64,000 nt of DNA from Eubacteriales bacterium (GTDB lineage: Bacteria; Bacillota; Clostridia; Lachnospirales; Lachnospiraceae), in contig JAUNPU010000011.1 in assembly GCA_030536555.1 (NCBI GenBank), positions 36,572-100,571 on the forward strand. Reading direction: 5' to 3'. The number at the start of each line of letters is the position of its first letter. Position 1 is the stretch's first letter. The notes under the pieces were generated by a model. The model searched no databases and was not told the origin of the DNA. It saw only the letters and a list, made by a program, of their open reading frames with translations. Shown here in pieces: positions 1-64,000 of this stretch. Made by a program: the position numbers and the translations under genes.

Positions 1-2
1 GT

Positions 3-3000
3 GCGCTGTTTTCCAATGCCTATCAAAGTGCCTTGAACGGCAGCAGCTTTTGTACACCGGTGGAGCCGGGACCGGCTGACCGCTACAGTCATTGCGGCAA
101 TCAGGATGGGGAAGGGGATGCCTGGCGGATCTACGACCACCGGACCGAGGGAGAGCTGCATGTGAACAAGCGGGATATGGAACTGCAGGCGGAGGAAGCG
201 GATGGGTATGATTCCTACGGAGATACCCAGGGAGACGGTACGCTGGAAGGGGCTGTTTATGGTCTTTTTGCGGCTACGGACCTCATTCACCCGGACAGAA
301 AGACCGGTGTGGTCTACCGAGCCAATAACCTGGTAGCAGTTGCAACCACTGATAAAAATGGTGATGCTTCCTTTATGGCCAATACGGAAGCTCCGGGCAT
401 GTTCTATGACTATGGAAAAGGCAGAATCACAGAGACGGCAGATGGCTGGGCGGCGTCTGCACCGAAGAATCTGTATACGGTGGCAAAATCCTGGGACGAC
501 TATACGGAGGACGGTCAGCACGTCCGTACATACCCTGATTATGAGGCGGAAAATGGAAACTGCTGGATCGGCCGTCCGCTGCTGATGGGAAGCTACTATG
601 TGAAGGAACTGACCCGGTCGGAGGGGTATGAGCTGTCTATCGGAAACCGGGATCATAAGCTGACAAATTATGGTCAGAACTGTGATATGGCACTGCCGGA
701 AGGGACAGGTTATGTCAACATTACGAAGCGGCTTTATGGGGAAGGACAGATTGCCCCGGATGCGACAGGAGCCTATGGAGATCCGGATATCAATGAGCTG
801 TTTTTCAGCGCACAGTCCCGTGGAACAGAGGCTGAGGGCTTTGACATTGTGCTGTACAACCTTCCTTCCGATGCAAAGGTGTATCGGCTGGATACGGGAA
901 CCGGTCAGAAGGAGGTGGAAATCGGTACCGGCGTATATGAGAAGACTGCATTGACTAACCCGGATGGAAGCCTGCAGTATGTGGTGGCAGAGCGTGACGG
1001 ACAGTATCCGAAATATCAGGAAGACGGAAGCCTGATGACAGAGGAGATTTCGGTCAATTATGAGGCCAGGCTGATTCCTGTCATGGAACGCTGCCCGCTG
1101 GATGAAGGGAAGACGCTGGCGGCCATGGAGGCGGCGGAAGAGTCTGCAGACCAGGAGACAGTGGCGGCAATGCTGGCGGAGGACTTTGATCTTGCTGCCG
1201 GGAAATTCCTGAAGGGAAAGGTGGAACGGGCGCTGCGGGCTTCCGGTAAACACACGCCGAAGCAGACGGGAGAGAAGGGACCGGTTTACTCGGGTATCAC
1301 GCAGGGAATCTTTGATGCGGACGCGCCGATTACCCTGCTGGAGCTTCCGAAGACAGATGCAGATGGAATACCATGGAAAACAGGGGATGTGCTCCTGTCG
1401 GTTCTGGACTTCTATAACACGAACAGCTTTTACAGCTTTGGCGGAATCCATGAACTGCAGGAGACGGCAGATGCGTACCTGGTGACTTTGTATACAGGCT
1501 GCATGGGAAATCCGGATAACTATATGGTGCAGGGCAGTGATCCGGAGTCGGACAGTGTCATTTATCATCGGATTTTCAGAAGGATGGAAGGGGAACATGA
1601 GGATTCCCGATGCCAGTATGCTGCCTATTCCAACAACCCGGAGCAGGGCGCATTTGGAACCTATGAGAATTATGAGGAGTGGAGTATCGGAGGGGAGCTG
1701 TTTGCTTCTGCGACCCTGATTACCGATGCTGTGGTGGAGGCGGACGGAACGCTGGCAAGCCGGACCATCCGGCGGAATGTGTATTATCAGGCGGGGGAGA
1801 CACCCTGCGACGCAGGTGGGCATCCAATTCCGGCATATGAATACCGGGAACAGACCACGAAGGTCACAAGGCAGATGGAGGAAAGCCGCTGGACAGAGCT
1901 GGAGACTGTAAAAAAAGACGGAGTGTTGGTAGTTCCTGTGAAGAGCACCTATACAGACAGCTACGGCGGGAATCATCAGGACACGGCGCTTCAAAGCTAT
2001 CAGTTTCGGGTGGTGCTTCCGGAACGGGAAATGACTCTGACCGGGCAGGATCTTACGGATCTTGCGGACAATTCAGGATGGTCGGCAGGGCAGACTATGG
2101 GCAGCGGAGCTTATTATCTGCATGTGAAGCACGCCCGGGTACAGGCATTTCTGGACTATGAGAATCTGGCGCTGGTGGGTGACAGCAGTTTTGTGAAGCA
2201 GGCGGAGCTGGTCTACCCGGGGCAGCAGCATATCTGGCAGGATGGGGCAGAGGTGCCGGGAACCAATACGCGAACCAATCCCATTGCGGTGCAGGAGCGA
2301 CCGCTGAAACAGCAGGTGAAGGTCACGAAGACCATTGATGAGAAGTCCTACAACAACACCAGCTCCTATGCAAAGGTTCATGAGGACTGGTGGACGAAGC
2401 TGTTTGGCGGATTTACAGGAGAATCTGACAGAACAGGACCTGTGGCGAAAAAGCTGGATAACTTCCGGTTCAAGATATATCTGAAGTCCAATCTGGAGCG
2501 CCTGTACCGGGATCCTGATGGAGCCGTCCTGTGGCAGGATCGCAAGGGAAATACCATTGATATTCTTGCAGCTAATGCCGCGTATCCGGCTCTGGCAGGC
2601 AAAATTTATACGAAAGTGCCCCACAGGGATGCCCCGCTGTATCGAAATTCATTAGATGCGGTCATTGCCAATACGGAGCTTTACAGCCATGCCGATGGCT
2701 TCCTTCAGGAGAGCCAGAATCCGGGGTATACGGCGATTCTGGAGACGGAAGAGCGGCTTGTGGAGGACGGTGTGGGAGTTCGGCTGGTAAAGGCATATAA
2801 CTATGACAAGTTCATGGATGCGATCGCCGTGGCAAATCAGGATAAGTGGGATGAGGCTGCGCCCACCTATACCAGCTGGCAGCCCATGGGAAATGAAGCA
2901 AACCGCATACCGGAGACACTGGAGAATACAAAGGCTTCTGACAGGGTGCGCCAGTTTGCCATCGACTGGTATCTGGACGATGAGGTGGCAAAGCTGGTTC

Positions 3001-6000
3001 GCCCGGCCGGAGAACAGTCTGAAGCGGAGGAAGCTGCAAAGAAGTCCGAAGCTTTAGATGGCAGTGTAGCCTATACAGATGAGCTGTATGACAGGGCGCT
3101 GAATTGTGCCATCACGAAGACGGAGAATTACTTAAAGCCATTTTTTGCCTACGATCTGGATGAAATCTATGCGATTTCCTGGGACAGTGAGAAAAACGGC
3201 GGACGAGATCAGGATGATACGACTCTGTCAGCAGACTGCCTGTATGAGAAGGAGTCGGCGGATTCTGACTCCGGCGATGGTTATTACTACGGCTGCTCTG
3301 CATATCTGCCCTACGGCACCTATGTGGTGGCAGAGCAGCAGCCGCGCTATCATGAACTGGAGGACTTTAAGAACCGGCACTATCAGATCGACCGTCCGCG
3401 GGAGGTAATTCTGCCGACTGTCTATGCAGAGGAAGCAGGAGCGCAGGCTTCGCCGGAGGTGTTTAGTGAGCGCTACCGGTACGATGCGGATTTGGAACCG
3501 TCAGAGCTGGAACGCCGTTATCAAATCCGCTTCAAGGAGGAGTCTCATGTGATCCAGGCTCATAATCACAGCGGCGACTATGAAATCTATAAATACGGAC
3601 TGGAGATTGACCGGGTTACCAATGGAGCTCCGGTGATGCCGAAGGAGGGGGAATACTTTGCCCTCACCCAGTCTGAGTACCGCCCATATAAGAACCATTA
3701 TAATGAAGCTGACGACCGGAATGCCGACGAGGTCACCTACTACCTGTCGGAAGGCCAGAGCGGGCGAGGGGGGATTGCAAGGTCTTACCGCTACAGCTCG
3801 GTGTCGGAGCAGGCGGGATTTTCCGACGATGTGCCGTATCAGGGAGGAACCGTGACGGAGGAAAATGAAGCCGGCATCTGGTATCGGGACCAGGTGCGAA
3901 CCATGCAGGGAGTACAGACAGCCTGCGACGGGGTATATGCGGCGATGCTGGTGCCCTACAGCTGCCTGGCGGATTCAGAACCAGATGGCAACGGGGGAAA
4001 CGACGATGCAGGATACAGTGATGTGAAGTTTCGCAACCGGTTCTACACGGCGAAGCTGAGAATCGAGAAGCTGGATGCTGAGACACATGAGAACATCCTT
4101 CATGAAGGGGCGCTGTTCAATCTCTATGCCGCAAAGCGGGATGACCGGCAAGACGGAGGAGGCGGCGTGCTCTTCTACACGAAGCCCACCGTGATTTCCG
4201 GCACAAGGGAATTTCTGGAGTCCATGGGGGCGACGGATATTCGTCCCATGGCGAGAAGAATCAGCTTCATGGACCGGATCACCGGGAAGCATTACGGACC
4301 GGGTAATCTCTGTACCGGCATGGTGCCGGAAGGGACACCGGTATGTGAGGAGGCGGAGCAGATTGTGCTGGGTGACCGGTTCGGAACACAGACAGTGGCA
4401 TTTAAGACCTGCTCGACGGTTCGGGACGGCAGGATGATGACAGCTGATTCGGATCCGGCTGATCCGGTATTGGCTTATGAGAATCAGACGGTGGGCTATC
4501 TGGAGACCCCGCAGCCTTTAGGGGCGGGATGCTATGTGCTGTGCGAGCGGAAGGCGCCGGCAGGATATGCGCGCAGCCGACCAGTGGCGCTGGAGGTGTA
4601 TTCAGACAAGGTTGCCTATTATAAAGAAGGAAATCGAGACAACCGTGTGCTGGCAGCCCTGTATGAGTATGAGGCGGACGAGCCCACAGCCAATGGCAAT
4701 AAGCCTCAGGATATCGTCCGGGTGGCACGGGTAAATGTGGAAAATGCGCCGGTACGGCTGCAGGTGGAAAAGATAAAAGAATCCAGCGCCGGACATGCGG
4801 GAACTACTGCGGATAAGACGGTGACGTACAAGGTGAGCGGCCGCATGGACGGGAAGCTTGTGGATATCGGCAACAATCCGGACTATGTCTATGCATACCG
4901 GCACGGCGATTATCAGGGCTATGCCTGGAAAAAGGGCACATTGGAGTATCTTCTCAGCAGGAAAGCCGCCGGTGAGCAGGTGGAGCTGGTGTACGAGGGA
5001 AGTCTGTTTGCCGGATATGGCTATGTGACCCGTACACTTGAAACCGCCGACGATGAAAATCCGTATGTGGCGGGGGCGGTGATGACGCTGTTTGACGCTC
5101 TGGAGCTGAAGGCATCCGGCGACCGGGAGGACCATGCCTATGAGGGGCTGGTGATAGAGCGCAGCAGCACCGGCAATGTCAGCCGGATGTATGTGAAGGA
5201 GGGCTACGCCGGGGAGAAGACAGAATTTGTCCGGGAGAAGGATGAAGATGGAAAGGAAATCACAGTTCGTTATCAGGCTGGCGTGGACCGGCATCAGAAT
5301 CCGGTGTACGCAGACGGCCATGTCTGGTCCGGGGTGACGGTACAGCGCGGGGATACGGATATTCTGTACTATGATCTGGATGACCTGGAGGTTACTGCTA
5401 CGGAATGGGTGGATGGCAGGAATATCCTGTACGGATACGACCGGAACCACCGGAAAGTGCCGATTGCGCAGATCGAGTCCGATAAAGCCAATTTCACCCG
5501 TACCGATACGGAACATTCCATCTATGCCTTTCGCGGAGGTGTCCCGTATCTGGAATTTACAGGAGGCGATTTCACCCGGATTTCCTATAACAGAAAGGAC
5601 AAGATCATCACAACAGGACCGGACACCAGTGTGTATCACCTGGACCGTCAGGGCAATCGGGACGCGCTGGTAGACCCTCATACGGGAATGGCATATGTGA
5701 CAGAAACAGGCACATCTCCATCCGGGAACCCGGCGGAGAAGGTGCTGGTGTGGGCAGTCAACCTTCACCGGGATGAGTTTGGAAATGTCATTGCCCGGGA
5801 TAAGATCACCACCTCCCGGATTGCCACCGCAGGAGAAGCGGGCGGAGATGGTGAGGAAGAGAAGGGTTACATTACAGGCTCCTGGCAGATGTCCGATCAG
5901 CAGGAGTTCAGCCATCACGAGACCAGTCTGAACCGGAATCAGTACGGGCAGAATCTGAACGGGGAGGTGCTGACAGATGAAAACAATGGCAGATTTGCCA

Positions 6001-9000
6001 AGGAACTGAATCCTGTTTACGATGAGCATGGACTGGCAGTCTACTATCAGAACAGTGGATTGACCTACGAGAAGGGAACCGATCTGTATGACCGGAATGG
6101 TGATTTTGTGCGTCATCAGGACTCGGATGAGCTGGAAGCGTACAATCAGGCGGCATACAGTATTGTCAGTCGGGAAAATCTGCATGACGGGCCGGAGAAT
6201 CAGGAGAATCCGGAGCGAGGAAAGCTGTATCACCGTCAGGGGGAGTGCTATATTCTGGAAAATACCTGGATGACCTCCGACAGGACACCCAATGATCCGT
6301 TTCGGAACCAGATGACAGCGGGGCAGCCGGATGTGCTGAAGCGGGTTCCGGCGGGAACCTATATTATGGAAGAACTGAAGGCACCTGACGGTTACCAGAA
6401 AGGCATGCCGGTGGGAATCTGTGTGCTGGAAACAGCTGCTCTGCAGCAGGCTCAGATGATCGACCAGACCACAAAGGCGGAATTTGCCAAGGTGGATGGC
6501 GCCAGGACATTGGGGCAGCAGACCGGCAGCGGAAGCTATGGCTATGCCATGGTGCCGGGGGCGGAGCTGGCGCTTTTTGAGGCGGAACGGGTCTACACCT
6601 CAGATACCACTCGATATCCGAAGGGCTATTATCTGAAGAAGACAGGAACCAGACCGCTGATATACCATGCCACAGACAGCCGGACAGGAAGCATCCAGTC
6701 TCTCACAGCCCGGTGGACGACGGGGAATGTGCCGATTTATGCGGAAGGGATACCGGAAGGCAGTTATCTTCTGGAGGAACTGACAACACCGGCAGGATTT
6801 ATCACTTCTGAGCCGGTGGAGGTGGAGATTACCAGTTCTTCGGAAGTCCAGACCTTTGTCATGTACGATGACCACACGAAGGTGGAGGTGGAGAAGTACA
6901 CACTCGAGGGGACAAAACCGATTCTGGTAAATGGAGCCGGTTTCACCCTGTATCCTGCGGTGCTGGATGAGAGTGGCAGTGTGGTGTACACGGACGGAAA
7001 GCCGTCCTATGATGCAGAATGTCAGGTTGATGCCTGGGTGACAAAGGATGCAGAGTATTACCGGAATTTCATATCGGAATTTGAGCGCATGTACCGGGAA
7101 TACGGCTGCCAGTCCGGGACCAGCATTTCATGGGAGACAGACGGGACGGACAGAAGCGCGGCATTGCTGACTGTAAAGGCAAGCGAAGCGGACACCAGTT
7201 ATCCCACATCGGCAGTGCTGATGTTTGTCACGGATCAGGGGGAGCAGATTCGGATTACGGTGAGCGGAGAGCAGCAGAAGCGATTGGGCAGGGACTTTAC
7301 CTGTGAATATCAGTTTGACTACCAAAAGCTGGATAAAATCAATGATTATGCGGCATCCTGGCTGACTTTGGAGGGGATGCATCGAATGGATTATCTGCCG
7401 GTGGGAGGCAAATACGTGCTGGTGGAGACCGCTGTTCCGGCGGGATATGCGAAGGCTGAGGATACCGTAATTCAGATCGGCGACACGGCGGATGTACAGC
7501 GATACCGGATTGAGAATCAGGAAGGTCGGATGCTGATATCCAAGGTGGCAGACCACCGGAATGGAGCAGCTTCCGGTGAACTTGCCGGGGCACATCTGGG
7601 GTTGTACTGCGCTGCGGAAGATGGCAGTTTTGTGCAGGATCAGGCACATCTGGTCACAGACTGGATCACCGGAGGTGACGGAAGGTATACCGAGGAGGAT
7701 GCCATCAATCATCGAATCCCGGAAGGGTATCAGGCGGGAGATCTGCGTCTGCACCAGATCCGTCGGCTGGACAGCGGCATTTACTGGCTGGCTGAACTTG
7801 CCAGCCCGGACTACTATATGAAGATGAAGCCTGTCAGGATTGTATATGATCAGCGGCAGGAAATCCGGATTGTCCGGGCGGTAAATGAGCCGGTAACCGG
7901 AAGCCTTACGGTGAAAAAGGCAGATTCGGAAGGAAGTCTGCTGTCCGGTGTAACCTATGAGTTGTCGGCATTTCGACCGTCTGACCTGAGAAATCCCGTA
8001 TTCAGAAGACAAATCAGTGATATGGCGGGAATTGTACGGGCAGAGGGGCTGCCGGTGGGAGAGCAGAGCGCAGACGGAACAATCGTTCCTTATGCTTACC
8101 GGCTTCGGGAGCTGACACCGCCGGAGGGGTATGCTGCCAGTACGGAGGTATTCCGCTGGCAATTCAGCCCCAACCATGCAGGTCAGACTCCGGTTTCCTA
8201 TGAATATGGAGAGCAGGCATTGCAGGAACTTACTGTGACCAATCAGAAAACCAGAATCGCGGTCAGCAAGAAGGACTTTGAATTGCCGGAAAGCGGCGGA
8301 TTGATCCACGGAGCGGAGTTGGCGGTATATGAGGTGACCGGGCGCAATGAGCGGGATGAACTGATTTACGACGAAAGTCACCCCGTTGCTGTATGGACGA
8401 CTTCCATGGCGGAGCCGGAACACTGGATCGAAGGCATGATTGCCGGACACAGTTATCTGCTGAAGGAAGTGCAGGCGCCCGCAGGGTATCATCAGATGAA
8501 ACCAATCCTGTTTGCAATATCCTCGGACGGTCGCAGAATCACGGAAATCAGTGACAGACTGAATACCATCACCGTTCATTCTGTTTCGGGAACAGACCCG
8601 GACGGGCAGACGGATGCAATCCAATCAGTGACGATTCATGGTCGATATGCAGTGAAAACCTGTTACGAGATGACAGATCAGGAAGGAAATCTGGCTGCAT
8701 CCTGGATTGGTGCCGGAACGGAGCATGTGATTGACCGCCAGGCGGCAGAGAGTCAGGGGCTTGCGGAAGGGAAAATCTACACGATCACAGAATACACCTG
8801 CTATTCGGATGGCACAATAGCGAAGACCGGGCGGAGGACGCAGATGCTGCGATTTGATGAGACGGGACAGTTCCAGATTCCGGTTCGGACAGCTTCTGCT
8901 GTAACACTGTCACTGGAGCACAGTGACGGAACTGCTATCGATTCCTTCCAGCCGACAGAGCAGATTCCGACAGTTCATATCCGAAATAATGTCAGTCCGG

Positions 9001-10766
9001 AGAATCCGAAGATTACCATGAGAAATCGGGATGGTCAGACCGGTGATGTGCTGGACGCCCAAAAGGCAGTATTTGCAGAAGTTTCCTATATGAATCCGGA
9101 TCATCTGGCAGCAGATATGGAACTGACGGTTCGACCGGCAGCAGGCATGACCATACTGGACCCGGGAAGCGGAAAGATTGCAGGCAATCATCTGGTGTTC
9201 TGTCTGGAACAGGTGCAGCCGCTTGCATCCGGTGTGGTAAGCTTTACTGCGGTGATAACCGGAGCTGGGGAGGAGAATCCGGGATCAGGGGAAAATACGG
9301 GGTTGGAGGAGAATTCGGGTTCAGAGGAAAAGTCGGGGTCGAATGAACACCGTGATTCTGCGGCAATTACCGTGACCATGAAGTGGAATCGCAGTACGAC
9401 AGTGACAACAAAAGAGGTTCCGATTCTACAGCCGAACCGGCTGACGGTATTTCACGAGCTGACAGGATCCGGCAGGAAGCTGTATGCAGAGGAAGAAAGC
9501 CGGTTTACTGTCCGTCTGTACCGGGAAAATGGAGAGGAGCTGAAGGGAAGCTATGATTATTCCGGCAGCCGAAGCGGTAGAATGAGGAGCGGTGACACCA
9601 TCACACTGGCGGGAAATGAGTTTATTACCATAGATCCAGGACTTTACCGGAATGTCCGGTACCGGGTGGAACGGCAGGAGGATGGGACGGAGTATACGTC
9701 CCGGTATGCAGAAGGCATTGCCGGGGAGCGGACCGGAGCCGGTGCTGTATTTACCCGCTGTGTGGCAGACACAAAAGATCGGATCATTTTCCGGAGAGGA
9801 GACAGCTATGTGCTTCGGGAAGAGACTGCGTACAGCGACGGCAAGGTGCTGGACAGCAATAAGCTGGGAATCCGGCTGGACAATCAGGCTTCGGTCAATG
9901 AGATCATTGCTGCTGACAGACAGACGAAGGTTGTGGTGTCGAAAACAGGAATCACCGGCAGAGAGGAACTGCCCGGAAATGAAATGTGCATTCGTACTTC
10001 GGAAGGAGAAGTGTTGGCGTCCTGGATCTCGGGACAGGAGCCTTATGAAATCGAAGGAATTCTGGAGGCGGGAAACACCTATATTCTCGAGGAAGTCTGC
10101 CCGAAGCAGGGATATTCCTATGGGGAGGCGATAGAATTTACGATTGATGAAGAAGGTGTGACTGAGCAGGTGATGATGCAGAACGATATGACCAGGCTTC
10201 TGGTCAGGAAAGTGGATGCCGGGACCGGGAAGCCACTGACTGGGGCAGTATTCCAGATCCTGAATCAGGAAGGAGCGGTTCTTGACCGATGGACTTCCGA
10301 CGGTTCGGACCACGAGGTAACCGGTATTCTGACGGCAGGGGAATCTTATATTCTGCGGGAGGAACAGGCTCCCAAAGGATATGAACCGGGAGAAAATCTG
10401 GAATTTACCGTGCCGGAAGGACAGGAGATTCTGCATCTGACCGTGAAAAACCAGAGAAAGGAAAGACCGAACAGACCAGATGAGCCAGAAGAATCGAATA
10501 AGCCGGATAAACCCAAACAGCCGGAACTTCCGCATCAGCCGAAAAAAATTGGCACGATCTCCGCCGTGTATCAGCCGAATGGAGCCGGAACGGGGAGTGT
10601 GGTCGAGGATACGGGACGAGGCTGGTGGCGGTATCTTCCTTATATGGGAGACCGGTCAAAGCGGATTCCTCTGATGGTAATCTTTCTGTCAGCTGCACTG
10701 GGACTTTCCACTCTGGTGCTTCCAAAGCGATTCCGAAAGAGACGAAAGCCTCCGTTTCGCCCATAA
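3..10766 (+). CDS. Giant Cna_B/SpaA-type surface adhesin, 5' truncated by window edge
   Basis: The frame is open to the left edge (readable from position 3), so the TTG at 33 is unlikely to be the start and the signal peptide lies outside. Nearly 3,590 residues are visible. The protein repeats a prealbumin-like module: a first strand with a lysine (for example SKKDFELP, VRKVDAGTGKPL), an E-box of the form YxLxExxAPxGY, and a closing strand ending VxN or TNQ. E-boxes are visible near nucleotides 595, 4531, 6358, 6763, 7414, 7780, 8095, 8452, 10078 and 10342. In the Cna_B/SpaA family these Lys, Glu and Asn residues form intramolecular isopeptide bonds that stiffen cell-surface stalks. A Glu/Gly/Ser-rich linker lies near 9270-9350. 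The C terminus has a Pro/Lys-rich wall-spanning stretch, then YLPYMGD, a hydrophobic segment (PLMVIFLSAALGLSTLVL) and a basic tail, matching a sortase signal except for Met in place of Thr. Role as an adhesin or pilin-like stalk is inference. Confidence 0.88.
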   Translation, partial: ALFSNAYQSALNGSSFCTPVEPGPADRYSHCGNQDGEGDAWRIYDHRTEGELHVNKRDMELQAEEADGYDSYGDTQGDGTLEGAVYGLFAATDLIHPDRKTGVVYRANNLVAVATTDKNGDASFMANTEAPGMFYDYGKGRITETADGWAASAPKNLYTVAKSWDDYTEDGQHVRTYPDYEAENGNCWIGRPLLMGSYYVKELTRSEGYELSIGNRDHKLTNYGQNCDMALPEGTGYVNITKRLYGEGQIAPDATGAYGDPDINELFFSAQSRGTEAEGFDIVLYNLPSDAKVYRLDTGTGQKEVEIGTGVYEKTALTNPDGSLQYVVAERDGQYPKYQEDGSLMTEEISVNYEARLIPVMERCPLDEGKTLAAMEAAEESADQETVAAMLAEDFDLAAGKFLKGKVERALRASGKHTPKQTGEKGPVYSGITQGIFDADAPITLLELPKTDADGIPWKTGDVLLSVLDFYNTNSFYSFGGIHELQETADAYLVTLYTGCMGNPDNYMVQGSDPESDSVIYHRIFRRMEGEHEDSRCQYAAYSNNPEQGAFGTYENYEEWSIGGELFASATLITDAVVEADGTLASRTIRRNVYYQAGETPCDAGGHPIPAYEYREQTTKVTRQMEESRWTELETVKKDGVLVVPVKSTYTDSYGGNHQDTALQSYQFRVVLPEREMTLTGQDLTDLADNSGWSAGQTMGSGAYYLHVKHARVQAFLDYENLALVGDSSFVKQAELVYPGQQHIWQDGAEVPGTNTRTNPIAVQERPLKQQVKVTKTIDEKSYNNTSSYAKVHEDWWTKLFGGFTGESDRTGPVAKKLDNFRFKIYLKSNLERLYRDPDGAVLWQDRKGNTIDILAANAAYPALAGKIYTKVPHRDAPLYRNSLDAVIANTELYSHADGFLQESQNPGYTAILETEERLVEDGVGVRLVKAYNYDKFMDAIAVANQDKWDEAAPTYTSWQPMGNEANRIPETLENTKASDRVRQFAIDWYLDDEVAKLVRPAGEQSEAEEAAKKSEALDGSVAYTDELYDRALNCAITKTENYLKPFFAYDLDEIYAISWDSEKNGGRDQDDTTLSADCLYEKESADSDSGDGYYYGCSAYLPYGTYVVAEQQPRYHELEDFKNRHYQIDRPREVILPTVYAEEAGAQASPEVFSERYRYDADLEPSELERRYQIRFKEESHVIQAHNHSGDYEIYKYGLEIDRVTNGAPVMPKEGEYFALTQSEYRPYKNHYNEADDRNADEVTYYLSEGQSGRGGIARSYRYSSVSEQAGFSDDVPYQGGTVTEENEAGIWYRDQVRTMQGVQTACDGVYAAMLVPYSCLADSEPDGNGGNDDAGYSDVKFRNRFYTAKLRIEKLDAETHENILHEGALFNLYAAKRDDRQDGGGGVLFYTKPTVISGTREFLESMGATDIRPMARRISFMDRITGKHYGPGNLCTGMVPEGTPVCEEAEQIVLGDRFGTQTVAFKTCSTVRDGRMMTADSDPADPVLAYENQTVGYLETPQPLGAGCYVLCERKAPAGYARSRPVALEVYSDKVAYYKEGNRDNRVLAALYEYEADEPTANGNKPQDIVRVARVNVENAPVRLQVEKIKESSAGHAGTTADKTVTYKVSGRMDGKLVDIGNNPDYVYAYRHGDYQGYAWKKGTLEYLLSRKAAGEQVELVYEGSLFAGYGYVTRTLETADDENPYVAGAVMTLFDALELKASGDREDHAYEGLVIERSSTGNVSRMYVKEGYAGEKTEFVREKDEDGKEITVRYQAGVDRHQNPVYADGHVWSGVTVQRGDTDILYYDLDDLEVTATEWVDGRNILYGYDRNHRKVPIAQIESDKANFTRTDTEHSIYAFRGGVPYLEFTGGDFTRISYNRKDKIITTGPDTSVYHLDRQGNRDALVDPHTGMAYVTETGTSPSGNPAEKVLVWAVNLHRDEFGNVIARDKITTSRIATAGEAGGDGEEEKGYITGSWQMSDQQEFSHHETSLNRNQYGQNLNGEVLTDENNGRFAKELNPVYDEHGLAVYYQNSGLTYEKGTDLYDRNGDFVRHQDSDELEAYNQAAYSIVSRENLHDGPENQENPERGKLYHRQGECYILENTWMTSDRTPNDPFRNQMTAGQPDVLKRVPAGTYIMEELKAPDGYQKGMPVGICVLETAALQQAQMIDQTTKAEFAKVDGARTLGQQTGSGSYGYAMVPGAELALFEAERVYTSDTTRYPKGYYLKKTGTRPLIYHATDSRTGSIQSLTARWTTGNVPIYAEGIPEGSYLLEELTTPAGFITSEPVEVEITSSSEVQTFVMYDDHTKVEVEKYTLEGTKPILVNGAGFTLYPAVLDESGSVVYTDGKPSYDAECQVDAWVTKDAEYYRNFISEFERMYREYGCQSGTSISWETDGTDRSAALLTVKASEADTSYPTSAVLMFVTDQGEQIRITVSGEQQKRLGRDFTCEYQFDYQKLDKINDYAASWLTLEGMHRMDYLPVGGKYVLVETAVPAGYAKAEDTVIQIGDTADVQRYRIENQEGRMLISKVADHRNGAASGELAGAHLGLYCAAEDGSFVQDQAHLVTDWITGGDGRYTEEDAINHRIPEGYQAGDLRLHQIRRLDSGIYWLAELASPDYYMKMKPVRIVYDQRQEIRIVRAVNEPVTGSLTVKKADSEGSLLSGVTYELSAFRPSDLRNPVFRRQISDMAGIVRAEGLPVGEQSADGTIVPYAYRLRELTPPEGYAASTEVFRWQFSPNHAGQTPVSYEYGEQALQELTVTNQKTRIAVSKKDFELPESGGLIHGAELAVYEVTGRNERDELIYDESHPVAVWTTSMAEPEHWIEGMIAGHSYLLKEVQAPAGYHQMKPILFAISSDGRRITEISDRLNTITVHSVSGTDPDGQTDAIQSVTIHGRYAVKTCYEMTDQEGNLAASWIGAGTEHVIDRQAAESQGLAEGKIYTITEYTCYSDGTIAKTGRRTQMLRFDETGQFQIPVRTASAVTLSLEHSDGTAIDSFQPTEQIPTVHIRNNVSPENPKITMRNRDGQTGDVLDAQKAVFAEVSYMNPDHLAADMELTVRPAAGMTILDPGSGKIAGNHLVFCLEQVQPLASGVVSFTAVITGAGEENPGSGENTGLEENSGSEEKSGSNEHRDSAAITVTMKWNRSTTVTTKEVPILQPNRLTVFHELTGSGRKLYAEEESRFTVRLYRENGEELKGSYDYSGSRSGRMRSGDTITLAGNEFITIDPGLYRNVRYRVERQEDGTEYTSRYAEGIAGERTGAGAVFTRCVADTKDRIIFRRGDSYVLREETAYSDGKVLDSNKLGIRLDNQASVNEIIAADRQTKVVVSKTGITGREELPGNEMCIRTSEGEVLASWISGQEPYEIEGILEAGNTYILEEVCPKQGYSYGEAIEFTIDEEGVTEQVMMQNDMTRLLVRKVDAGTGKPLTGAVFQILNQEGAVLDRWTSDGSDHEVTGILTAGESYILREEQAPKGYEPGENLEFTVPEGQEILHLTVKNQRKERPNRPDEPEESNKPDKPKQPELPHQPKKIGTISAVYQPNGAGTGSVVEDTGRGWWRYLPYMGDRSKRIPLMVIFLSAALGLSTLVLPKRFRKRRKPPFRP

Positions 10767-10774
10767 AAAGCTTA

Positions 10775-10809
10775 CAGGGCGAAAAAGATGGGAATTCTTT
10801 TTCGCCCTG
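10775..10809 (+). terminator. Hairpin just after the giant adhesin gene
   Basis: A perfect 13-bp stem, CAGGGCGAAAAAG (10775-10787) and its complement (10797-10809), starts 8 nt after the stop codon. A run of five T lies inside the 3' arm, but no uridine tract follows the stem. It is probably a transcription end or mRNA-stabilising hairpin rather than a textbook intrinsic terminator. Confidence 0.6.
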
Positions 10810-11179
10810 CAAACTTTTGGGAATGGTAGGTATACAAATAAAAGAAAATGGTTTTTTAGGGGGGCCTGCCAGGAATGGCTCCTGGCAGGTATGAGTATGA
10901 AAAAGCTTTAAAATTTCAAGTATTCACTTGAAACAAAGGCTCATTACCCTTTCGGATAATGTACTTAAAGTATAAAAATTAATTGTGTCAAAAGTGTGTC
11001 GCCGTCATAAAAAAAATATAAACAAAATAAAAAATAAAAAAACCCTTTAAAAATGCGGCATGTTTGTATATAATATAATGGATTGGAGTATGCTTTGCGT
11101 TTGACGCAGATGCAGAGTGTACTTGCGCACGAAGTGTGAAAGACAAGGGATCCGTAAGGAACAAACAGGAGGAACAAGC
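10810..11179. other. 370-nt AT-rich intergenic region before mreB
   Basis: I see no gene here. It holds a perfect 9-bp hairpin (CCTGCCAGG at 10865-10873, complement at 10881-10889), a second inverted repeat (TTTCAAGT-attc-ACTTGAAA, 10914-10933) and a strongly A-rich stretch at about 11008-11050, followed by the probable mreB promoter. Confidence 0.6.
11046..11079 (+). promoter_or_regulatory. Probable mreB promoter
   Basis: TATAAT occurs twice in tandem (11069-11074 and 11074-11079). A weak -35 (TTTAAA, 11046-11051) sits 17 bp before the first one. The predicted 5' leader is about 100 nt. Confidence 0.5.
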
Positions 11180-12184
11180 ATGTTAGTGTCTCATGACATC
11201 GGTATCGACTTAGGTACCGCGAGCATTTTGGTATATATAAAGGGTAAGGGCGTGGTGCTGAAGGAACCGTCCGTAGTTGCAATCGACCGTGATTCCAACA
11301 AGATTCTGGCAATCGGTGAGGAAGCACGTCTGATGATCGGAAGAACTCCGGGCAACATCATTGCAGTGAGACCGTTGCGTCAGGGTGTTATCTCTGATTA
11401 TACGGTTACTGAGAAGATGTTAAAGTATTTCATCAACAAGGCAGTGGGCAAGAGAACTCTGCGCAAGCCGCGTATTGCGGTCTGCATCCCGAGCGGCGCG
11501 ACGGAAGTAGAGAAGAAGGCTGTGGAGGACGCAACCTATCAGGCAGGCGCAAGAGACGTGTCCATTATCGAGGAGCCGGTTGCAGCGGCAATCGGTGCGG
11601 GAATCGATATTTCCAAGGCATGTGGTAATATGATCGTTGATATCGGTGGCGGTACTGCGGATATTGCGGTAATCTCTCTGGGTGGTACGGTTGTAAGCAC
11701 CTCTATTAAGATTGCCGGTGATGACTTCGATGAGGCGCTGGTCCGCTACATGAGAAAGAAGCACAATCTGCTGATTGGTGAGAGAACCGCAGAGGAGATC
11801 AAAATCAACATCGGTGCTGCTTACCGCAGACCGGAGGTGCTGACCATGGAGGTACGCGGACGTAATCTGGTGACCGGTCTTCCGAAGACGGTTGTGGTTA
11901 CCTCAGATGAGACACTGGATGCGCTGAAGGATCCGGCGAATCAGATTGTGGATGCGGTACACAACGTACTGGAGCGCACCCCACCGGAGCTGGCAGCAGA
12001 TATTTTCGACCGCGGTATCGTGATGACCGGCGGTGGCTCTCTGCTGAACGGTCTGGATCAGCTGATCGAGGAGAAGACCGGTATTACCACCATGGTTGCT
12101 GAGGATCCGCTGACTGCAGTGGCAATCGGTACCGGTAAGTTCATCGAGTTCCAGCACGGCGACGGAAAGCCGCAGGAGTACTAA
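11180..12184 (+). CDS. mreB: Rod-shape-determining protein MreB (MreB/Mbl family)
   Basis: A 334-residue bacterial actin homologue that polymerises on the inner face of the membrane and positions the peptidoglycan elongation machinery. Family signatures are visible: IDLGTAS near the N terminus (phosphate 1 loop), VDIGGGTADIAV in the middle (phosphate 2 loop) and MTGGGSLLNGLD near the C terminus (adenosine site). The length is usual for the family. I chose the ATG at 11180 because AGGAGG (11167-11172) sits 7 nt upstream and the protein then begins directly with the conserved fold; an in-frame upstream extension has no ribosome-binding site. It stands alone, not next to mreCD, so it could be the paralogue Mbl rather than MreB proper. 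Confidence 0.93.
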   Translation: MLVSHDIGIDLGTASILVYIKGKGVVLKEPSVVAIDRDSNKILAIGEEARLMIGRTPGNIIAVRPLRQGVISDYTVTEKMLKYFINKAVGKRTLRKPRIAVCIPSGATEVEKKAVEDATYQAGARDVSIIEEPVAAAIGAGIDISKACGNMIVDIGGGTADIAVISLGGTVVSTSIKIAGDDFDEALVRYMRKKHNLLIGERTAEEIKINIGAAYRRPEVLTMEVRGRNLVTGLPKTVVVTSDETLDALKDPANQIVDAVHNVLERTPPELAADIFDRGIVMTGGGSLLNGLDQLIEEKTGITTMVAEDPLTAVAIGTGKFIEFQHGDGKPQEY

Positions 12185-12213
12185 GAAGAGCAGATAATTC
12201 GTGATTGTGGATG

Positions 12214-12245
12214 AAAGTCTCGCGTCCTGACGGCGCGGGACTTTT
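12214..12245 (+). terminator. Intrinsic terminator after mreB
   Basis: The stem AAAGTCTCGCG (12214-12224) pairs with CGCGGGACTTT (12234-12244), allowing one G-T pair, and ends in a short T tract. Confidence 0.75.
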
Positions 12246-12318
12246 CTGCGCATAGGGCAGAGGTTATAGAGCAAGGGCATAATATGCAGATACAGAAGCG
12301 GACTTGGGAGCAGGAGAC

Positions 12319-14670
12319 ATGGCGACAGTAAAAGGCTACATTGAGAAAATTAAATTCCGGAATGAGGAAAACGGCTATTCCATCTTGAGCATCAGCGCGG
12401 ATCCGGACGGAGATGAGTTCGTGCTGGTCGGCACCTTTCCCTACATCAGTGAGGGGGATATGATCGAAGCCAGCGGCAGGATGATCGAGCATCCCATTTA
12501 CGGAGAGCAGATTCAGGTGGAGAGCTACGAGCTGAAGGCGCCGGAGGATACGGCGTCCATGGAGCGGTATCTTGGATCCGGCGCTATCAAGGGCGTGGGG
12601 ACTGCACTGGCAGCCCGGATCGTGCGCAGATTCAAGGCAGATACCTTCCGGGTGATTGAGGAGGAGCCGGAGCGTCTGGCGGAGGTCAAGGGCATCAGCG
12701 AGAAGATGGCGATGGCCATATCCGAGCAGATGGAGTCCAAGCGGGAACTGCGTCAGGCGATGATGTTCCTGCAGGAGTACGGGATCTCCATGAATCTGGC
12801 ACTGAAGATCTACAATGAATACGGTCCCCGCATGTACGGAATCATCAAGGAGAATCCTTATAAGCTGGCAGATGATATTCAGGGTGTCGGGTTCAAGATG
12901 GCAGATGAGATTGCCCAGAAGGTCGGGATTTTCACGGATTCGGACTACCGGATCCGCAGCGGTATCTTCTACACGCTGCTGCAGGCGGTGGCAGGCGGAC
13001 ACACCTATATGCCACAGGAGGAGCTGCTACGCAATGCCGCAGACCTGCTTCATGTGGACCCGGAGGTGATGGAGAAGCACCTGATGGACCTGCAGATGGA
13101 GAAGAAGATCGTGGTGAAGATCGACGAAGACCGGGCAGGGCAGCCGCAGACCGGGCAGACACAGGCAGGGCAGCTGCGGGCAGAAGGGGCGCAGGCGGAG
13201 ATGGGGCAGTCGCAGTCAGACGAAGACCGACCGCATACACGGCATATCTATGCTTCTCAGTATTACTATACGGAGCTGAATGCGGCAAGGATGCTGCACG
13301 ATTTGAATATCCGCGGTTCCAGACCGGAGGCGGAGATCAGGAAAACGCTGGAGCAGATCTGTGCACAAGAGCAGATCGAGCCGGACGAGCTGCAGATTCA
13401 GGCGGTGATCGAGGCGGTCAACAGCGGACTTCTGATTATCACCGGCGGACCCGGTACCGGTAAGACGACTACCATCAATACCATTATCCGGTATTTTGAG
13501 CAGGAGGAGATGGAGATCCTGCTGGCAGCACCTACCGGGCGGGCGGCGAAGCGTATGACGGAGGCAACCGGCTATGAGGCGCGGACCATTCACCGGCTGC
13601 TGGAGCTGACGGGGGTGCCGACCGATGACGGGGACACGTCCGGCATGCATTTTGAGCGAAATGAGGAGAATCCGCTGGACGCAGACGCTATCATCATCGA
13701 TGAGACCTCCATGGTGGACATTCACCTGATGCAGGCGCTTTTGCGGGCGGTAAATCCGGGGACAAGACTGATTCTGGTGGGAGACGTGAACCAGCTTCCC
13801 AGCGTGGGACCGGGCAATGTGCTGCGGGACATGATTGATTCCGGCAGCTTCAATGTGGTCCGGCTGACCCATATTTTCCGGCAGGCGGCGGAGAGCGATA
13901 TCATTGTCAATGCCCATAAGATTAATGACGGAGAGCAGATTCCGCTGGCAAAGCGCAGCAACGACTTTCTGTTTATTCGCCGAGACCATCCGGATGCCAT
14001 TATCAGTGCCATGATCACGCTGGTGAAGGAGAAGCTGCCGGGATATGTGCATGCGGACCCATTTGATATCCAGATCATGACGCCCATGCGGAAAGGGGCG
14101 CTGGGGGTGGAGCGGCTGAACGGCATTCTGCAGGAATATCTGAATCCGAAGGATGCTTCCAAGGCGGAGAAGGAGTCATGTGGCAGTATCTACCGGGTTG
14201 GTGATAAGGTTATGCAGATTAAGAACAACTACCAGATTGAGTGGGAGATCCGCAATCATTACGGGATTCCGGTGGATTCGGGGATGGGCGTGTTCAACGG
14301 GGATATCGGGATCATCCGGGAGATCAATCTGTTTGCGGAGGAGCTGACGGTAGAGTTTGATGAGGGAAAGATGGTGGACTACTCCTTCAAGCAGTTGGAG
14401 GAGCTGGAGCTGGCTTATGCTATCACGATTCATAAGTCCCAGGGAAGCGAGTATCCGGCGGTTGTCATTCCGATTCATTCCGGTCCCAGAATGCTGATGA
14501 CACGGAATCTGATCTACACGGCGGTGACCAGAGCCAGAAACTGCGTCTGCCTGGTGGGAGTTCCGGAGACCTTTCAGGGGATGGTCAACAATGAGGTGGA
14601 GCAGCGCCGCTACACGGGGCTTAAAACCCGCATACGGGAAGTGCAGGAGTTGCAGGAAGGCGGGAACTGA
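12319..14670 (+). CDS. recD2: ATP-dependent DNA helicase RecD2 (RecD/TraA type)
   Basis: A 783-residue superfamily 1 5'-to-3' DNA helicase of the RecBC-independent RecD2 class, acting in DNA repair and replication-fork maintenance. The N-terminal half has helix-hairpin-helix repeats (GAIKGVGTALAARIV, EVKGISEKMA, DIQGVGFKMADEI). The motor shows Walker A GGPGTGKTT near residue 375, Walker B IIIDETSMVD near 457, and a C-terminal UvrD-like motif TIHKSQGSEYPAV near 703. A Gln/Gly/Ala-rich insertion of about 40 residues (roughly 270-310) looks like a disordered linker. I chose ATG 12319 because GGGAG at 12306-12310 gives an 8-nt spacing; a TTG at 12304 lacks such a site. comF follows. Confidence 0.93.
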   Translation: MATVKGYIEKIKFRNEENGYSILSISADPDGDEFVLVGTFPYISEGDMIEASGRMIEHPIYGEQIQVESYELKAPEDTASMERYLGSGAIKGVGTALAARIVRRFKADTFRVIEEEPERLAEVKGISEKMAMAISEQMESKRELRQAMMFLQEYGISMNLALKIYNEYGPRMYGIIKENPYKLADDIQGVGFKMADEIAQKVGIFTDSDYRIRSGIFYTLLQAVAGGHTYMPQEELLRNAADLLHVDPEVMEKHLMDLQMEKKIVVKIDEDRAGQPQTGQTQAGQLRAEGAQAEMGQSQSDEDRPHTRHIYASQYYYTELNAARMLHDLNIRGSRPEAEIRKTLEQICAQEQIEPDELQIQAVIEAVNSGLLIITGGPGTGKTTTINTIIRYFEQEEMEILLAAPTGRAAKRMTEATGYEARTIHRLLELTGVPTDDGDTSGMHFERNEENPLDADAIIIDETSMVDIHLMQALLRAVNPGTRLILVGDVNQLPSVGPGNVLRDMIDSGSFNVVRLTHIFRQAAESDIIVNAHKINDGEQIPLAKRSNDFLFIRRDHPDAIISAMITLVKEKLPGYVHADPFDIQIMTPMRKGALGVERLNGILQEYLNPKDASKAEKESCGSIYRVGDKVMQIKNNYQIEWEIRNHYGIPVDSGMGVFNGDIGIIREINLFAEELTVEFDEGKMVDYSFKQLEELELAYAITIHKSQGSEYPAVVIPIHSGPRMLMTRNLIYTAVTRARNCVCLVGVPETFQGMVNNEVEQRRYTGLKTRIREVQELQEGGN

Positions 14671-14684
14671 GACTGTATGTGCAG

Positions 14685-14724
14685 CATGAGAAAGTATGAG
14701 AAAGCATGAGACGGCATGAGACAG
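14685..14724 (+). repeat. Four tandem 10-bp repeats (CATGAGAAAG-like)
   Basis: Units CATGAGAAAG, TATGAGAAAG, CATGAGACGG and CATGAGACAG lie head to tail between the recD2 stop and the comF ribosome-binding site. They are short enough to vary by replication slippage. No function is evident. Confidence 0.8.
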
Positions 14725-14767
14725 CAGAAGGGGAACGCCTGGCAGTGAGAAGGACGGAGGGATTACA

Positions 14768-15490
14768 ATCGGCAATTACAGTGTTATTGATCTGCTGTTT
14801 CCGCGCCGGTGTCCGGTCTGCGGAGACATTGTGCAGCCCCAGGGGGCGCTGATCTGTCCGGCCTGCCTGCCGAAGCTTTCGCCGGTCCGCCAGCCGGCAT
14901 GCAGGAAATGCGGCAAGGAGGTAGTGGGAGAGCATGCGGAGTATTGCCCGGACTGTATGCGGCATCAGCGCAGCTTTGAGTCCGGCGTGGCATTGTTCAA
15001 CTACAACGAGGCGGCACGGGCATCCATGGTGGCAGTCAAGTATAAGAACAGGCGGGAATATCTGGACTTCTATGCGGAGGCGGCAGACTACCGGTTCCGG
15101 AGAACGGTGGCCGGATGGCAGGCGGATGCGCTGATCCCGGTGCCGGTGCATCCTTCCAGAAGACGGACCCGCGGCTTCAACCAGGCGGAGGAGCTGGCGA
15201 AGCGGCTGGGGAGGCGGTGGAAGATTCCGGTGGAGACGGAACTTCTGATTCGCTGCAGGAAGACGGCGCCTCAGCGGGAGCTGAATCCACAGGAGCGGTT
15301 AAAGAATCTGCAGAAGGCATTTGCTGTCCATCCGTCAGGAGCCGCCCGCGGCAGCATTCCGCAGCGGGTAATCCTGGTGGACGACATTTATACCACGGGC
15401 AGTACCATGGAGGCGTGTACGCGCGTGCTGAAAGAGGCGGGTGTGCAGGAGGTGCATTTTATTGTGCTCTGCATCGGGGAAGGAAGATAG
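14768..15490 (+). CDS. comF: ComF family amidophosphoribosyltransferase-like protein
   Basis: The product has an N-terminal zinc-binding module with Cys pairs (FPRRCPVCGD, ICPAC, CRKCG, YCPDC) and a C-terminal phosphoribosyltransferase domain with the PRPP loop VILVDDIYTTGST near the end. ComF proteins are needed for DNA uptake in naturally competent relatives; in other species the role is unclear. The start is the odd point. The first zinc motif (CPVC) is encoded upstream of the first ATG/GTG/TTG in frame (GTG 14831). The frame is open back to a stop at 14717 without a standard start codon. GGAGG at 14756-14760 is correctly spaced only for ATC at 14768, giving about 240 residues, the usual ComF length. 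A rare start codon or a sequence error are both possible. Confidence 0.82.
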   Translation: MGNYSVIDLLFPRRCPVCGDIVQPQGALICPACLPKLSPVRQPACRKCGKEVVGEHAEYCPDCMRHQRSFESGVALFNYNEAARASMVAVKYKNRREYLDFYAEAADYRFRRTVAGWQADALIPVPVHPSRRRTRGFNQAEELAKRLGRRWKIPVETELLIRCRKTAPQRELNPQERLKNLQKAFAVHPSGAARGSIPQRVILVDDIYTTGSTMEACTRVLKEAGVQEVHFIVLCIGEGR

Positions 15491-15525
15491 GGGCAGACGG
15501 CATCAGAATATTTGAAAAAAATATG

Positions 15526-15554
15526 TTGACGTCTGTTTCCTGTTGTGATATAGT
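15526..15554 (+). promoter_or_regulatory. Promoter of the rpmG-secE-nusG-rplK-rplA operon
   Basis: TTGACG (15526-15531), a 17-bp spacer, then TATAGT (15549-15554). This is near consensus and followed by a leader of about 110 nt. Confidence 0.85.
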
Positions 15555-15670
15555 GGTATGGCGAATGGAAGAGCTTAGGTCTTTTTTTTATGCTCAAATT
15601 CAGTCACTTCGATTGACACGAGCTGGAAGGAAGTCCGAAAACAACTAAAAATCAAGTGGAGGTGGAAGTC

Positions 15671-15820
15671 GTGCGCACAAGAATTACACTGGCATGTACA
15701 GAATGCAAGCAACGTAACTACAACATGACGAAGGATAAGAAGACCCATCCGGATCGCATGGAAACAAAAAAGTATTGTAGATTCTGCAAAACTCATACTT
15801 TACACAAAGAGACCAAATAA
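15671..15820 (+). CDS. rpmG: 50S ribosomal protein L33
   Basis: A 49-residue basic protein of the large ribosomal subunit. Two cysteine pairs (ACTEC and YCRFC) mark the zinc-binding C+ form. It starts with GTG, preceded by GGAGG at 15658-15662 with 8-nt spacing. It is the first gene of the classical rpmG-secE-nusG-rplK-rplA operon, 12 nt before secE. Confidence 0.95.
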
Positions 15821-15832
15821 GGAGTGTGAATT

Positions 15833-16039
15833 ATGGGAGAAGCTACAGGAACTGAGAAGGCTCCGAAAAAGAGTTTTTTCAAGGGTTTAAAAGCTGAGTT
15901 CAAAAAAATCGTATGGCCTGATCAGGAGAAGGTCGGCAAGCAGACCGCTGCAGTACTTGCAGTATCCATTGCACTGGGAGCTATCATCGCAGTCCTGGAT
16001 TTCATCATCAAATGGGGCCTCAGCTTCATCATTAAGTAA
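15833..16039 (+). CDS. secE: Preprotein translocase subunit SecE
   Basis: A 68-residue subunit of the SecYEG channel. It has a charged amphipathic N-terminal part containing the conserved FKKIVWPDQEKV motif, then one transmembrane helix (AVLAVSIALGAIIAVLDFII). The size and single-span architecture are typical of Gram-positive SecE. GGAG at 15821 precedes the ATG. It sits between rpmG and nusG, the standard order. Confidence 0.95.
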   Translation: MGEATGTEKAPKKSFFKGLKAEFKKIVWPDQEKVGKQTAAVLAVSIALGAIIAVLDFIIKWGLSFIIK

Positions 16040-16054
16040 GGCGAGGGTGATACT

Positions 16055-16570
16055 ATGTCAGAAGCAAAGTGGTATGTAGTTCATACCTATTCAGGCTACG
16101 AGAACAAGGTTAAAGTGGACATTGAGAAGACGATTGAGAACCGTAACCTTCAGGACCAGATTCTGGAAGTTTCTGTTCCGATGCTGGAGGTATCCGAGCT
16201 GAAAAACGGCGTGGAGAAGCTGGCAGACAAGAAGATGTTCCCGGGATATGTACTGATCCATATGATCATGAATGATGATACATGGTATGTAGTGCGTAAT
16301 ACCCGCGGTGTTACCGGATTCGTAGGACCGGGTTCCAAACCTGTACCTTTAAGCGAAGCAGAGATGGAAAGTCTTGGATTCGGCAAGCGAGAGGTGATCG
16401 CAGACCTTGCAGTAGGCGATACCATCGTGGTTACCGCTGGTGCCTGGAAAGACACCATTGGAGCAATCAAGTCCATCAATGAAAGCAAGAAAACTCTTAC
16501 AATCAATGTTGAGATGTTCGGCCGTGAGACACCGGTTGAACTGAACTTCACAGAAGTGAAGCACATGTAA
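16055..16570 (+). CDS. nusG: Transcription termination/antitermination factor NusG
   Basis: A 171-residue elongation factor that binds RNA polymerase and links transcription to Rho or the ribosome. The N-terminal NGN domain begins KWYVVHTYSGYENKVK and contains FPGYVLIHM and VRNTRGVTGFVGPG. The C-terminal KOW domain follows (VGDTIVVTAGAWKDTIGAIKSIN). It ends 146 nt before rplK, and that gap holds a ribosomal protein L1 target. Confidence 0.96.
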   Translation: MSEAKWYVVHTYSGYENKVKVDIEKTIENRNLQDQILEVSVPMLEVSELKNGVEKLADKKMFPGYVLIHMIMNDDTWYVVRNTRGVTGFVGPGSKPVPLSEAEMESLGFGKREVIADLAVGDTIVVTAGAWKDTIGAIKSINESKKTLTINVEMFGRETPVELNFTEVKHM

Positions 16571-16669
16571 CAATGAGACGGACCGGCCCACAAAACCGGT
16601 CACGGCGCACCGTGTGCCGAAGCAGTGAGACAGGCTGCCGGCGATTAAGGATGAGCGGTGTGTCGGCTC

Positions 16670-16697
16670 GTGGGAGGGACATCCCCGACAATACCAC
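16670..16697 (+). promoter_or_regulatory. Ribosomal protein L1 binding-site mimic before rplK
   Basis: The 28-nt element begins GTGGGAGG and ends GACAATACCAC. The ends pair (GTGG with CCAC), and a small GGGA/TCCC hairpin sits inside. It copies the L1 site of 23S rRNA helix 76, where the conserved strands read GUGGGAGG and AAUACCAC. In bacteria L1 represses its own operon by binding such a site in the rplK leader. An identical copy precedes rplA. The remaining 16571-16669 segment is leader RNA without a gene. Confidence 0.85.
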
Positions 16698-16716
16698 ATT
16701 ATAGGAGGTCATTATT

Positions 16717-17142
16717 ATGGCAAAGAAAGTAACTGGTTACATCAAATTACAGATTCCGGCAGGCAAGGCTACCCCGGCTCCGCCAGTTGGTCCGGCTCTG
16801 GGTCAGCACGGCGTTAATATCGTACAGTTTACCAAAGAGTTCAACGCAAGAACCGCAGACAAGGGTGATCTGATCATCCCGGTAGTTATCACTGTATATG
16901 CAGATAGAAGCTTCAGCTTCATCACCAAGACTCCGCCTGCAGCAGTTCTGTTAAAGAAGGCATGTAAGCTGAAATCTGGTTCCGCAGCTCCGAACAAGAC
17001 CAAAGTAGCTACCATCTCTAAGGAAGATCTGCAGAAGATCGCTGAGACCAAGATGCCTGACTTAAACGCAGCAAGCATCGAAGCAGCTATGAGCATGATC
17101 GCTGGTACTGCAAGAAGTATGGGTATCACCGTAGAGGAGTAG
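16717..17142 (+). CDS. rplK: 50S ribosomal protein L11
   Basis: A 141-residue component of the GTPase-associated centre of the ribosome. The N-terminal domain ([33 protein letters not shown]) and the rRNA-binding C-terminal domain ([10 protein letters not shown]) are both complete. AGGAGG stands 7 nt before the ATG, directly after the L1-binding-site mimic, so bound L1 would occlude initiation. Confidence 0.97.
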
Positions 17143-17149
17143 GCATTGA

Positions 17150-17232
17150 GCACTTAGCGAGGTGTTTTCGAGCTTAGTGCGAAAGCCGTTCGTGAATCTT
17201 AGCGAGGTATTTTCGAGCTTAGATGAACGAAC
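17150..17232 (+). repeat. Two near-identical structured repeats between rplK and rplA
   Basis: A 25-nt unit beginning CTTAGCGAGGT and ending CGAGCTTAG occurs twice (about 17153-17177 and 17198-17222). Each copy lies inside a hairpin. Copy one pairs GCACT/AGTGC around AGC/GCT with a T-T mismatch. Copy two pairs GTTCGT/ACGAAC, then a tandem GA/GA internal loop, ATCT/AGAT, a T-T mismatch, and AGC/GCT. The shared internal mismatch and differing outer arms suggest a dispersed structured repeat. Confidence 0.8.
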
Positions 17233-17279
17233 TACCTTGATTACAGTATATTATTTAGAGATGAAACTTGAAACGTGAC

Positions 17280-17307
17280 GTGGGAGGGACATCCCCGACA
17301 ATACCAC
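17280..17307 (+). promoter_or_regulatory. Second L1 binding-site mimic, before rplA
   Basis: A 28-nt exact copy of the element at 16670-16697, placed one nucleotide before the AGGAGG of rplA. It would let L1 repress its own cistron directly in addition to rplK. Confidence 0.83.
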
Positions 17308-17323
17308 TAGGAGGTTATTTATT

Positions 17324-18019
17324 ATGAAACATGGAAAAAGATACGTAGAAGCGGCTAAATCTGTAGACCGCGCTACTCTTTATGATGCAGCAGACGCTAT
17401 CGCATTAGTGAAGAAAACTGCAGTTGCTAAATTTGATGAAACCATTGAAGCTCATATCAGAACCGGTTGTGACGGACGTCATGCTGATCAGCAGATCCGT
17501 GGTGCAGTAGTTCTGCCGCACGGTACCGGTAAGGTTGTCAGAATCCTGGTATTTGCAAAGGGCGTTAAGGCTGACGAGGCTCAGGCTGCCGGTGCAGATT
17601 ACGTAGGAGCTGAGGAACTGATTCCGAAGATCCAGAACGAAGGTTGGTTAGATTTCGACGTTGTTGTAGCTACCCCGGATATGATGGGCGTTGTTGGTCG
17701 TCTGGGTCGTGTACTTGGACCGAAGGGCTTAATGCCGAACCCGAAGGCTGGTACCGTAACCATGGACGTAACCAAGGCTATCAACGATATCAAGGCTGGT
17801 AAGATTGAGTACAGACTTGACAAGACCAATATCATCCACGTGCCAGTTGGTAAAGCTTCTTTCACAGAAGAACAGTTAGCGGACAACTTCCAGACGCTTA
17901 TGGATGCAATCAACAAAGCAAAACCGGCTACCTTAAAGGGTACTTACATTAAGAGCGCAACCCTGACCTCTACCATGGGCCCGGGCGTTAAGCTGAATGT
18001 AGTAAAATTAATGGCGTAA
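17324..18019 (+). CDS. rplA: 50S ribosomal protein L1
   Basis: A 231-residue protein of the ribosomal L1 stalk and translational repressor of its own operon. Conserved blocks are visible: [36 protein letters not shown] and the C-terminal [11 protein letters not shown]. The length is normal. The AGGAGG site is adjacent to the duplicated L1 target, which supports autogenous control. Confidence 0.97.
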
Positions 18020-18034
18020 GGTTTGAATTTTTGA

Positions 18035-18063
18035 TTGACAAACCAAATATAGTATGCTATCAT
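18035..18063 (+). promoter_or_regulatory. rplJL promoter
   Basis: TTGACA (18035-18040), a 17-bp spacer, then TATCAT (18058-18063). It lies just after the rplA stop and gives rplJL its own transcript. Confidence 0.8.
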
Positions 18064-18069
18064 ACACAA

Positions 18070-18191
18070 GTATTGACTGCCGAAGACAGCAGGTGCCGCA
18101 AGGCGTAAGTTGAACACACCTGCCGAGGAACATACAATTTCTTTATGATGAATTTGTAGAACCTCTCTGTCCCAGGACAGAGAGGTTTTTT
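18070..18191 (+). promoter_or_regulatory. L10 leader RNA with intrinsic terminator (attenuator)
   Basis: The leader contains the paired blocks AGGTG...CACCT around a GCCGCAAGGCG hairpin, the layout of the ribosomal protein L10 leader found in Firmicutes. It ends in a strong stem, CCTCTCTGTCC (18162-18172) with its complement (18175-18185), followed by six T. Excess L10-L7/L12 complex binding the leader is known to favour termination in this family. The rplJ start is 39 nt downstream. Confidence 0.82.
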
Positions 18192-18229
18192 CCTTGCAGT
18201 CTCCAAAATAAAACAGGAGGTAGATATTC

Positions 18230-18730
18230 ATGGCAAAAGTTGAGTTAAAACAGCCTATCGTAGCAGAGATCTCTGAACTGCTGAACGGCGCTGCAACTGC
18301 AGTAGTGGTTGACTATCGTGGTCTGACCGTTGCTCAGGATACCGAGCTGCGTAAACAGTTAAGAGAAGCTGGTGTTTCTTACAAAGTATATAAGAACACC
18401 ATGATCAAGCGTGCTGCTGAAGGTACTGATTTTGCTGCCCTGGATCCGCACTTAGAGGGACCGACCGCAATCGCAGTATCCAAAGAAGACGCAACCGCTC
18501 CGGCAAGAATCTTAGCAGAGTTCGCTAAGAAAGCTGACAAGCTGGAAATCAAGGGCGGTGTCGTAGAAGGCACCTACTATGATGCTAAGGGAATGCAGGT
18601 TATCGCAACCATCCCGTCCAGAGAAGTTCTTCTGGGCAGATTGCTGGGCAGCATGCAGTCTCCGATTGCAAACTTCGCTCGTGTGCTTAATCAGATCGCT
18701 GAGAAGCAGGGCGAGACCGCAGAGGCATAA
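18230..18730 (+). CDS. rplJ: 50S ribosomal protein L10
   Basis: A 166-residue base of the ribosomal stalk that carries L7/L12 dimers. Recognisable blocks are VVDYRGLTVAQDTELRKQLREAGV, YKVYKNTMIKRA and the C-terminal helix NFARVLNQIAEKQGE that binds L7/L12. AGGAGG precedes the ATG. It lies behind the L10 leader attenuator and is followed by rplL. Confidence 0.97.
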   Translation: MAKVELKQPIVAEISELLNGAATAVVVDYRGLTVAQDTELRKQLREAGVSYKVYKNTMIKRAAEGTDFAALDPHLEGPTAIAVSKEDATAPARILAEFAKKADKLEIKGGVVEGTYYDAKGMQVIATIPSREVLLGRLLGSMQSPIANFARVLNQIAEKQGETAEA

Positions 18731-18796
18731 TTTGCTTAATGAAGAGCTGCCACAGGCGGCGATGAGTTTAGCAAATTAGCCGTTCGACGACCACCG

Positions 18797-18833
18797 GGAG
18801 TCGAACTTCCATCAAGGAGTCGAACTTCCATCA
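18797..18833 (+). repeat. Tandem 18-nt repeat in the rplJ-rplL spacer
   Basis: GGAGTCGAACTTCCATCA occurs twice (18797-18814 and 18816-18833). Each copy can form a small GGAG/CTTCC hairpin. The spacer (18731-18891) contains no gene. The complementary strand resembles a tRNA T-arm but no tRNA can be folded around it. Confidence 0.75.
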
Positions 18834-18891
18834 GGACACAAGATCCTTAACAAAGAAAATTTATAAAATATTTAAAATGGAGGAAATTAAA

Positions 18892-19269
18892 ATGGCAAAG
18901 TTAACCACCGCAGAGTTTATCGAAGCTATCAAAGAGTTATCCGTATTAGAGCTGAACGAGTTAGTAAAAGCATGTGAGGAAGAGTTCGGCGTATCCGCAG
19001 CAGCAGGCGTTGTAGTTGCAGCAGCAGGTGCTGGCGCAGCTGAGGCAGCTGAAGAGAAGACCGAGTTCGACGTAGAGCTGACCGAGGTTGGCCCGAACAA
19101 GGTTAAAGTTATCAAGGTTGTACGTGAAGCTACCGGTCTGGGTCTGAAAGAGGCTAAGGACGTAGTTGACGGTGCTCCGAAGGTCCTGAAAGAGGGCGCT
19201 TCCAAGGAAGAGGCTGAGGAGATCAAGACCAAACTTGAGGCTGAGGGCGCTAAAGTTACCCTGAAGTAA
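18892..19269 (+). CDS. rplL: 50S ribosomal protein L7/L12
   Basis: A 125-residue flexible stalk protein that recruits translational GTPases. The N-terminal dimerisation domain, an Ala/Gly-rich hinge ([20 protein letters not shown]) and the C-terminal domain ([32 protein letters not shown]) are all present. I prefer ATG 18892 over the in-frame ATG 18877, because GGAGG lies between them and the protein then begins MAKLTTAEF as in relatives. Confidence 0.97.
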
Positions 19270-19307
19270 TCAGGTCGTACTGACGTAAGGGCAGTGTGAA
19301 GTCTGAG

Positions 19308-19358
19308 AGCCATGATTTTGTGAGTAATGATTGCTCATGAGATCATGGCTTTTTTTTG
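19308..19358 (+). terminator. Intrinsic terminator after rplL
   Basis: AGCCATGAT (19308-19316) pairs with ATCATGGCT (19342-19350), with further inner pairing, followed by eight T. Confidence 0.88.
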
Positions 19359-19392
19359 TTCCTGTTTTTCAGAAATCCCGGCTAAATATCCC

Positions 19393-19476
19393 TTGCAATT
19401 TCCCCAATCCTGCGATACAATAAACGAGTACAAAATTATTGAAGTAAAATAAAAATACATCAAAAATACTGATGTA
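19393..19476 (+). promoter_or_regulatory. Promoter and probable autoregulatory palindrome of the LysR gene
   Basis: TTGCAA (19393-19398), a 17-bp spacer and TACAAT (19416-19421) form a good promoter. A palindrome TACATCA-N7-TGATGTA (19456-19476) lies 12 nt before the start codon. It contains the T-N11-A pattern typical of LysR-family sites. Confidence 0.6.
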
Positions 19477-19487
19477 TCAGCGTGCGC

Positions 19488-20363
19488 ATGGAAATTAGAA
19501 ACCTGATTACATTTACAAAGGTGGCGGAGGAGCAGAGCCTGTCTAAGGCTGCGAAGGAGCTGGGGTATGCACAGTCTACGGTGACGATGCAGATGCAGCA
19601 GCTGGAGCAGGAGATGGGGGTCTCCCTGTATGAGCGGGTCGGAAAGCAGATCCGGATCACGCGGGAAGGACAGGAACTGCTGCAGATTGCCGCTCATATT
19701 ATCAAGATGTCGCAGGAGGCTCTGCAGATTGGCAGGAGGACTCCGGAGACGGTTCGCGGTTCGCTGCGGATCGGGGTGCTGGAGGTGCTGGCGGGAGAGC
19801 AGCTTTCGGGGCGGATTCAGACGTATCTGGAGCAATATCCGGAGGTTGAGCTGGATGTCCGGACCGGGGCTGACAGCCAGGAGCTTCTGGAGCATCTGAG
19901 GCACAACGAGATCGATCTGATGGTCACACTGGACCATTATATGAACGATTCGATGCTGGTCCATGCAGAGGACCGGAGAGAGCAGCTTCATTTCTTTGGA
20001 GCGACAAATGGTTCTCTGGCGGGGCGAAGCAGGGTGCGCTGGGAGGAACTGGAGACAGGACCATGGGTCCGGGGAAACCGGGATCTTGCCTGGGAACAGG
20101 AGCTGGAACAGAAGATTTGTCTGCCGCAGGTACGGCAGGTTACGATCCGAGACTATCGGATGGCGGCGGCAGCGGCAGCGGGGGGAGCGGGATATCTGTT
20201 TGCACCGGACAGAGCGGTGGAGATGTATACCCGGGCTGGACAGCTGGCGGCGATAGATTACGAATATCCGGGAGCAGAATGGTGGCTTCAGACCATTTAT
20301 CATAAGAATAAATGGCTGACCGGAGCGATACAGGCGTGGCTTGCCATGTCGGGGGACAGGTAG
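19488..20363 (+). CDS. LysR-family transcriptional regulator
   Basis: A 291-residue regulator. The N-terminal winged helix-turn-helix is clear (IRNLITFTKVAEEQSLSKAAKELGYAQSTVTMQMQQLEQEMGVSLYER). The rest is the periplasmic-binding-protein-like effector domain (GSLRIGVLEVLAGEQLSGRI). No strong Shine-Dalgarno precedes the ATG, suggesting weak translation. No divergently transcribed partner is present, so the target cannot be inferred from context. The stop codon abuts the ATG of the next gene, so the two are probably co-transcribed. Confidence 0.88.
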   Translation: MEIRNLITFTKVAEEQSLSKAAKELGYAQSTVTMQMQQLEQEMGVSLYERVGKQIRITREGQELLQIAAHIIKMSQEALQIGRRTPETVRGSLRIGVLEVLAGEQLSGRIQTYLEQYPEVELDVRTGADSQELLEHLRHNEIDLMVTLDHYMNDSMLVHAEDRREQLHFFGATNGSLAGRSRVRWEELETGPWVRGNRDLAWEQELEQKICLPQVRQVTIRDYRMAAAAAAGGAGYLFAPDRAVEMYTRAGQLAAIDYEYPGAEWWLQTIYHKNKWLTGAIQAWLAMSGDR

Positions 20364-20810
20364 ATGCGTGCAGCAGGAACACTTGCAGACAGAAGGACCG
20401 GAAGCCGGTCCGGAATTTATGAATTTAAGAGAGACAAGAGGACAGGGGCGATTTTGCTGAAGCGGAGACGTTCTCCATTTCTGGGGGAGCTTCCCTATGT
20501 GCTGATTCTGGTGGCTGCGGTGACATTTGCCACAGGATCCTACTGTCAGTACATCAGACTTCGCACCAGCGTGGAGTGCCGCAGTGACCGGACAGAGGCG
20601 CTGAAGCGGCAGTATCTGGACCTTCAGAGCGACAATATGCTTCTGGAGTGTGCGCTGTATCAGACTCCGGATCTGAGCGCGGTCTATGAAACAGCGACAA
20701 CAGAGCTGGGGATGGTGCCGGTCACACGAGACCATGTGATGCTGTACCATCAGAGCGACGATGAATTCGTCTTTCAGACAGATAACATTCCTATCATCGG
20801 GTTTGAATAG
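20364..20810 (+). CDS. Single-span coiled-coil membrane protein, FtsL/DivIC-like
   Basis: A 148-residue protein starting at the nucleotide after the LysR stop. It has a basic cytoplasmic N terminus, one transmembrane helix (LPYVLILVAAVTFATGSY, about residues 43-60), a short extracellular coiled coil (RTEALKRQYLDLQSDNMLLE) and a segment LSAVYETATTELGMV. That last segment resembles the end of FtsL/DivIC proteins (often EKIAREQLGMV). FtsL-type proteins act in the divisome with DivIC and FtsQ/DivIB. The location outside a division gene cluster lowers certainty; it could be an unrelated septum-formation-initiator-like protein. Confidence 0.5.
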   Translation: MRAAGTLADRRTGSRSGIYEFKRDKRTGAILLKRRRSPFLGELPYVLILVAAVTFATGSYCQYIRLRTSVECRSDRTEALKRQYLDLQSDNMLLECALYQTPDLSAVYETATTELGMVPVTRDHVMLYHQSDDEFVFQTDNIPIIGFE

Positions 20811-20890
20811 CATACGTGTGCAGCCGGCAGATTTCCTCCGGCTGCGCACCCATCACACTGACCGGGCAGGGGCTTTATTACAAATATTGC

Positions 20891-20919
20891 TTGACAGGGG
20901 CACTTTGCGGTGCTAAAAT
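20891..20919 (+). promoter_or_regulatory. Cold-shock gene promoter
   Basis: TTGACA (20891-20896), a 17-bp spacer with TG before the -10, then TAAAAT (20914-20919). It predicts a leader of about 127 nt before the csp start. Confidence 0.82.
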
Positions 20920-20950
20920 GTAATCGTATTTTCGATATGAGCTTTTGATT

Positions 20951-21009
20951 CACATATTTTTGTAAGTCATGAAGAGCATTCACGATTTACAAAAATATGT
21001 GATTTTTTT
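20951..21009 (+). terminator. Terminator-like hairpin inside the csp leader
   Basis: A perfect 15-bp stem (CACATATTTTTGTAA at 20951-20965, complement 20987-21001) is extended by about eight more pairs with one mismatch. It is followed by seven T (21003-21009). It lies downstream of the csp promoter and 43 nt before its ATG. It could end transcription early or act as a temperature-sensitive leader structure. Confidence 0.8.
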
Positions 21010-21052
21010 GTTTCAGACGAAATACAAATATTATTATTAGGAGGTACCACTC

Positions 21053-21259
21053 ATGAATAACGGTACAGTAAAATGGTTCAACGCTACTAAAGGATATGGC
21101 TTTATCACCAACGATGCAACCGGCGAGGAAGTTTTCGTACATTTCTCCGGTATCGTAGCTGATGGCTACAAGACTCTGGAGGATGGTCAGAAAGTTACTT
21201 TCGATACCACCGAGGGCAACCGCGGTATCCAGGCTGTTAACGTAAAAGTTGTAGCTTAA
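21053..21259 (+). CDS. Cold-shock protein (CspA family)
   Basis: A 68-residue single-domain OB-fold RNA chaperone. RNP1 (KGYGFI) and RNP2 (VFVHF) are intact, and the protein begins with [11 protein letters not shown] as in CspA/CspB/CspD. AGGAGG precedes the ATG. It melts RNA structure at low temperature or in rapid growth. The gene is monocistronic: its own promoter and leader hairpin lie upstream and a terminator follows. Confidence 0.96.
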
Positions 21260-21279
21260 TTCATTTTAAGGATACGGAA

Positions 21280-21305
21280 AAGGACGTCGAGAGGCGTCCT
21301 TTTTT
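21280..21305 (+). terminator. Intrinsic terminator after csp
   Basis: AGGACG (21281-21286) pairs with CGTCCT (21295-21300), followed by a run of T to 21305; flanking A and T residues extend the stem. Confidence 0.85.
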
Positions 21306-21332
21306 GCGCAGCCATATTTTTCGTGAGAAAAT

Positions 21333-21448
21333 TGTAAACGCTTACAAAAAAGTTGAAAAAACTATTGCATAATGGCAGGGAATGGTGTATAGTAAAGCTA
21401 CAAAGTGATTGAAACAGAGCGGCTTAAGCAAATTTGTAAGCGCTTACA
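21333..21448 (+). promoter_or_regulatory. uxaB-like promoter flanked by two LacI/CcpA-type operators
   Basis: The promoter is TTGCAT (21365-21370), a 17-bp spacer and TATAGT (21388-21393). Palindromes TGTAAACGCTTACA (21333-21346) and TGTAAGCGCTTACA (21435-21448, perfect) bracket it, one upstream and one about 40 bp inside the transcript. Both match the catabolite-responsive element consensus and also typical LacI-family operators. The 102-bp centre-to-centre distance would suit repression by looping. Confidence 0.8.
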
Positions 21449-21516
21449 ATCACAGCGGCAAAAAGCCGTATTCAGGCAGTTAACAATTAAACCAGTAAAA
21501 AGTGGAGGTTCAGGCA

Positions 21517-22860
21517 ATGAGCAATGTGAAAGAGACAGTGATTCAGTTTGGTGAAGGCGGGTTCCTGCGTGGCTTTGTGGATTATTTCTTCCAGAAGTTA
21601 AAAGATCAGAATCTGTTTGACGGTTCCGTAGTAGTGGTACAGCCGATCGAGCGCGGTATGTGCGAGATGCTGGAGAAGCAGGACTGCAAGTACAACCTGT
21701 TCTTAAGAGGAATCGACAATGGTGAGGTAGTGGACGAGCATACCCACATCGACGTGATTTCCAGATGTGTGAATCCGTATACTGACAACGCTGCATACAT
21801 GGCACTGGCTGAGAACCCGGATATCCGCTTTGTTGTATCCAATACCACCGAGGCAGGCATCGAGTTCGTACCGGAGAACAAGTTCGAGGACGCTCCGGCA
21901 AAGTCCTTCCCGGGCAAGCTGACCCAGCTGCTGTACAAGAGATACAAACTGGGACTGAAGGGCTTCATCATTCTGTCCTGCGAGCTGATCGACCACAACG
22001 GCGAGGAGCTGGAGAAGTGCTGCATGCAGTACGCTGACCTGTGGAATCTGGGCGAGGATTTCAAGACTTGGATGAAGAATGAGAATGATTTCTGCTCTAC
22101 TCTGGTAGACCGTATTGTAACCGGCTTCCCGAGAGACGAGCATGCTGCTCTGTGCGAGCGTATCGGCGAGCAGGACAACATGATGGATACCGCTGAGATT
22201 TTCCATCTGTGGGTAATCCAGGGTCATCATGAGGACGAGCTTCCGCTGCAGAAGGCTGGCTTCAATGTAATCTGGACTGACAACGTTGATCCGTACAAGA
22301 AGAGAAAAGTAAGAATCTTAAATGGCGCTCATACCTCCATGGTTCTGGCTGCACGTCTGTATGGCTTAGAGACCGTAGGCGAGTGCTTAAAGGATGAGAA
22401 GGTATCCGCACTGTTAAAGAAGTGCATCTTCGAGGAGATCATCCCGACCATCGGTGATACCGAGGACAACCGCAAGTTTGGTGCTGCTGTGCTGGAGCGT
22501 TTCTCCAACCCGTTCATCAAGCATCTGCTGCTGTCCATCGCTCTGAACTCTGTATCCAAGTTCAAAGCAAGAGTTCTGCCGACCATCCTGGAGTTCAAGG
22601 CTGAGCACGGCAAGTATCCGCAGGGTCTGACCTTCTCCCTGGCAGCCCTGATCGCATTCTACCGCACCGATGAGGCAAATGACGGCGAGGATATCATGAG
22701 CTTCATGAAGACCGCTTCTGTTGCTGACATTCTGGCAAAAGAGGAGTACTGGGGTCAGGATCTGACCGATATGCTTCCGGAGATTCAGAAGTGGTATGAT
22801 ATGATCGAGAAAGACGGCATGGCAAAGGCATACGATGCAGTGCTGGCAGCTGAGAATTAA
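21517..22860 (+). CDS. uxaB: Tagaturonate reductase (altronate oxidoreductase, UxaB type)
   Basis: A 447-residue NAD-dependent enzyme of the mannitol dehydrogenase superfamily. It would interconvert tagaturonate and altronate in galacturonate breakdown. The N-terminal nucleotide-binding segment is VIQFGEGGFLRGFVDYFFQKL. The catalytic-domain helix contains the family lysine in NVDPYKKRKVRILNGAHTSM. The length fits UxaB. GGAGG precedes ATG 21517. It is isolated from other uronate genes, which must lie elsewhere. The twin operators upstream suggest catabolite repression and/or a LacI-type uronate repressor. Fructuronate reductase is the main alternative; UxaB is favoured by overall sequence resemblance. 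Confidence 0.85.
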   Translation: MSNVKETVIQFGEGGFLRGFVDYFFQKLKDQNLFDGSVVVVQPIERGMCEMLEKQDCKYNLFLRGIDNGEVVDEHTHIDVISRCVNPYTDNAAYMALAENPDIRFVVSNTTEAGIEFVPENKFEDAPAKSFPGKLTQLLYKRYKLGLKGFIILSCELIDHNGEELEKCCMQYADLWNLGEDFKTWMKNENDFCSTLVDRIVTGFPRDEHAALCERIGEQDNMMDTAEIFHLWVIQGHHEDELPLQKAGFNVIWTDNVDPYKKRKVRILNGAHTSMVLAARLYGLETVGECLKDEKVSALLKKCIFEEIIPTIGDTEDNRKFGAAVLERFSNPFIKHLLLSIALNSVSKFKARVLPTILEFKAEHGKYPQGLTFSLAALIAFYRTDEANDGEDIMSFMKTASVADILAKEEYWGQDLTDMLPEIQKWYDMIEKDGMAKAYDAVLAAEN

Positions 22861-22890
22861 TCGGATTGAGCAATAAGCTGATATAGTAAT

Positions 22891-22947
22891 AACAACAAAA
22901 ACCAGATGCTTCGCCGGTGAAGGGCGGGGAATCTGGTTTTTGTTGTT
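22891..22947 (+). terminator. Intrinsic terminator after uxaB
   Basis: A 17-bp perfect stem: AACAACAAAAACCAGAT (22891-22907) with its complement at 22931-22947. The T-rich 3' arm supplies the uridine tract. Confidence 0.85.
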
Positions 22948-23040
22948 GTGCCGGGCTCATTGGCGCGGCGTGCGGGGTGTTTTATTCTGGTGCGGGTGTG
23001 GAGATGGGAATAACCGTGGGAACGGATTCGTATATTTGGA

Positions 23041-23865
23041 ATGACAGGAAGCGTATGGGGGCTGGTTCCGGAACGTATGGACAGGGAATGGGGACTTCAA
23101 AAATGGAATCTCAGAAGAAAGATGCGAGTATTGCTGGCAGTCCTGCTGATTGACGGAGCGCTGTTTGGAAGCGCCGCCGGAGTGGCGGGGATGGTCATGC
23201 CGACGCACCGGAGCTGGAGGCGGCAGGGGAATGCGGATGCGGCAGCGCAGGCGGGGCTGCCCGGAAGGTCTCGGCAGTTGCAGCCTGACCAGTCCTCTCG
23301 CCCCATGGAACTGCGGCAGATCGCGCTTACCTTTGATGACGGTCCTCATGAAATATATACGGAAAGATTGCTGGACGGATTGAAAAAGCGAGGTGTTCCG
23401 GCTACATTTTTTCTGATGGGGGAAAGCATTGAAGGAAAGGAAGCTCTGGTCAGACGGATGCAGGAGGAAGGGCATCTGATTGGCAATCACAGTTTTCGCC
23501 ATATTCAACTGACTCATGCCGGGGAGGAGGTGGTCTGCCAGGCGGTGGAGGAGACGGAGCAGATCATTGAAGATATCACGGGTGCCCGTCCGCTGTATCT
23601 GCGTCCGCCTTACGGCGACTGGAATGAGAGCCTGGAGTGCCGAATGGACTTAACCACGGTATTCTGGACTGTGGACTCTCTGGACTGGAAGCTGAAAAAC
23701 ACCTCGCGGATCGTAAAGCGGGTGGTGAAGGAGGCTGAAGATGGGGATATTGTCCTGATGCATGATATATTTCCCACTTCGGTGGAAGCAGCGCTGCAGA
23801 TCGTGGACCAGCTTCAGGCGGAAGGGTTCCAGTTTGTGACGGTGGATGCGCTGCTGATTGAGTGA
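23041..23865 (+). CDS. Membrane-anchored polysaccharide deacetylase (NodB domain)
   Basis: Up to 274 residues. The N terminus is basic, then one membrane anchor (MRVLLAVLLIDGALFGSAAGVAGMV), a short linker and a NodB domain. Motif 1 TFDDGP gives the catalytic Asp, motif 2 NHSFRH gives the zinc-binding His pair, and motif 3 is LRPPYGDWN. DIVLMHD supplies the late-motif His. These enzymes remove acetyl groups from extracellular polysaccharides such as peptidoglycan GlcNAc. The start is uncertain: ATGs at 23041, 23077 and 23122 are in frame and none has a strong ribosome-binding site; 23122 would start right at the anchor helix. Confidence 0.85.
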   Translation: MTGSVWGLVPERMDREWGLQKWNLRRKMRVLLAVLLIDGALFGSAAGVAGMVMPTHRSWRRQGNADAAAQAGLPGRSRQLQPDQSSRPMELRQIALTFDDGPHEIYTERLLDGLKKRGVPATFFLMGESIEGKEALVRRMQEEGHLIGNHSFRHIQLTHAGEEVVCQAVEETEQIIEDITGARPLYLRPPYGDWNESLECRMDLTTVFWTVDSLDWKLKNTSRIVKRVVKEAEDGDIVLMHDIFPTSVEAALQIVDQLQAEGFQFVTVDALLIE

Positions 23866-23879
23866 GGGGCGCAGTTACA

Positions 23880-23908
23880 TTGACGAACCGCCTGAAACCG
23901 GATATACT
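23880..23908 (+). promoter_or_regulatory. rarA promoter
   Basis: TTGACG (23880-23885), a 17-bp spacer, TATACT (23903-23908); about 47 nt of leader precede the rarA ATG. Confidence 0.8.
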
Positions 23909-23961
23909 GTAGAAAGATAAGCACAGGTGTCATACACAGTATCACGAAAAGAGGCAGTCAT

Positions 23962-25329
23962 ATGGATTTGTTTGATTATATGAGAAGTACCACCCAGGAG
24001 CAGGAGTCTCCGCTGGCGTCGCGGATGCGTCCGACGACGCTGGATGAGGTGGTGGGGCAGAAGCACATCATCGGGAAGGACAAGCTGCTTTACCGGGCGA
24101 TTCAGGCGGACCAGCTGGGGTCGATTATATTCTACGGACCGCCGGGAACGGGGAAGACCACGCTGGCGAAGGTCATTGCCAACACCACCAGTGCCAATTT
24201 CCGCCAGATCAATGCGACGGTGGCGGGGAAGAAGGACATGGAAGAGGTGGTGAAGGAAGCGAAGGACGCCCTTGGCATGTATGGCAAGAAGACGATCCTG
24301 TTCGTGGACGAGATTCACCGGTTCAATAAGAGCCAGCAGGATTATTTGCTGCCCTATGTGGAGGACGGCACCCTGATTCTGATCGGGGCGACTACGGAGA
24401 ATCCGTTCTTCGAGGTGAACGGCGCTCTGCTGTCCCGGTCCCGGATCTTTGAGCTGAAGGCGCTGGAGAACAGCGATGTGAAGGAGTTGATCCTTCGGGC
24501 GGTTCAGGATGAGACCAAGGGGATGGGAAGCTACCGGGCGGTGATTGATGACGATGCGGCGGACTTTCTGGCAGACGTGGCAGGCGGCGATGCCAGAGCG
24601 GCGCTGAATGCGGTGGAGCTTGGCATTATGACCACGGACCGGGATCCGGCGGACGGGAAGATTCACATTACTATGGAAGTGGCGCAGGAGTGCATCCAGA
24701 AGCGGGCGGTCCGCTACGACAAGGACGGGGACAACCATTACGATACCATTTCCGCATTTATCAAGAGTATGCGCGGCTCCGACCCGGATGCGGCGGTTTA
24801 CTACCTGGCGCGGATGCTGTATGCGGGGGAGGACATCAAGTTCATTGCCCGCAGAATCATGATCTGTGCCTCGGAGGACGTGGGAAATGCGGACCCGCAG
24901 GCACTTACGGTGGCGGTCAGTGCGGCGCAGGCGGTGGAGCGGATCGGCATGCCGGAGGCGCAGATCATTCTGGCGCAGGCGGTGTCCTATGTGGCGACAG
25001 CGCCCAAGAGCAATTCAGCCTGCTGTGCGATCTTTGACGCCATGAGCGCGGTGAAGAGTCAGCGGTCCATGCCGGTGCCGGTTCATCTGCAGGATGCCCA
25101 TTACCGGGGGTCTGCGAAGCTGGGCCACGGCGAGGGATACCGCTACGCCCATGACTATCCCAACCACTACGTGGAGCAGCAGTATCTGCCGGATGGCATG
25201 GAAGGACAGACCTTTTACCGCCCGTCGGAAAATGGATATGAGCGGCAAATCAGCGCTCATATGGCGTTTATTCGCGGGGAAGCGCGAAAAAACAGAGAAA
25301 ATGATGAGCAAGAAAGCAGAAAACTGTAA
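23962..25329 (+). CDS. rarA: Replication-associated recombination protein A (RarA/MgsA)
   Basis: A 455-residue AAA+ ATPase of the clamp-loader-related RarA family that acts at stalled replication forks. Visible features: start MDLFDYMR, the RPTTLDEVVGQKHIIG signature, Walker A GPPGTGKTT near residue 60, Walker B LFVDEIHRF and sensor IGATTENPFFEV. The conserved C-terminal tetramerisation region follows (DAAVYYLARMLYAGEDIKFIARR). Length is typical. AGAGG precedes the ATG. It has its own promoter. Confidence 0.95.
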   Translation: MDLFDYMRSTTQEQESPLASRMRPTTLDEVVGQKHIIGKDKLLYRAIQADQLGSIIFYGPPGTGKTTLAKVIANTTSANFRQINATVAGKKDMEEVVKEAKDALGMYGKKTILFVDEIHRFNKSQQDYLLPYVEDGTLILIGATTENPFFEVNGALLSRSRIFELKALENSDVKELILRAVQDETKGMGSYRAVIDDDAADFLADVAGGDARAALNAVELGIMTTDRDPADGKIHITMEVAQECIQKRAVRYDKDGDNHYDTISAFIKSMRGSDPDAAVYYLARMLYAGEDIKFIARRIMICASEDVGNADPQALTVAVSAAQAVERIGMPEAQIILAQAVSYVATAPKSNSACCAIFDAMSAVKSQRSMPVPVHLQDAHYRGSAKLGHGEGYRYAHDYPNHYVEQQYLPDGMEGQTFYRPSENGYERQISAHMAFIRGEARKNRENDEQESRKL

Positions 25330-25583
25330 AATAAGTCTTTCCTTTTTTGGAAATTCCATATATAATGGATAATATCAGCAGAAATGTAAAGCAGGGACTG
25401 CCGGAGGGCGGTCCTTGCAGAATCTGTTATCAACTTTTCTTGATTCCTATTAGACACCCCTATGTGATTTAATAAGTTACGAGTTTCACCATGAGCGATT
25501 ACGGAGTTGGTTGGCGTGAACATGATGAGATAGTAATGGCTTAAATTCCATATCAGCAAAACAGAACAGAATGGAGAATATAT
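25330..25583 (+). other. Leader region of rho (254 nt)
   Basis: No gene is seen. A TATAAT at 25361-25366 could be a -10 element, though its -35 is poor. A hairpin pairs GCAGGGACTGCC (25391-25402) with GGCGGTCCTTGC (25407-25418), allowing G-U pairs. The rest is an unstructured leader of more than 150 nt. Autoregulation of rho through its own leader is known in other bacteria and is possible here. Confidence 0.45.
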
Positions 25584-27071
25584 ATGCGAGAAAAATTATT
25601 GACAAGATCTCTGGTTGAACTTAAGGAAATGGCAAAGAACCAGGGGATTAAAGGTGCCGCAGCCATGCGCAAGGCAGAACTGATCGATGCACTCTGCAAG
25701 GTGGCAGAGCAGGAGGAGATTATCCGCACCGCCGTTGCACCGCCGACACCGAGACCGGCAGTGTCAGAGGCAAGAGGCGAGGGAGATTCCCGCGCAGAGA
25801 ACAATGAGGAGAGAACGGACAGTCGCAGCGATGGCAGAACCGACAGCCGGTACGACAGCCGCACCCAGCGCATGGTGCGCCAGCCGCGGGAGGCACGTCC
25901 GCAGCCGGAGGCGCTGACTGCACAGGAGATTGCAGAGCTGGACAGCGGCATTGAGGCGAAGGGTATTCTGGAGGTTATGCCGGACGGATTCGGATTCATC
26001 CGCTGTGAGAACTTCCTGCCGGGTGAGAATGACGTGTATGTGGCGCCGTCCCAGATTCGCCGCTTCAACTTAAAGACCGGTGATATTATCTGCGGAAGCC
26101 GCCGGGTGAAGACTGCGGCTGAGAAGTTTGCCGCACTGTTATATATTCGCAATGTCAACGGCTACTCCATCAATGTGATCGAGCGCCGTCCGAACTTTGA
26201 GGATCTGACCCCGATCTTCCCCAATGTGCGTCTGCATATGGAGACACCGGGCAAGAGCACCACGGCGATGCGGGTGCTGGATCTGCTGTCTCCGATCGGT
26301 AAGGGACAGCGTGGTATGATCGTGTCCCCGCCAAAAGCCGGTAAGACTACGCTGCTGAAGCAGGTGGCGCAGGCAATCACTACCAACCATCCGGACATGC
26401 ATCTGATCATTCTGCTGATTGACGAGCGTCCTGAGGAGGTAACGGACATCAAGGAGTCCGTAGTGGGCGATAACGTGGAAGTTATCTACTCCACTTTCGA
26501 TGAGCTTCCGGAGCGCCATAAGCGTGTATCGGAGATGGTAATCGAGCGGGCAAAGCGTCTGGTAGAGCATGGACGCGATGTCATTATTCTGCTGGATAGT
26601 ATGACACGTCTGGCACGTGCCTACAACCTGGTGGTTCCGCCCAGCGGACGTACTCTGTCCGGTGGTCTGGATCCGGCGGCTCTGCACATGCCGAAGCGGT
26701 TCTTCGGTGCGGCCCGCAATATGCGTGAGGGCGGCAGCCTGACCATTCTGGCGACTGCGCTGGTGGAGACCGGAAGCCGTATGGACGATGTGATCTACGA
26801 GGAGTTCAAGGGCACCGGCAACATGGAGCTGGTTCTCGACCGCAAGCTGTCTGAGAAGCGGATCTTCCCGGCAATCGATATCTTAAAGTCCGGCACCCGC
26901 CGCGACGACCTCTTACTGACCCGCGAGGAGGCAGAGGCTGTGGACATTATCCGCAAGGCTACCAATACCATGAAGCCGGAGGAGTCGGTGGAGAAGATTC
27001 TGGATCTGTTCGCAAGAACCAGAACCAACCGGGAGTTTGTGGAAAGCGCGAAGAAAATCCGGTTTTTCTAA
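25584..27071 (+). CDS. rho: Transcription termination factor Rho
   Basis: A 495-residue hexameric RNA helicase that terminates transcription. The N-terminal Rho_N domain ([19 protein letters not shown]) is followed by a charged, low-complexity insertion rich in Arg/Glu/Asp/Ser (about residues 50-115). Next come the RNA-binding OB fold ([21 protein letters not shown]) and the ATPase core with Walker [10 protein letters not shown] near residue 249 and [10 protein letters not shown]. Such N-terminal insertions are common in Rho proteins of this phylum. GGAG precedes the ATG. Confidence 0.96.
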
Positions 27072-27150
27072 AGATATGCCATAACCAGAGACTTTTCTAT
27101 GTGCTGTTTTTACAAATACATTGTGCGAAAAATAAGAAAATAAGATACAG

Positions 27151-27191
27151 AGATGGCATGACCAATGAATTTGGTTGTGCCGTCTTTTTTT
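27151..27191 (+). terminator. Intrinsic terminator after rho
   Basis: AGATGGCATGACCAA (27151-27165) pairs with TTGGTTGTGCCGTCT (27171-27185), using some G-U pairs, followed by a T tract to 27191. Confidence 0.85.
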
Positions 27192-27252
27192 GAAATGGTT
27201 GTTGGATGGTGACAGGAACCGATATATTTTTTATATTTTACTAAAAATGTTA

Positions 27253-27283
27253 TTGACAAAAAACTTTCGGGGGGGGGTAAAAT
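27253..27283 (+). promoter_or_regulatory. Promoter with a G9 tract in its spacer
   Basis: TTGACA (27253-27258) and TAAAAT (27278-27283) are separated by 19 bp, the last nine being consecutive G (27269-27277). Loss of two G by slippage would give the optimal 17-bp spacing. It drives the secreted cell-wall-binding protein gene. Confidence 0.8.
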
Positions 27284-27314
27284 TAGAGTGACTATTTAAA
27301 AGGAGGTTTCTGTT

Positions 27315-29636
27315 ATGGGTAAATGGAGACAAAAGATGGCAGCGGCGCTGATTGTGTCGATGATGATGGGAACAGTCTCGGCGGGGTCAGTATTTGCCGA
27401 GGAGAATCCTGGTAAGCGGTACTGGGAACAGACTGCAGATGGCTGGATTTTCTGGCGGGGGCAGCCAGATAAGGATGGAAACTGGTGTCATGTGAATCGT
27501 GTGGTAAAAATGAATGAGAAACGGGGAACATTTACTTACTGCTTCAACGAGGATGGTATCATGAACGGCGATGAGATTGTGACTCTTTCGGACAGACAGT
27601 ACAACACACTGCTGGAGAGTCAGGGACTTAACCCGGATACCTATATACCGGAGGCAGAGATTCTGGATGAAGATGCGATCAGTTATGTGGACGGGGAGAT
27701 CAGCCATGAAATCTATGTGTATCCGGATGGTCCGGTAGCATTTGACGAGTGGGTGGTTCTGGACAGCGAAGGACATCTGGCATCTGACCCGGACGAGGAG
27801 GGGTGCGGCTGGTATTATTTTGGCGAAGATGGTCTGATGGCGAAGAACCGGGAAGTCAAAGGCGAGACAGGAAAAGGCACGATGACATTTCGTCTGGGGA
27901 CTGATGGAAAGATGATTTCCAGCGCTTTTGCAGCTGAGAAAACATTGGATGAAGAGTCAGGTTTGACGACCAGCAAATATTACAATCATATGGGAGAATC
28001 CATTGCCGATAAGTGGCAGTATATTGACGAACACTGGTATTCCTTTGATGGAGAAGGATATTATAACGTTGGTGTAGCATCTGACTCAGATGCGAAATTT
28101 GACGAGAAGGGCTGGCTGAAAGATGGACAGGCGAGAAAAGAGCCGGATATTCATGCTGTGAAACTTTCAGATGAAAAGACAGACAAGACTGTGGCGGTCG
28201 GTAAACCGGTGGAACTGAAATTCACCATTGAGCTTGCCAGTCCCAGCAATGTAGAGCCAGACTGGAAGTTTGTTCAGAGCCGTCATGACATCTGGAATAA
28301 GGTAACCTTCACGGACAGCGGCGTGGCAAACCTTGGAGTGAAGTCCTATCAGGCAAAGAGAGGACCATTGGAGGCAGGAGAGGATAAACTGACAAAGCAT
28401 GTCACCATCATCTATACACCGCTCATTCCGTGTGAGACAGAGGTTCGCCTTATGATTGACGATTGGGAGAGTGCTCCTTATACCGTGAACGCTACGGCAG
28501 GAACAGCCGCAGCCAAAGGTGATGTTATCAAGACTATGCTGTCTGCCAAGGATGGTATTGCCGGCGAGATGGACAGTGCGTTGAATCCGATCGTTGTAAA
28601 AGAAAATATTTCCATGATGTTCAATGAGGATGTACAGGAGGATGAGCGGGCAGAACTGAAAGATGTCTGGATGACCCGGAAATCATCTGTAGCAGAGCTG
28701 GGCGCTCAGTATGCTATGGCAAATCTGGTTCAGGAAAATACGGCAGAGGTGTCTGATGGCGCATTGGAGCTTCTGGGCGATGTGGATGTGGAGAAGATTC
28801 AGGCGGCAGGTGTGAGCCTGAATGCCGAGAACGGAGAGATGGTCGGTCTTGCCATTGCAGAGCCGAATGAAAAACCGGAGCTGAATCTGGGTGAGGCGCA
28901 GGCGGCAGAACGTCTGGATGTGGATATTTCTGTTCTGGTGGATGGCGATGAGAAATCAAAGCTGGAGATTCCGGCAATTCTGACAATGCCGCTTCCGGAA
29001 GAGTTTGACGGAAAGAAAGTTACCGTATACCATACCGCAGACGGCGGAGAGCCGGAGGAAATCACTTCCGGTACAGCGAGTGGCGGAGCGGTGAGCTTTG
29101 CAGCGGATGAATTCAGTACCTATACGTTTGTGGTCACCGGCACGGCAGGTGAGGACAAACCGGGCGAAGATAAACCGAATGAAGACAAACCGGGCGAGGA
29201 CAAACCGAACGAAGAAAAACCGGGCGGAAACACAGGAGACAGTGGAAGTTCCAGCGGTTCCGGCAGCTCCGACACCAGCGTCAGCGGTCAGTGGATTCAG
29301 GATGAGGTCGGCTGGTGGTATCGTTACAATGACGGAACCTATCCGGTCAGCATCTGGAAGCAGCTGTCCTACAACAATGTGACCGACTGGTATCATTTCA
29401 ATGCGGCAGGTTATATGGATTCCGGCTGGTATACAGACGAACACAGCGATGTGTTCTATCTGAATCCGGTTTCCAATGGCTTCAAGGGCGCGATGCAGAC
29501 TGGATGGCGGTTCATCGACCAGAAATGGTTCTACTTCAACCCGGTTTCTGACGGAAGAAAGGGAGCCATGATAAAGGATACCACGGTGGACGGATATTAC
29601 ATTGACAAGACCGGAGTGTGCAGAGACAAACAGTAA
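27315..29636 (+). CDS. Secreted protein with C-terminal choline/glucan-binding-type repeats
   Basis: A 773-residue protein with a clear signal peptide (KWRQKMAAALIVSMMMGTVSAGSVFAEE). Residues 30-270 contain aromatic YWEQTADGW, GWYYFGEDGLM and WYSFDGEGYY units, degenerate cell-wall-binding repeats. The middle (about 275-610) is a beta-rich region I cannot assign to a family. A hydrophilic linker of alternating EDKPGEDKPN and a Ser/Gly stretch follow. The C terminus carries further repeats (GWWYRYNDGTYP, DWYHFNAAGYMDSGWY, KWFYFNPVSDGRKGAM) of the CW_1 type that bind wall teichoic-acid choline or glucans. No sortase signal is present. AAGGAGG lies 8 nt upstream. The homopolymeric G tract in the promoter suggests variable expression. 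Confidence 0.82.
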   Translation: MGKWRQKMAAALIVSMMMGTVSAGSVFAEENPGKRYWEQTADGWIFWRGQPDKDGNWCHVNRVVKMNEKRGTFTYCFNEDGIMNGDEIVTLSDRQYNTLLESQGLNPDTYIPEAEILDEDAISYVDGEISHEIYVYPDGPVAFDEWVVLDSEGHLASDPDEEGCGWYYFGEDGLMAKNREVKGETGKGTMTFRLGTDGKMISSAFAAEKTLDEESGLTTSKYYNHMGESIADKWQYIDEHWYSFDGEGYYNVGVASDSDAKFDEKGWLKDGQARKEPDIHAVKLSDEKTDKTVAVGKPVELKFTIELASPSNVEPDWKFVQSRHDIWNKVTFTDSGVANLGVKSYQAKRGPLEAGEDKLTKHVTIIYTPLIPCETEVRLMIDDWESAPYTVNATAGTAAAKGDVIKTMLSAKDGIAGEMDSALNPIVVKENISMMFNEDVQEDERAELKDVWMTRKSSVAELGAQYAMANLVQENTAEVSDGALELLGDVDVEKIQAAGVSLNAENGEMVGLAIAEPNEKPELNLGEAQAAERLDVDISVLVDGDEKSKLEIPAILTMPLPEEFDGKKVTVYHTADGGEPEEITSGTASGGAVSFAADEFSTYTFVVTGTAGEDKPGEDKPNEDKPGEDKPNEEKPGGNTGDSGSSSGSGSSDTSVSGQWIQDEVGWWYRYNDGTYPVSIWKQLSYNNVTDWYHFNAAGYMDSGWYTDEHSDVFYLNPVSNGFKGAMQTGWRFIDQKWFYFNPVSDGRKGAMIKDTTVDGYYIDKTGVCRDKQ

Positions 29637-29645
29637 ATGGCAGCG

Positions 29646-29681
29646 GGAACGGGCGGTAGTTTGACGCCCGTTCCTGTTTTT
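29646..29681 (+). terminator. Intrinsic terminator after the cell-wall-binding protein gene
   Basis: GGAACGGGCG (29646-29655) pairs with CGCCCGTTCC (29665-29674), followed by TGTTTTT. Confidence 0.87.
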
Positions 29682-29724
29682 GCCTGCAGAAGAAAAAATA
29701 AAGCAAAAAGGCATGAAAATCCAC

Positions 29725-29753
29725 TTGCAAAGGTCAATGTTCTATGGTATACT
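29725..29753 (+). promoter_or_regulatory. rpmE promoter
   Basis: TTGCAA (29725-29730), a 17-bp spacer, TATACT (29748-29753); the leader is about 95 nt. Confidence 0.75.
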
Positions 29754-29854
29754 TACAAAGCTGTTTATAGACGTGAGGTGATTTTAACAGTACGGTTTGA
29801 GACTGTTAGATGATCACAGTACTATATAATTGAGAAAGTGAAGAGGTGAAAATC

Positions 29855-30058
29855 ATGAGAGAAGGAATCCATCCAGAGTACTATCAGGCAAAGGTTACCT
29901 GCAACTGCGGCAACGAGTTCGTAACCGGTTCTACCAAGAAGGAAATCCACGTGGAGGTTTGCTCCAAGTGCCACTCTTTCTATACCGGTCAGCAGAAAGC
30001 TGCATCTGCACGTGGTCGTATTGAGAAGTTCAACAAGAAGTACGGCGTTAACGCATAA
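29855..30058 (+). CDS. rpmE: 50S ribosomal protein L31, zinc form
   Basis: A 67-residue protein of the large subunit that bridges to the small subunit. Cysteines in CNCGNEF and [14 protein letters not shown] mark the zinc-binding C+ type, which also acts as a zinc reserve in other bacteria. I chose ATG 29855 ([14 protein letters not shown], as in relatives), with AGAGGTG upstream, over an in-frame GTG at 29846. The order rpmE, DUF1385, prmC, prfA is a recurrent Clostridia arrangement. Confidence 0.96.
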
Positions 30059-30079
30059 TAAGCATAACACGAGCGAAGT

Positions 30080-30123
30080 AAGGTTGAGACTTAAGTGGAG
30101 ACACTTATTGGCTCAACCTTTTT
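30080..30123 (+). terminator. Intrinsic terminator after rpmE
   Basis: AAGGTTGAG (30080-30088) pairs with CTCAACCTT (30112-30120), an inner TAAGTG/CACTTA stem sits inside, and T residues follow. Read-through would supply the downstream genes. Confidence 0.82.
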
Positions 30124-30190
30124 CATTGCCATGCATATCAGGAAACGCGCCGGTGACGCGTTTCCTGATTATAGAAAAGAGGAGATTACC

Positions 30191-31150
30191 ATGAAGTATT
30201 CCGGTATCGGCGGCCAGGCCGTCATAGAAGGAATCATGATGAAAAATAAAGACGATTACGCCACGGCGGTTCGCAAGCCCAACGGCGAGATCGAGATTCA
30301 GAAAGAGAAGTATGTCAGCATGTCGGAGAAGGTAAAGCTCTTTGGGTTGCCGTTTGTACGGGGGGTGTTCAGCTTTGCGGATTCCATGATTCTGGGCATG
30401 CGCACCCTGAGCTTTTCTGCCAGCTTCTTCGAGGATGACGAGGACTCGGAGCCGGGGAAGTTCGAGCTGTGGCTTGACAAGGTGTTCGGGGAGAAGGTCG
30501 AGAAGGTGCTGATGGGATTTGTGATGGTATTTTCCGTGGTGATGGCGATTGCCATCTTCATGGTGCTACCGCTGCTGATCGCCAATGTATTTCGCCTGGT
30601 GATTCACTCGGAGACGGTGATGGCGGTGCTTGAGGGCGTGATCCGGATCGCGATCTTTGTCACCTACATCAAGCTGATCTCCCGGATGGAGGACATCCGG
30701 CGCACCTTTATGTATCACGGTGCGGAGCATAAGTGCATCAACTGTCTGGAGCACGGCATGACCCTGACGGTGGACCATGTGCGGGCGAGTTCCAAGCAGC
30801 ACAAGCGCTGCGGAACCAGCTTTCTGATCATTGTCATGATTATCAGTATCCTGTTCTTTATGGTAGTCCGGGTGGACAATGTATGGATGCGGATCGTCAG
30901 CCGGATCATTCTGGTTCCGGTGATTGCAGGGGTATCTTATGAGTTCCTGCGTCTGGCGGGACGGAGTGATTCTGCGCTGGTGAACCTGCTCAGCAAGCCG
31001 GGCATGTGGATGCAGAACCTGACCACGAAGGAGCCGGATGACAGTATGATCGAGGTGGCGATTGCTGCGGTCAACGAGGTATTTGACTGGAAGGCATATC
31101 TGCGGGAGAACTTCCCGGAGACGGAGATTCCGGAGGAGGAGCCGTCATGA
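30191..31150 (+). CDS. DUF1385 family membrane protein
   Basis: A 319-residue protein starting MKYSGIGGQAVIEGIMMKNKDDYATAVRKPNG, the typical DUF1385 opening. It has several hydrophobic helices (VLMGFVMVFSVVMAIAIFMVLPLLIANV; AVLEGVIRIAIFVTYI; FLIIVMIISILFFMVV) and the conserved core YHGAEHKCINCLEHG. The molecular function of this family is not established. GAGGAG precedes ATG 30191; longer in-frame starts would run back through the rpmE terminator and are unlikely. Its stop overlaps the prmC start by four nucleotides, so the two are translationally coupled. Confidence 0.88.
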   Translation: MKYSGIGGQAVIEGIMMKNKDDYATAVRKPNGEIEIQKEKYVSMSEKVKLFGLPFVRGVFSFADSMILGMRTLSFSASFFEDDEDSEPGKFELWLDKVFGEKVEKVLMGFVMVFSVVMAIAIFMVLPLLIANVFRLVIHSETVMAVLEGVIRIAIFVTYIKLISRMEDIRRTFMYHGAEHKCINCLEHGMTLTVDHVRASSKQHKRCGTSFLIIVMIISILFFMVVRVDNVWMRIVSRIILVPVIAGVSYEFLRLAGRSDSALVNLLSKPGMWMQNLTTKEPDDSMIEVAIAAVNEVFDWKAYLRENFPETEIPEEEPS

Positions 31151-32100
31151 CGCTGTTTCATTTACTGACGGAAGGCACCCGCGCTCTGGAGCAGTCCGGC
31201 AATCCGGATGCGGGAAATGACGCGAAGCAGCTATTGCTTGCGGCGTTTCATCTGGATACGGTCCACTTCCTGCTGAACCGGATGCAGGAGCTGGAGGACA
31301 ATGATTACAACCGCTCCTGTACGGACCTTTACCACTCCATGATTCAGAAGCGCAGGAGACGGATTCCCCAGCAGCAGATTCTGGGCTGCCAGGAGTTTAT
31401 GGGGTTGAATTTTTATGTAAATAAGCATGTACTGATTCCACGTCAGGATACGGAGACGCTGGTGGAGCGGGTGCTGGAGGAGCAGTGCGGCGGCAGGATG
31501 CCGGGAGCCGGATGCGGCGCCGGCACGGTGCCGGGACATGAGCCGGATGGCAGCACAGCGCCGGGCATTGCGGGCAGGACACTTCTGGATCTCTGCACCG
31601 GTTCGGGCTGTATCGCCATCAGCCTTGCGGTGAAGGGAGACTTCGCTTCGGTAACTGCCACGGACATTTCCGGGGAGGCGCTGAAGGTGGCGCGAAGGAA
31701 TGCGGATGCCCATGGGTGTGCAGACCGGATGGAGTTTTTGCAGGGAGATCTGTTTGAGGCACTTGCAGGAGCGGATGTGCCACAGAGATTCGACGTCATC
31801 ACCTCCAATCCGCCCTACATTCCCACGGCAGTCATTAAGACGCTGGAGCCGGAGGTGCGGGAGCATGAGCCCATGCTGGCGCTGGACGGCACTGAGGACG
31901 GGCTTCATTTCTACAGAAGGATCGCGGCGGAGGCAGGCGCGTTCCTAAAGGACGGCGGCGCCATTTATCTGGAGATCGGGTACGACCAGGGCGAGGCGGT
32001 CAGCGGACTGCTGCGCGAGGCAGGATATACGGATGTGCTGGTTCTTAAGGACCTGCCGGGCAATGACCGGGTGGTGCGTGCCAGCTGGACAGAACATTAA
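31147..32100 (+). CDS. prmC: Release factor glutamine methyltransferase PrmC
   Basis: A 317-residue SAM-dependent enzyme that methylates the Gln of the GGQ motif in release factors, the next gene's product. The N-terminal helical substrate-binding domain is followed by the LIPRQDTETLVE motif. The SAM-binding loop is LLDLCTGSGCIAISLA and the catalytic motif NPPYIP lies near residue 221. A Gly/Ala/Pro-rich insertion of about 25 residues (around 116-140) interrupts the region between LIPRQDTE and the SAM loop. Overlap with the upstream gene and a 15-nt gap to prfA indicate one operon. Confidence 0.95.
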   Translation: MTLFHLLTEGTRALEQSGNPDAGNDAKQLLLAAFHLDTVHFLLNRMQELEDNDYNRSCTDLYHSMIQKRRRRIPQQQILGCQEFMGLNFYVNKHVLIPRQDTETLVERVLEEQCGGRMPGAGCGAGTVPGHEPDGSTAPGIAGRTLLDLCTGSGCIAISLAVKGDFASVTATDISGEALKVARRNADAHGCADRMEFLQGDLFEALAGADVPQRFDVITSNPPYIPTAVIKTLEPEVREHEPMLALDGTEDGLHFYRRIAAEAGAFLKDGGAIYLEIGYDQGEAVSGLLREAGYTDVLVLKDLPGNDRVVRASWTEH

Positions 32101-32115
32101 GAAGGAGGAACTCCC

Positions 32116-33189
32116 ATGTTTGATAAATTAGAGGATATACTGATTCACTATGAGGAGGTCATGCTGGCGTTAAATGAGCCGGGTGTGACGGACGATCAGA
32201 GACGGTTTCAGAAGCTGATGATCGAGCAGGCGAATCTGGCACCGATTGTGGAGGCGTACAAGGCATACAAGCAGGCGAAGCAGGACATCGAGGACAGCCT
32301 GGCGCTTCTGGAAGAGGAGAGCGACGAGGAGATGCGCGAGCTGGCGAAGGAGGAGCTTTCCGACGCCAAGAAGCGGGTGGAGGAGTTAGAGCAGGAGCTT
32401 AAGATCCTGCTGCTGCCGAAGGACCCCAACGATGACAAGAACATCATTCTGGAGATCCGTGCAGGCGCAGGCGGCGACGAGGCGGCATTATTTGCGGCTG
32501 AGCTGTACCGCATGTATGTGAACTATGCGGAGAGCCAGCGCTGGAAGGTTGAGATCATCAACGTCAGCGAGAACGGCATCGGCGGCTTCAAGGAAGTGGA
32601 GGCCATGATTACCGGCAAGGGCGCTTATTCCAAGTTAAAGTACGAGAGCGGCGTTCACCGGGTACAGCGTGTGCCGGAGACCGAGTCCGGCGGACGTATC
32701 CACACCTCCACGGCGACGGTTGCCGTGATGCCGGAGGCAGAGGAGGTGGACGTACAGATCGACTTAAATGACTGCCGTATCGACGTTATGCGTGCGTCAG
32801 GTAACGGCGGACAGTGTGTCAATACCACCGACTCTGCGGTGCGTCTGACCCATATGCCTACGGGTATCGTGATCTACAGCCAGACGGAGAAGTCCCAGCT
32901 GCAGAACAAGGAGAAGGCATTCCGCCTGCTGCGTTCCAAGCTGTATGATCTGGAGCTGGAGAAGAAGCAGAGTGCAGAGGCGGCAGAGCGCCGCAGCCAG
33001 ATCGGAACCGGCGACCGTTCCGAGAAGATCCGTACCTACAACTTCCCGCAGGGACGTGTGACCGACCACCGGATCAACCTGACCCTGTATAAGCTTGACA
33101 AGATCATGAACGGAGATATTCAGGATATTCTGGATGCCTGCATTGCGGCTGATCAGGCAGCGAAGCTGGCGAAGATGCAGGAGAACTGA
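32116..33189 (+). CDS. prfA: Peptide chain release factor 1
   Basis: A 357-residue RF1 that releases peptides at UAA and UAG codons. The GGQ tripeptide ([18 protein letters not shown]) sits near residue 232. The stop-codon-reading PxT motif appears as PET in [14 protein letters not shown], consistent with RF1 rather than RF2. The domain order and length are standard. AAGGAGG precedes the ATG. It ends the rpmE-DUF1385-prmC-prfA run. Confidence 0.97.
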
Positions 33190-33210
33190 TTATTACCAGA
33201 GCAAATATAA

Positions 33211-33279
33211 AAACCCCTTTTCCCATCACCGGTTGTCATGGCAGTGCGCCTGACTTTGGGTGACGGGAAGAGGGGGTTT
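33211..33279. terminator. Bidirectional terminator between prfA and a convergent regulator gene
   Basis: A long stem pairs AAACCCC and CCCATCACC (33211-33230) with GGTGACGGG and GGGGGTTT (33259-33279). A and T tracts on both sides fit use from either direction. Confidence 0.75.
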
Positions 33280-33293
33280 GTGATTAAACGGAA

Positions 33294-34517
33294 TTATTCA
33301 GCTTCCGGCGCCATCTCGGCAGCGGTTGCCGGTGCGATCGCCTGAAGGGAATAGGTTACGTTCAGCTCCTTGCGGACGTAGAGCTTCCGGAAGTTGCGAA
33401 CGATACGCTGCATGACCACTTCGCCGTTCTCGTGGGAGGTGGTGGGCAGCATGACCAGATACTGGCTGACGCTGTAGCGGGTGTAGGCATCCCCGCGCCG
33501 AAGGGAGGATGCAATGGCGGTATCCATGTGGTTCATGGCACGGGTGGTGATAAACGGCTTCGGAAGCTCGCCGCCTTCATCGCTGATCGTCACCAGTCCC
33601 AGATAGATTGAGTCACCGGTGCGGGCGATGGTGCGCCGCTCTAACTGGTACAGATCCCGAAATACCGGGTATTCGCAGCAGTATGCACCGGAAGGATGAC
33701 TTGCCTCCTTCATGGAATCCTGAATAACAGAGAGATCTGCAGCAATGCCGTGCTCCTTGTCCTGAATCAGCTTGTAAAGCTCCTTAAGCTGCTCGGAAGG
33801 TGTGATGGCAAACTCATTGTAAAACATGTTCGTAGTGTGCTGATAATGTTCCAGAGCCTGCATCTGCTTACCCTGGTTGTACAGGGAGTAGATCAGGTGA
33901 TAGTGGAAGTTGTCATCAAACGGCTCAATTTCAATGGCTTTCCGGCACAGGCTGCTGATTCTGGCCCAGGCTTCCTGCTCGGTCAGCAGATCGATGGCCT
34001 GATGGGCAGCCTGAATGAACTGGGAATGATAGTAGGTGCTGAGCGGAATCACCCAGGCTTCACAGCCGGACTTGGGGAGATAGTCTCCCTGATACAGCTC
34101 CAGCGCCTGCAGCAGCAGGTCAAGCCGCTCCTCGTCGGAGCGCGTCGAGTCATTGCTTCGTGCAAGCAGATCATCAAACAGATCCGTGTCCACGGTCAGT
34201 TCAATGCGGGGATTCCAGGCATAGGTGCCCCGCCTCTGAATAACCAGATCGTGAGGTGGAATCCCGAAGGGCTCCAGCAGCTTTCTGGTGCGGAAAACCA
34301 GTGTTTTCAGTGCACCGCCGGGATTGACGCTCTGGTTCTCGGACCAGATCAGGTCGATCAGTTCACCGGAGGAAACCTCACGGTTCCGGAATGCAATCAG
34401 ATATTCCAGAATACTCCAGGGTTTCTTTGACTGATGAGTCTGGTCGGTGATTGTAATGTCGTTGATTGTCATACAAAATCCACCGAGCATCTGTACTTTT
34501 GCAGTGATTGTGTCCAT
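33294..34517 (-). CDS. SARP/BTAD-type transcriptional regulator with a degenerate GGDEF-like C-terminal domain
   Basis: A 407-residue protein. Residues 1-100 form an OmpR-like winged helix (VQMLGGFCMTINDITITDQTHQ; LKTLVFRTRKLLEPFG). Residues about 110-255 match the bacterial transcriptional activation domain of TPR-like helices (ALELYQGDYLPKSGCEAWV, LCRKAIEIEPFDDNFHYHLI). The last about 120 residues resemble a GGDEF fold in which the catalytic loop is lost: RRGDAYTRYSVSQYLVMLP stands where active enzymes read R-x-GGDEF. It is therefore probably a ligand-sensing or structural module, not a cyclase. The downstream symporter gene also lies on the minus strand but has a separate ribosome-binding site and lies upstream in transcription order. 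The regulated genes are unknown. Confidence 0.75.
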   Translation of the reverse strand: MDTITAKVQMLGGFCMTINDITITDQTHQSKKPWSILEYLIAFRNREVSSGELIDLIWSENQSVNPGGALKTLVFRTRKLLEPFGIPPHDLVIQRRGTYAWNPRIELTVDTDLFDDLLARSNDSTRSDEERLDLLLQALELYQGDYLPKSGCEAWVIPLSTYYHSQFIQAAHQAIDLLTEQEAWARISSLCRKAIEIEPFDDNFHYHLIYSLYNQGKQMQALEHYQHTTNMFYNEFAITPSEQLKELYKLIQDKEHGIAADLSVIQDSMKEASHPSGAYCCEYPVFRDLYQLERRTIARTGDSIYLGLVTISDEGGELPKPFITTRAMNHMDTAIASSLRRGDAYTRYSVSQYLVMLPTTSHENGEVVMQRIVRNFRKLYVRKELNVTYSLQAIAPATAAEMAPEAE

Positions 34518-34666
34518 AAATAAGCCCCCTTCTCAGTAACCGGCAGTTTTACTATATAAATAATATAACTCATAAAGTATGCTGTATTGTAACTATTATT
34601 TTATAAAAAATAAGAGAATAAGTCCAGTACAAATTGTGATTATTTATGCAAAATACGGGATTTTTG

Positions 34667-34714
34667 AAAAAAACCGGCAGAAATCTGTGCGCAGGGCTCA
34701 AATTTCTGCCGGTT
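34667..34714 (-). terminator. Intrinsic terminator of the symporter gene (minus strand)
   Basis: AACCGGCAGAAAT (34672-34684) pairs with ATTTCTGCCGGTT (34702-34714). Read on the minus strand the stem is followed by a run of T (34667-34673). Confidence 0.86.
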
Positions 34715-34726
34715 ACAAAGATTGTA

Positions 34727-36262
34727 TTACTTTCCGATGGAATCAAATTCTCTGCAGATATCCTCGGAAGGAGCGGCAGTAGTCAGAGATACGATTACAA
34801 TCGCCAGACAAGCCACGATAAATGCCGGAAGCAGCTCGTAGATGCCCCACACGCCGCCCATGGGCTTAATCAGGTATTTCCACAGAAATACCATCACGCC
34901 GCCGGAAATCATGCCGGCAAGTGCGCCCTGCAGGTTGCTGCGCTTCCAGAATAACGCGAACAGCACGACCGGTCCGAAGGCTGCGCCGAAGCCTGCCCAT
35001 GCGAAGGATACGATGGTAAATACGGAGCTGTCCGGATTCCATGCCAGCACAACAGCAATCAGGGAGATGCCAAGAACCGTGAGCCGGGCTGCGGTCATGG
35101 AAGCTTTGGCGCTCATTTTGATCTTCATAAAGTCCTGCAGCAGATTCTGTGAGACACCGGAAGCGGCGGTCAGCAGCTGGGAATCTGCGGTGGACATGGT
35201 GCATGCCAGAATACCTGCCAGAACCACGCCTGCCACAACAGCAGCCAGCAGACCATGCTCACCAAGCAGTCCGGCAAAGGTGATGATGACGGTCTCAGAC
35301 TCGGAGCTGGTGGCAAACAGCGGAAGTGCGCCGGCTTTGGATGCCGCGAGACCGATGATGCCGATCAGGATTGCCACAAACATGGAAATCACCACCCAGA
35401 CAGACGCAATGCGGCGGGACAGGGTCAGCTTGTTTTCATCTTCGATTGCCATGAAACGCAGCAGGATGTGGGGCATGCCGAAGTAGCCAAGTCCCCATGC
35501 CATGGTGGACACGATGGTCAGCAGGCTGTAGGGAGTTGAAGTATTGTCCGCCATATTGTGCATCTGCGTCATACTTAAGTAGCCTGCCATGGAGCGTGCA
35601 TTGTCCATAACCGCATCCCAGCCCCCAGCCACATGAACACCGAATGCCACGATGATCACCAGTGAGATGGTCATGACGATACTCTGAATCAGGTCGGTGG
35701 TGGACACTGCCATAAATCCGCCCATGATGGTGTAGCCCACGATCACGATGGCGCCGACGATCATGGCGATGTGGTAATTTACGCCGAACAGACTTGCGAA
35801 CAGAGTTCCGATCGCCTTAAAGCCGGATGCGGTGTAAGGAATGAAGAAAATCAGGATGATGATGGCTGCGATGCACATCAGGATATTCTTCTGATCCCGG
35901 TAACGTCTGGAGAAAAAGTCCGGAATGGTGATGGCATTGCATGCCACCGAGTATCTGCGCAGCCGCTTTGCCACGATCAGCCAGTTCAAATAGGTTCCCA
36001 CTGCCAGACCGAGAGCGGTCCAGCCCGCATCGGAGATACCGGTTAAGTACGCCACGCCTGGCAGTCCCATCAGCAGCCAGCTGCTCATATCAGAAGCCTC
36101 TGCGCTCATTGCGGTTACTAACGGTCCAAGTTTGCGACCGCCCAGATAGAATTCGTCGGTGTTGTCACCGCTGCCCTTTTTGCTGAAATAAAATCCTACA
36201 TAGACCATCACGATCAGATAAACGATGATGGAAAACAGCATTCCCAAATGCCCTGTACTCAT
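34727..36262 (-). CDS. putP: Sodium/proline symporter (SSS family, PutP)
   Basis: A 511-residue transporter with about 13 membrane helices. The SSS signature is clear: DEFYLGGRKLGPLVTAMSAEASDMSSWLLMGLPG near the N terminus matches the sodium- and proline-binding region of PutP, and GGFMAVSTTDLIQ and TMSTADSQLLTAAS follow. It would import L-proline with Na+. I chose the start at 36262 because AGGAGG precedes that ATG; in-frame upstream codons would add a non-family extension. It is monocistronic with its own terminator. Confidence 0.9.
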   Translation of the reverse strand: MSTGHLGMLFSIIVYLIVMVYVGFYFSKKGSGDNTDEFYLGGRKLGPLVTAMSAEASDMSSWLLMGLPGVAYLTGISDAGWTALGLAVGTYLNWLIVAKRLRRYSVACNAITIPDFFSRRYRDQKNILMCIAAIIILIFFIPYTASGFKAIGTLFASLFGVNYHIAMIVGAIVIVGYTIMGGFMAVSTTDLIQSIVMTISLVIIVAFGVHVAGGWDAVMDNARSMAGYLSMTQMHNMADNTSTPYSLLTIVSTMAWGLGYFGMPHILLRFMAIEDENKLTLSRRIASVWVVISMFVAILIGIIGLAASKAGALPLFATSSESETVIITFAGLLGEHGLLAAVVAGVVLAGILACTMSTADSQLLTAASGVSQNLLQDFMKIKMSAKASMTAARLTVLGISLIAVVLAWNPDSSVFTIVSFAWAGFGAAFGPVVLFALFWKRSNLQGALAGMISGGVMVFLWKYLIKPMGGVWGIYELLPAFIVACLAIVIVSLTTAAPSEDICREFDSIGK

Positions 36263-36486
36263 AATCTGCCTCCTCAAAGCCATAATGGAGCCATTATAGC
36301 ATGGTGGAAAATAGAACGCAATAGAGAACCAGGTACAGAACAAATACTAGACGATTATAGAGATATATATGAGAAAATAATGTAAATACAAGAAAAACAG
36401 ACTAGACGATATATGAAAATAAAATTAATACAAAAAGGAAAATATGGATACGGAACGAGGGAGAGGAGAAAACAGCCACGGACTGT
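36263..36486. other. Intergenic region without a gene
   Basis: An AT-rich stretch upstream of putP (minus strand) containing two similar CTAGACGATwTA segments near 36348 and 36403. No gene is supported on either strand. Confidence 0.5.
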
Positions 36487-36600
36487 GGGCGAAAGGCAGC
36501 AGGAAAAGCAGACCTGGCACTTACGGGTGGAAGGCAGCAGGAAAAGCAGCTCCGGCACCTATGGGCGAAAGGCAGCAGGAAAAGCAGCTCCGGCATTTAC
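36487..36600. repeat. Three tandem 38-bp repeats
   Basis: Units start GGGCGAAAGGCAGCAGGAAA and run 36487-36524, 36525-36562 and 36563-36600. A fourth partial unit (GGGCGGAAG) continues into the end of the convergent tetR gene. Units differ at a few positions. The array reaches the tetR stop codon, so repeat slippage could change the end of that protein. Confidence 0.88.
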
Positions 36601-37181
36601 GGGCGGAAGCTGCTTAAGAATCCCGGCATCACCGTCTGGCTGTACTGGCGCAGAGAGTATTCGCCGCCGCACAGACACCAGTCGTACATCAGCGCCCGCT
36701 CCGCCAGAGCGTAGAGCTTCACCATCTCGCTGACGCTGGTCCGGCTGTTCAGCTGACCGTGTTCCTGACCGCGGGCGATGAGCTTTCGCAGCAGCTTGTA
36801 ATAGGTACGGTTCCGGTCCAGCAGGTGCTTCTCGCCGCTGGTGATCAGCTGGGTGGACAGAAGCCGGGTCAGCAGATCGATGGAAATGCTGTTCTCAATC
36901 ATGCCGAACAGCTCGCTGTTCAGAAGCAGAAGCTGGTCCATGGCATTCATCTCCGGGTCAAGCTGTTCCGCCAGCTCCTCGTATTTCTCATCAAACAGGG
37001 TGCTTAAGGTGGAGAGGAGGGCGTCTTTGCCGTCAAAGTAGTGGTAGAAGGAGCCCTTGGAGGTGCGGGACAGCTCGATGATATCCTCCACGGTGGTATC
37101 CTCGTAGCCCTGTTCATAGAACAGTCTCCATGCTGCGCTGACGATCTTGCCGCGGGTGTTGCGTGCATTTTTCCTTGCCAT
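36597..37181 (-). CDS. TetR/AcrR-family transcriptional regulator
   Basis: A 194-residue repressor-type protein. The N-terminal helix-turn-helix is standard (TRGKIVSAAWRLFYEQGYEDTTVEDIIELSRTSKGSFYHYFDGKDALL). The C-terminal ligand-binding domain cannot be matched to a substrate. AGGAGG precedes the ATG at 37181. The last codons, encoding GFLSSFRP, adjoin a tandem repeat array. No transporter or enzyme is divergently placed within reach except a short lipoprotein gene 200 bp away, so the target is unclear. Confidence 0.88.
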   Translation of the reverse strand: MARKNARNTRGKIVSAAWRLFYEQGYEDTTVEDIIELSRTSKGSFYHYFDGKDALLSTLSTLFDEKYEELAEQLDPEMNAMDQLLLLNSELFGMIENSISIDLLTRLLSTQLITSGEKHLLDRNRTYYKLLRKLIARGQEHGQLNSRTSVSEMVKLYALAERALMYDWCLCGGEYSLRQYSQTVMPGFLSSFRP

Positions 37182-37380
37182 ACTCCGGTTCCTCCTGATT
37201 GTGTGATAGGTGTGAAAATGTGTAGCTGTCAGGTATAACTTAACACAGGTGCTTTGGATTTGCAATGTTTTGTCAGCCGGTCAGGGGTATAGGGGACAGA
37301 CCGGGGTCATAGATTAGTAGTAAGCGCAGCGGCGCAGTCTCTGCGATGCTGCGAATCATATAATCTTCAGGGAGGCAGTG

Positions 37381-37812
37381 ATGGGAAGACGATGGAATCA
37401 CAAGGTGCTGTTGACAGTGGGACTTCTGGTGTGGGCCTGTGCGGTGCGGGTACTGACCGGCTGCAGTGTGGAGAAGGAGAGTCAGGAGAAGGTACGGGAT
37501 CTGGAATTTACGGTGGTGGGGGAGGCGGATCTGCCGGAGGAGCTGCGGAATCTGATTACCGAGAAGAAAATGGCGCCGTTCAAGCTGACCTACAGCAATG
37601 ACCAGGGGCTGTTCATCGTGGTGGGATACGGGGAGCAGGAGACCGGCGGCTACAGCATTTCCGTGGAGGAGCTTTACCTGACGGAAAATGCCATCGTGAT
37701 TGACACGGAGCTTCAGGGACCGGAGAGCAGCGAGGCTGCCGGAGTGGAAAAGTCGTATCCGTATGTGGTGGTGCGGACGGAGCAGCTGGAGAATCCGGTG
37801 ATCTTCCAGTAA
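37381..37812 (+). CDS. PrcB-like lipoprotein
   Basis: A 143-residue protein. The N terminus is a lipoprotein signal (HKVLLTVGLLVWACAVRVLTGC) with the lipobox LTGC, so Cys28 would be lipidated and the protein held on the outer face of the membrane. The rest resembles the PrcB C-terminal domain (QGLFIVVGYGEQETGGYSISVEELYLTEN, then SYPYVVVRTEQLENPVIF), named from a subunit of a secreted protease complex in spirochaetes. Function outside that case is unknown. GGGAGG precedes ATG 37381. A TATAAT at 37359-37364 lies too close to act for a normal leader, so its promoter is unclear. Confidence 0.7.
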   Translation: MGRRWNHKVLLTVGLLVWACAVRVLTGCSVEKESQEKVRDLEFTVVGEADLPEELRNLITEKKMAPFKLTYSNDQGLFIVVGYGEQETGGYSISVEELYLTENAIVIDTELQGPESSEAAGVEKSYPYVVVRTEQLENPVIFQ

Positions 37813-37820
37813 AAATGAAC

Positions 37821-37850
37821 TTGTAATTCAGCCCGTACATATGCTATGAT
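37821..37850 (+). promoter_or_regulatory. cysE promoter
   Basis: TTGTAA (37821-37826), an 18-bp spacer, TATGAT (37845-37850). No T-box or other amino-acid-sensing leader is visible in the 88 nt that follow. Confidence 0.6.
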
Positions 37851-37938
37851 AAAGGACAAATTAAAACTGTGCCGGGATTGTACCCATATCGGGCGCAGCG
37901 AATCACAGGTTGTCAGAATAGAAAACGAGGGCTGAAGG

Positions 37939-38598
37939 ATGATATTTAAGGATATTTGGCTGGATGTAAAGGCTGTTCAGGAGCGGGATCCGGCAGCGAG
38001 AAGTGCATTGGAGGTATTGCTGCTGTATCAGGGCGTTCACGCGCTGATCTGGCATCGGTTTGCGCACTGGTTCTATAAGCACCACATGTTTTTCATTGCC
38101 AGACTGATCTCTCAGCTGGCGCGGTTCTTTACGCTGATCGAGATTCATCCGGGAGCGGAGTTAGGGCACGGAATCCTGATTGACCATGGCTGCGGCGTGG
38201 TGATCGGTGAGACCACAGTGGTCGGTGACAACTGTACCATTTATCAGGGGGTGACCCTGGGCGGCGTAGGTCTGAATAAGGGAAAGCGTCACCCGACCCT
38301 GGGCAGCAATGTGACCGTAGGTGCCGGAGCGAAGATTCTGGGCGCCTTTGAGGTGGGCGACAACTGTACCATCGCCGCCAATGCAGTGCTGCTAAAGCCT
38401 CTGGAGAATGACACCACGGCAGTCGGCATCCCGGCGCGGCCGGTGAAGGTGGCTGGCGTGCCGATCAAGAAGGAGAACAGGTCCGTGACCATGGAACATT
38501 ACAGCCAGATGGAGAACAAGGTGCTGGCATTGGAGGCGGAGCTTACCCGCCTGCAGACCGAGCTGGTGGCGCTGCGGGGAGAGGAAAAGCAGAGCTGA
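37939..38598 (+). CDS. cysE: Serine O-acetyltransferase
   Basis: A 219-residue enzyme that makes O-acetylserine from serine and acetyl-CoA, the first step of cysteine synthesis. The N-terminal helical part (DPAARSALEVLLLYQGVHALIWHRFAHWFY) precedes a left-handed beta helix of hexapeptide repeats. That helix includes IEIHPGAELGHGILIDHGCGVVIGETTVVG, TIYQGVTLGGVG and the GIPARPV end cap. Catalytic His residues are in IDHG and IHPG. The C-terminal tail is a short coiled coil (ENKVLALEAELTRLQTEL). The length is typical of the short Gram-positive form. No cysK is adjacent. Confidence 0.94.
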   Translation: MIFKDIWLDVKAVQERDPAARSALEVLLLYQGVHALIWHRFAHWFYKHHMFFIARLISQLARFFTLIEIHPGAELGHGILIDHGCGVVIGETTVVGDNCTIYQGVTLGGVGLNKGKRHPTLGSNVTVGAGAKILGAFEVGDNCTIAANAVLLKPLENDTTAVGIPARPVKVAGVPIKKENRSVTMEHYSQMENKVLALEAELTRLQTELVALRGEEKQS

Positions 38599-38673
38599 CA
38601 CTGAGGGACAGCCTGGACAGCAGGGGCTGACAGGCGAAGTACAGGAGAGAACGGAGCACTGACGGAGGAAAGA

Positions 38674-39642
38674 ATGACCGATACGAATTATGAAGAGCAG
38701 CGCCGGACAGCTGAGAACGGGAGCGAGGGAGCTGTCGTGACAGAGCCGGATGCCGGAGCCTGCGGTGCTATGGCAGAGCCGGAGACCGGAGTCTGTGATG
38801 AGCGCTGCCGTGACATCGAGCGCAGCATCATCAAGCGGTTCCGCAAGGAGATCTGGCGGCCGTTTGTCAAGGCGTTGAATGAATATGATATGATTAAAGA
38901 GGGCGATAATATTGCCGTGTGCATTTCCGGCGGCAAGGATTCCATGCTGCTTGCCAAGTGCATGCAGGAGATCCTGCGCCACGGCAGGATGGAGTTCGGG
39001 CTGAAGTTCATCGTCATGGACCCGGGCTATCACCCGGCGAACCGGAAGCTGATCGAGGAGAATGCGAAGCTGATGGGAATCCCGATCCACATTTTCGAGT
39101 CCGATATTTTCGAGACGGTGGTGGACGCTGGCGGTTCCCCCTGCTACCTGTGTGCGCGGATGCGCCGGGGCAATCTCTACGCCAACGCGAAGGAGCTGGG
39201 CTGCAACAAGATCGCCCTGGGACATCATTTTGACGATGTGATCGAGACGATCCTTATGAGCATGCTCTACGGCGCCCAGGTCAATACCATGATGCCGAAG
39301 CTGCACAGCACCAATTTTGAGGGAATGGAGCTGATCCGCCCCCTGTATCTGGTGAAGGAGCAGGATATTCTGGCGTGGAAGGACTACAATCATCTGCGTT
39401 TTCTGCAGTGTGCCTGCCGGTTTACGGAGAAGATTGCGAAGGAGCGGGCGCTGGAGGAGGAAATTCATTCCTCCAAGCGGCAGGAGATGAAGGAGCTGAT
39501 CAACCGGTTCCGCCAGATCAATCCCCACATTGAGACCAACATTTTCAAGAGTGTGGAAAATGTCAATCTGGATGCCTGCATCGGCTACGTGAAGGATGGG
39601 GAGCGGCATCATTTTCTGGAAGAGTACGACCTGAATTCATAA
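38674..39642 (+). CDS. TtcA-family tRNA thiolation protein (PP-loop ATPase)
   Basis: A 322-residue protein with the PP-loop SGGKDSMLL near residue 90 that binds ATP. A cysteine pair, CYLCARMRRG, and a later CACRF suggest a thiolation mechanism using an Fe-S cluster. GHHFDDVIETILMSML is the family helix after the second Cys motif. TtcA makes 2-thiocytidine at position 32 of tRNA, but close homologues in Clostridia can have other tRNA or sulfur-transfer targets. The first about 45 residues are a low-complexity acidic extension. GGAGG lies 6 nt before the ATG. Confidence 0.85.
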   Translation: MTDTNYEEQRRTAENGSEGAVVTEPDAGACGAMAEPETGVCDERCRDIERSIIKRFRKEIWRPFVKALNEYDMIKEGDNIAVCISGGKDSMLLAKCMQEILRHGRMEFGLKFIVMDPGYHPANRKLIEENAKLMGIPIHIFESDIFETVVDAGGSPCYLCARMRRGNLYANAKELGCNKIALGHHFDDVIETILMSMLYGAQVNTMMPKLHSTNFEGMELIRPLYLVKEQDILAWKDYNHLRFLQCACRFTEKIAKERALEEEIHSSKRQEMKELINRFRQINPHIETNIFKSVENVNLDACIGYVKDGERHHFLEEYDLNS

Positions 39643-39648
39643 AATCAT

Positions 39649-39734
39649 AAGCACCCACATAAGCTTTCTGTAAAGAATGGTTCCGGCGGCCTTCTGGCGG
39701 GATCGGAATCAAATGGAAGGTAAGGTGGGTGCTT
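39649..39734 (+). promoter_or_regulatory. Long-range stem covering the ribosome-binding site of the SipL-like gene
   Basis: AAGCACCCAC (39649-39658), just after the ttcA-like stop, is perfectly complementary to GTGGGTGCTT (39725-39734), which contains the GGTGGG ribosome-binding site of the next gene and ends two bases before its ATG. With the four T that follow it could be either a weak terminator or a switch that hides the start. Confidence 0.65.
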
Positions 39735-39736
39735 TT

Positions 39737-41380
39737 ATGTTGGAACTGATTAAGCGGAATATACATATGAACCGGTGGAAGAGCCAGGTCAATACCCAGG
39801 TTACCCTGGATGACGATTTCATTGTGCCGGATACCATGAGTGATATTGCTCAGGTGATTCTGGATGCGGGGGAGGTGCAGCTGGAGCCGGTGAAGGTCCA
39901 GAGCGAGAAGCTTCAGGTGCGTGGAAAGCTGGACTTCCATGTGCTGTACCGGAAGGATGAAGGCGGGCTGCAGACCCTGGGAGGCATGCTGCCCTTTGAG
40001 GAGACCATCAATGTGCCGGGGCTGGAGGAGAAGGACTATGTGAGCGTCACCTGGCAGCTGGAGGATCTGGACGTGGGAATCATCAACTCCAGAAAGCTGA
40101 GCATCAAGGCGATTGTGACGCTGGAAGCCCGGGTGGAGACGCTGTTTGACACGGAGGCGGCTGTGGAGCTGGGAAGTGTTCAGGATGACGGGGAGGGTGC
40201 GCCGCAGATCGAGAAGCAAAAAAGCGCCGTGGACGTGGCTGCCATTGCCCTGCGGCGCAGGGACACCTTCCGCATGAAGGAGGAAATCACTCTGTCCGGC
40301 AGCAAGCCTGCCATCGACCGGCTTCTGTGGACGGAAATGCGTCTGTCCGGCGTGACCACCCGCCCCATGGACGGGAAGATTCACATTGAGGGCGCGGTGC
40401 TGGTCTTCGTCATTTATGAGGGCGAAGGGGAAGGGGACGTGATCCAGTGGGTGGAGGAGTCCCTGCCCTTTGCCGGTGATGTGGAGATTCAGGGAGCAGT
40501 GGAGGAGATGATTCCGGCAATCTCCGTGCGCCTGATTCACAGGGGAATCGAGGAGAAGCCGGATTATGACGGGGAAATGAGGGAGCTTTCCGTGGATGCG
40601 GTGATGGAGCTGGACATCCGGCTCTATGAGGAACAGCGGCTGGAGCTGCTTACGGACCTTTATGCCACCAACCGGGAGCTGGAGCTTGAGACCCGGGAGG
40701 CGTGCTTCGACCAGCTGCTGACCCGGAATACGGGCCGCTGCAAGGTGACGGAGAAGTTTGCACTGGACGGGGGCCCCCGAGTTCTGCAGATTTGCCACAG
40801 CACCGGCACGGTGAAGGTGGATGAGGTGGAGGCGAAGGGGGCACAGGGTGCGGCTCCGGCGGCGCAGGGTGCGACTCCGGTGATGCAGGGGACAGCTCAG
40901 GCGGATATGCTCTCTCTGGACGGGGTGCTGGAGGTGAAGATTCTGTACCTGACCGATGATGACAGCCAGCCAGTTCAGTCGGCAGTGGAAAATCTGCCCT
41001 TCCACTACGATGCGGAGGTGCCGGGCATCCGGGCAGACAGTATCTGGTATCTGGAGACCGGGGTGGAGCAGCTGACGGCGGTGATGGTGGGCGGCGACAC
41101 GGTGGAGGTGAAGGCAGTTCTGGTACTGGATATGCTGGTGCTGCAGCCGGTCTGCCAGACGGTGGTGAGCCGGGCAATCACAGGTCCGCTGGACAGAAAG
41201 AAGCTGCAGCAGATGCCGGGAATTGTGGGCTACCTGGTGCAGGAGGGGGACAGTCTGTGGAAAATTGCCAGACGATTCCACACCACGGTGGATAACATCA
41301 TGACAACCAACAATCTGGCGTCGGAGGAGGTCCGGCGGGGGGAATGTCTGATTCTGGTGAAGGAGATTACGCGGGAGTAG
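39737..41380 (+). CDS. DUF3794 and LysM protein, SipL-like spore assembly factor
   Basis: A 547-residue protein beginning LELIKRNIHMNRWKSQVNTQVTLDDDFIVPDTMSDI, the characteristic SipL opening. Three DUF3794 repeats can be traced (roughly residues 30-130, 160-290, 370-470), each with L-E-V/I-K strands and VPG-type turns. An Ala/Gln/Gly-rich linker lies before the last repeat. A C-terminal LysM domain (VGYLVQEGDSLWKIARRFHTTVDNIMTTNNL) would bind the developing coat/peptidoglycan layer. In Clostridioides difficile SipL works with SpoIVA in coat assembly. I start at ATG 39737, whose upstream GGTGGG is sequestered in a stem. Presence implies a spore-former. Confidence 0.85.
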   Translation: MLELIKRNIHMNRWKSQVNTQVTLDDDFIVPDTMSDIAQVILDAGEVQLEPVKVQSEKLQVRGKLDFHVLYRKDEGGLQTLGGMLPFEETINVPGLEEKDYVSVTWQLEDLDVGIINSRKLSIKAIVTLEARVETLFDTEAAVELGSVQDDGEGAPQIEKQKSAVDVAAIALRRRDTFRMKEEITLSGSKPAIDRLLWTEMRLSGVTTRPMDGKIHIEGAVLVFVIYEGEGEGDVIQWVEESLPFAGDVEIQGAVEEMIPAISVRLIHRGIEEKPDYDGEMRELSVDAVMELDIRLYEEQRLELLTDLYATNRELELETREACFDQLLTRNTGRCKVTEKFALDGGPRVLQICHSTGTVKVDEVEAKGAQGAAPAAQGATPVMQGTAQADMLSLDGVLEVKILYLTDDDSQPVQSAVENLPFHYDAEVPGIRADSIWYLETGVEQLTAVMVGGDTVEVKAVLVLDMLVLQPVCQTVVSRAITGPLDRKKLQQMPGIVGYLVQEGDSLWKIARRFHTTVDNIMTTNNLASEEVRRGECLILVKEITRE

Positions 41381-41422
41381 CGTTGTGGGGCAGGATTGTG
41401 GATCATGCATGAGCAGACCTGC

Positions 41423-41530
41423 GGCGGCAGAAGACTGGCGGGGGGCGGCGAGGAAGCTCCCGGCGGCAGAAGACTGGCGTGGCGGCGAGGAAGCTCCCGG
41501 CGGCAGAAGACTGGTGGGGCGGCGAGATGA
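41423..41530. repeat. Tandem 37-39-bp GC-rich repeats
   Basis: Units beginning GGCGGCAGAAGACTGG and ending GAGGAAGCTCCC occur at 41423-41461 (39 bp) and 41462-41498 (37 bp), then a partial third copy. An open frame runs through them but has no ribosome-binding site or coding character, so I do not call a gene. Confidence 0.85.
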
Positions 41531-42392
41531 AATACAGTCAGGCACATTTGGGGCGAAAGCGGTATACATTAAAGTATGGCATCTCGCATTCAGCTGGTGC
41601 TTTCTATAGATCAGGGCAACCTGGGCGGCGGACGTGAACTTGCAGGCGCGGAAGCCGCCTACATAGCGGTGGAGATTTAATTTTGGTGGGGATTTTGGAC
41701 AATAAATGGCAAAATCCGGTTCTTCCTGATTTTTATGTTTTTTGCTCAAAATATTTATTAAACTTGATGTTGGGCAAATATGGCTACCTTGAAATGCACT
41801 TTATTGTCCAATATTACCTAAGTATAGCAATATCCGTATGCTGCAGAACTTAACGTGTCACTGTGACTGGGATTATATATGCATTAATCAAAAAGAACAA
41901 TTTCATATGTAAAAATGACATAATTTACAGCGCTTAAATGTCAAAAATACATATGAAAATTGCGAAACATGGATTTCCATATGTATATTGGGAAGCTTTT
42001 ACATGAATTTGAATGAAAAATTACAGCTGAAATCGCAGAAAACATGTATTTCATATGTATTTTGGAAAAATGAGACCAAAGTCAGCACATAAGATAAGTG
42101 GTGCAAGGTGTTTGGATTATCACTGTGTCAAAATAAAGAAATTGTGCCCGATACCACGAGAACATAAATATTCGGAAGAACCCAAAATCCTTAAAAATTA
42201 TCCAAAGTCATGGAAAAGCGCTTGATATTTGGGCGGAAAAGAGGGAGTTTGGATAATAAAGGGCGGATTCTAAAGAAAATTGTCCAAAATTCTTGAGATT
42301 TTGGATAATTAGAGGGTGATTTGAAGAAAATTATCCAAAATTTGCTTTATGTCAACTGATTAAGCGGAGGAATCACGGTTTGCGAGGGGGGA
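41531..42392. other. AT-rich gene-free stretch rich in palindromes
   Basis: No gene is supported on either strand. The DNA drops sharply in GC after the tandem repeats. It holds the TTGGAYAAT palindrome array and the CATATG inverted repeat described separately. It may be decayed sequence or a landing zone for insertions. Confidence 0.6.
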
Positions 42393-42430
42393 TTGGACAA
42401 TAAATGGCAAAATCATGAAAAATTGTCCAA
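41695..42430. repeat. Array of TTGGAYAAT / ATTRTCCAA palindromes
   Basis: The 9-mer recurs in alternating orientation. Three clear hairpin units are 42248-42288 (TTTGGATAAT with ATTGTCCAAA), 42298-42341 (13-bp perfect arms) and 42393-42430 (TTGGACAAT with ATTGTCCAA). A 22-nt block beginning TTGGACAATAAATGG is repeated exactly at 41695-41716 and 42393-42414. The inverted 9-mer also occurs near 41811 and 42198. The last unit lies about 55 bp before the toxin promoter. Confidence 0.75.
41901..41958. repeat. CATATG-centred inverted repeat
   Basis: TTTCATATGTA (41901-41911) and TACATATGAAA (41948-41958) are perfect complements, with inner TGACA/TGTCA pairing. Related CATATGTA motifs recur near 41985 and 42049. 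Confidence 0.65.
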
Positions 42431-42485
42431 ACATCTGAAATGCAATGCCACGACTCCACAAAATTTGAGATTGAGCCATAAAACA

Positions 42486-42514
42486 TTGCCGGGGGTATTA
42501 CTTTGTGTTAAACT
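42486..42514 (+). promoter_or_regulatory. Probable promoter of the small toxin gene
   Basis: TTGCCG (42486-42491), a 17-bp spacer, TAAACT (42509-42514). The predicted leader of about 65 nt contains the stem that hides the ribosome-binding site. Confidence 0.5.
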
Positions 42515-42549
42515 AAAGGAAGAAATAGTCGCGTCACTGCAAGGTGTTG

Positions 42550-42577
42550 ACCTGCCATCCTACATAAGATGGGAGGT
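42550..42577 (+). promoter_or_regulatory. Hairpin sequestering the toxin ribosome-binding site
   Basis: ACCTGCCATC (42550-42559) pairs with GATGGGAGGT (42568-42577), one G-G mismatch, 8-nt loop. The 3' arm contains GGGAGG, the toxin's Shine-Dalgarno. Such occlusion is a known feature of type I toxin mRNAs. Confidence 0.7.
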
Positions 42578-42584
42578 GGTGCCA

Positions 42585-42668
42585 ATGAATTTTGATTTCA
42601 AGGACCTTATGGCGTTTGGAATGTTCATTTTGGCATTGCTTGCTTTTATCTTTGATAATTGTAAGTAG
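42585..42668 (+). CDS. 27-residue holin-like membrane peptide, probable type I toxin
   Basis: The peptide has a short charged N terminus (NFDFKD), one hydrophobic helix (MAFGMFILALLAFIF) and a polar end (DNCK). This is the pattern of the small holin-like toxins of Firmicutes, of which TxpA and BsrG are relatives: a very short N-terminal segment, then MxxFGxFxxALxxFI-type sequence. GGGAGG ends 8 nt before the ATG. An in-frame upstream extension to 42393 lacks a ribosome-binding site and overlaps repeat DNA, so I reject it. A convincing antisense promoter and terminator overlap the 3' side, completing a toxin-antitoxin module. Overproduction of such peptides damages the membrane; the role here is inference. 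Confidence 0.72.
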   Translation: MNFDFKDLMAFGMFILALLAFIFDNCK

Positions 42669-42700
42669 CGTTTTTCTATAATAACTCTGAAAAAGGTATA

Positions 42701-42795
42701 GAAAAACCACCCTTGTATACTTGGCGGTAGAGAGGGTGGATTTCTATCTTTCAATACAGGCCAACCCTTGTAGAGGGGCGGCTATTTCTTTTGAT
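42701..42795 (-). ncRNA. Probable antisense RNA antitoxin
   Basis: On the minus strand a promoter (-35 TTGCAC at 42830-42825, 17-bp spacer, -10 TATATT at 42807-42802) predicts a start near 42795. About 95 nt downstream a stem (42707-42712 with 42734-42739, CCACCC/GGGTGG) is followed by five T on that strand, an intrinsic terminator. A further hairpin lies at 42760-42782. The RNA is complementary to the 3' region of the toxin transcript, as in the TxpA/RatA and BsrG/SR4 pairs. Confidence 0.65.
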
Positions 42796-42801
42796 ATTAT
42801 T

Positions 42802-42830
42802 AATATATCATAGAACATGGAGAAGTGCAA
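42802..42830 (-). promoter_or_regulatory. Antisense RNA promoter
   Basis: Minus-strand TTGCAC-N17-TATATT, correctly spaced and facing the toxin gene. Confidence 0.65.
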
Positions 42831-42863
42831 GGCTTTGCAATTCAAGGCAGAGGAACGATACCA

Positions 42864-43145
42864 ATGGAACATACAGAATCAGAAACAGAAGTCAATTACA
42901 CCTACCTGCTCCGGTGTGCTGACGGCAGCCTGTACTGCGGGTGGACGAACCATCTGGAGCGGCGGGTGCAGGCGCATAATGAGGGGAGCGGGGCGAAGTA
43001 TACAAAGAGCCGCCGGCCGGTGGTGCTGGTATATTATGAAGTGTTTGCCACAAAGCAGGAGGCGATGCGGCGGGAGTGGGCGGTGAAGCAGCTGAGCCGG
43101 AAGCAGAAGCTGGAGCTGATCGCAGGGTGGCAGAGGCCGCAGTGA
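42864..43145 (+). CDS. GIY-YIG nuclease-domain protein (UPF0213/YhbQ-YazA type)
   Basis: A 93-residue single-domain protein. The GIY-YIG signature is present as YTYLLRCADGSLYCGWTNHLERRVQAHN, with the conserved Arg and His. The later EVFATKQEAMRREWAVKQLSRKQKLELI matches the YhbQ/YazA family. The order YT(Y)LL...LYCG is typical of these stand-alone domains, which are proposed nucleases whose biological target is not settled. ATG 42864 is preceded by AGAGG. Its promoter region overlaps the antisense RNA promoter on the opposite strand. Confidence 0.88.
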   Translation: MEHTESETEVNYTYLLRCADGSLYCGWTNHLERRVQAHNEGSGAKYTKSRRPVVLVYYEVFATKQEAMRREWAVKQLSRKQKLELIAGWQRPQ

Positions 43146-43290
43146 CGGCTGGAGCTGATCACAGGATGACAGCAGCCGGAACAGAGGAATGCAGGAACAG
43201 AGAAAACTCAGAATAAAGGAAACTCAGAATAAAGAAAAGTCAGATTATACAGATTAACACACAGATAAATTCACAGGGAGGACAGGCAGG

Positions 43291-44076
43291 TTGGCAAGGA
43301 CAAAATACGATCAGATATACAAGAGTCTTCGGGAGAGGATTGAGGGGAAGGAATGCGACTATCAGACGCTCCTGCCGTCGGAAAATACACTGGTGCAGGA
43401 GTATGACTGTTCCCGGAATACGGTGCGCCGCGCCATCGCCCAGCTGGCGGAGGAGGGGTATGTGCAGAGCATTCATGGCAAGGGGGTACGGGTGATCTAT
43501 CAGCCCTACGAGCAGTCGGAATTCATGCTGAGCGGTATTGAGAGCCTGAAGGAGGCGGTGGCGCGCAACAGGAAGGAGTATACGACGAAGGTGGTCTGCT
43601 TTGCGGAGCTGACAGTGGATGAGCGGATTCACGCCAGGACTACATTTCCGGTGGGGGCGGAGATCTATTATCTTCAGCGGGTCCGCTATATTGATGGCAA
43701 GGCGATCATTCTGGACCACAATTATTTCCTCAAGTCGGTTGCCCGCGGTCTGACACAGGAGATAGCAGAACGCTCGGTCTACGAGTACATGGAACAGGTG
43801 CTGGGAGAAAATATCGTCACCACGCGCCGCAAGATGACGGTGGAGCGGATGACGGAGGTGGATAACAAGTATCTGGAGCTGAAGGACTTTAACTGTCTGG
43901 CGGTGGTCAGCAGCCTCACCTACAATGCTGAGGGAATCATGTTTGAGTATACCCAGTCAAGGCACCGTCCGGACTGCTTTGTATTTTACGATACGGCGCA
44001 CCGGGTGAGGAGCGGACAGCCGATGCAGAACGATGGACAGGATTTGAATGAAACAATAGAACAGATAAGAAAATGA
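43291..44076 (+). CDS. treR: Trehalose operon regulator TreR (GntR family, UTRA domain)
   Basis: A 261-residue regulator. The N-terminal GntR winged helix (KYDQIYKSLRERIEGKECDYQTLLPSENTLVQEYDCSRNTVRRAIAQLAEEGYVQSIHGKGV) is followed by a UTRA effector domain. TreR responds to trehalose-6-phosphate. It starts with TTG, preceded by GGGAGG with 9-nt spacing; a weak start suits a repressor kept at low level. It lies directly upstream of the trehalose PTS gene and its twin operators. A terminator separates it from treP, so treP-treC are transcribed separately. Confidence 0.9.
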   Translation: MARTKYDQIYKSLRERIEGKECDYQTLLPSENTLVQEYDCSRNTVRRAIAQLAEEGYVQSIHGKGVRVIYQPYEQSEFMLSGIESLKEAVARNRKEYTTKVVCFAELTVDERIHARTTFPVGAEIYYLQRVRYIDGKAIILDHNYFLKSVARGLTQEIAERSVYEYMEQVLGENIVTTRRKMTVERMTEVDNKYLELKDFNCLAVVSSLTYNAEGIMFEYTQSRHRPDCFVFYDTAHRVRSGQPMQNDGQDLNETIEQIRK

Positions 44077-44092
44077 GATGGGAGACCGATAC

Positions 44093-44132
44093 TTCTGCGC
44101 AGGAGTCTGAGCGGAGGCAGCGGTCTTTTTTT
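44093..44132 (+). terminator. Intrinsic terminator after treR
   Basis: AGACCG (44093-44098) pairs with CGGTCT (44121-44126), with inner pairing, then seven T. Confidence 0.8.
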
Positions 44133-44206
44133 GTCCCCAAATAGCGTGCTAAAGATCTTTTCAAAATGCACTTTCAAAATACTATGAAAATATGTTAAAA
44201 AAATGA

Positions 44207-44265
44207 TTGACAAACTTGTTTAAACAAGATAGAATAAAGACACAAACAAAACTTGTTTAAACAAG
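44207..44265 (+). promoter_or_regulatory. treP promoter with two TreR-type operators
   Basis: TTGACA (44207-44212), a 17-bp spacer and TAGAAT (44230-44235). The perfect 14-bp palindrome CTTGTTTAAACAAG occupies the spacer (44215-44228) and recurs at 44252-44265, just inside the transcript. Centres are 37 bp apart. Binding would block polymerase directly. Confidence 0.88.
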
Positions 44266-44371
44266 GTAAAGCGAAACGGCGGAGCTGATAAAGTCGAGGC
44301 AGCGAGCAATAAAAGCCAAAGCAGCAAGCCGTGAAAGACAAAGCAAAGAGCAAAAAGAGGAGGAGCGGTAT

Positions 44372-45787
44372 ATGGGCAAGTATACAGAGGAATCGAAGCA
44401 GTTGCTTGAGTATGTGGGTGGACGGGAGAACATTGCGGCAATCACACATTGCGTGACGAGGCTGCGGTTTGTGCTGAAGGATCCGTCGAAGGCGCAGAAG
44501 GAAGCCATCGAGAGTCTTCCCACAGTCAAGGGAACCTTTACGCAGGCAGGTCAGTATCAGGTGATTATCGGAAATGTGGTAAGCACCTATTACAATGACT
44601 TTGTGGCAGTGGCGGGAATCGAGGGTGTGTCCAAGGATGCGGCGAAGCAGGCGGCAAAGGAGAATCAGACGGGACTGCAGCGGCTCATGTCGAACCTGGC
44701 AGAGATCTTCGCTCCGCTGATTCCGGCAATCATCGTAGGCGGTCTGATTCTGGGCTTTCGAAATATCATCGGCGAGATCAACCTGCTGGAAGGCGGCACG
44801 AAGACTCTGGTGGAGGCATCTCAGTTCTGGGCGGGAATGTACAGCTTTTTGTGGCTGATCGGCGAGGCGGTGTTCCATTTCCTGCCGGTGTGCATCGTGT
44901 GGTCCATCACCAGGAAGATGGGCACGACCCAGGCGCTTGGTATCGTCCTTGGTATCACGCTGGTATCTCCGCAGCTTTTGAATGCTTACGGCGTAGCGGG
45001 AACGGCGGCGGCTGATATTCCGCAGTGGAACTTCGGATTCCTGCAGGTAGACATGATCGGTTATCAGGCACAGGTGCTTCCGGCGATTCTGGCAGGCTTC
45101 ACCCTGGCTTATCTGGAGCGGTTCTTCCGCAAGATCTGCCCGGCTGTGATTTCCATGATTGTAGTACCATTTCTGGCGCTGCTGACCTCCGTGATCGTAG
45201 CACACGGAATCCTGGGACCGATCGGCTGGAAGATCGGCTCTGTGATCTCCGAGCTGGTCAATACAGGGCTGACCTCCAGCTTTAAGGGAATCTTTGCAGG
45301 TGTATTTGGTTTCCTGTACGCGCCGCTTGTGATCACCGGACTGCATCACATGAGCAATGCCATCGATATGCAGCTGATCGCCGACTTCGGCGGAACCACC
45401 CTGTGGCCGATGATCGCGCTGTCCAATATCGCTCAGGGCTCCGCGGTGCTGGCGATGATATTTTTACAGAAGCGCAACCAGCAGGCGAAGGAAGTGGCAG
45501 TGCCGTCCTGCATCTCCTGCTACCTGGGCGTAACCGAACCGGCAATCTTCGGTGTAAACTTAAAATATGGCTTCCCGTTTGTATGCGCCATGATCGGGTC
45601 AGCGGTGGCAGCAGTCATTTCCGTGGGATTCGGCGTAAAGGCCAATGCCATCGGCGTCGGAGGACTTCCGGGCATCCTGTCCATCCAGCCGCAGTATATG
45701 GGGATATTTGCAGTGGCTATGGCGGCAGCGATTGCGATTCCGTTTGTGCTGACCTGTATTGTGGGAAAAAAGAAAAATGTAGCCTGA
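44372..45787 (+). CDS. treP: PTS trehalose transporter, EIIBC component
   Basis: A 471-residue membrane permease that imports trehalose and phosphorylates it to trehalose-6-phosphate. The N-terminal EIIB domain has its phosphorylated Cys in AITHCVTRLRF (residue 27). The EIIC domain fills the rest, with about ten membrane segments and the family motif GLHHMSNAIDMQLI. No EIIA domain is fused or adjacent, so a glucose-type EIIA encoded elsewhere must supply phosphate, as in Bacillus. AGGAGG precedes the ATG. treC follows after 36 nt. Confidence 0.92.
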   Translation: MGKYTEESKQLLEYVGGRENIAAITHCVTRLRFVLKDPSKAQKEAIESLPTVKGTFTQAGQYQVIIGNVVSTYYNDFVAVAGIEGVSKDAAKQAAKENQTGLQRLMSNLAEIFAPLIPAIIVGGLILGFRNIIGEINLLEGGTKTLVEASQFWAGMYSFLWLIGEAVFHFLPVCIVWSITRKMGTTQALGIVLGITLVSPQLLNAYGVAGTAAADIPQWNFGFLQVDMIGYQAQVLPAILAGFTLAYLERFFRKICPAVISMIVVPFLALLTSVIVAHGILGPIGWKIGSVISELVNTGLTSSFKGIFAGVFGFLYAPLVITGLHHMSNAIDMQLIADFGGTTLWPMIALSNIAQGSAVLAMIFLQKRNQQAKEVAVPSCISCYLGVTEPAIFGVNLKYGFPFVCAMIGSAVAAVISVGFGVKANAIGVGGLPGILSIQPQYMGIFAVAMAAAIAIPFVLTCIVGKKKNVA

Positions 45788-45823
45788 AACCATTACAGAA
45801 TATGAGATAAGGAGCAAATACAG

Positions 45824-47467
45824 ATGGCTGATTTTAAGCACAGTGTTGTATATCAGATTTACATAAAGTCCTTCTGTGATTCCAACGGAGACGGAATCGG
45901 GGATATCCGCGGCATTACCGGGAAGCTGGATTACATCCGCTCTCTGGGGGTCGATTACATCTGGATCACGCCGTTTTTCCTGTCCCCCATGTGTGACAAT
46001 GGGTATGATGTGGCGGATTACCGCGCTATCAATCCCATGTTCGGCACCATGGAGGATGTGGAGGAACTGATTGCACAGGCCGGGGAGCGGCAGATCGGGT
46101 GCATGTTTGACATGGTGTTCAACCACACTTCCACGGAACACGAGTGGTTCCGGCGGGCGCTGGCAGGCGAGAAGAAGTATCAGGACTACTATATTTTCCG
46201 GGACGGCACGCCGGATGTGCCGCCCACCAACTGGGAGTCCAAGTTCGGCGGCAGCGCATGGGAGTACGTGCCCCGGCTTGGAAAATGGTACCTGCACCTG
46301 TTCGACGTGGGGCAGGCGGACTTGAACTGGGACAATCCGCAGGTGCGGGAAGAGCTGAAGGACGTAATCCGGTTCTGGAAGAGCAAGGGGGTCAGAGGCT
46401 TCCGCTTTGATGTGGTCAATCTGATTTCCAAGCCGGAAAGGCTGGAGAATGACGAGACGGGGGACGGACGGAAGTATTATACGGACGGACCTCATGTCCA
46501 TGAATATTTACAGGAGCTGGCGGCGGATACGGGCATCGAAGACATGGTGACCGTCGGGGAGATGTCCTCCACCTCTCTGGAGAACTGCATCCGCTACAGC
46601 GGAGAGAAGAGCGGTGAGCTGTCCATGTGCTTCAACTTCCATCACCTGAAGGTGGATTATCAGGACGGGGATAAGTGGACGCTGAAAGCACCTGATTTTC
46701 AGCAGCTGAAGGAGCTGTTTACCCGGTGGCAGGAGGGAATGCAGGCGGGACACGGCTGGAATGCCATGTTCTGGTGCAACCACGACCAGCCGCGGGCGGT
46801 TTCCCGGTTTGGCGATGACGGCAGATACTGGAAGGAATCGGCGAAGATGCTGGCGACCCTGATTCACCTGATGCGGGGAACCCCGTACATTTTCCAGGGT
46901 GAGGAGCTTGGGGTGACCAATGCCGGATATGAGACCATCGAACAGTACCGGGATGTGGAGAGCCTGAACTACTACGAGATTCTGCGCAATCGCGGCCTGA
47001 CTGACCGGGAGGCGCTGCATGTGCTGGGCGAGCGCTCCCGGGATATGGGCAGGACGCCCATGCAGTGGAATGGCGGAAAGCATGCGGGATTTACCGGCGG
47101 CACTCCGTGGATCGACCTGGTGAGCAACTATGAGTCGATCAATGTGGAGGCAGAGGAGGCGGATCCGGATTCCATCCTGCATTACTACCGGAAGCTGGTG
47201 AGCCTGCGAAAGCAGTATCCGGTGATCGGAGACGGTCAGATCCGCTTTACCAACGGGGATGTGCCCATGCTGATATCCTATGAGCGGGAGTATCAGGGGG
47301 AGAGCCTGATGGTGTGGTGCAATCTGGGCAGCGAAGCGCTGGTGCTTCCGGAAGCGGTGGATGTGTCCGGTATGAAGAGACTGATCGGCAATTATCCGGA
47401 TGAGGAGCAGAACATCTCCCGGCTGCGCCCCTACGAGTGCATGGCATACCACAAAATTCAGCCATAA
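45824..47467 (+). CDS. treC: Alpha,alpha-phosphotrehalase (trehalose-6-phosphate hydrolase)
   Basis: A 547-residue cytoplasmic GH13 enzyme that splits trehalose-6-phosphate into glucose and glucose-6-phosphate. The four GH13 regions are visible: DMVFNHTSTEH, GFRFDVVNLIS (nucleophile Asp), VGEMSS (acid/base Glu) and FWCNHDQPR (third Asp). The calcium-site-like DSNGDGIGD lies near the start. The order treP-treC and the twin palindromes upstream favour this over a general glucosidase. GGAG precedes the ATG. Confidence 0.93.
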   Translation: MADFKHSVVYQIYIKSFCDSNGDGIGDIRGITGKLDYIRSLGVDYIWITPFFLSPMCDNGYDVADYRAINPMFGTMEDVEELIAQAGERQIGCMFDMVFNHTSTEHEWFRRALAGEKKYQDYYIFRDGTPDVPPTNWESKFGGSAWEYVPRLGKWYLHLFDVGQADLNWDNPQVREELKDVIRFWKSKGVRGFRFDVVNLISKPERLENDETGDGRKYYTDGPHVHEYLQELAADTGIEDMVTVGEMSSTSLENCIRYSGEKSGELSMCFNFHHLKVDYQDGDKWTLKAPDFQQLKELFTRWQEGMQAGHGWNAMFWCNHDQPRAVSRFGDDGRYWKESAKMLATLIHLMRGTPYIFQGEELGVTNAGYETIEQYRDVESLNYYEILRNRGLTDREALHVLGERSRDMGRTPMQWNGGKHAGFTGGTPWIDLVSNYESINVEAEEADPDSILHYYRKLVSLRKQYPVIGDGQIRFTNGDVPMLISYEREYQGESLMVWCNLGSEALVLPEAVDVSGMKRLIGNYPDEEQNISRLRPYECMAYHKIQP

Positions 47468-47554
47468 ATACAAATTTACCTTTTTTCCTTATTCATTTTC
47501 GTGTATAATAAAATCAGCAGAGTTTTGCAGTGAATATCAGCAAGAGGAATGAGT

Positions 47555-49021
47555 ATGAACAGACGGAACTGGATACGGGAAGAGATGACTCATTACGCAA
47601 AGGCGCTGACTGCATTTTTAATTAGTATTGCAGTGGCGCTTGTTGTGTTTTTCGTGGTGGAGCAGAAGGCGGTCGAGCGCAATACAGAACAGAATATTAC
47701 GGAGAATATTGAAGGGCAGAGCCATCTGATGCGGATGCTTCTGGAGACCAACTACGGTTATCTGGAGGCGACAGCGGAGCGGATCAGCGAGAGCGAGAAA
47801 TTTCTATCGCCTTATAATATGAAACGGCTTATTTCGATTCAGAGGAATACGGACCTGGACCGGGTGGCACTGATCGATCCGGAGGGGAATGCCGTGTATG
47901 ACAACGGTGCCACGGCATCCGTAGCGGGACGAAGGTACTACCGGGAGGCCATCGGCGGCCAGCGTACCATCAGCGATCCCATTGAGAGCAAGGTGGACGG
48001 CGAGACCCGGGTGATTCTGGGGGTGCCCATCTGGAAAGATGACAAGGTAATCGGGATTCTGGGCGGCTCCATCAATGTGACGGCGCTGGGACAGATGCTG
48101 TTCGAGGATGTGCATGACGGTGAGGGGACTCTGCTTCTGGTGGCTTCGGACGGGACCATTATCTCCGGCGACAGCGTGAGAGAAAAGGACGGACTGGGGG
48201 AAGGCGATGATTTCTTTGCCTATTACAGTACCCTGCAGTGTGAAGAGCAGCACGCGGACCAGATGATGAAGGAGGACTTTGCAGCCGGGCAGAGCGGAAT
48301 GCATACGGTGTGGCAGAAAAGCCAGTGGAGAAATAAGCATTACTTAAGCTACGCGCCCATGGGAATCAATGACTGGATGATGTGCTATCTGGTGCCAAAG
48401 TCGGTGGCGCAGGAGGACTACTCCTTCATCCGCATGTATGAGAGCTATCTGACACTGACGCTGATGCTGCTGGCGGCGATTTTCCTGCTGGAGCTTCTGT
48501 ACATCAGTCATAAGCAGCAGAGACAGCTGATGCGGGCGGCGCAGACCGATGCCCTGACCAGGGCGGCGAACAAGCAGGCTACGGAGCAGATGGTTGACAA
48601 GTGGCTGCGCAAGCAGGAGGCAGGCGGGCTGAATGCGTTCCTGATGCTGGATATTGATTATTTCAAGCAGATCAATGATACCTACGGGCATGTGGTGGGA
48701 GACGAGGTGCTTCGCCAGGTGGGAAGGCTGCTGCGGCATTACTTCCGCAGTGATGACATCGTGGGCCGGATCGGCGGAGATGAGTTCGTGGTATTTATGA
48801 AGCAGGTGGATACGAAGGAGACTGCGGTTTCCAGAGTGGAAGGGCTGCTGCAGAGATTGCGGGAGATCCGGGTGGAAGGCACGGAGATTCAGCTGACGGG
48901 AAGCGCCGGGCTGGTATTTGAGCCGGAGCACGGAGCTAACTATATGGAGCTTTACAAGTCCGCAGACACCGCGCTGTACCAGACCAAGGAGCGGGGGCGG
49001 AACGGATATACGGTGCTGTAG
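47555..49021 (+). CDS. Membrane-bound diguanylate cyclase with Cache-type sensor
   Basis: A 488-residue protein. A first transmembrane helix (ALTAFLISIAVALVVFFVV) and a second (LTLTLMLLAAIFLLELLYI, about residue 305) flank an extracellular dCache-like domain (VALIDPEGNAVYDNGA, RRYYREAIGG, VILGVPIWKDDKVIGILGG). The C-terminal GGDEF domain is intact: DALTRAANKQATE, LMLDIDYFKQINDTYGH, RIGGDEFVVF. It also has an inhibitory site RSDD five residues before GGDEF. It should make cyclic di-GMP in response to an unknown ligand. I prefer ATG 47555 over 47549 for ribosome-binding-site spacing (GAGG). Confidence 0.92.
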   Translation: MNRRNWIREEMTHYAKALTAFLISIAVALVVFFVVEQKAVERNTEQNITENIEGQSHLMRMLLETNYGYLEATAERISESEKFLSPYNMKRLISIQRNTDLDRVALIDPEGNAVYDNGATASVAGRRYYREAIGGQRTISDPIESKVDGETRVILGVPIWKDDKVIGILGGSINVTALGQMLFEDVHDGEGTLLLVASDGTIISGDSVREKDGLGEGDDFFAYYSTLQCEEQHADQMMKEDFAAGQSGMHTVWQKSQWRNKHYLSYAPMGINDWMMCYLVPKSVAQEDYSFIRMYESYLTLTLMLLAAIFLLELLYISHKQQRQLMRAAQTDALTRAANKQATEQMVDKWLRKQEAGGLNAFLMLDIDYFKQINDTYGHVVGDEVLRQVGRLLRHYFRSDDIVGRIGGDEFVVFMKQVDTKETAVSRVEGLLQRLREIRVEGTEIQLTGSAGLVFEPEHGANYMELYKSADTALYQTKERGRNGYTVL

Positions 49022-49095
49022 ACCGGTGCCGCCAATCTGGAGCAGGATGACAGGAGATTCCCGCAGGAAGCTCTGACAGAAGAAAAGACAGGCAG

Positions 49096-49162
49096 AAAGC
49101 CGGTGTGACAGGAGCAGATTCCGCGTTTTGGAGAACGCAGCTTCCTGGCACACCGGCTTTTT
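49096..49162. terminator. Bidirectional terminator between the cyclase and the HlyIII-like gene
   Basis: AAAGCCGGTGTG (49096-49107) pairs with CACACCGGCTTT (49149-49160), with T on the plus side and A on the minus side. It serves two convergent genes. Confidence 0.85.
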
Positions 49163-49182
49163 CTGTGTGATATGACACAATA

Positions 49183-49833
49183 TTATGCAACAAAGGCATA
49201 CATCATGATATAATGACAGAGGCTTCCGCCCATGACGAACAGGTGGAAGATCTCGTGGGAACCGAAGTTCTTGTGAGCGGAGTTGAAGATCGGCAGCTTC
49301 AGGGCGTAGATGACGCCGCCCACGGTGTAGATGATGCCGCCTGCCAGCAGCCATCCAAATGCCTGAGGCGGAAGTGCGGCGACGATCTTGCTGAATGCCA
49401 GCACACAGACCCAGCCCATGGCGATGTAGATCATGGAAGAGAACCACTTGGGGCAGGTGATCCACAGGGCGTTGATGATGATGCCCACGATGGCGATGCC
49501 CCACACCAGAGCCAGCAGAGACCAGCCGGTATGGTCGCCCAGCACGATCATGCAGACCGGCGTGTAGGTTCCGGCAATCAGGATGAAGATCATCATGTGG
49601 TCCACCTTCCGGAGAATCTGGTTGACCTTCGGTGAGATGTCCAGGGTGTGGTAAATGGTGCTTGCCGCGTACAGCAGGATCATGCTGATAATGAAAATGG
49701 TCAGCGCCAGCACATGCGTATAGCCGGGAGTGCGGGCTGCCTTGATCAGCAGCGGGGTGGCTGCGAACAGTGCCAGCAGCATGGCGATAAAGTGGGTCAG
49801 TGCGCTGCCCGGATCTTTGATTTTGAATGTCAT
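49183..49833 (-). CDS. HlyIII/PAQR family membrane protein
   Basis: A 216-residue, seven-helix membrane protein. The PAQR signature is present: DPGSALTHFIAMLLALF near the start with the conserved His, AASTIYHTLDISPKVNQILRKVDHMMIF in the middle, and GSHEIFHLFVMGGSLCHYIMM near the end. The three His/Asp positions form the metal site seen in PAQR structures. Although called hemolysin III, most homologues have no proven haemolytic activity; hydrolase or lipid-related roles are proposed. GGAGG (minus strand) precedes the start. It is divergent from the pseudouridine synthase gene. Confidence 0.88.
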   Translation of the reverse strand: MTFKIKDPGSALTHFIAMLLALFAATPLLIKAARTPGYTHVLALTIFIISMILLYAASTIYHTLDISPKVNQILRKVDHMMIFILIAGTYTPVCMIVLGDHTGWSLLALVWGIAIVGIIINALWITCPKWFSSMIYIAMGWVCVLAFSKIVAALPPQAFGWLLAGGIIYTVGGVIYALKLPIFNSAHKNFGSHEIFHLFVMGGSLCHYIMMYAFVA

Positions 49834-49908
49834 AAAAATGCCTCCTTTTTGAGTAAGATGTATGTAAACTGCGGATTCAGACCGTGTATCTTTTGAAAAC
49901 CATCACAC

Positions 49909-49925
49909 GTAGTTTTGAAAACTAC
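49909..49925. promoter_or_regulatory. 17-nt palindrome between divergent genes
   Basis: GTAGTTTT-G-AAAACTAC is a perfect palindrome. A TTGAAA inside it could be a -35 for the gene to the right, with TATACT at 49940-49945 (19-bp spacer), so a bound factor would affect that promoter. Confidence 0.5.
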
Positions 49926-50023
49926 ATTGTGCTGTTTTATATACTATACATCTGACGGGAGAAAAATGCAAGGTTTTTTCGAAAAAAAGTTTTGAAAATC
50001 AAACTAATCAGGAGGAGAAGCAG

Positions 50024-50752
50024 ATGCTGAATATTTTATACGAGGATGAGCAGATTATCGTAGTGTGGAAGCCGGTGGGACTGGAATCCCAGTCCAGCCG
50101 CGGCTTCGGTGCTGACATGGTCAGCGAGATCCAGAGACATATACACAAGTTATCCCCAAAGGGCGGGGAACCTTATGTGGGAGTTATCCACAGACTGGAC
50201 AAGCCGGTCAGCGGCGTCATGGTCTATGCCAAGGAGAAAAAGACGGCTGCATCCCTGTCAAAACAGGTGGCTGACCACAAAATGACGAAAAAGTATCTGG
50301 CAGTGCTGTGTGGAAAACCGGTGGATAGTGTGGATAACTTTGTGGATTATCTGTTGAAAGACCCGGTGGAAAACAGTTCCAGAATTGTGGATAAGGGGAT
50401 AAACGGTGCCAAACGCGCCGAACTGCGGATGCGGGCTCTGGAGACGAAAGAAGTGGAGCCTTATGGAACGCTGACCCTGGCAGAAATCGAACTCCTCACC
50501 GGCCGCCATCACCAGATCCGGGTACAGATGGCAGGACGCGGACTGCCCCTGTGGGGGGATCGGAAGTATAATCCGGAGTTTGGCGGGGGGAAGCAGATGG
50601 GGAGAGGTGCAGGGCGCGGACGTATGGGGCGCATGGATGTGGGGTTGTCGGCTTATCAGATTGGATTTGTGCATCCGGGGACGGGGGAAAGGATGGAGTT
50701 TGAGCGGGTGCCGGATGGGGGGATTTTTGGAGAGTTTGTTGGGAGGGAGTGA
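50024..50752 (+). CDS. RluA-family RNA pseudouridine synthase
   Basis: A 242-residue enzyme. The catalytic motif HRLDKPVSGVMVYAK supplies the active-site Asp, and LAEIELLTGRHHQIRVQMAGRGLPLWGDRKY is the second conserved block. It lacks an S4 RNA-binding domain, like the short RluA-type enzymes. A Gly/Arg/Met-rich segment (GGGKQMGRGAGRGRMGRMD) replaces the usual short turn before the last strand. The RNA target cannot be told from sequence. AGGAGG precedes the ATG. Element A begins 18 nt after the stop. Confidence 0.9.
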   Translation: MLNILYEDEQIIVVWKPVGLESQSSRGFGADMVSEIQRHIHKLSPKGGEPYVGVIHRLDKPVSGVMVYAKEKKTAASLSKQVADHKMTKKYLAVLCGKPVDSVDNFVDYLLKDPVENSSRIVDKGINGAKRAELRMRALETKEVEPYGTLTLAEIELLTGRHHQIRVQMAGRGLPLWGDRKYNPEFGGGKQMGRGAGRGRMGRMDVGLSAYQIGFVHPGTGERMEFERVPDGGIFGEFVGRE

Positions 50753-50770
50753 ATTTTTTTCGGCGTGTCC

Positions 50771-51018
50771 GCAGAGAGGCAGGGGGGCGGAGGGGGCGGC
50801 TCCTGTCGCTGCGTTGGCAACTGGTAAGGGTCCATCCTGCCTGCGCAGGTGCCGTGGGACAACTCGAAAATGTACCTGATGTACATTTTCTCAGACAGGT
50901 CCCACTGAAATCCCCGTGTTGAAAACGGGGATTTCACACCTGCTCCGCCAGTCTGAACCCTAACCAGTTGCGAAACTCGCTCAATGTCCCCTCCCCCTCC
51001 GCCCCCCTGCCTCTCTGC
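50771..51018 (+). other. Structured element A (about 248 nt), plus orientation
   Basis: A fully foldable non-coding element. Outer stem P0: 26 bp perfect (50771-50796 with 50993-51018). P1: GCAACTGGT/ACCAGTTGC (50817-50825, 50963-50971) continuing through an A-A mismatch to AGGG/CCCT. P2: GCAGGTG/CACCTGC (50845-50851, 50937-50943). P3: GTGGGAC/GTCCCAC (50854-50860, 50899-50905). P4: 10-bp hairpin with loop CTGAT (50866-50890). P5: 11-bp hairpin with loop GTTGAAA (50907-50935). Unpaired blocks CCATCCTGCCTGC and CTCCGCCAGTCTG are identical in element B. No gene or transposase is seen. Confidence 0.88.
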
Positions 51019-51223
51019 TACATCCCTGGCTGCGTAAGAAACATAACTCCTTCCCGCTCAGATATGGAAACAATCGGAAGGAATCGGTTGAGCTGTAAAC
51101 GATTCTACCGCTGGTTTTGCAATTTTCCCCCACAGGGTGGGGGGAGAATTACTATGGCGATTGTGAAGCAGGATTAAGAGCAGAAGCGAAGCAAGGTTTT
51201 TGATGTAGAGGCCGAGAGACACA
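51019..51223. other. Spacer between elements A and B
   Basis: 205 nt without a convincing gene. It has a CCCCCACAGGGTGGGGG palindrome near 51129-51145; the rest shows no feature I can support. Confidence 0.5.
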
Positions 51224-51472
51224 GCCATGAGGCAGGCTGGCGGGAGTAAGGAACGACATGTGAACGAATCGCGGAGCTGGTTAGGGGACAGACTGGCGGA
51301 GCAGCTGTGGAAATCCTGTTTTCCAGACAGGATTTCCAGCGGGCCATGTTTGAGGGAATGTACATCAGGTACATTCCCGAGTTGCCCGCGGCAGCTGCGC
51401 AGGCAGGATGGCCCCTTAGCAGGTCCCGATGAGAGAACCGGAGTGACGGCTCACGCCAGTCTGCCTCATGGC
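51224..51472 (-). other. Structured element B (about 249 nt), minus orientation
   Basis: A homologue of element A on the opposite strand. Outer stem: 23 nt (51224-51246 with 51450-51472) with one G-T pair and one mismatch, different in sequence from that of A. Read on the minus strand: P2 GCAGCTG/CAGCTGC, P3 GCGGGC/GCCCGC, P4 GGGAATGTAC/GTACATTCCC with the same CTGAT loop, P5 GGAAATCCTGT/ACAGGATTTCC with loop CTGGAAA. Every stem pairs in spite of sequence differences from A. Confidence 0.88.
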
Positions 51473-51529
51473 GTATTTCCCCGATTAACCTTACGCTTCA
51501 TCCCCCCTCCCCCCACCCAACAAATCTCA

Positions 51530-51559
51530 TTGACACCCCCACCCCCCTTCCTATATAAT
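51530..51559 (+). promoter_or_regulatory. abgT promoter with a C-tract spacer
   Basis: TTGACA (51530-51535) and TATAAT (51554-51559), both consensus, separated by 18 bp made largely of C5-A-C6. Upstream at about 51502-51517 are C6 and further C runs. The opposite strand therefore carries at least four G-runs, which could form a quadruplex across the promoter. Confidence 0.85.
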
Positions 51560-51599
51560 GGGAAGGTATTTGCGCTAAAAAACAGATGGAGGTAAGAAA

Positions 51600-53162
51600 A
51601 TGAACCAAAAAGCAGCGAAACAAAAAAACCTGACATGGTTTGCCAGATTTTTGAATGTAGTGGAAACTGCAGGCAACCGTCTCCCCCATCCGATTACCAT
51701 GTTCGCCATTCTGGCGGCATCGATCGTCCTGATATCCGGCATCTGTGCGATGCTGGGTGTATCCGCCACCGGCGAAATGATTGATTCTAAAACAATGGAA
51801 GTATCGGAACAGACCATCCGGGTCGTCAGCCTGATGAACCGGGAAGGATTTGCATACATGCTTACCCATGCGGTCAGCAACTTTACCGGCTTCGCCCCGC
51901 TGGGCGTGGTGCTGGTGACCATGCTGGGTGTAGGCTGTGCAGAAGGCAGCGGATATCTGTCCGCATTGATGAAGAAGGCCGTGTCCGTGACACCGGCTAT
52001 GATTGTAACCCCGATGCTGGTATTTCTTGGAGTCATGTCCAATGTGGCTTCTGACATCGGCTATGTGGTGCTGATTCCCATCGGCGCTGTGGTATTTATG
52101 GCCTACGGACGTCATCCGCTGGCAGGTCTGGCGGCAGCCTTTGCCGGTGTATCCGGCGGATTCTCGGCGAATCTGCTGATCGGTACGCTGGACCCGATGT
52201 TGGCAGGTATCAGCACCGAGGCGGCTCACCTGGTGGACCCGACCTACGTGGTGGAGCCTACAGCCAACTGGTATTTTATGATTGTCTCCACATTTGTCAT
52301 TGTGGCAATCGGAACCTTTGTAACGGACAGGATCGTGGAGCCGAGACTGGCAGCCCACCGCCATACGGGTGAGGATGCGGCGGCTCAGACGGCGCTGTCT
52401 GAGCAGGAGAAGAAGGCACTGCGTGCGGCGAACCTGACTCTGCTGGGCTTTATCGTGGCAGTGGCGGTGGCGGCATTTCCCCAGGATTCCTTCCTGAGAA
52501 ATCCGGAGACCGGCAGCCTCATGTCCGGTTCCCCGTTCATGTCCGGCATGATTGTGCTGATCTCTCTGCTGTTCTTCCTGCCGTCTGCGGTGTATGGAAG
52601 AGTGTCCGGCACCTACAAGAGCGAGAAGGACATCTGCGGTCAGCTGAGTGCCAATATGTCCGCCATGGGAAGCTACATCGCTCTGGCATTTGTGGCGGCG
52701 CAGTTCATCAGCTACTTTAACTACACCAAACTGGGCACGGTGCTGGCACTGAAGGGTGCGGCGCTGCTGGAACGCTCCGGCGTCAGCGGTCCGGTGCTGA
52801 TGGTATGCCTGATCCTGTTCTCCGCGCTGATCAACCTGCTGATGGGCTCTGCATCAGCCAAGTGGACGATTCTGGCGCCGGTGTTCGTGCCCATGTTCAT
52901 GCTGTTAGGCTATTCACCGGAGCTGACTCAGGTGGCGTACCGCATCGGTGATTCCTGTACCAACCTGATCACACCGCTGATGACCTACTTTGCCATGATC
53001 GTGGTATTTGCCAAAAAGTACGATGAGAATTCCGGCATCGGCACCCTGACGGCGACCATGCTGCCGTACAGCATTTTCTTCCTGATCGGCTGGTCCTTAC
53101 TGCTGGTGGTATGGATGGTGGCGGGACTGCCGCTGGGACCTGGCGTGGCACTGGGAATCTGA
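51600..53162 (+). CDS. AbgT family transporter
   Basis: A 520-residue integral membrane protein with about 12 helices. The AbgT family opening (WFARFLNVVETAGNRLPHPITMFAILA) and the conserved late segment (LLMGSASAKWTILAPVFVPMFMLLGYSPELTQVAYRIGDSCTNLITPLM) are clear. The E. coli prototype imports p-aminobenzoyl-glutamate, a folate breakdown product; some homologues export sulfonamides. No abgA/abgB hydrolase is adjacent, so the substrate is uncertain. A GGAGG site lies before the ATG and the promoter has an unusual C-tract spacer. Confidence 0.9.
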   Translation: MNQKAAKQKNLTWFARFLNVVETAGNRLPHPITMFAILAASIVLISGICAMLGVSATGEMIDSKTMEVSEQTIRVVSLMNREGFAYMLTHAVSNFTGFAPLGVVLVTMLGVGCAEGSGYLSALMKKAVSVTPAMIVTPMLVFLGVMSNVASDIGYVVLIPIGAVVFMAYGRHPLAGLAAAFAGVSGGFSANLLIGTLDPMLAGISTEAAHLVDPTYVVEPTANWYFMIVSTFVIVAIGTFVTDRIVEPRLAAHRHTGEDAAAQTALSEQEKKALRAANLTLLGFIVAVAVAAFPQDSFLRNPETGSLMSGSPFMSGMIVLISLLFFLPSAVYGRVSGTYKSEKDICGQLSANMSAMGSYIALAFVAAQFISYFNYTKLGTVLALKGAALLERSGVSGPVLMVCLILFSALINLLMGSASAKWTILAPVFVPMFMLLGYSPELTQVAYRIGDSCTNLITPLMTYFAMIVVFAKKYDENSGIGTLTATMLPYSIFFLIGWSLLLVVWMVAGLPLGPGVALGI

Positions 53163-53230
53163 TGGATTGCCCTGTGTAAATATTCCGTTAAAGTGTGTCC
53201 GAACCTATGGAACAATCGGAGAGATTCTGA

Positions 53231-53419
53231 TATAGTAATAGTACTAAAGGGAGTAGTTGGCATCCGGCAGGATGTTTACGATGCCGTCAGTACGATAGAC
53301 CTGGGAACAGGGATATCCGGTTCGTAACGAAGCAGCGAGACTTTTGTTGTAATGAAACCGATGGAGTCTGCGAAAAGCAGATTCTGTCAGAGGATTGCAG
53401 CAGAGGGCTCGCTTTTTTT
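53231..53419 (+). promoter_or_regulatory. Promoter and yybP-ykoY-type (manganese) riboswitch with terminator
   Basis: An extended -10 (TGA-TATAGT, 53228-53236) starts the leader. The aptamer spans about 53244-53347: it opens AAAGGGAGTAG and closes AGCGAGACTTTT, matching the conserved ends of yybP-ykoY RNAs. Between them are a GGCATC/GATGCC stem, a CCTG-ggaa-CAGG hairpin and a TTCG-taa-CGAA hairpin. AGCGAG of the closing strand (53334-53339) can instead pair with CTCGCT (53408-53413), followed by T7, forming a terminator. Ligand binding would thus turn the gene on. Family knowledge: these RNAs sense Mn2+. Confidence 0.7.
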
Positions 53420-53496
53420 CGTTCGCAAATGTCTGGAATACCACGGATGAGAATCAGGAGTCTTTTCTGCGAAATGAGAAAGAGAGGATGAGGATT

Positions 53497-54435
53497 ATGA
53501 TGATGTTGATGGAGCTTGTGTTGCTGGCAGTGGGATTTGTTATGCTGGTGAAGGGGGCAGACTGGTTCGTGGACGGAACCTCGGGAATCGCGGACCGGAT
53601 GGGAGTGCCGCAGCTGGTGATCGGACTGACGATTGTGGCTATGGGTACCAGCGCGCCGGAGGCGGCAGTGAGCATTACGGCGGCGCTGAAGGGCAGTGCG
53701 GAGATCACAATCGGAAATATCGTGGGCAGCAATATTTTAAATATCCTGATTATTCTGGGAATTACCTCCGTGATCGTGCCGGTGGCGGTGGCAAAGTCCA
53801 CGATCCGCTATGAGATTCCGTACATGATGCTGATCACCGGGGTACTCTGGTACATGGGCTATACGGGAAATGTGGTGACCTTCGGCGAGGGAATTCTGCT
53901 GTGGGTGCTGTTCATCCTGTATCTGGCATATCTGTATGTGATGGCAATGCGCGACAAGAATACGGATGTGCAGGAGGAAGAGGGGGCAAAGCCCTTCTGG
54001 AAGCTGGGGCTTCTGGCTGCGGTCGGACTGGTGCTGATCGTGTGGGGCAGTGACGTGACGGTTGATGCGGCTACCGCTATTGCCAAGCAGCTGGGGCTGA
54101 GCGAGCGCTTTATCGGACTGACCATCGTGGCGCTGGGCACCTCTCTGCCGGAGCTGTTCACCTCCGTGTCCGCGGCGATCAAGGGCAAGGCAGACATTGC
54201 CATCGGAAATATCGTGGGCAGCAACATTTTCAATATTCTGTTTGTGGTGGGTACCACGGGACTGATTACTCCGGTGGTCTTCCAGCCCAACTTCCTGATT
54301 GACACGGCAGTGGCGGTGGGCGCCGGACTTATGCTGCTGGTGTGCGTCATGAGAAAGCGGCTTTTGGAGCGCTGGAGCGGCGTGCTGATGCTGGTGTGCT
54401 ACGGCGGATATTTCGTGTATCTGCTGCAGGGGTGA
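53497..54435 (+). CDS. Na+/Ca2+-type cation antiporter (CaCA family, YrbG-like)
   Basis: A 312-residue membrane protein made of two homologous halves of five helices each. Each half has the ion-binding alpha repeat: GLTIVAMGTSAPEAAVSITAALKG with GNIVGSNILNIL in the first, GLTIVALGTSLPELFTSVSAAIKG with GNIVGSNIFNIL in the second. CaCA antiporters exchange Ca2+ (or Mn2+) for Na+ or H+. Control by an upstream yybP-ykoY riboswitch points to manganese or mixed Mn/Ca export. The start is one of several clustered ATGs; 53497 suits the upstream AGAGAGG. Confidence 0.9.
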   Translation: MMMLMELVLLAVGFVMLVKGADWFVDGTSGIADRMGVPQLVIGLTIVAMGTSAPEAAVSITAALKGSAEITIGNIVGSNILNILIILGITSVIVPVAVAKSTIRYEIPYMMLITGVLWYMGYTGNVVTFGEGILLWVLFILYLAYLYVMAMRDKNTDVQEEEGAKPFWKLGLLAAVGLVLIVWGSDVTVDAATAIAKQLGLSERFIGLTIVALGTSLPELFTSVSAAIKGKADIAIGNIVGSNIFNILFVVGTTGLITPVVFQPNFLIDTAVAVGAGLMLLVCVMRKRLLERWSGVLMLVCYGGYFVYLLQG

Positions 54436-54473
54436 TGAAGTAAAAAGATAAGATAGAGCAAATAATCGGCATA

Positions 54474-54526
54474 ATATTGCAAGTAATTACGGAATGAACT
54501 TAGTATACTGTAATTACTTGCAATAT
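54474..54526. promoter_or_regulatory. 17-bp inverted repeat upstream of the GH13 gene
   Basis: ATATTGCAAGTAATTAC (54474-54490) and its exact complement (54510-54526) flank 19 bp containing TATACT. Each arm combines two self-complementary blocks, TTGCAA and GTAATTAC. It could be an operator pair or a terminator-like stem; no T tract follows. Confidence 0.65.
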
Positions 54527-54630
54527 TTGCGTTATGGAGCGGACTGCCGGGACAAAGGCGGGCCGTATGAGAATACACTGCGCACAAGCGGCCTGCAAAG
54601 CCTTGGCGCAGGAGAAAAGGAGACGGACAT

Positions 54631-56376
54631 ATGGAACGAAAATGGTGGCATGGCAAGGTGGCATATCAGATTTACCCGAAGAGCTTCAAGGATTCCAACG
54701 GAGACGGAATCGGAGATATTCCGGGTATCATCGAGAAGCTGGATTATCTGCAGGAGCTGGGAATCGGAGTGCTCTGGATCTCTCCCGTATATCTTTCTCC
54801 CTGTGCGGATCAGGGGTATGATATTGCGGATTATTATCAGATCGACCCGATGTTTGGTACCATGGCGGACATGGACCGGCTGCTGGAGGAGGCAAAGAAG
54901 CGGGATATCGCGGTGCTGATGGATCTGGTGGTCAACCACTGCTCCGACGAGCATGTGTGGTTTCAGAAGGCACTGGCGGACCCGGACGGAGAGTACGGAC
55001 AGTATTTTTATATAGAAGAAGGAAAAAATGGCAATCCGCCCACCAACTGGCGGTCCTACTTCGGCGGCTCTGTGTGGGAGCCGATTCCGGGAACGGACAA
55101 ATACTATCTGCATCTGTTCCACAAGAAGCAGCCGGACCTGAACTGGCGGAATCCGAAGCTGCGGGAAGAGATCTACAAGATGGTCAACTGGTGGCTGGAT
55201 AAGGGACTGGCGGGCTTTCGTCTGGATGCGATTATTAACATCCGAAAGCCTCTGGTATTTGAGGACTATCCGGCAGACCGGGAGGACGGTCTGTGCGATA
55301 TGGGACAGGTGCTGGAGCATGCCAGCGGAATCGGGGAATACTTGGGCGAGCTGCGGGATCAGACCTTCCGTCCCCATGATGCCCTGACCATCGGCGAGGT
55401 GTTCAATGTCACGGACGAGGAGCTGAAGGAATTTATCGGTGAGAACGGGTACTTTTCCTCCATGTTTGACTTCCGGCAGACTCTGGAGGGAAAGTCTCTT
55501 CTGGGCTGGTATGACTGCAGGATTCCGACTCCGGAGGACTACAAGTGGTGCTGCTTTAAGAGCCAGAAGAACAGCGAAGGTGTCGGCTATCTCGCCAACA
55601 TCATCGAGAACCATGACGAGCCGAGAGGTGTCAGTCATTATCTGCTAAAAGAGGCACAGCATGAGGATGGCAAAAAGCTGCTGGCTGCCATGTACTTTAT
55701 GCTGAAGGGACTGCCGTTTATCTATCAGGGGCAGGAGCTGGGCATGGAGAACGGTGCCTTCCAGTCTGTTGATGAGCTGGAAGATGTGAGCAGTCTGGAC
55801 GAATACCGACGCTGCCTGGAGGTGGGCTGTGACGAGGCGCAGGCGCTGAAGGTTGTCTGCCATTACAGCCGCGATAATGCCCGCACACCGTATCAGTGGA
55901 GTGATGAGGAGCAGGCAGGCTTTACCACGGGGACTCCGTGGCTGAAGCTGAATCCGAACTATCGCCGGATCAATGCAAAGGAGCAGATGGCACGCAGGGA
56001 CAGCGTGTATGCATGGTACCGGGCGCTGATCAGGCTGCGGAACAATCCGGAGTATGCAGAAACCATTGTCTACGGAGAGACCGTACCGGTGCTTACAGCA
56101 GAGAAAGATATCATGGCATATCTGCGCAGCGGGGAGAACCAGCGGCTGCTGGTGATCGGGAATTTTGATGGTGAGAGCCGGAAGGTGAATCTGAGCGGAA
56201 TCCGGAATGAAGATGAGAGGACGACAGTGCCGGGAGCCGTGAAGCTTCTGCTGAACAGCCAGAAAGCGGTGACGGAGGAGTATGATCAGAAGGCACAGGG
56301 CAGAGAAAAAGAATGCCCGGTGGATCAGGGCATTCTCACACTTGCGCCATATCAGGCGCTGATTCTGGAGGTGTAG
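54631..56376 (+). CDS. malL: GH13 alpha-glucosidase (oligo-1,6-glucosidase/MalL type)
   Basis: A 581-residue cytoplasmic enzyme. GH13 regions: DLVVNHCSDEH, GFRLDAIINIRKP (nucleophile Asp), TIGEVFN (acid/base Glu), IENHDEPR. DSNGDGIGDIPGI near the start is the metal-site loop of the GH13_31 group. It would hydrolyse alpha-1,6 or alpha-1,4 bonds at the non-reducing end of imported oligosaccharides. Sequence alone does not separate oligo-1,6-glucosidase from dextran glucosidase or sucrose-active relatives. AAGGAG lies 8 nt before the ATG. Its last 41 nt overlap the convergent AraC regulator gene. Confidence 0.88.
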   Translation: MERKWWHGKVAYQIYPKSFKDSNGDGIGDIPGIIEKLDYLQELGIGVLWISPVYLSPCADQGYDIADYYQIDPMFGTMADMDRLLEEAKKRDIAVLMDLVVNHCSDEHVWFQKALADPDGEYGQYFYIEEGKNGNPPTNWRSYFGGSVWEPIPGTDKYYLHLFHKKQPDLNWRNPKLREEIYKMVNWWLDKGLAGFRLDAIINIRKPLVFEDYPADREDGLCDMGQVLEHASGIGEYLGELRDQTFRPHDALTIGEVFNVTDEELKEFIGENGYFSSMFDFRQTLEGKSLLGWYDCRIPTPEDYKWCCFKSQKNSEGVGYLANIIENHDEPRGVSHYLLKEAQHEDGKKLLAAMYFMLKGLPFIYQGQELGMENGAFQSVDELEDVSSLDEYRRCLEVGCDEAQALKVVCHYSRDNARTPYQWSDEEQAGFTTGTPWLKLNPNYRRINAKEQMARRDSVYAWYRALIRLRNNPEYAETIVYGETVPVLTAEKDIMAYLRSGENQRLLVIGNFDGESRKVNLSGIRNEDERTTVPGAVKLLLNSQKAVTEEYDQKAQGREKECPVDQGILTLAPYQALILEV

Positions 56377-57322
56377 GGGCAGCCGAAGCGGTGGGGGAAG
56401 CTGAGACTTCCGAAACGGAAACGGCCGTTGTGTCAGGAACTGAGAGGAGCGATGCTTTCCGGTATGCGGAGGGCGTCACTCCTCTTTTTTCTTTGAACAG
56501 TCTGGTAAAGTAGCTTAAGTTCCCGAAGCCGCACCGGAGACTGATCTCCATGACCGGCAGGGAGGTCTCTGACAGCAGGCGGCAGGCTTCTTCCAGACGG
56601 ATGGTGTTGACATACCGGGTGAAGCTGCAGCCGAAGTTCTTCCGGAAGTACCGGCAGAGATAGGTGGGCGCCATGTAAAAATGGGCAGCCACGTCCTCTA
56701 AGGCAAGGGGCTCTGCATGGTGGTCGGCCAGATAGGAGATCATGGCGCGCATGGTCTCCAGCCGCTTTTCCCCGGGCAGGGACAGCCGGGAGGTGGGAAT
56801 CAGGGCATTGTGTTCGATCAGGATGCTTAAGATCTGGAACAGGGCAGTCTTGGTGGCGAACTGGTATCCCTCGGGAAAGGTCTGGTGCAGCTTTGTCAGA
56901 AGGTCAAGCTGCTCCCGGACCCGGTCATAGCCGGGATTACCGGGACGGAGAAAGGTGGGAAATACCAGCTTTTTCTGAATCAGCGGCAGCAGGTACTTCT
57001 GCTGGCAGTAGTCCATCAGGTCAAAGGAGAGAAATTCCAGCGGAAATACCACCGCGTCATAGAGCACTCCCGCTTCCAGAGAGTGGAGCTGGTGAATCAC
57101 CTCCCGGTTGATGAAGATGATGGTCCCCGCTTCCGGCAGAAAGGTCTCCCCATTTAAGGAAATCTGTATCTTTCCCCTGCGCAGATACAGGATCTCCACG
57201 TCGGGATGCCAGTGGCAGGAGACGTAGAAGCTGCCCACATCATCTTCCGTGTGATATCGCTCAAAGGGAAATAAAAAGGAACCGCGGGTCTTGGATTCCT
57301 GAAGGCTCTGGTCCATGGACAT
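56336..57322 (-). CDS. AraC-family transcriptional regulator
   Basis: A 328-residue regulator. Residues about 20-110 form a cupin sensor (FYVSCHWHPDVEILYLRRGKIQISLNGETFLPEAGTIIFINREVIHQ), and about 190-290 form the double helix-turn-helix (LALEDVAAHFYMAPTYLCRYFRKNFGCSFTRYVNTIRLEEACRLL ... FGNLSYFTRLFKEKRGVTPSAYRK). A 38-residue Ser/Ala/Pro-rich tail follows the DNA-binding domain, unusual for the family, and this tail region overlaps the end of the glucosidase gene. AAGGAGG (minus strand) precedes the start at 57322. It is divergent from the ABC transporter operon, so it may control it in response to an imported sugar. Confidence 0.9.
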   Translation of the reverse strand: MSMDQSLQESKTRGSFLFPFERYHTEDDVGSFYVSCHWHPDVEILYLRRGKIQISLNGETFLPEAGTIIFINREVIHQLHSLEAGVLYDAVVFPLEFLSFDLMDYCQQKYLLPLIQKKLVFPTFLRPGNPGYDRVREQLDLLTKLHQTFPEGYQFATKTALFQILSILIEHNALIPTSRLSLPGEKRLETMRAMISYLADHHAEPLALEDVAAHFYMAPTYLCRYFRKNFGCSFTRYVNTIRLEEACRLLSETSLPVMEISLRCGFGNLSYFTRLFKEKRGVTPSAYRKASLLSVPDTTAVSVSEVSASPTASAAPTPPESAPDMAQV

Positions 57323-57497
57323 GGCAGGTCCTCCTTTCGATGTCATGGTTTGAAAACTGGCGGCAGCAAATGGAGGTGCTGTCGCTGAAATCTATTATAG
57401 CAGTGTGCAGAGGAAAAGAAAACAGGGGAATTTTTGTGCAAAACTGACAAATGGAATTGTGAATATCCACGAATGTGTAAAAATGATGGAGAAGGAA

Positions 57498-57556
57498 TTG
57501 ACAGTTCATGGATAAAGTGCTATATTCATGTCATAAGGTTCCGGAAACGTTACCGG
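57498..57556 (+). promoter_or_regulatory. Promoter and LacI-type operator of the oligosaccharide ABC operon
   Basis: TTGACA (57498-57503), a 17-bp spacer, TATATT (57521-57526). The 16-bp near-palindrome CCGGAAACGTTACCGG (57541-57556), centred on CG like LacI/MalR operators, lies about 8 bp after the start point, where a bound repressor would block transcription. The regulator encoded at 62659 is the likely binder. Confidence 0.75.
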
Positions 57557-57666
57557 TATCAGTACCGAGAACAGTTCCGGAAACAGAGCAGAAGAGATTT
57601 GACAGAAAGTAACAGGGGACCTTAAGAAAGCAACGCCCACAGGGCGAAAGAAAAGGAGAGGACATT

Positions 57667-59070
57667 ATGAAACTGAAAAAATGGATGGCAGTATCACTGG
57701 CAGCAGCTATGACCGCAGGAACTCTGGCAGGATGCGGCGGCGGACAGACCGCTGAGACTGAGGCAGCTAAGACCGAGGCAGCGAGGGCTGAGGAGACCAA
57801 GGCCGAGGAGACCGAGGCAGCAAAGGCTGAGGCAGCAGGCGACGGTTCTGTATATTATCTGAACTTCAAACCGGAGCAGGCTGACCAGTGGAAGGCAGTT
57901 GCAGAGACCTATACCGAGGAGACCGGCGTTCCGGTAACGGTCGTTACCGCAGCAAGCGGCACCTACGAGCAGACCCTGAAATCCGAGATGGCGAAGTCCG
58001 AAGCACCGACCCTGTTCCAGGTAAACGGTCCGGTAGGTCTGGCATCCTGGAAGGATTACTGCTATGACTTAAAGGACACCGCAGTATACAAGGATCTGTC
58101 CAGTGATGATTTCGCACTGATCGGTGATGACGGCGCAGTAAAGGGTATCGCTTATGTAATCGAGACCTACGGCATCATCTACAACAAGGCAATCCTCAAC
58201 GACTACATGGCTATGGACGGAGCAGTTGTAAAGTCTGTAGATGAGATCAACAGCTTCGATAAGCTGAAAGCAGTAGCAGATGACATGCAGGCGAAGAAAG
58301 ATGAGCTGGGCATCGTCGGCGCATTTGCTTCCACCGGTTTTGACGCTTCCTCCGACTGGAGATTCAAGACCCATCTGGCGAACCTGCCGCTGTACTACGA
58401 GTACAAGGCAGACGGTATCTCTTCTACCGAGGCTGTAAAGGGAACCTACTTGGATAACTTCAAGAACATTTTTGACTTATACATCACCGATTCTGTATGT
58501 GAGCCGGCTCTGTTATCTGGTAAGACCGGAAGCGATGCAGCTGCTGAGTTTGCACTGGGCGAGGCTGTATTCTATCAGAACGGTACCTGGGCTTACGGCG
58601 ACATCAAGGATAATGATGTAGCTGACGAGGACCTGGGCATGCTGCCGATCTACATCGGAGCAGAGGGCGAAGAGAATCAGGGTCTGTGCACCGGTTCCGA
58701 GAACTTCTGGTGTGTCAACAGCAAAGCTCCGGAAGAGGATATTCAGGCAACCCTGGACTTCTTACAGTGGGTAGTTGAGAGCGACGAAGGCAAGACAGCA
58801 CTGGCACAGGAGATGGGCTTTGTAACTCCGTTCACCACCTTCACCGAAGAGTATCTGCCGGCTAACCCGCTGGTAGCAGCTGCTGATGAGTATGTGAAGA
58901 GCGGTAAGACCTCTGTAAGCTGGAACTTCACCACCATGCCGTCTGAGGAGTGGAAGAATCAGCTGGGCAGCGCAATGCTTGAGTACGCACAGGGCACCGG
59001 CGACTGGGATGCAGTGAAAAAAGCATTCGTAGACAACTGGGCAGCAGAGTATCAGGCAGCTAAGAACTAA
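57667..59070 (+). CDS. ABC transporter substrate-binding lipoprotein (maltodextrin/oligosaccharide type)
   Basis: A 467-residue extracellular receptor. The lipoprotein signal ends in the lipobox LAGC (Cys22). An Ala/Glu/Thr-rich tether of about 30 residues (ETEAAKTEAARAEETKAEE) follows, then the family 1 solute-binding fold. AGGAG lies before the ATG. It leads an operon with two permeases, next to malQ and a GH13 enzyme. This context points to maltose, maltodextrin or a related glucan, but the exact sugar is inference. A hairpin after the gene probably reduces permease expression relative to the receptor. Confidence 0.88.
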   Translation: MKLKKWMAVSLAAAMTAGTLAGCGGGQTAETEAAKTEAARAEETKAEETEAAKAEAAGDGSVYYLNFKPEQADQWKAVAETYTEETGVPVTVVTAASGTYEQTLKSEMAKSEAPTLFQVNGPVGLASWKDYCYDLKDTAVYKDLSSDDFALIGDDGAVKGIAYVIETYGIIYNKAILNDYMAMDGAVVKSVDEINSFDKLKAVADDMQAKKDELGIVGAFASTGFDASSDWRFKTHLANLPLYYEYKADGISSTEAVKGTYLDNFKNIFDLYITDSVCEPALLSGKTGSDAAAEFALGEAVFYQNGTWAYGDIKDNDVADEDLGMLPIYIGAEGEENQGLCTGSENFWCVNSKAPEEDIQATLDFLQWVVESDEGKTALAQEMGFVTPFTTFTEEYLPANPLVAAADEYVKSGKTSVSWNFTTMPSEEWKNQLGSAMLEYAQGTGDWDAVKKAFVDNWAAEYQAAKN

Positions 59071-59092
59071 TTGAACCGCATTTGACTTATAT

Positions 59093-59146
59093 GACCGCCG
59101 CAGAAATACTTTAACCTGAGAACCGTATTTTTGCGGCGGTTCTTTT
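59093..59146 (+). terminator. Attenuating hairpin between receptor and permease genes
   Basis: GACCGCCGCAGAAATAC (59093-59109) pairs with GTATTTTTGCGGCGGTTC (59125-59142) with one bulge or wobble, followed by TTTT. Partial termination would give more receptor than permease mRNA. Confidence 0.75.
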
Positions 59147-59183
59147 GCAACAGGAGTCCTTGATAACAGGGGAGTGAAAAGAA

Positions 59184-60026
59184 ATGGATAAAGCTATCAA
59201 ACGTTATTTTCCGGTGTTTGTGCTGCCGACGCTGCTGGCATTCACCATGGGATTTATCGCACCGTTTATTGTAGGTGTGTATCTGTCCTTCTGTAAATTT
59301 ACCACCATCAATGATGCGAAATTTGTGGGTCTGGTGAATTACACCAAGATTTTTACCGATGCAACCTTTGTTCACGCATTGTGGTACACAGCGCTGTTTA
59401 CCATTGTCAGCGTGATTCTGATTAATTTCTTCGCATTTGTGGCAGCCCTGATGCTGACCAGAAAGGTGAAGGGAACCAACCTGTTCCGTACCGTATTCTT
59501 CATGCCGAACCTGATCGGCGGTATCATTTTAGGTTATGTATGGAACCTGCTGTTAAATGGTATCCTGCTTCAGTTTGGCAAGACGCTGACCTACTCATCC
59601 ACCTATGGCTTCTGGGGTCTGGTGATTCTGATGTGCTGGCAGCAGATCGGTTATATGATGATCATTTACATTGCCGGCATCCAGAGCATCCCGGGAGACC
59701 TGATGGAGGCAGCCAAGATTGACGGCGCAAACAACTGGGATATTTTAAAGAATGTGACCCTTCCAATGGTAATGCCGTCCATTACGGTCTGCACCTTCCT
59801 GACATTGACCAACGGCTTTAAGCTGTACGACCAGAACCTGGCATTGACCAATGGTGAGCCGTCCAATATGTCCGAGATGCTGGCGCTGAATATTACCAAT
59901 ACCTTCTACGGAAGAACCGGATGGGAGGGCGTCGGCCAGGCTAAGGCAGTCGTATTCTTTATTCTCGTGGCAATCATTGCATTGACGCAGAATATCATTA
60001 CCAGAAGAAAGGAGATTCAGCAGTAA
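59184..60026 (+). CDS. ABC sugar permease, MalF-type
   Basis: A 280-residue membrane protein with six helices. The EAA loop that contacts the ATPase reads DLMEAAKIDGANNWDILKNVTLPMVMPS. The first helix KRYFPVFVLPTLLAFTMGF is typical of family 1 carbohydrate permeases. GGGAG precedes the ATG. Its stop codon overlaps the next ATG by one nucleotide, so the two permeases are translationally coupled and form the heterodimer. Confidence 0.92.
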   Translation: MDKAIKRYFPVFVLPTLLAFTMGFIAPFIVGVYLSFCKFTTINDAKFVGLVNYTKIFTDATFVHALWYTALFTIVSVILINFFAFVAALMLTRKVKGTNLFRTVFFMPNLIGGIILGYVWNLLLNGILLQFGKTLTYSSTYGFWGLVILMCWQQIGYMMIIYIAGIQSIPGDLMEAAKIDGANNWDILKNVTLPMVMPSITVCTFLTLTNGFKLYDQNLALTNGEPSNMSEMLALNITNTFYGRTGWEGVGQAKAVVFFILVAIIALTQNIITRRKEIQQ

Positions 60027-60865
60027 TGGGAAGCAAAAAACAGAAAATCAATACATTGATTACGGTTATTTTCTCTGTGTTATCCATCGCATATCTGTTT
60101 CCGATTGCGCTGGTAGTGCTCAACTCCTTTAAGAAAAAGGCGTACATCAGCAAACGTCCCTTTGCCATTCCGAAAGGCAAGATGTTTGTTGGATTTGACA
60201 ACTATATCAACGGTATCGAAAAGACCGGTCTTTTCTCCGCCTTTGGATGGACCGTGTTCATCACCGTATTCTCCGTGCTGGCGATCATCCTGTGCACCTC
60301 CATGTGCGCATGGTATATCTGCCGCGTGAAGAATGCATGGACCACAACACTGTATTATATGTGCCTGTTTTCCATGATCGTACCGTTCCAGATGGTTATG
60401 TTCCCCCTGTCCAAGATTGCGAACATTCTGGGACTGACCACTCCCTGGGGACTGATCGTGGTGTATCTGGGATTCGGCGCCGGACTTTCCGTGTTCATGT
60501 TCACCGGATTTGTCAAGTCGATTCCGCTGGAAATCGAGGAGGCTTCCATGATTGACGGCTGTACTCCGATTCACACGTTTTTTGATGTGGTGCTTCCGAT
60601 CATGCAGCCGACCTGCGTGACTGTTGCGATCCTGCAGACCATGTGGATCTGGAATGACTACCTGCTTCCGTATCTGATTCTGGACATGAAGAAATATAAG
60701 ACCATCTCCATTGCGGTTCAGTATCTGCGTGGCGGCTACGGCTCCATCGATATGGGCGCCATGATGGGTGTGCTGGTGCTTGCCATCATCCCGATTGTTA
60801 TTTTCTATCTGTTCTGCCAGAAATACATCATCGAGGGTGTTGTGGCGGGGGCTGTTAAGGGCTGA
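60026..60865 (+). CDS. ABC sugar permease, MalG-type
   Basis: A 279-residue six-helix partner of the preceding permease. The EAA loop reads LEIEEASMIDGCTPIHTFFDVVLPIMQPT. AAGGAG lies inside the upstream gene. No ATPase gene follows; in Gram-positive bacteria such transporters share a general ATPase (MsmX/MsmK type) encoded elsewhere. Confidence 0.92.
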   Translation: MGSKKQKINTLITVIFSVLSIAYLFPIALVVLNSFKKKAYISKRPFAIPKGKMFVGFDNYINGIEKTGLFSAFGWTVFITVFSVLAIILCTSMCAWYICRVKNAWTTTLYYMCLFSMIVPFQMVMFPLSKIANILGLTTPWGLIVVYLGFGAGLSVFMFTGFVKSIPLEIEEASMIDGCTPIHTFFDVVLPIMQPTCVTVAILQTMWIWNDYLLPYLILDMKKYKTISIAVQYLRGGYGSIDMGAMMGVLVLAIIPIVIFYLFCQKYIIEGVVAGAVKG

Positions 60866-60935
60866 CGATTAAACCCTGTGGTCTGAAAAAATGCCGCATG
60901 CCGGTACGGCTGCGCGGATAAGGAGGTACGCACCC

Positions 60936-62414
60936 ATGCGTGCAAGTGGAATCTTAATGCCGGTTTCCAGTCTGCCGTCCAGATACGGAATCGGATCATT
61001 TTCAAAAAGTGCATATGAGTTCGTGGATATGCTGAAGGAGGCTGGTCAGCGGTACTGGCAGATTCTGCCGCTGGGACCGACCAGCTACGGGGATTCCCCC
61101 TACCAGTCCTTCTCCACCTTTGCGGGCAATCCGTATTTTATCGACCTGGACCAGCTGGTGGAGGAAGGATGGCTGACGGAGAAAGAGTGTCTGGCAGCGG
61201 ACTTCGGGAAGAATCCGGCGCAGGTGGATTACGGCAAGATCTACAAGAGCCGCTTCAAGCTGCTTCGGAAAGCCTATGAGCGTGCCGGTGTGGGCGAGGA
61301 TCAGGAGTTTCTGGCGTTCAAGCGGGAAAATGACTACTGGCTGCGGGACTATGCGCTGTTTATGGCGGTGAAGGACCGGTTTGAGGGCGTGGCGTGGAAC
61401 GAGTGGGCGGAGGATATCCGCCTGCGCTGGGACAATGCCATGGACTACTACCAGCGGGAGCTGTACTTTGATGTGGAGTTCTACTCCTGGCTGCAGTATC
61501 TGTTCATGAAGCAGTGGACGAAGTTAAAAACCTATGCCAATGACAACGGCATCCGCATCATCGGGGATATTCCCATCTACGTGGCATTTGACAGTGCGGA
61601 CGTGTGGGCGAATCCGGCGCTGTTCCAGTTCGATCAGGACAATATGCCGGTGGCGGTGGCTGGCTGCCCGCCGGATGGATTTGCCGCAGACGGTCAGCTG
61701 TGGGGCAACCCGCTGTACCGCTGGGATTATCACCGTGCCACCGGCTATGAGTGGTGGATCCGCCGGATCGCCTACTGCCGGAAGCTTTACGATGTGGTGC
61801 GCATCGATCATTTCCGCGGGTTTGATGAGTATTTCTCCATTCCCTACGGAGACAAGACAGCCCACGGCGGTCACTGGGAAAAGGGACCGGGCATGGATCT
61901 GTTCCGGACTGTGGAGGCACGGCTTGGAAAGCTGGATATCATTGCGGAGGATCTGGGCTATATCACCGACAGCGTGAAGCAGCTGGTGTGGGAGAGCGGA
62001 TTTCCGGGCATGAAGGTGCTGGAGTTCGCATTTGACTCCAGGGAGGCATCGGATTACCTGCCCCATACCTATGTGCACAATTCGGTTGTGTACACAGGCA
62101 CCCATGACAATGAGACCATCGAGGGATGGTTTGCCGGACTGGATGAGGCGGATCTTCAGATGTGTGAGGACTACATGAACATCCACCGGGAACCGGGGAA
62201 GAAGTATCACTGGGATTTCATCCGGCTGGCGATGCTCAGTGTGTCGGATCTGTGCATCATCCCCATTCAGGACTATCTGGGACTGGACAATAAAGCGCGG
62301 ATCAACACGCCGTCCACCCTGGGCTGCAACTGGAAGTGGCGGCTGAAGGAGGGGCAGGTGAAGCCGGAGCTGGTGAAGGAGATTCGGCGGATTACGAAGA
62401 TCAGTGCGCGGTAG
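60936..62414 (+). CDS. malQ: 4-alpha-glucanotransferase (amylomaltase)
   Basis: A 492-residue cytoplasmic GH77 enzyme that transfers glucan chains between maltodextrins and releases glucose. Family blocks: ASGILMPVSSLPSRYGIGSF at the start, the 250s region with PPDGFAADGQLWGNPLY, DVVRIDHFRGFDEY (nucleophile Asp), DIIAEDLGYIT (acid/base Glu) and YTGTHDNETIEGWF (third Asp). I use ATG 60936, preceded by AAGGAGG. It follows the permeases by 70 nt and processes the sugars they import. Confidence 0.94.
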   Translation: MRASGILMPVSSLPSRYGIGSFSKSAYEFVDMLKEAGQRYWQILPLGPTSYGDSPYQSFSTFAGNPYFIDLDQLVEEGWLTEKECLAADFGKNPAQVDYGKIYKSRFKLLRKAYERAGVGEDQEFLAFKRENDYWLRDYALFMAVKDRFEGVAWNEWAEDIRLRWDNAMDYYQRELYFDVEFYSWLQYLFMKQWTKLKTYANDNGIRIIGDIPIYVAFDSADVWANPALFQFDQDNMPVAVAGCPPDGFAADGQLWGNPLYRWDYHRATGYEWWIRRIAYCRKLYDVVRIDHFRGFDEYFSIPYGDKTAHGGHWEKGPGMDLFRTVEARLGKLDIIAEDLGYITDSVKQLVWESGFPGMKVLEFAFDSREASDYLPHTYVHNSVVYTGTHDNETIEGWFAGLDEADLQMCEDYMNIHREPGKKYHWDFIRLAMLSVSDLCIIPIQDYLGLDNKARINTPSTLGCNWKWRLKEGQVKPELVKEIRRITKISAR

Positions 62415-62443
62415 TTGCCAGAGCAGGATAAATTTGATATAAT
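62415..62443 (+). promoter_or_regulatory. Promoter of the LacI-family regulator gene
   Basis: TTGCCA (62415-62420), a 17-bp spacer with TG before the -10, then TATAAT (62438-62443). The leader is about 210 nt and contains a GACCAGGA/TCCTGGTC hairpin (62526-62533 with 62549-62556) with no T tract. Confidence 0.78.
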
Positions 62444-62658
62444 GACAGCTGTTTGAACCGGAGGCGTGAGAGCAGCTGCCTGCGGCTGTGACCGGAAGGA
62501 GGCAGCTGCGGTAATCGGAGTGGTTGACCAGGATGCTGTGACGGGCAGTCCTGGTCAAATCTGTATTACGGGAAGAACCGGGAGGCGTGTACGGGGCTGT
62601 GATGGTGCAAAGCGGCTTTGGATTCCGGTTCTAAGAGTGACGAAGCGAGGTGGTTTCG

Positions 62659-63687
62659 ATGGAATCGATTACGATAAAGGACGTGGCGCGGCTGTGCGGC
62701 GTGGGAGTCAGCACGGTGTCGCGGGCAATCAACAATCATCCGGATATCAACCCGGAGACGAAAGAGATGATTATGCGGGTCATTTCGGAGAATCATTACA
62801 TTCCCAACAACAGCGCCCGGAACTTAAAGAGGCAGGAGTCCAGGACTGTGGCGGTGCTGATCAAGGGAATCACCAACCCGTTCTTTCACGGCATGATCAG
62901 GATTCTGGAGCACGAGATTGAGCGGAAGAAGTACAGCTTTCTCCTTCACCATGTGGATGAGGGGGAAAATGAGATCAGCGTGGCGCTGGAGCTGGAGAAG
63001 GAGAAGAAGCTCTGCGGAATCATTTTCCTGGGCGGCGCCATGGGGCATACGGAGGAGCAGCTGAAGCAGATTGGAAGCCCCTTTGTGTTTGCAACCATTC
63101 AGATGGAAAAGAGCGTGGATAAGCGACTGTATTCTTCTGTGTCCATCGATGACGTGAAGGAGGCTTACCGGATGGTGGACCACTTGATCAGCATGGGACA
63201 CCGGAAGATCGCGCTGGTGGCTGCCAGAGAGGACGATGTGGCTATCGGACATATGCGTCTGGAAGGATATCAGAAGGCACTGGAGGATCACAAGATTCCG
63301 TTCCGGAAGGAGCTGGTGCTGCATCCGGTCAAGGGGGACAATCCCTACACCATGGAGAGCGGCTACCGGGTGACAAAGCGATTTCTGGAGGCGGGTGGGG
63401 ATGCCACGGCATTTTTCGTGGTGTCGGACAACACGGCATTCGGCGTGTGCAAGGCCATCCGGGACGCGGGAAAGCAGGTGCCGGAGGACTATTCGGTGGC
63501 AGGCTTTGACGGAATCGAGATGGGGCAGTACTACAATCCCACTCTTGCAACCATGAAGCAGCCCTGCGACGAGATGGCAAAGGAGGCGGTGGAGCTGCTG
63601 TTTGACCTGATGGAGGAGCAGGGGGTGAACAGGCACCGGATCTTTACCACGGAGCTGGTGGACGGAGAGTCGGTGCGGACGGTGTAA
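62659..63687 (+). CDS. LacI-family transcriptional regulator (MalR-like)
   Basis: A 342-residue repressor. The N-terminal helix-turn-helix and hinge are complete (ITIKDVARLCGVGVSTVSRAINNHPDINPETKEMIMRVISENHYIPNNSARNLKRQ). The sugar-binding core follows (VAVLIKGITNPFFHGMIRILE, VSIDDVKEAYRMVDHLISMGHRKIALV). I use ATG 62659 with GAGGTGG upstream. Its likely target is the CG-centred palindrome in the ABC operon promoter at 57541; control of malQ or of its own gene is also possible. Confidence 0.9.
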   Translation: MESITIKDVARLCGVGVSTVSRAINNHPDINPETKEMIMRVISENHYIPNNSARNLKRQESRTVAVLIKGITNPFFHGMIRILEHEIERKKYSFLLHHVDEGENEISVALELEKEKKLCGIIFLGGAMGHTEEQLKQIGSPFVFATIQMEKSVDKRLYSSVSIDDVKEAYRMVDHLISMGHRKIALVAAREDDVAIGHMRLEGYQKALEDHKIPFRKELVLHPVKGDNPYTMESGYRVTKRFLEAGGDATAFFVVSDNTAFGVCKAIRDAGKQVPEDYSVAGFDGIEMGQYYNPTLATMKQPCDEMAKEAVELLFDLMEEQGVNRHRIFTTELVDGESVRTV

Positions 63688-63777
63688 AAACATCTTTGAA
63701 AATACCGTATATTCCGGCGCTGACCGGACACACTAGGATTAGTACAAAGGAAGTACAAATCAGAAACAGGTGAGTCC

Positions 63778-64000
63778 ATGGGTAAGCCGAACAGGAAACT
63801 GAAGAAAATATTATTGATATTGGGAATCACAGGTGCAGTATACGGAAGCTTCCGCTACCTGCTGCCGCTTGTGGTTCCTTTTTTGCTGGCGTGGGGGCTG
63901 GCGATACTTTTGAAGCCGTCGGCGGCGTGGATTGCCGGGAGATGCCGGGTGACGGTGAGGCGGCGGAGAATGGGGTGGGAGCGAAGCAGCGCGGGGCGGC
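63778..64000 (+). CDS. AI-2E/YtvI-like membrane protein, 3' truncated by window edge
   Basis: Only the first 74 codons are visible, beginning GKPNRKLKKILLILGITG. The hydrophobic segments and the motif YLLPLVVPFLLAWGLAILLKP match the start of AI-2E family permeases, including the sporulation membrane protein YtvI. The frame is open to the right edge. An AGGTGAG site precedes the ATG. The sporulation role is inference from resemblance; a general AI-2E permease is equally possible. Confidence 0.7.
   Translation, partial: MGKPNRKLKKILLILGITGAVYGSFRYLLPLVVPFLLAWGLAILLKPSAAWIAGRCRVTVRRRRMGWERSSAGR

What the first reader, a model, noticed from the sequence alone, without database searches (positions are those of the whole stretch)
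50771..51472. Twin ~248-nt elements with compensatory base changes: candidate undescribed structured RNA or mobile hairpin element
Two homologous copies sit in inverted orientation in one intergenic region. Aligned in the same direction, all internal stems are kept while their sequences differ. P2 swaps a G-C for a C-G. P3 changes a T-A to C-G and loses one whole A-T pair on both strands at once. P4 changes two A-T pairs to G-C. P5 changes four pairs (A-T to G-C, T-A to A-T, two C-G to T-A). The unpaired blocks CCATCCTGCCTGC and CTCCGCCAGTCTG and the P4 loop CTGAT are identical. Eight compensatory pair changes plus a co-deletion are hard to explain unless the fold itself is selected. I cannot match this architecture to a named RNA class from memory.
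Basis: partly seen in the sequence, partly recalled or inferred. Interest (0 to 1): 0.93.

Follow-up and report, generated by a model that had tools for sequence, protein, structure and literature searches.

The report
Mobile paired branched-hairpin DNA element
The sequence is one of eight copies in this bacterium's genome of a paired DNA element whose two inverted halves are each predicted to fold into a branched hairpin; its paired bases change together with hardly any of the G-U intermediates seen in a true RNA of the same genus, and it is likely a mobile element that would be moved by an enzyme not yet identified.

Summary
The twin elements are real. The window copy is one of 8 in its genome, all of them A-unit/spacer/inverted-B-unit composites. 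Covariance models find the branched core in at least 8 other genomes: 20 units in JAUNPZ01 (Lachnospiraceae), 34 in JAETOO01 (Oscillospiraceae), 1-3 in six more. In 68 units 96.7% of pair cells hold, with 581 double-change cells against 163 in shuffles. The fold is thus maintained, but hardly as RNA: on pairs predicted from both strands G.T is 0.3-1.9% of cells and never commoner than A.C; the L10 leader RNA of the same genus has 12.8% G.U and 0.6% A.C on its own fold. Against this, the reverse strand's own folds reach 2.7-6.8% wobble. Units carry end tags AC|GC...GC|TG, show no fixed orientation to genes, and one is missing at the matching site of a sister genome. No Rfam family matches; seven pattern scans of viral contigs found no true unit. 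Best reading: a REPIN-like non-autonomous mobile DNA element with unusually large branched hairpins. The enzyme is unknown: PF01797 (Y1/RAYT) was not found in this genome.

The parts
50771..51018 (+). A unit: 248-nt branched hairpin (outer stem P1 arms 50771-50799 / 50990-51018)
   Evidence: 8 copies in genome
50769..50770 (+). 5' end tag of the A unit: CC here; AC in 15 of the 16 units of this genome
50814..50974 (+). P2 stem region of A with conserved internal loops
50866..50890 (+). P4 hairpin of A with CTGAT loop; a loop ending in GAT, mostly (C/T)(T/G)GAT, recurs in every genome whose units were read, though not in every copy
50906..50936 (+). P5 hairpin of A
   Evidence: (I5), helix 8
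51019..51223 (.). spacer (205 nt), single hit in the genome; its first 11 and last 13 nt (TACATCCCTGG; GCCGAGAGACACA) are degenerate forms of the inner tags TGTTTCCTGGC / GCCAGTGCACA of other copies
51224..51472 (-). B unit: 249-nt branched hairpin in inverted orientation
51473..51474 (-). 5' end tag of the B unit (GT on +, AC on -)
50024..50752 (+). left neighbour: pseudouridine synthase (PF00849), not part of the element
51600..53162 (+). right neighbour: AbgT-family transporter (PF03806), not part of the element

Best explanation
The window holds one of eight copies of a 0.6-0.8 kb composite made of two inverted ~250-nt units with tagged ends and a variable spacer, each unit predicted to fold as a branched hairpin, and the composite is likely a non-autonomous mobile DNA element that would be moved in trans by an unidentified hairpin-reading enzyme. 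Shown: the 8 of 8 inverted A/B pairing, the tags AC|GC...GC|TG, dispersal beside ordinary chromosomal genes, relatives with the same core in at least eight other genomes, covariation with few wobble intermediates, and absence of a unit at the matching site in a sister genome. Inferred: when the strand is single (for instance at the replication fork) each unit folds; an enzyme of the kind that moves REP/REPIN and IS200/IS605 elements reads the hairpin foot, the tags and the conserved internal loops, and pastes a copy elsewhere. The stems would be kept perfect by selection for that DNA fold, helped by template-switch correction between hairpin arms; the local A/B similarity in this window fits such exchange.
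For: 8 A and 8 B units, all as A-> <-B pairs. Tag-plus-arm scan over 843,377 bases of this genome: 12 hits, all known A/B units (12 of the 16; the other four have an altered tag, are truncated, exceed one mismatch or lie across a cut between stretches); seven altered-tag controls gave 0, 3, 0, 0, 2, 1, 0; 0 hits in 5 block shuffles of the window, 1 in the window. In G061 four short units (112, 126, 150 nt and L139) have lost inner stems but keep the outer stem, and two B units are paired with hairpins of other sequence that carry the same tags (L127 139 nt, L130 300 nt). Covariation: 68 units, 96.7% of cells paired, 40 of 53 pairs with double changes, 581 double-change cells (163 in shuffles), slid controls 35-46% paired. 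DNA-like: on pairs found in both strands' folds, GT/AC cells are 3/27 of 1181 (G000), 25/27 of 1320 (G061), 35/56 of 3003 (G062); the L10 leader control in 21 genomes has 80/4 of 626 on its own fold and 8/0 of 231 on the common pairs. Double transversions: 59 of 191, 52 of 152, 170 of 297 double-change cells against 3 of 32 in the L10 leader. No gene orientation preference in 33 G062 units (11, 9, 9, 4). Insertion: at the C35 locus 16 of 21 congener loci show the same gene pair with 1-540 nt between, 13 of them at most 221 nt, against 756 nt here with a 636-nt composite; the pyruvate kinase/PLP decarboxylase junction in G410 has about 420 nt with a unit against 18 nt in G096, flanks 91% identical.
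Against: No mobilising gene is linked to any unit: 20 neighbouring proteins of units in four genomes gave no transposase in Pfam, other neighbours were only read by eye, and Y1_Tnp (PF01797) is absent from G000, with one copy in G061 and two fragments in G062, none with tagged hairpins beside them. No target-site duplication was seen by eye. The G410/G096 empty site is not clean: the G410 copy is truncated and bases next to it do not align. Copies within the genome are about 87% alike, so recent movement is not shown. G062 units have other ends and are not paired. With the fold predicted from the reverse strand alone, A.C cells (G.U on that strand) are 93 of 1373, 39 of 1454 and 109 of 3167, which an RNA from that strand would also give.
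Confidence: 0.65

Rival explanations
1. A structured non-coding RNA family (trans-acting, or a cis-acting leader/terminator) that happens to be multi-copy; compensatory changes preserve an RNA fold.
For: Strong covariation with conserved internal-loop and hairpin-loop residues across genomes. In G000 A.C cells exceed G.T cells 27 to 3 on common pairs, which equals G.U on the opposite strand; with the reverse strand's own fold wobble is 6.8% (G000), 2.7% (G061) and 3.4% (G062). On that strand internal loops can be read as tandem G.A pairs (by eye).
Against: On common pairs wobble is at most 2.3% on either strand, with no strand bias in G061 (25/27) and little in G062 (35/56); the L10 leader has 12.8% on its own fold, and 3.5% with 0 A.C on its 11 common pairs. 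Frequent double transversions. No fixed orientation or side relative to genes. Units always in inverted pairs in G000. No Rfam match at gathering score.
Confidence: 0.17
2. Passive palindromes: the fold has no function; old repeat insertions are kept palindromic by template switching between hairpin arms during replication (a mutational process), as proposed for RNA hairpins in PMC8794818.
For: Pairs change on both sides with few intermediates; A/B arms at this locus look exchanged. The PMC8794818 passages read describe this mechanism.
Against: Correction alone would be expected to remove the internal loops, yet 34 of 56 unpaired columns are invariant among 31 G062 units (66 of 186 paired columns; mean identity 0.91 against 0.88), and the same loops recur in other genera. 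Changes in neighbouring P1 pairs are uncorrelated (mean r 0.04 at distance 1), so no multi-base tracts were seen. Shared end tags are unexplained.
Confidence: 0.13
3. Ends of a now-lost or unseen autonomous transposon (classical MITE with double-strand terminal inverted repeats of ~250 bp) rather than single-strand hairpins.
For: Inverted A and B subtypes at fixed left and right positions, variable interior.
Against: Each unit is itself a palindrome with conserved loops, not a plain inverted end; units also occur singly (G062, several in G061); no duplication seen at flanks; A and B differ by about 29%.
Confidence: 0.05

Closest known systems
REPINs / REP doublets (BIMEs) moved by RAYT transposases (PMC3116915, PMC3733652, PMC8266576; abstract or passages read)
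   Same: Extragenic palindromes, inverted doublets with a less conserved spacer, compensatory changes in hairpins, an unpaired tag at the hairpin foot, conserved mismatches within the stem that in E. coli REPs are needed for enzyme activity.
   Different: REPs are 20-40 nt single stem-loops with GTAG or CGTC tags, predominantly in Proteobacteria; here units are ~250 nt, branched, tagged AC/TG, in Lachnospiraceae and relatives, and no PF01797 gene is found in the window's genome.
IS200/IS605 end hairpins (recalled, and passages in PMC8266576)
   Same: Hairpin plus foot tetranucleotide recognised as single-stranded DNA is the proposed mode.
   Different: No TnpA or TnpB linked; units here are inverted to each other; hairpins far larger.
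Bcr1, ERIC and YPAL intergenic repeats (table rows seen in PMC2267715 passages; further details recalled)
   Same: Intergenic repeats of about 70-185 nt in that table, able to fold.
   Different: Not paired composites with a branched core as far as I recall; sequences not compared here.
L10 leader RNA (RF00557), used as a control
   Same: Conserved fold with covariation.
   Different: 12.8% wobble and a 20:1 G.U to A.C ratio on its own fold; the element has neither.

Membership tests
REP / REPIN | short (20-40 nt) palindrome with GTAG or CGTC tag | tested here: not met
   units ~250 nt, tag AC|GC
REP / REPIN | inverted doublets in extragenic space | tested here: met
   8 of 8 composites in G000; not in G062. 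The 9 longest ORFs overlapping units in G061, G062 and G065 have no Pfam family
REP / REPIN | RAYT (Y1 transposase) in the genome, flanked by the repeats | tested here: not met
   PF01797 not found in G000; the G061 and G062 copies have no tagged hairpins beside them
REP / REPIN | cleavage of the single-stranded hairpin by the enzyme | not testable with these tools
   needs biochemistry
Structured RNA family | covariation with wobble tolerated on the transcribed strand | tested here: inconclusive
   not met on common pairs; on the reverse strand's own fold 2.7-6.8% wobble, below the L10 leader's 12.8% but not nil
Structured RNA family | match to an Rfam family at gathering score | tested here: not met
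   the MIR1437 hits (29.6 and 27.4 bits) are far below the cut-off of 168
Structured RNA family | expressed transcript | not testable with these tools
   no RNA-seq held
MITE | terminal inverted repeats and dispersed copies | tested here: met
MITE | target-site duplication | tested here: inconclusive
   none seen by eye at 8 loci; empty site not clean
MITE | parent transposon with the same ends | tested here: inconclusive
   none in the loci read or in 843 kb of the 3.59 Mb own genome; the rest was not scanned for tags

The most novel reading that the evidence does not exclude
A previously undescribed class of mobile DNA whose information is a branched single-stranded DNA fold: paired, tagged ~250-nt units that evolve by strict Watson-Crick covariation, conserve loop residues across genera, and are copied by an unknown hairpin-reading enzyme in Lachnospiraceae and relatives that need not be a RAYT.
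Probability: 0.33. Interest if true: 0.85.

Novelty: new variant of a known kind. Interest (0 to 1): 0.62.

Why it matters
It gives an example where strong covariation, usually taken as proof of a functional RNA, comes with a DNA-like signature (little wobble, frequent double transversions), and offers a simple control (G.T against A.C counts beside a true RNA of the same genus) for screens of structured RNAs. If the elements are mobile, Lachnospiraceae and relatives hold a REPIN-like system with far more elaborate hairpins and an enzyme still to be found.

Tried and rejected
Tried without result: blastn of the A unit in 60 relatives and of the 702-nt composite in plasmids and phages; seven pattern scans of viral contigs, of which only one search matched, in four contigs that failed the model; congeners with model R1, 0 of 23, with 121 candidates scored per genome; PF01797 as the enzyme; a gene between convergent units in G062; neighbouring-pair tracts in P1. 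Considered from recall and Rfam silence, not tested one by one: hammerhead-like core, attC sites, retron or group II intron RNA. In the genome-contig scan 8 of 31 stretches passed the model (7 of JAUNPZ01, 1 of JAETOO01); 23 did not. Copy numbers are lower bounds: the genome search scores only part of its candidates (7 per genome, up to 150), and blastn points to a further G096 unit (75% identity) that the model did not list. Dropped rows: one contig-end unit of G062 (L155) was left out of the 33-unit alignment; L110 and L120 were left out; L130, L136 and L139 have no row in the G061 tag list.

Literature: ten searches, seen as listings. None listed a description of this element; most subscription journals are not held. 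Read: PMC3733652 (outline with abstract, and passages), and passages only of PMC3116915, PMC8266576, PMC6006769, PMC12306157, PMC2267715, PMC8794818.

Full report
Observation. A lies at 50771-51018 (+) and B at 51224-51472 (-), between a pseudouridine synthase gene ending at 50752 and an AbgT-family transporter gene starting at 51600. Each folds far better than 200 shuffles, as RNA (z -13.6 and -9.1) and as DNA on the other strands (z -15.7 and -12.6). Rfam has nothing for it at gathering score in the window or in 20 loci with units; with permissive filters a microRNA-precursor model appears at 29.6 bits against a cut-off of 168, and two further hits are weaker still.

Copies in the own genome. 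blastn and a covariance model (R1, from the 163-nt core of 16 units) both give 8 A units and 8 B units; the remaining hits are the same places on the other strand or pieces of them. Every A faces an inverted B; the spacer of the window copy has no second hit, and spacers (92-291 nt) align with each other barely better than shuffles except for about 20-24 nt at an end. A units are 79-91% alike, B units 82-95%, A with B about 71%. The units therefore travel, or travelled, as a composite. The neighbours of the eight composites include genes for RNA polymerase beta', HrcA, GidB/RsmG, FtsH-like protease, glutamine synthetase III, UDP-galactopyranose mutase and RNase Y, that is, ordinary chromosomal genes. 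ORFs of 83-180 aa that overlap the composites lie almost wholly inside them.

Ends. Written in unit direction, the two bases before the outer stem are AC in 15 of 16 own units and the stem begins GC and ends GC; the next bases are TG in 14 of 16, leading to forms of TGTG(T/C)ACTGGC (B) or TGTTTCCTGGC (A). In G061, 17 of 18 units listed have AC|GC; the exception is L126. A scan for AC|GC-arm...arm-GC|TG over 843,377 bases of the own genome (window plus 40 stretches) returned 12 hits, all known A or B units; its reverse-complement form also returned 12, as it must, and seven altered-tag controls returned 0, 3, 0, 0, 2, 1 and 0. In G061 the same kind of scan found units shortened to 112-150 nt and two hairpins of other sequence (139 and 300 nt) standing as inverted partners of B units (sequences).

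Relatives. A pattern scan of genome contigs gave 31 stretches; 8 carry true units by model score, 7 from JAUNPZ01 (Lachnospiraceae bacterium S36M_St_66 = G061) and 1 from JAETOO01 (Oscillospiraceae bacterium S14_Bin4 = G062); 23 did not pass. Whole-genome search gave 34 units of at least 100 bits in G062, and the fetched G061 stretches hold 20. In G061 some units are A/B pairs and others B units without a recognised partner; G062 units are single and have other ends (GGACGAGAAG...CTTCTCTG). A second model from 68 units (R2) found 7 of 397 genomes of the family with a match, the own genome included; the six new ones carry 1-3 units by the model, and some are weak (best E 7e-9 in G426). Congeners: 0 of 23 by R1. 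A G410 unit ends in GC|TGTGTACTGGC like B units. Plasmids and phages gave no match, and seven pattern scans of viral contigs no true unit.

Covariation, and of what molecule. On 68 units, 96.7% of cells pair, 40 of 53 pairs have double changes, and 581 cells are double changes against 163 in shuffles; sliding the partners by 1-3 columns gives 35-46% paired. That alignment was fitted to the model and leans towards it; separate MAFFT alignments give the same picture. The telling point is the intermediates. In a true RNA of the same genus, the L10 leader in 21 genomes, 12.8% of cells on its own fold are G.U and 0.6% A.C. In the elements, on pairs predicted from both strands, G.T and A.C cells are 3 and 27 of 1181 (G000), 25 and 27 of 1320 (G061), and 35 and 56 of 3003 (G062). 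For a like comparison, the L10 leader has 8 G.U and 0 A.C of 231 cells on its 11 common pairs. On each strand's own fold the elements have, given strand, 6, 37 and 39 G.T cells (0.5, 2.7, 1.3%); reverse strand, 93, 39 and 109 cells that are G.U there (6.8, 2.7, 3.4%). These reverse-strand figures are the best point for an RNA made from that strand; they include pairs that only that fold proposes, and G061 shows no strand bias on common pairs. Double transversions, which have no wobble intermediate, make up 31%, 34% and 57% of double-change cells against 3 of 32 in the control. I read this as a fold kept mainly as DNA, by selection, by template switching between arms (mechanism described in PMC8794818, passages), or both. 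Changes in neighbouring P1 pairs of G062 are uncorrelated, so no multi-base tracts are seen; at the window locus, however, A and B share a block that no other copy has and are 78.7% alike in the core against 70.9-74.4% elsewhere.

Mobility. The 33 aligned G062 units show no orientation preference to their neighbours (11 divergent, 9 and 9 tandem, 4 convergent). One search skipped ORFs that overlap a unit, so this was checked apart: the nine longest overlapping ORFs (155-521 aa; seven in G062, one in G061, one in G065) match no Pfam family, so no unit is known to interrupt a recognised gene. At the C35 locus (DUF4015 and DUF1653 genes), 16 of 21 congener loci show the same two genes with 1-540 nt between, 13 with at most 221 nt; the own genome has 756 nt, 636 of them the composite; in 5 of 21 the second gene was not found in the stretch. 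One long congener interval (L205, 540 nt) holds a different, simpler hairpin with GTAC|GCC...GGC|TG ends. Between two genomes of one genus, the G410 junction of a pyruvate kinase and a PLP-dependent decarboxylase gene carries about 420 nt with a truncated unit where G096 has 18 nt, flanks 91% identical. No duplication of target bases was recognised.

Mechanism. I take the composite to be a non-autonomous, REPIN-like mobile element: inferred, each unit folds when single-stranded and is read at foot, tags and internal loops by an enzyme acting in trans. E. coli REPs offer the analogy of a foot tag plus a stem mismatch required by their transposase (PMC8266576, passages). Against it: no enzyme is at hand; PF01797 is absent in G000 and the copies in G061 and G062 have no tagged hairpins beside them; 20 neighbouring proteins of units in G000, G096, G251 and G410 gave no transposase in Pfam. 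It is not filed as a REP because length, tag and enzyme tests fail; it may still work like one.

Noticed in passing
window 18062-18200 (+) and 41593-41665 (+): Rfam matches: L10 leader (RF00557) and COG2827 RNA (RF02938).
   Followed up: partly
L127 (2100-2239 +) and L130 (2004-2304 +), genome G061: Hairpins of other sequence with the same AC|GC...GC|TG tags stand as inverted partners of B units: the tags seem able to bracket different hairpins.
   Followed up: partly
L205, interval between the P0002 and P0001 homologues, genome G022: A congener without the branched core has a ~100-nt near-perfect hairpin with GTAC|GCC...GGC|TG ends at the same gene junction.
   Followed up: no
L167, genome G065: A unit whose outer stem looks about 100 near-perfect base pairs long by eye, an unusually long natural palindrome.
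   Followed up: no
G000 A units and G062 units, first nucleotides of the unit: The 5' end of the unit (GCAGCG; GACGAG in G062) is also complementary to an inner block (CGCTGC; CTCGTC), a possible alternative pairing or pseudoknot seen by eye.
   Followed up: no
L100 1889-2097 and L148 4364-4463: Cobalamin and SAM riboswitches near G062 units, probably unrelated.
   Followed up: no
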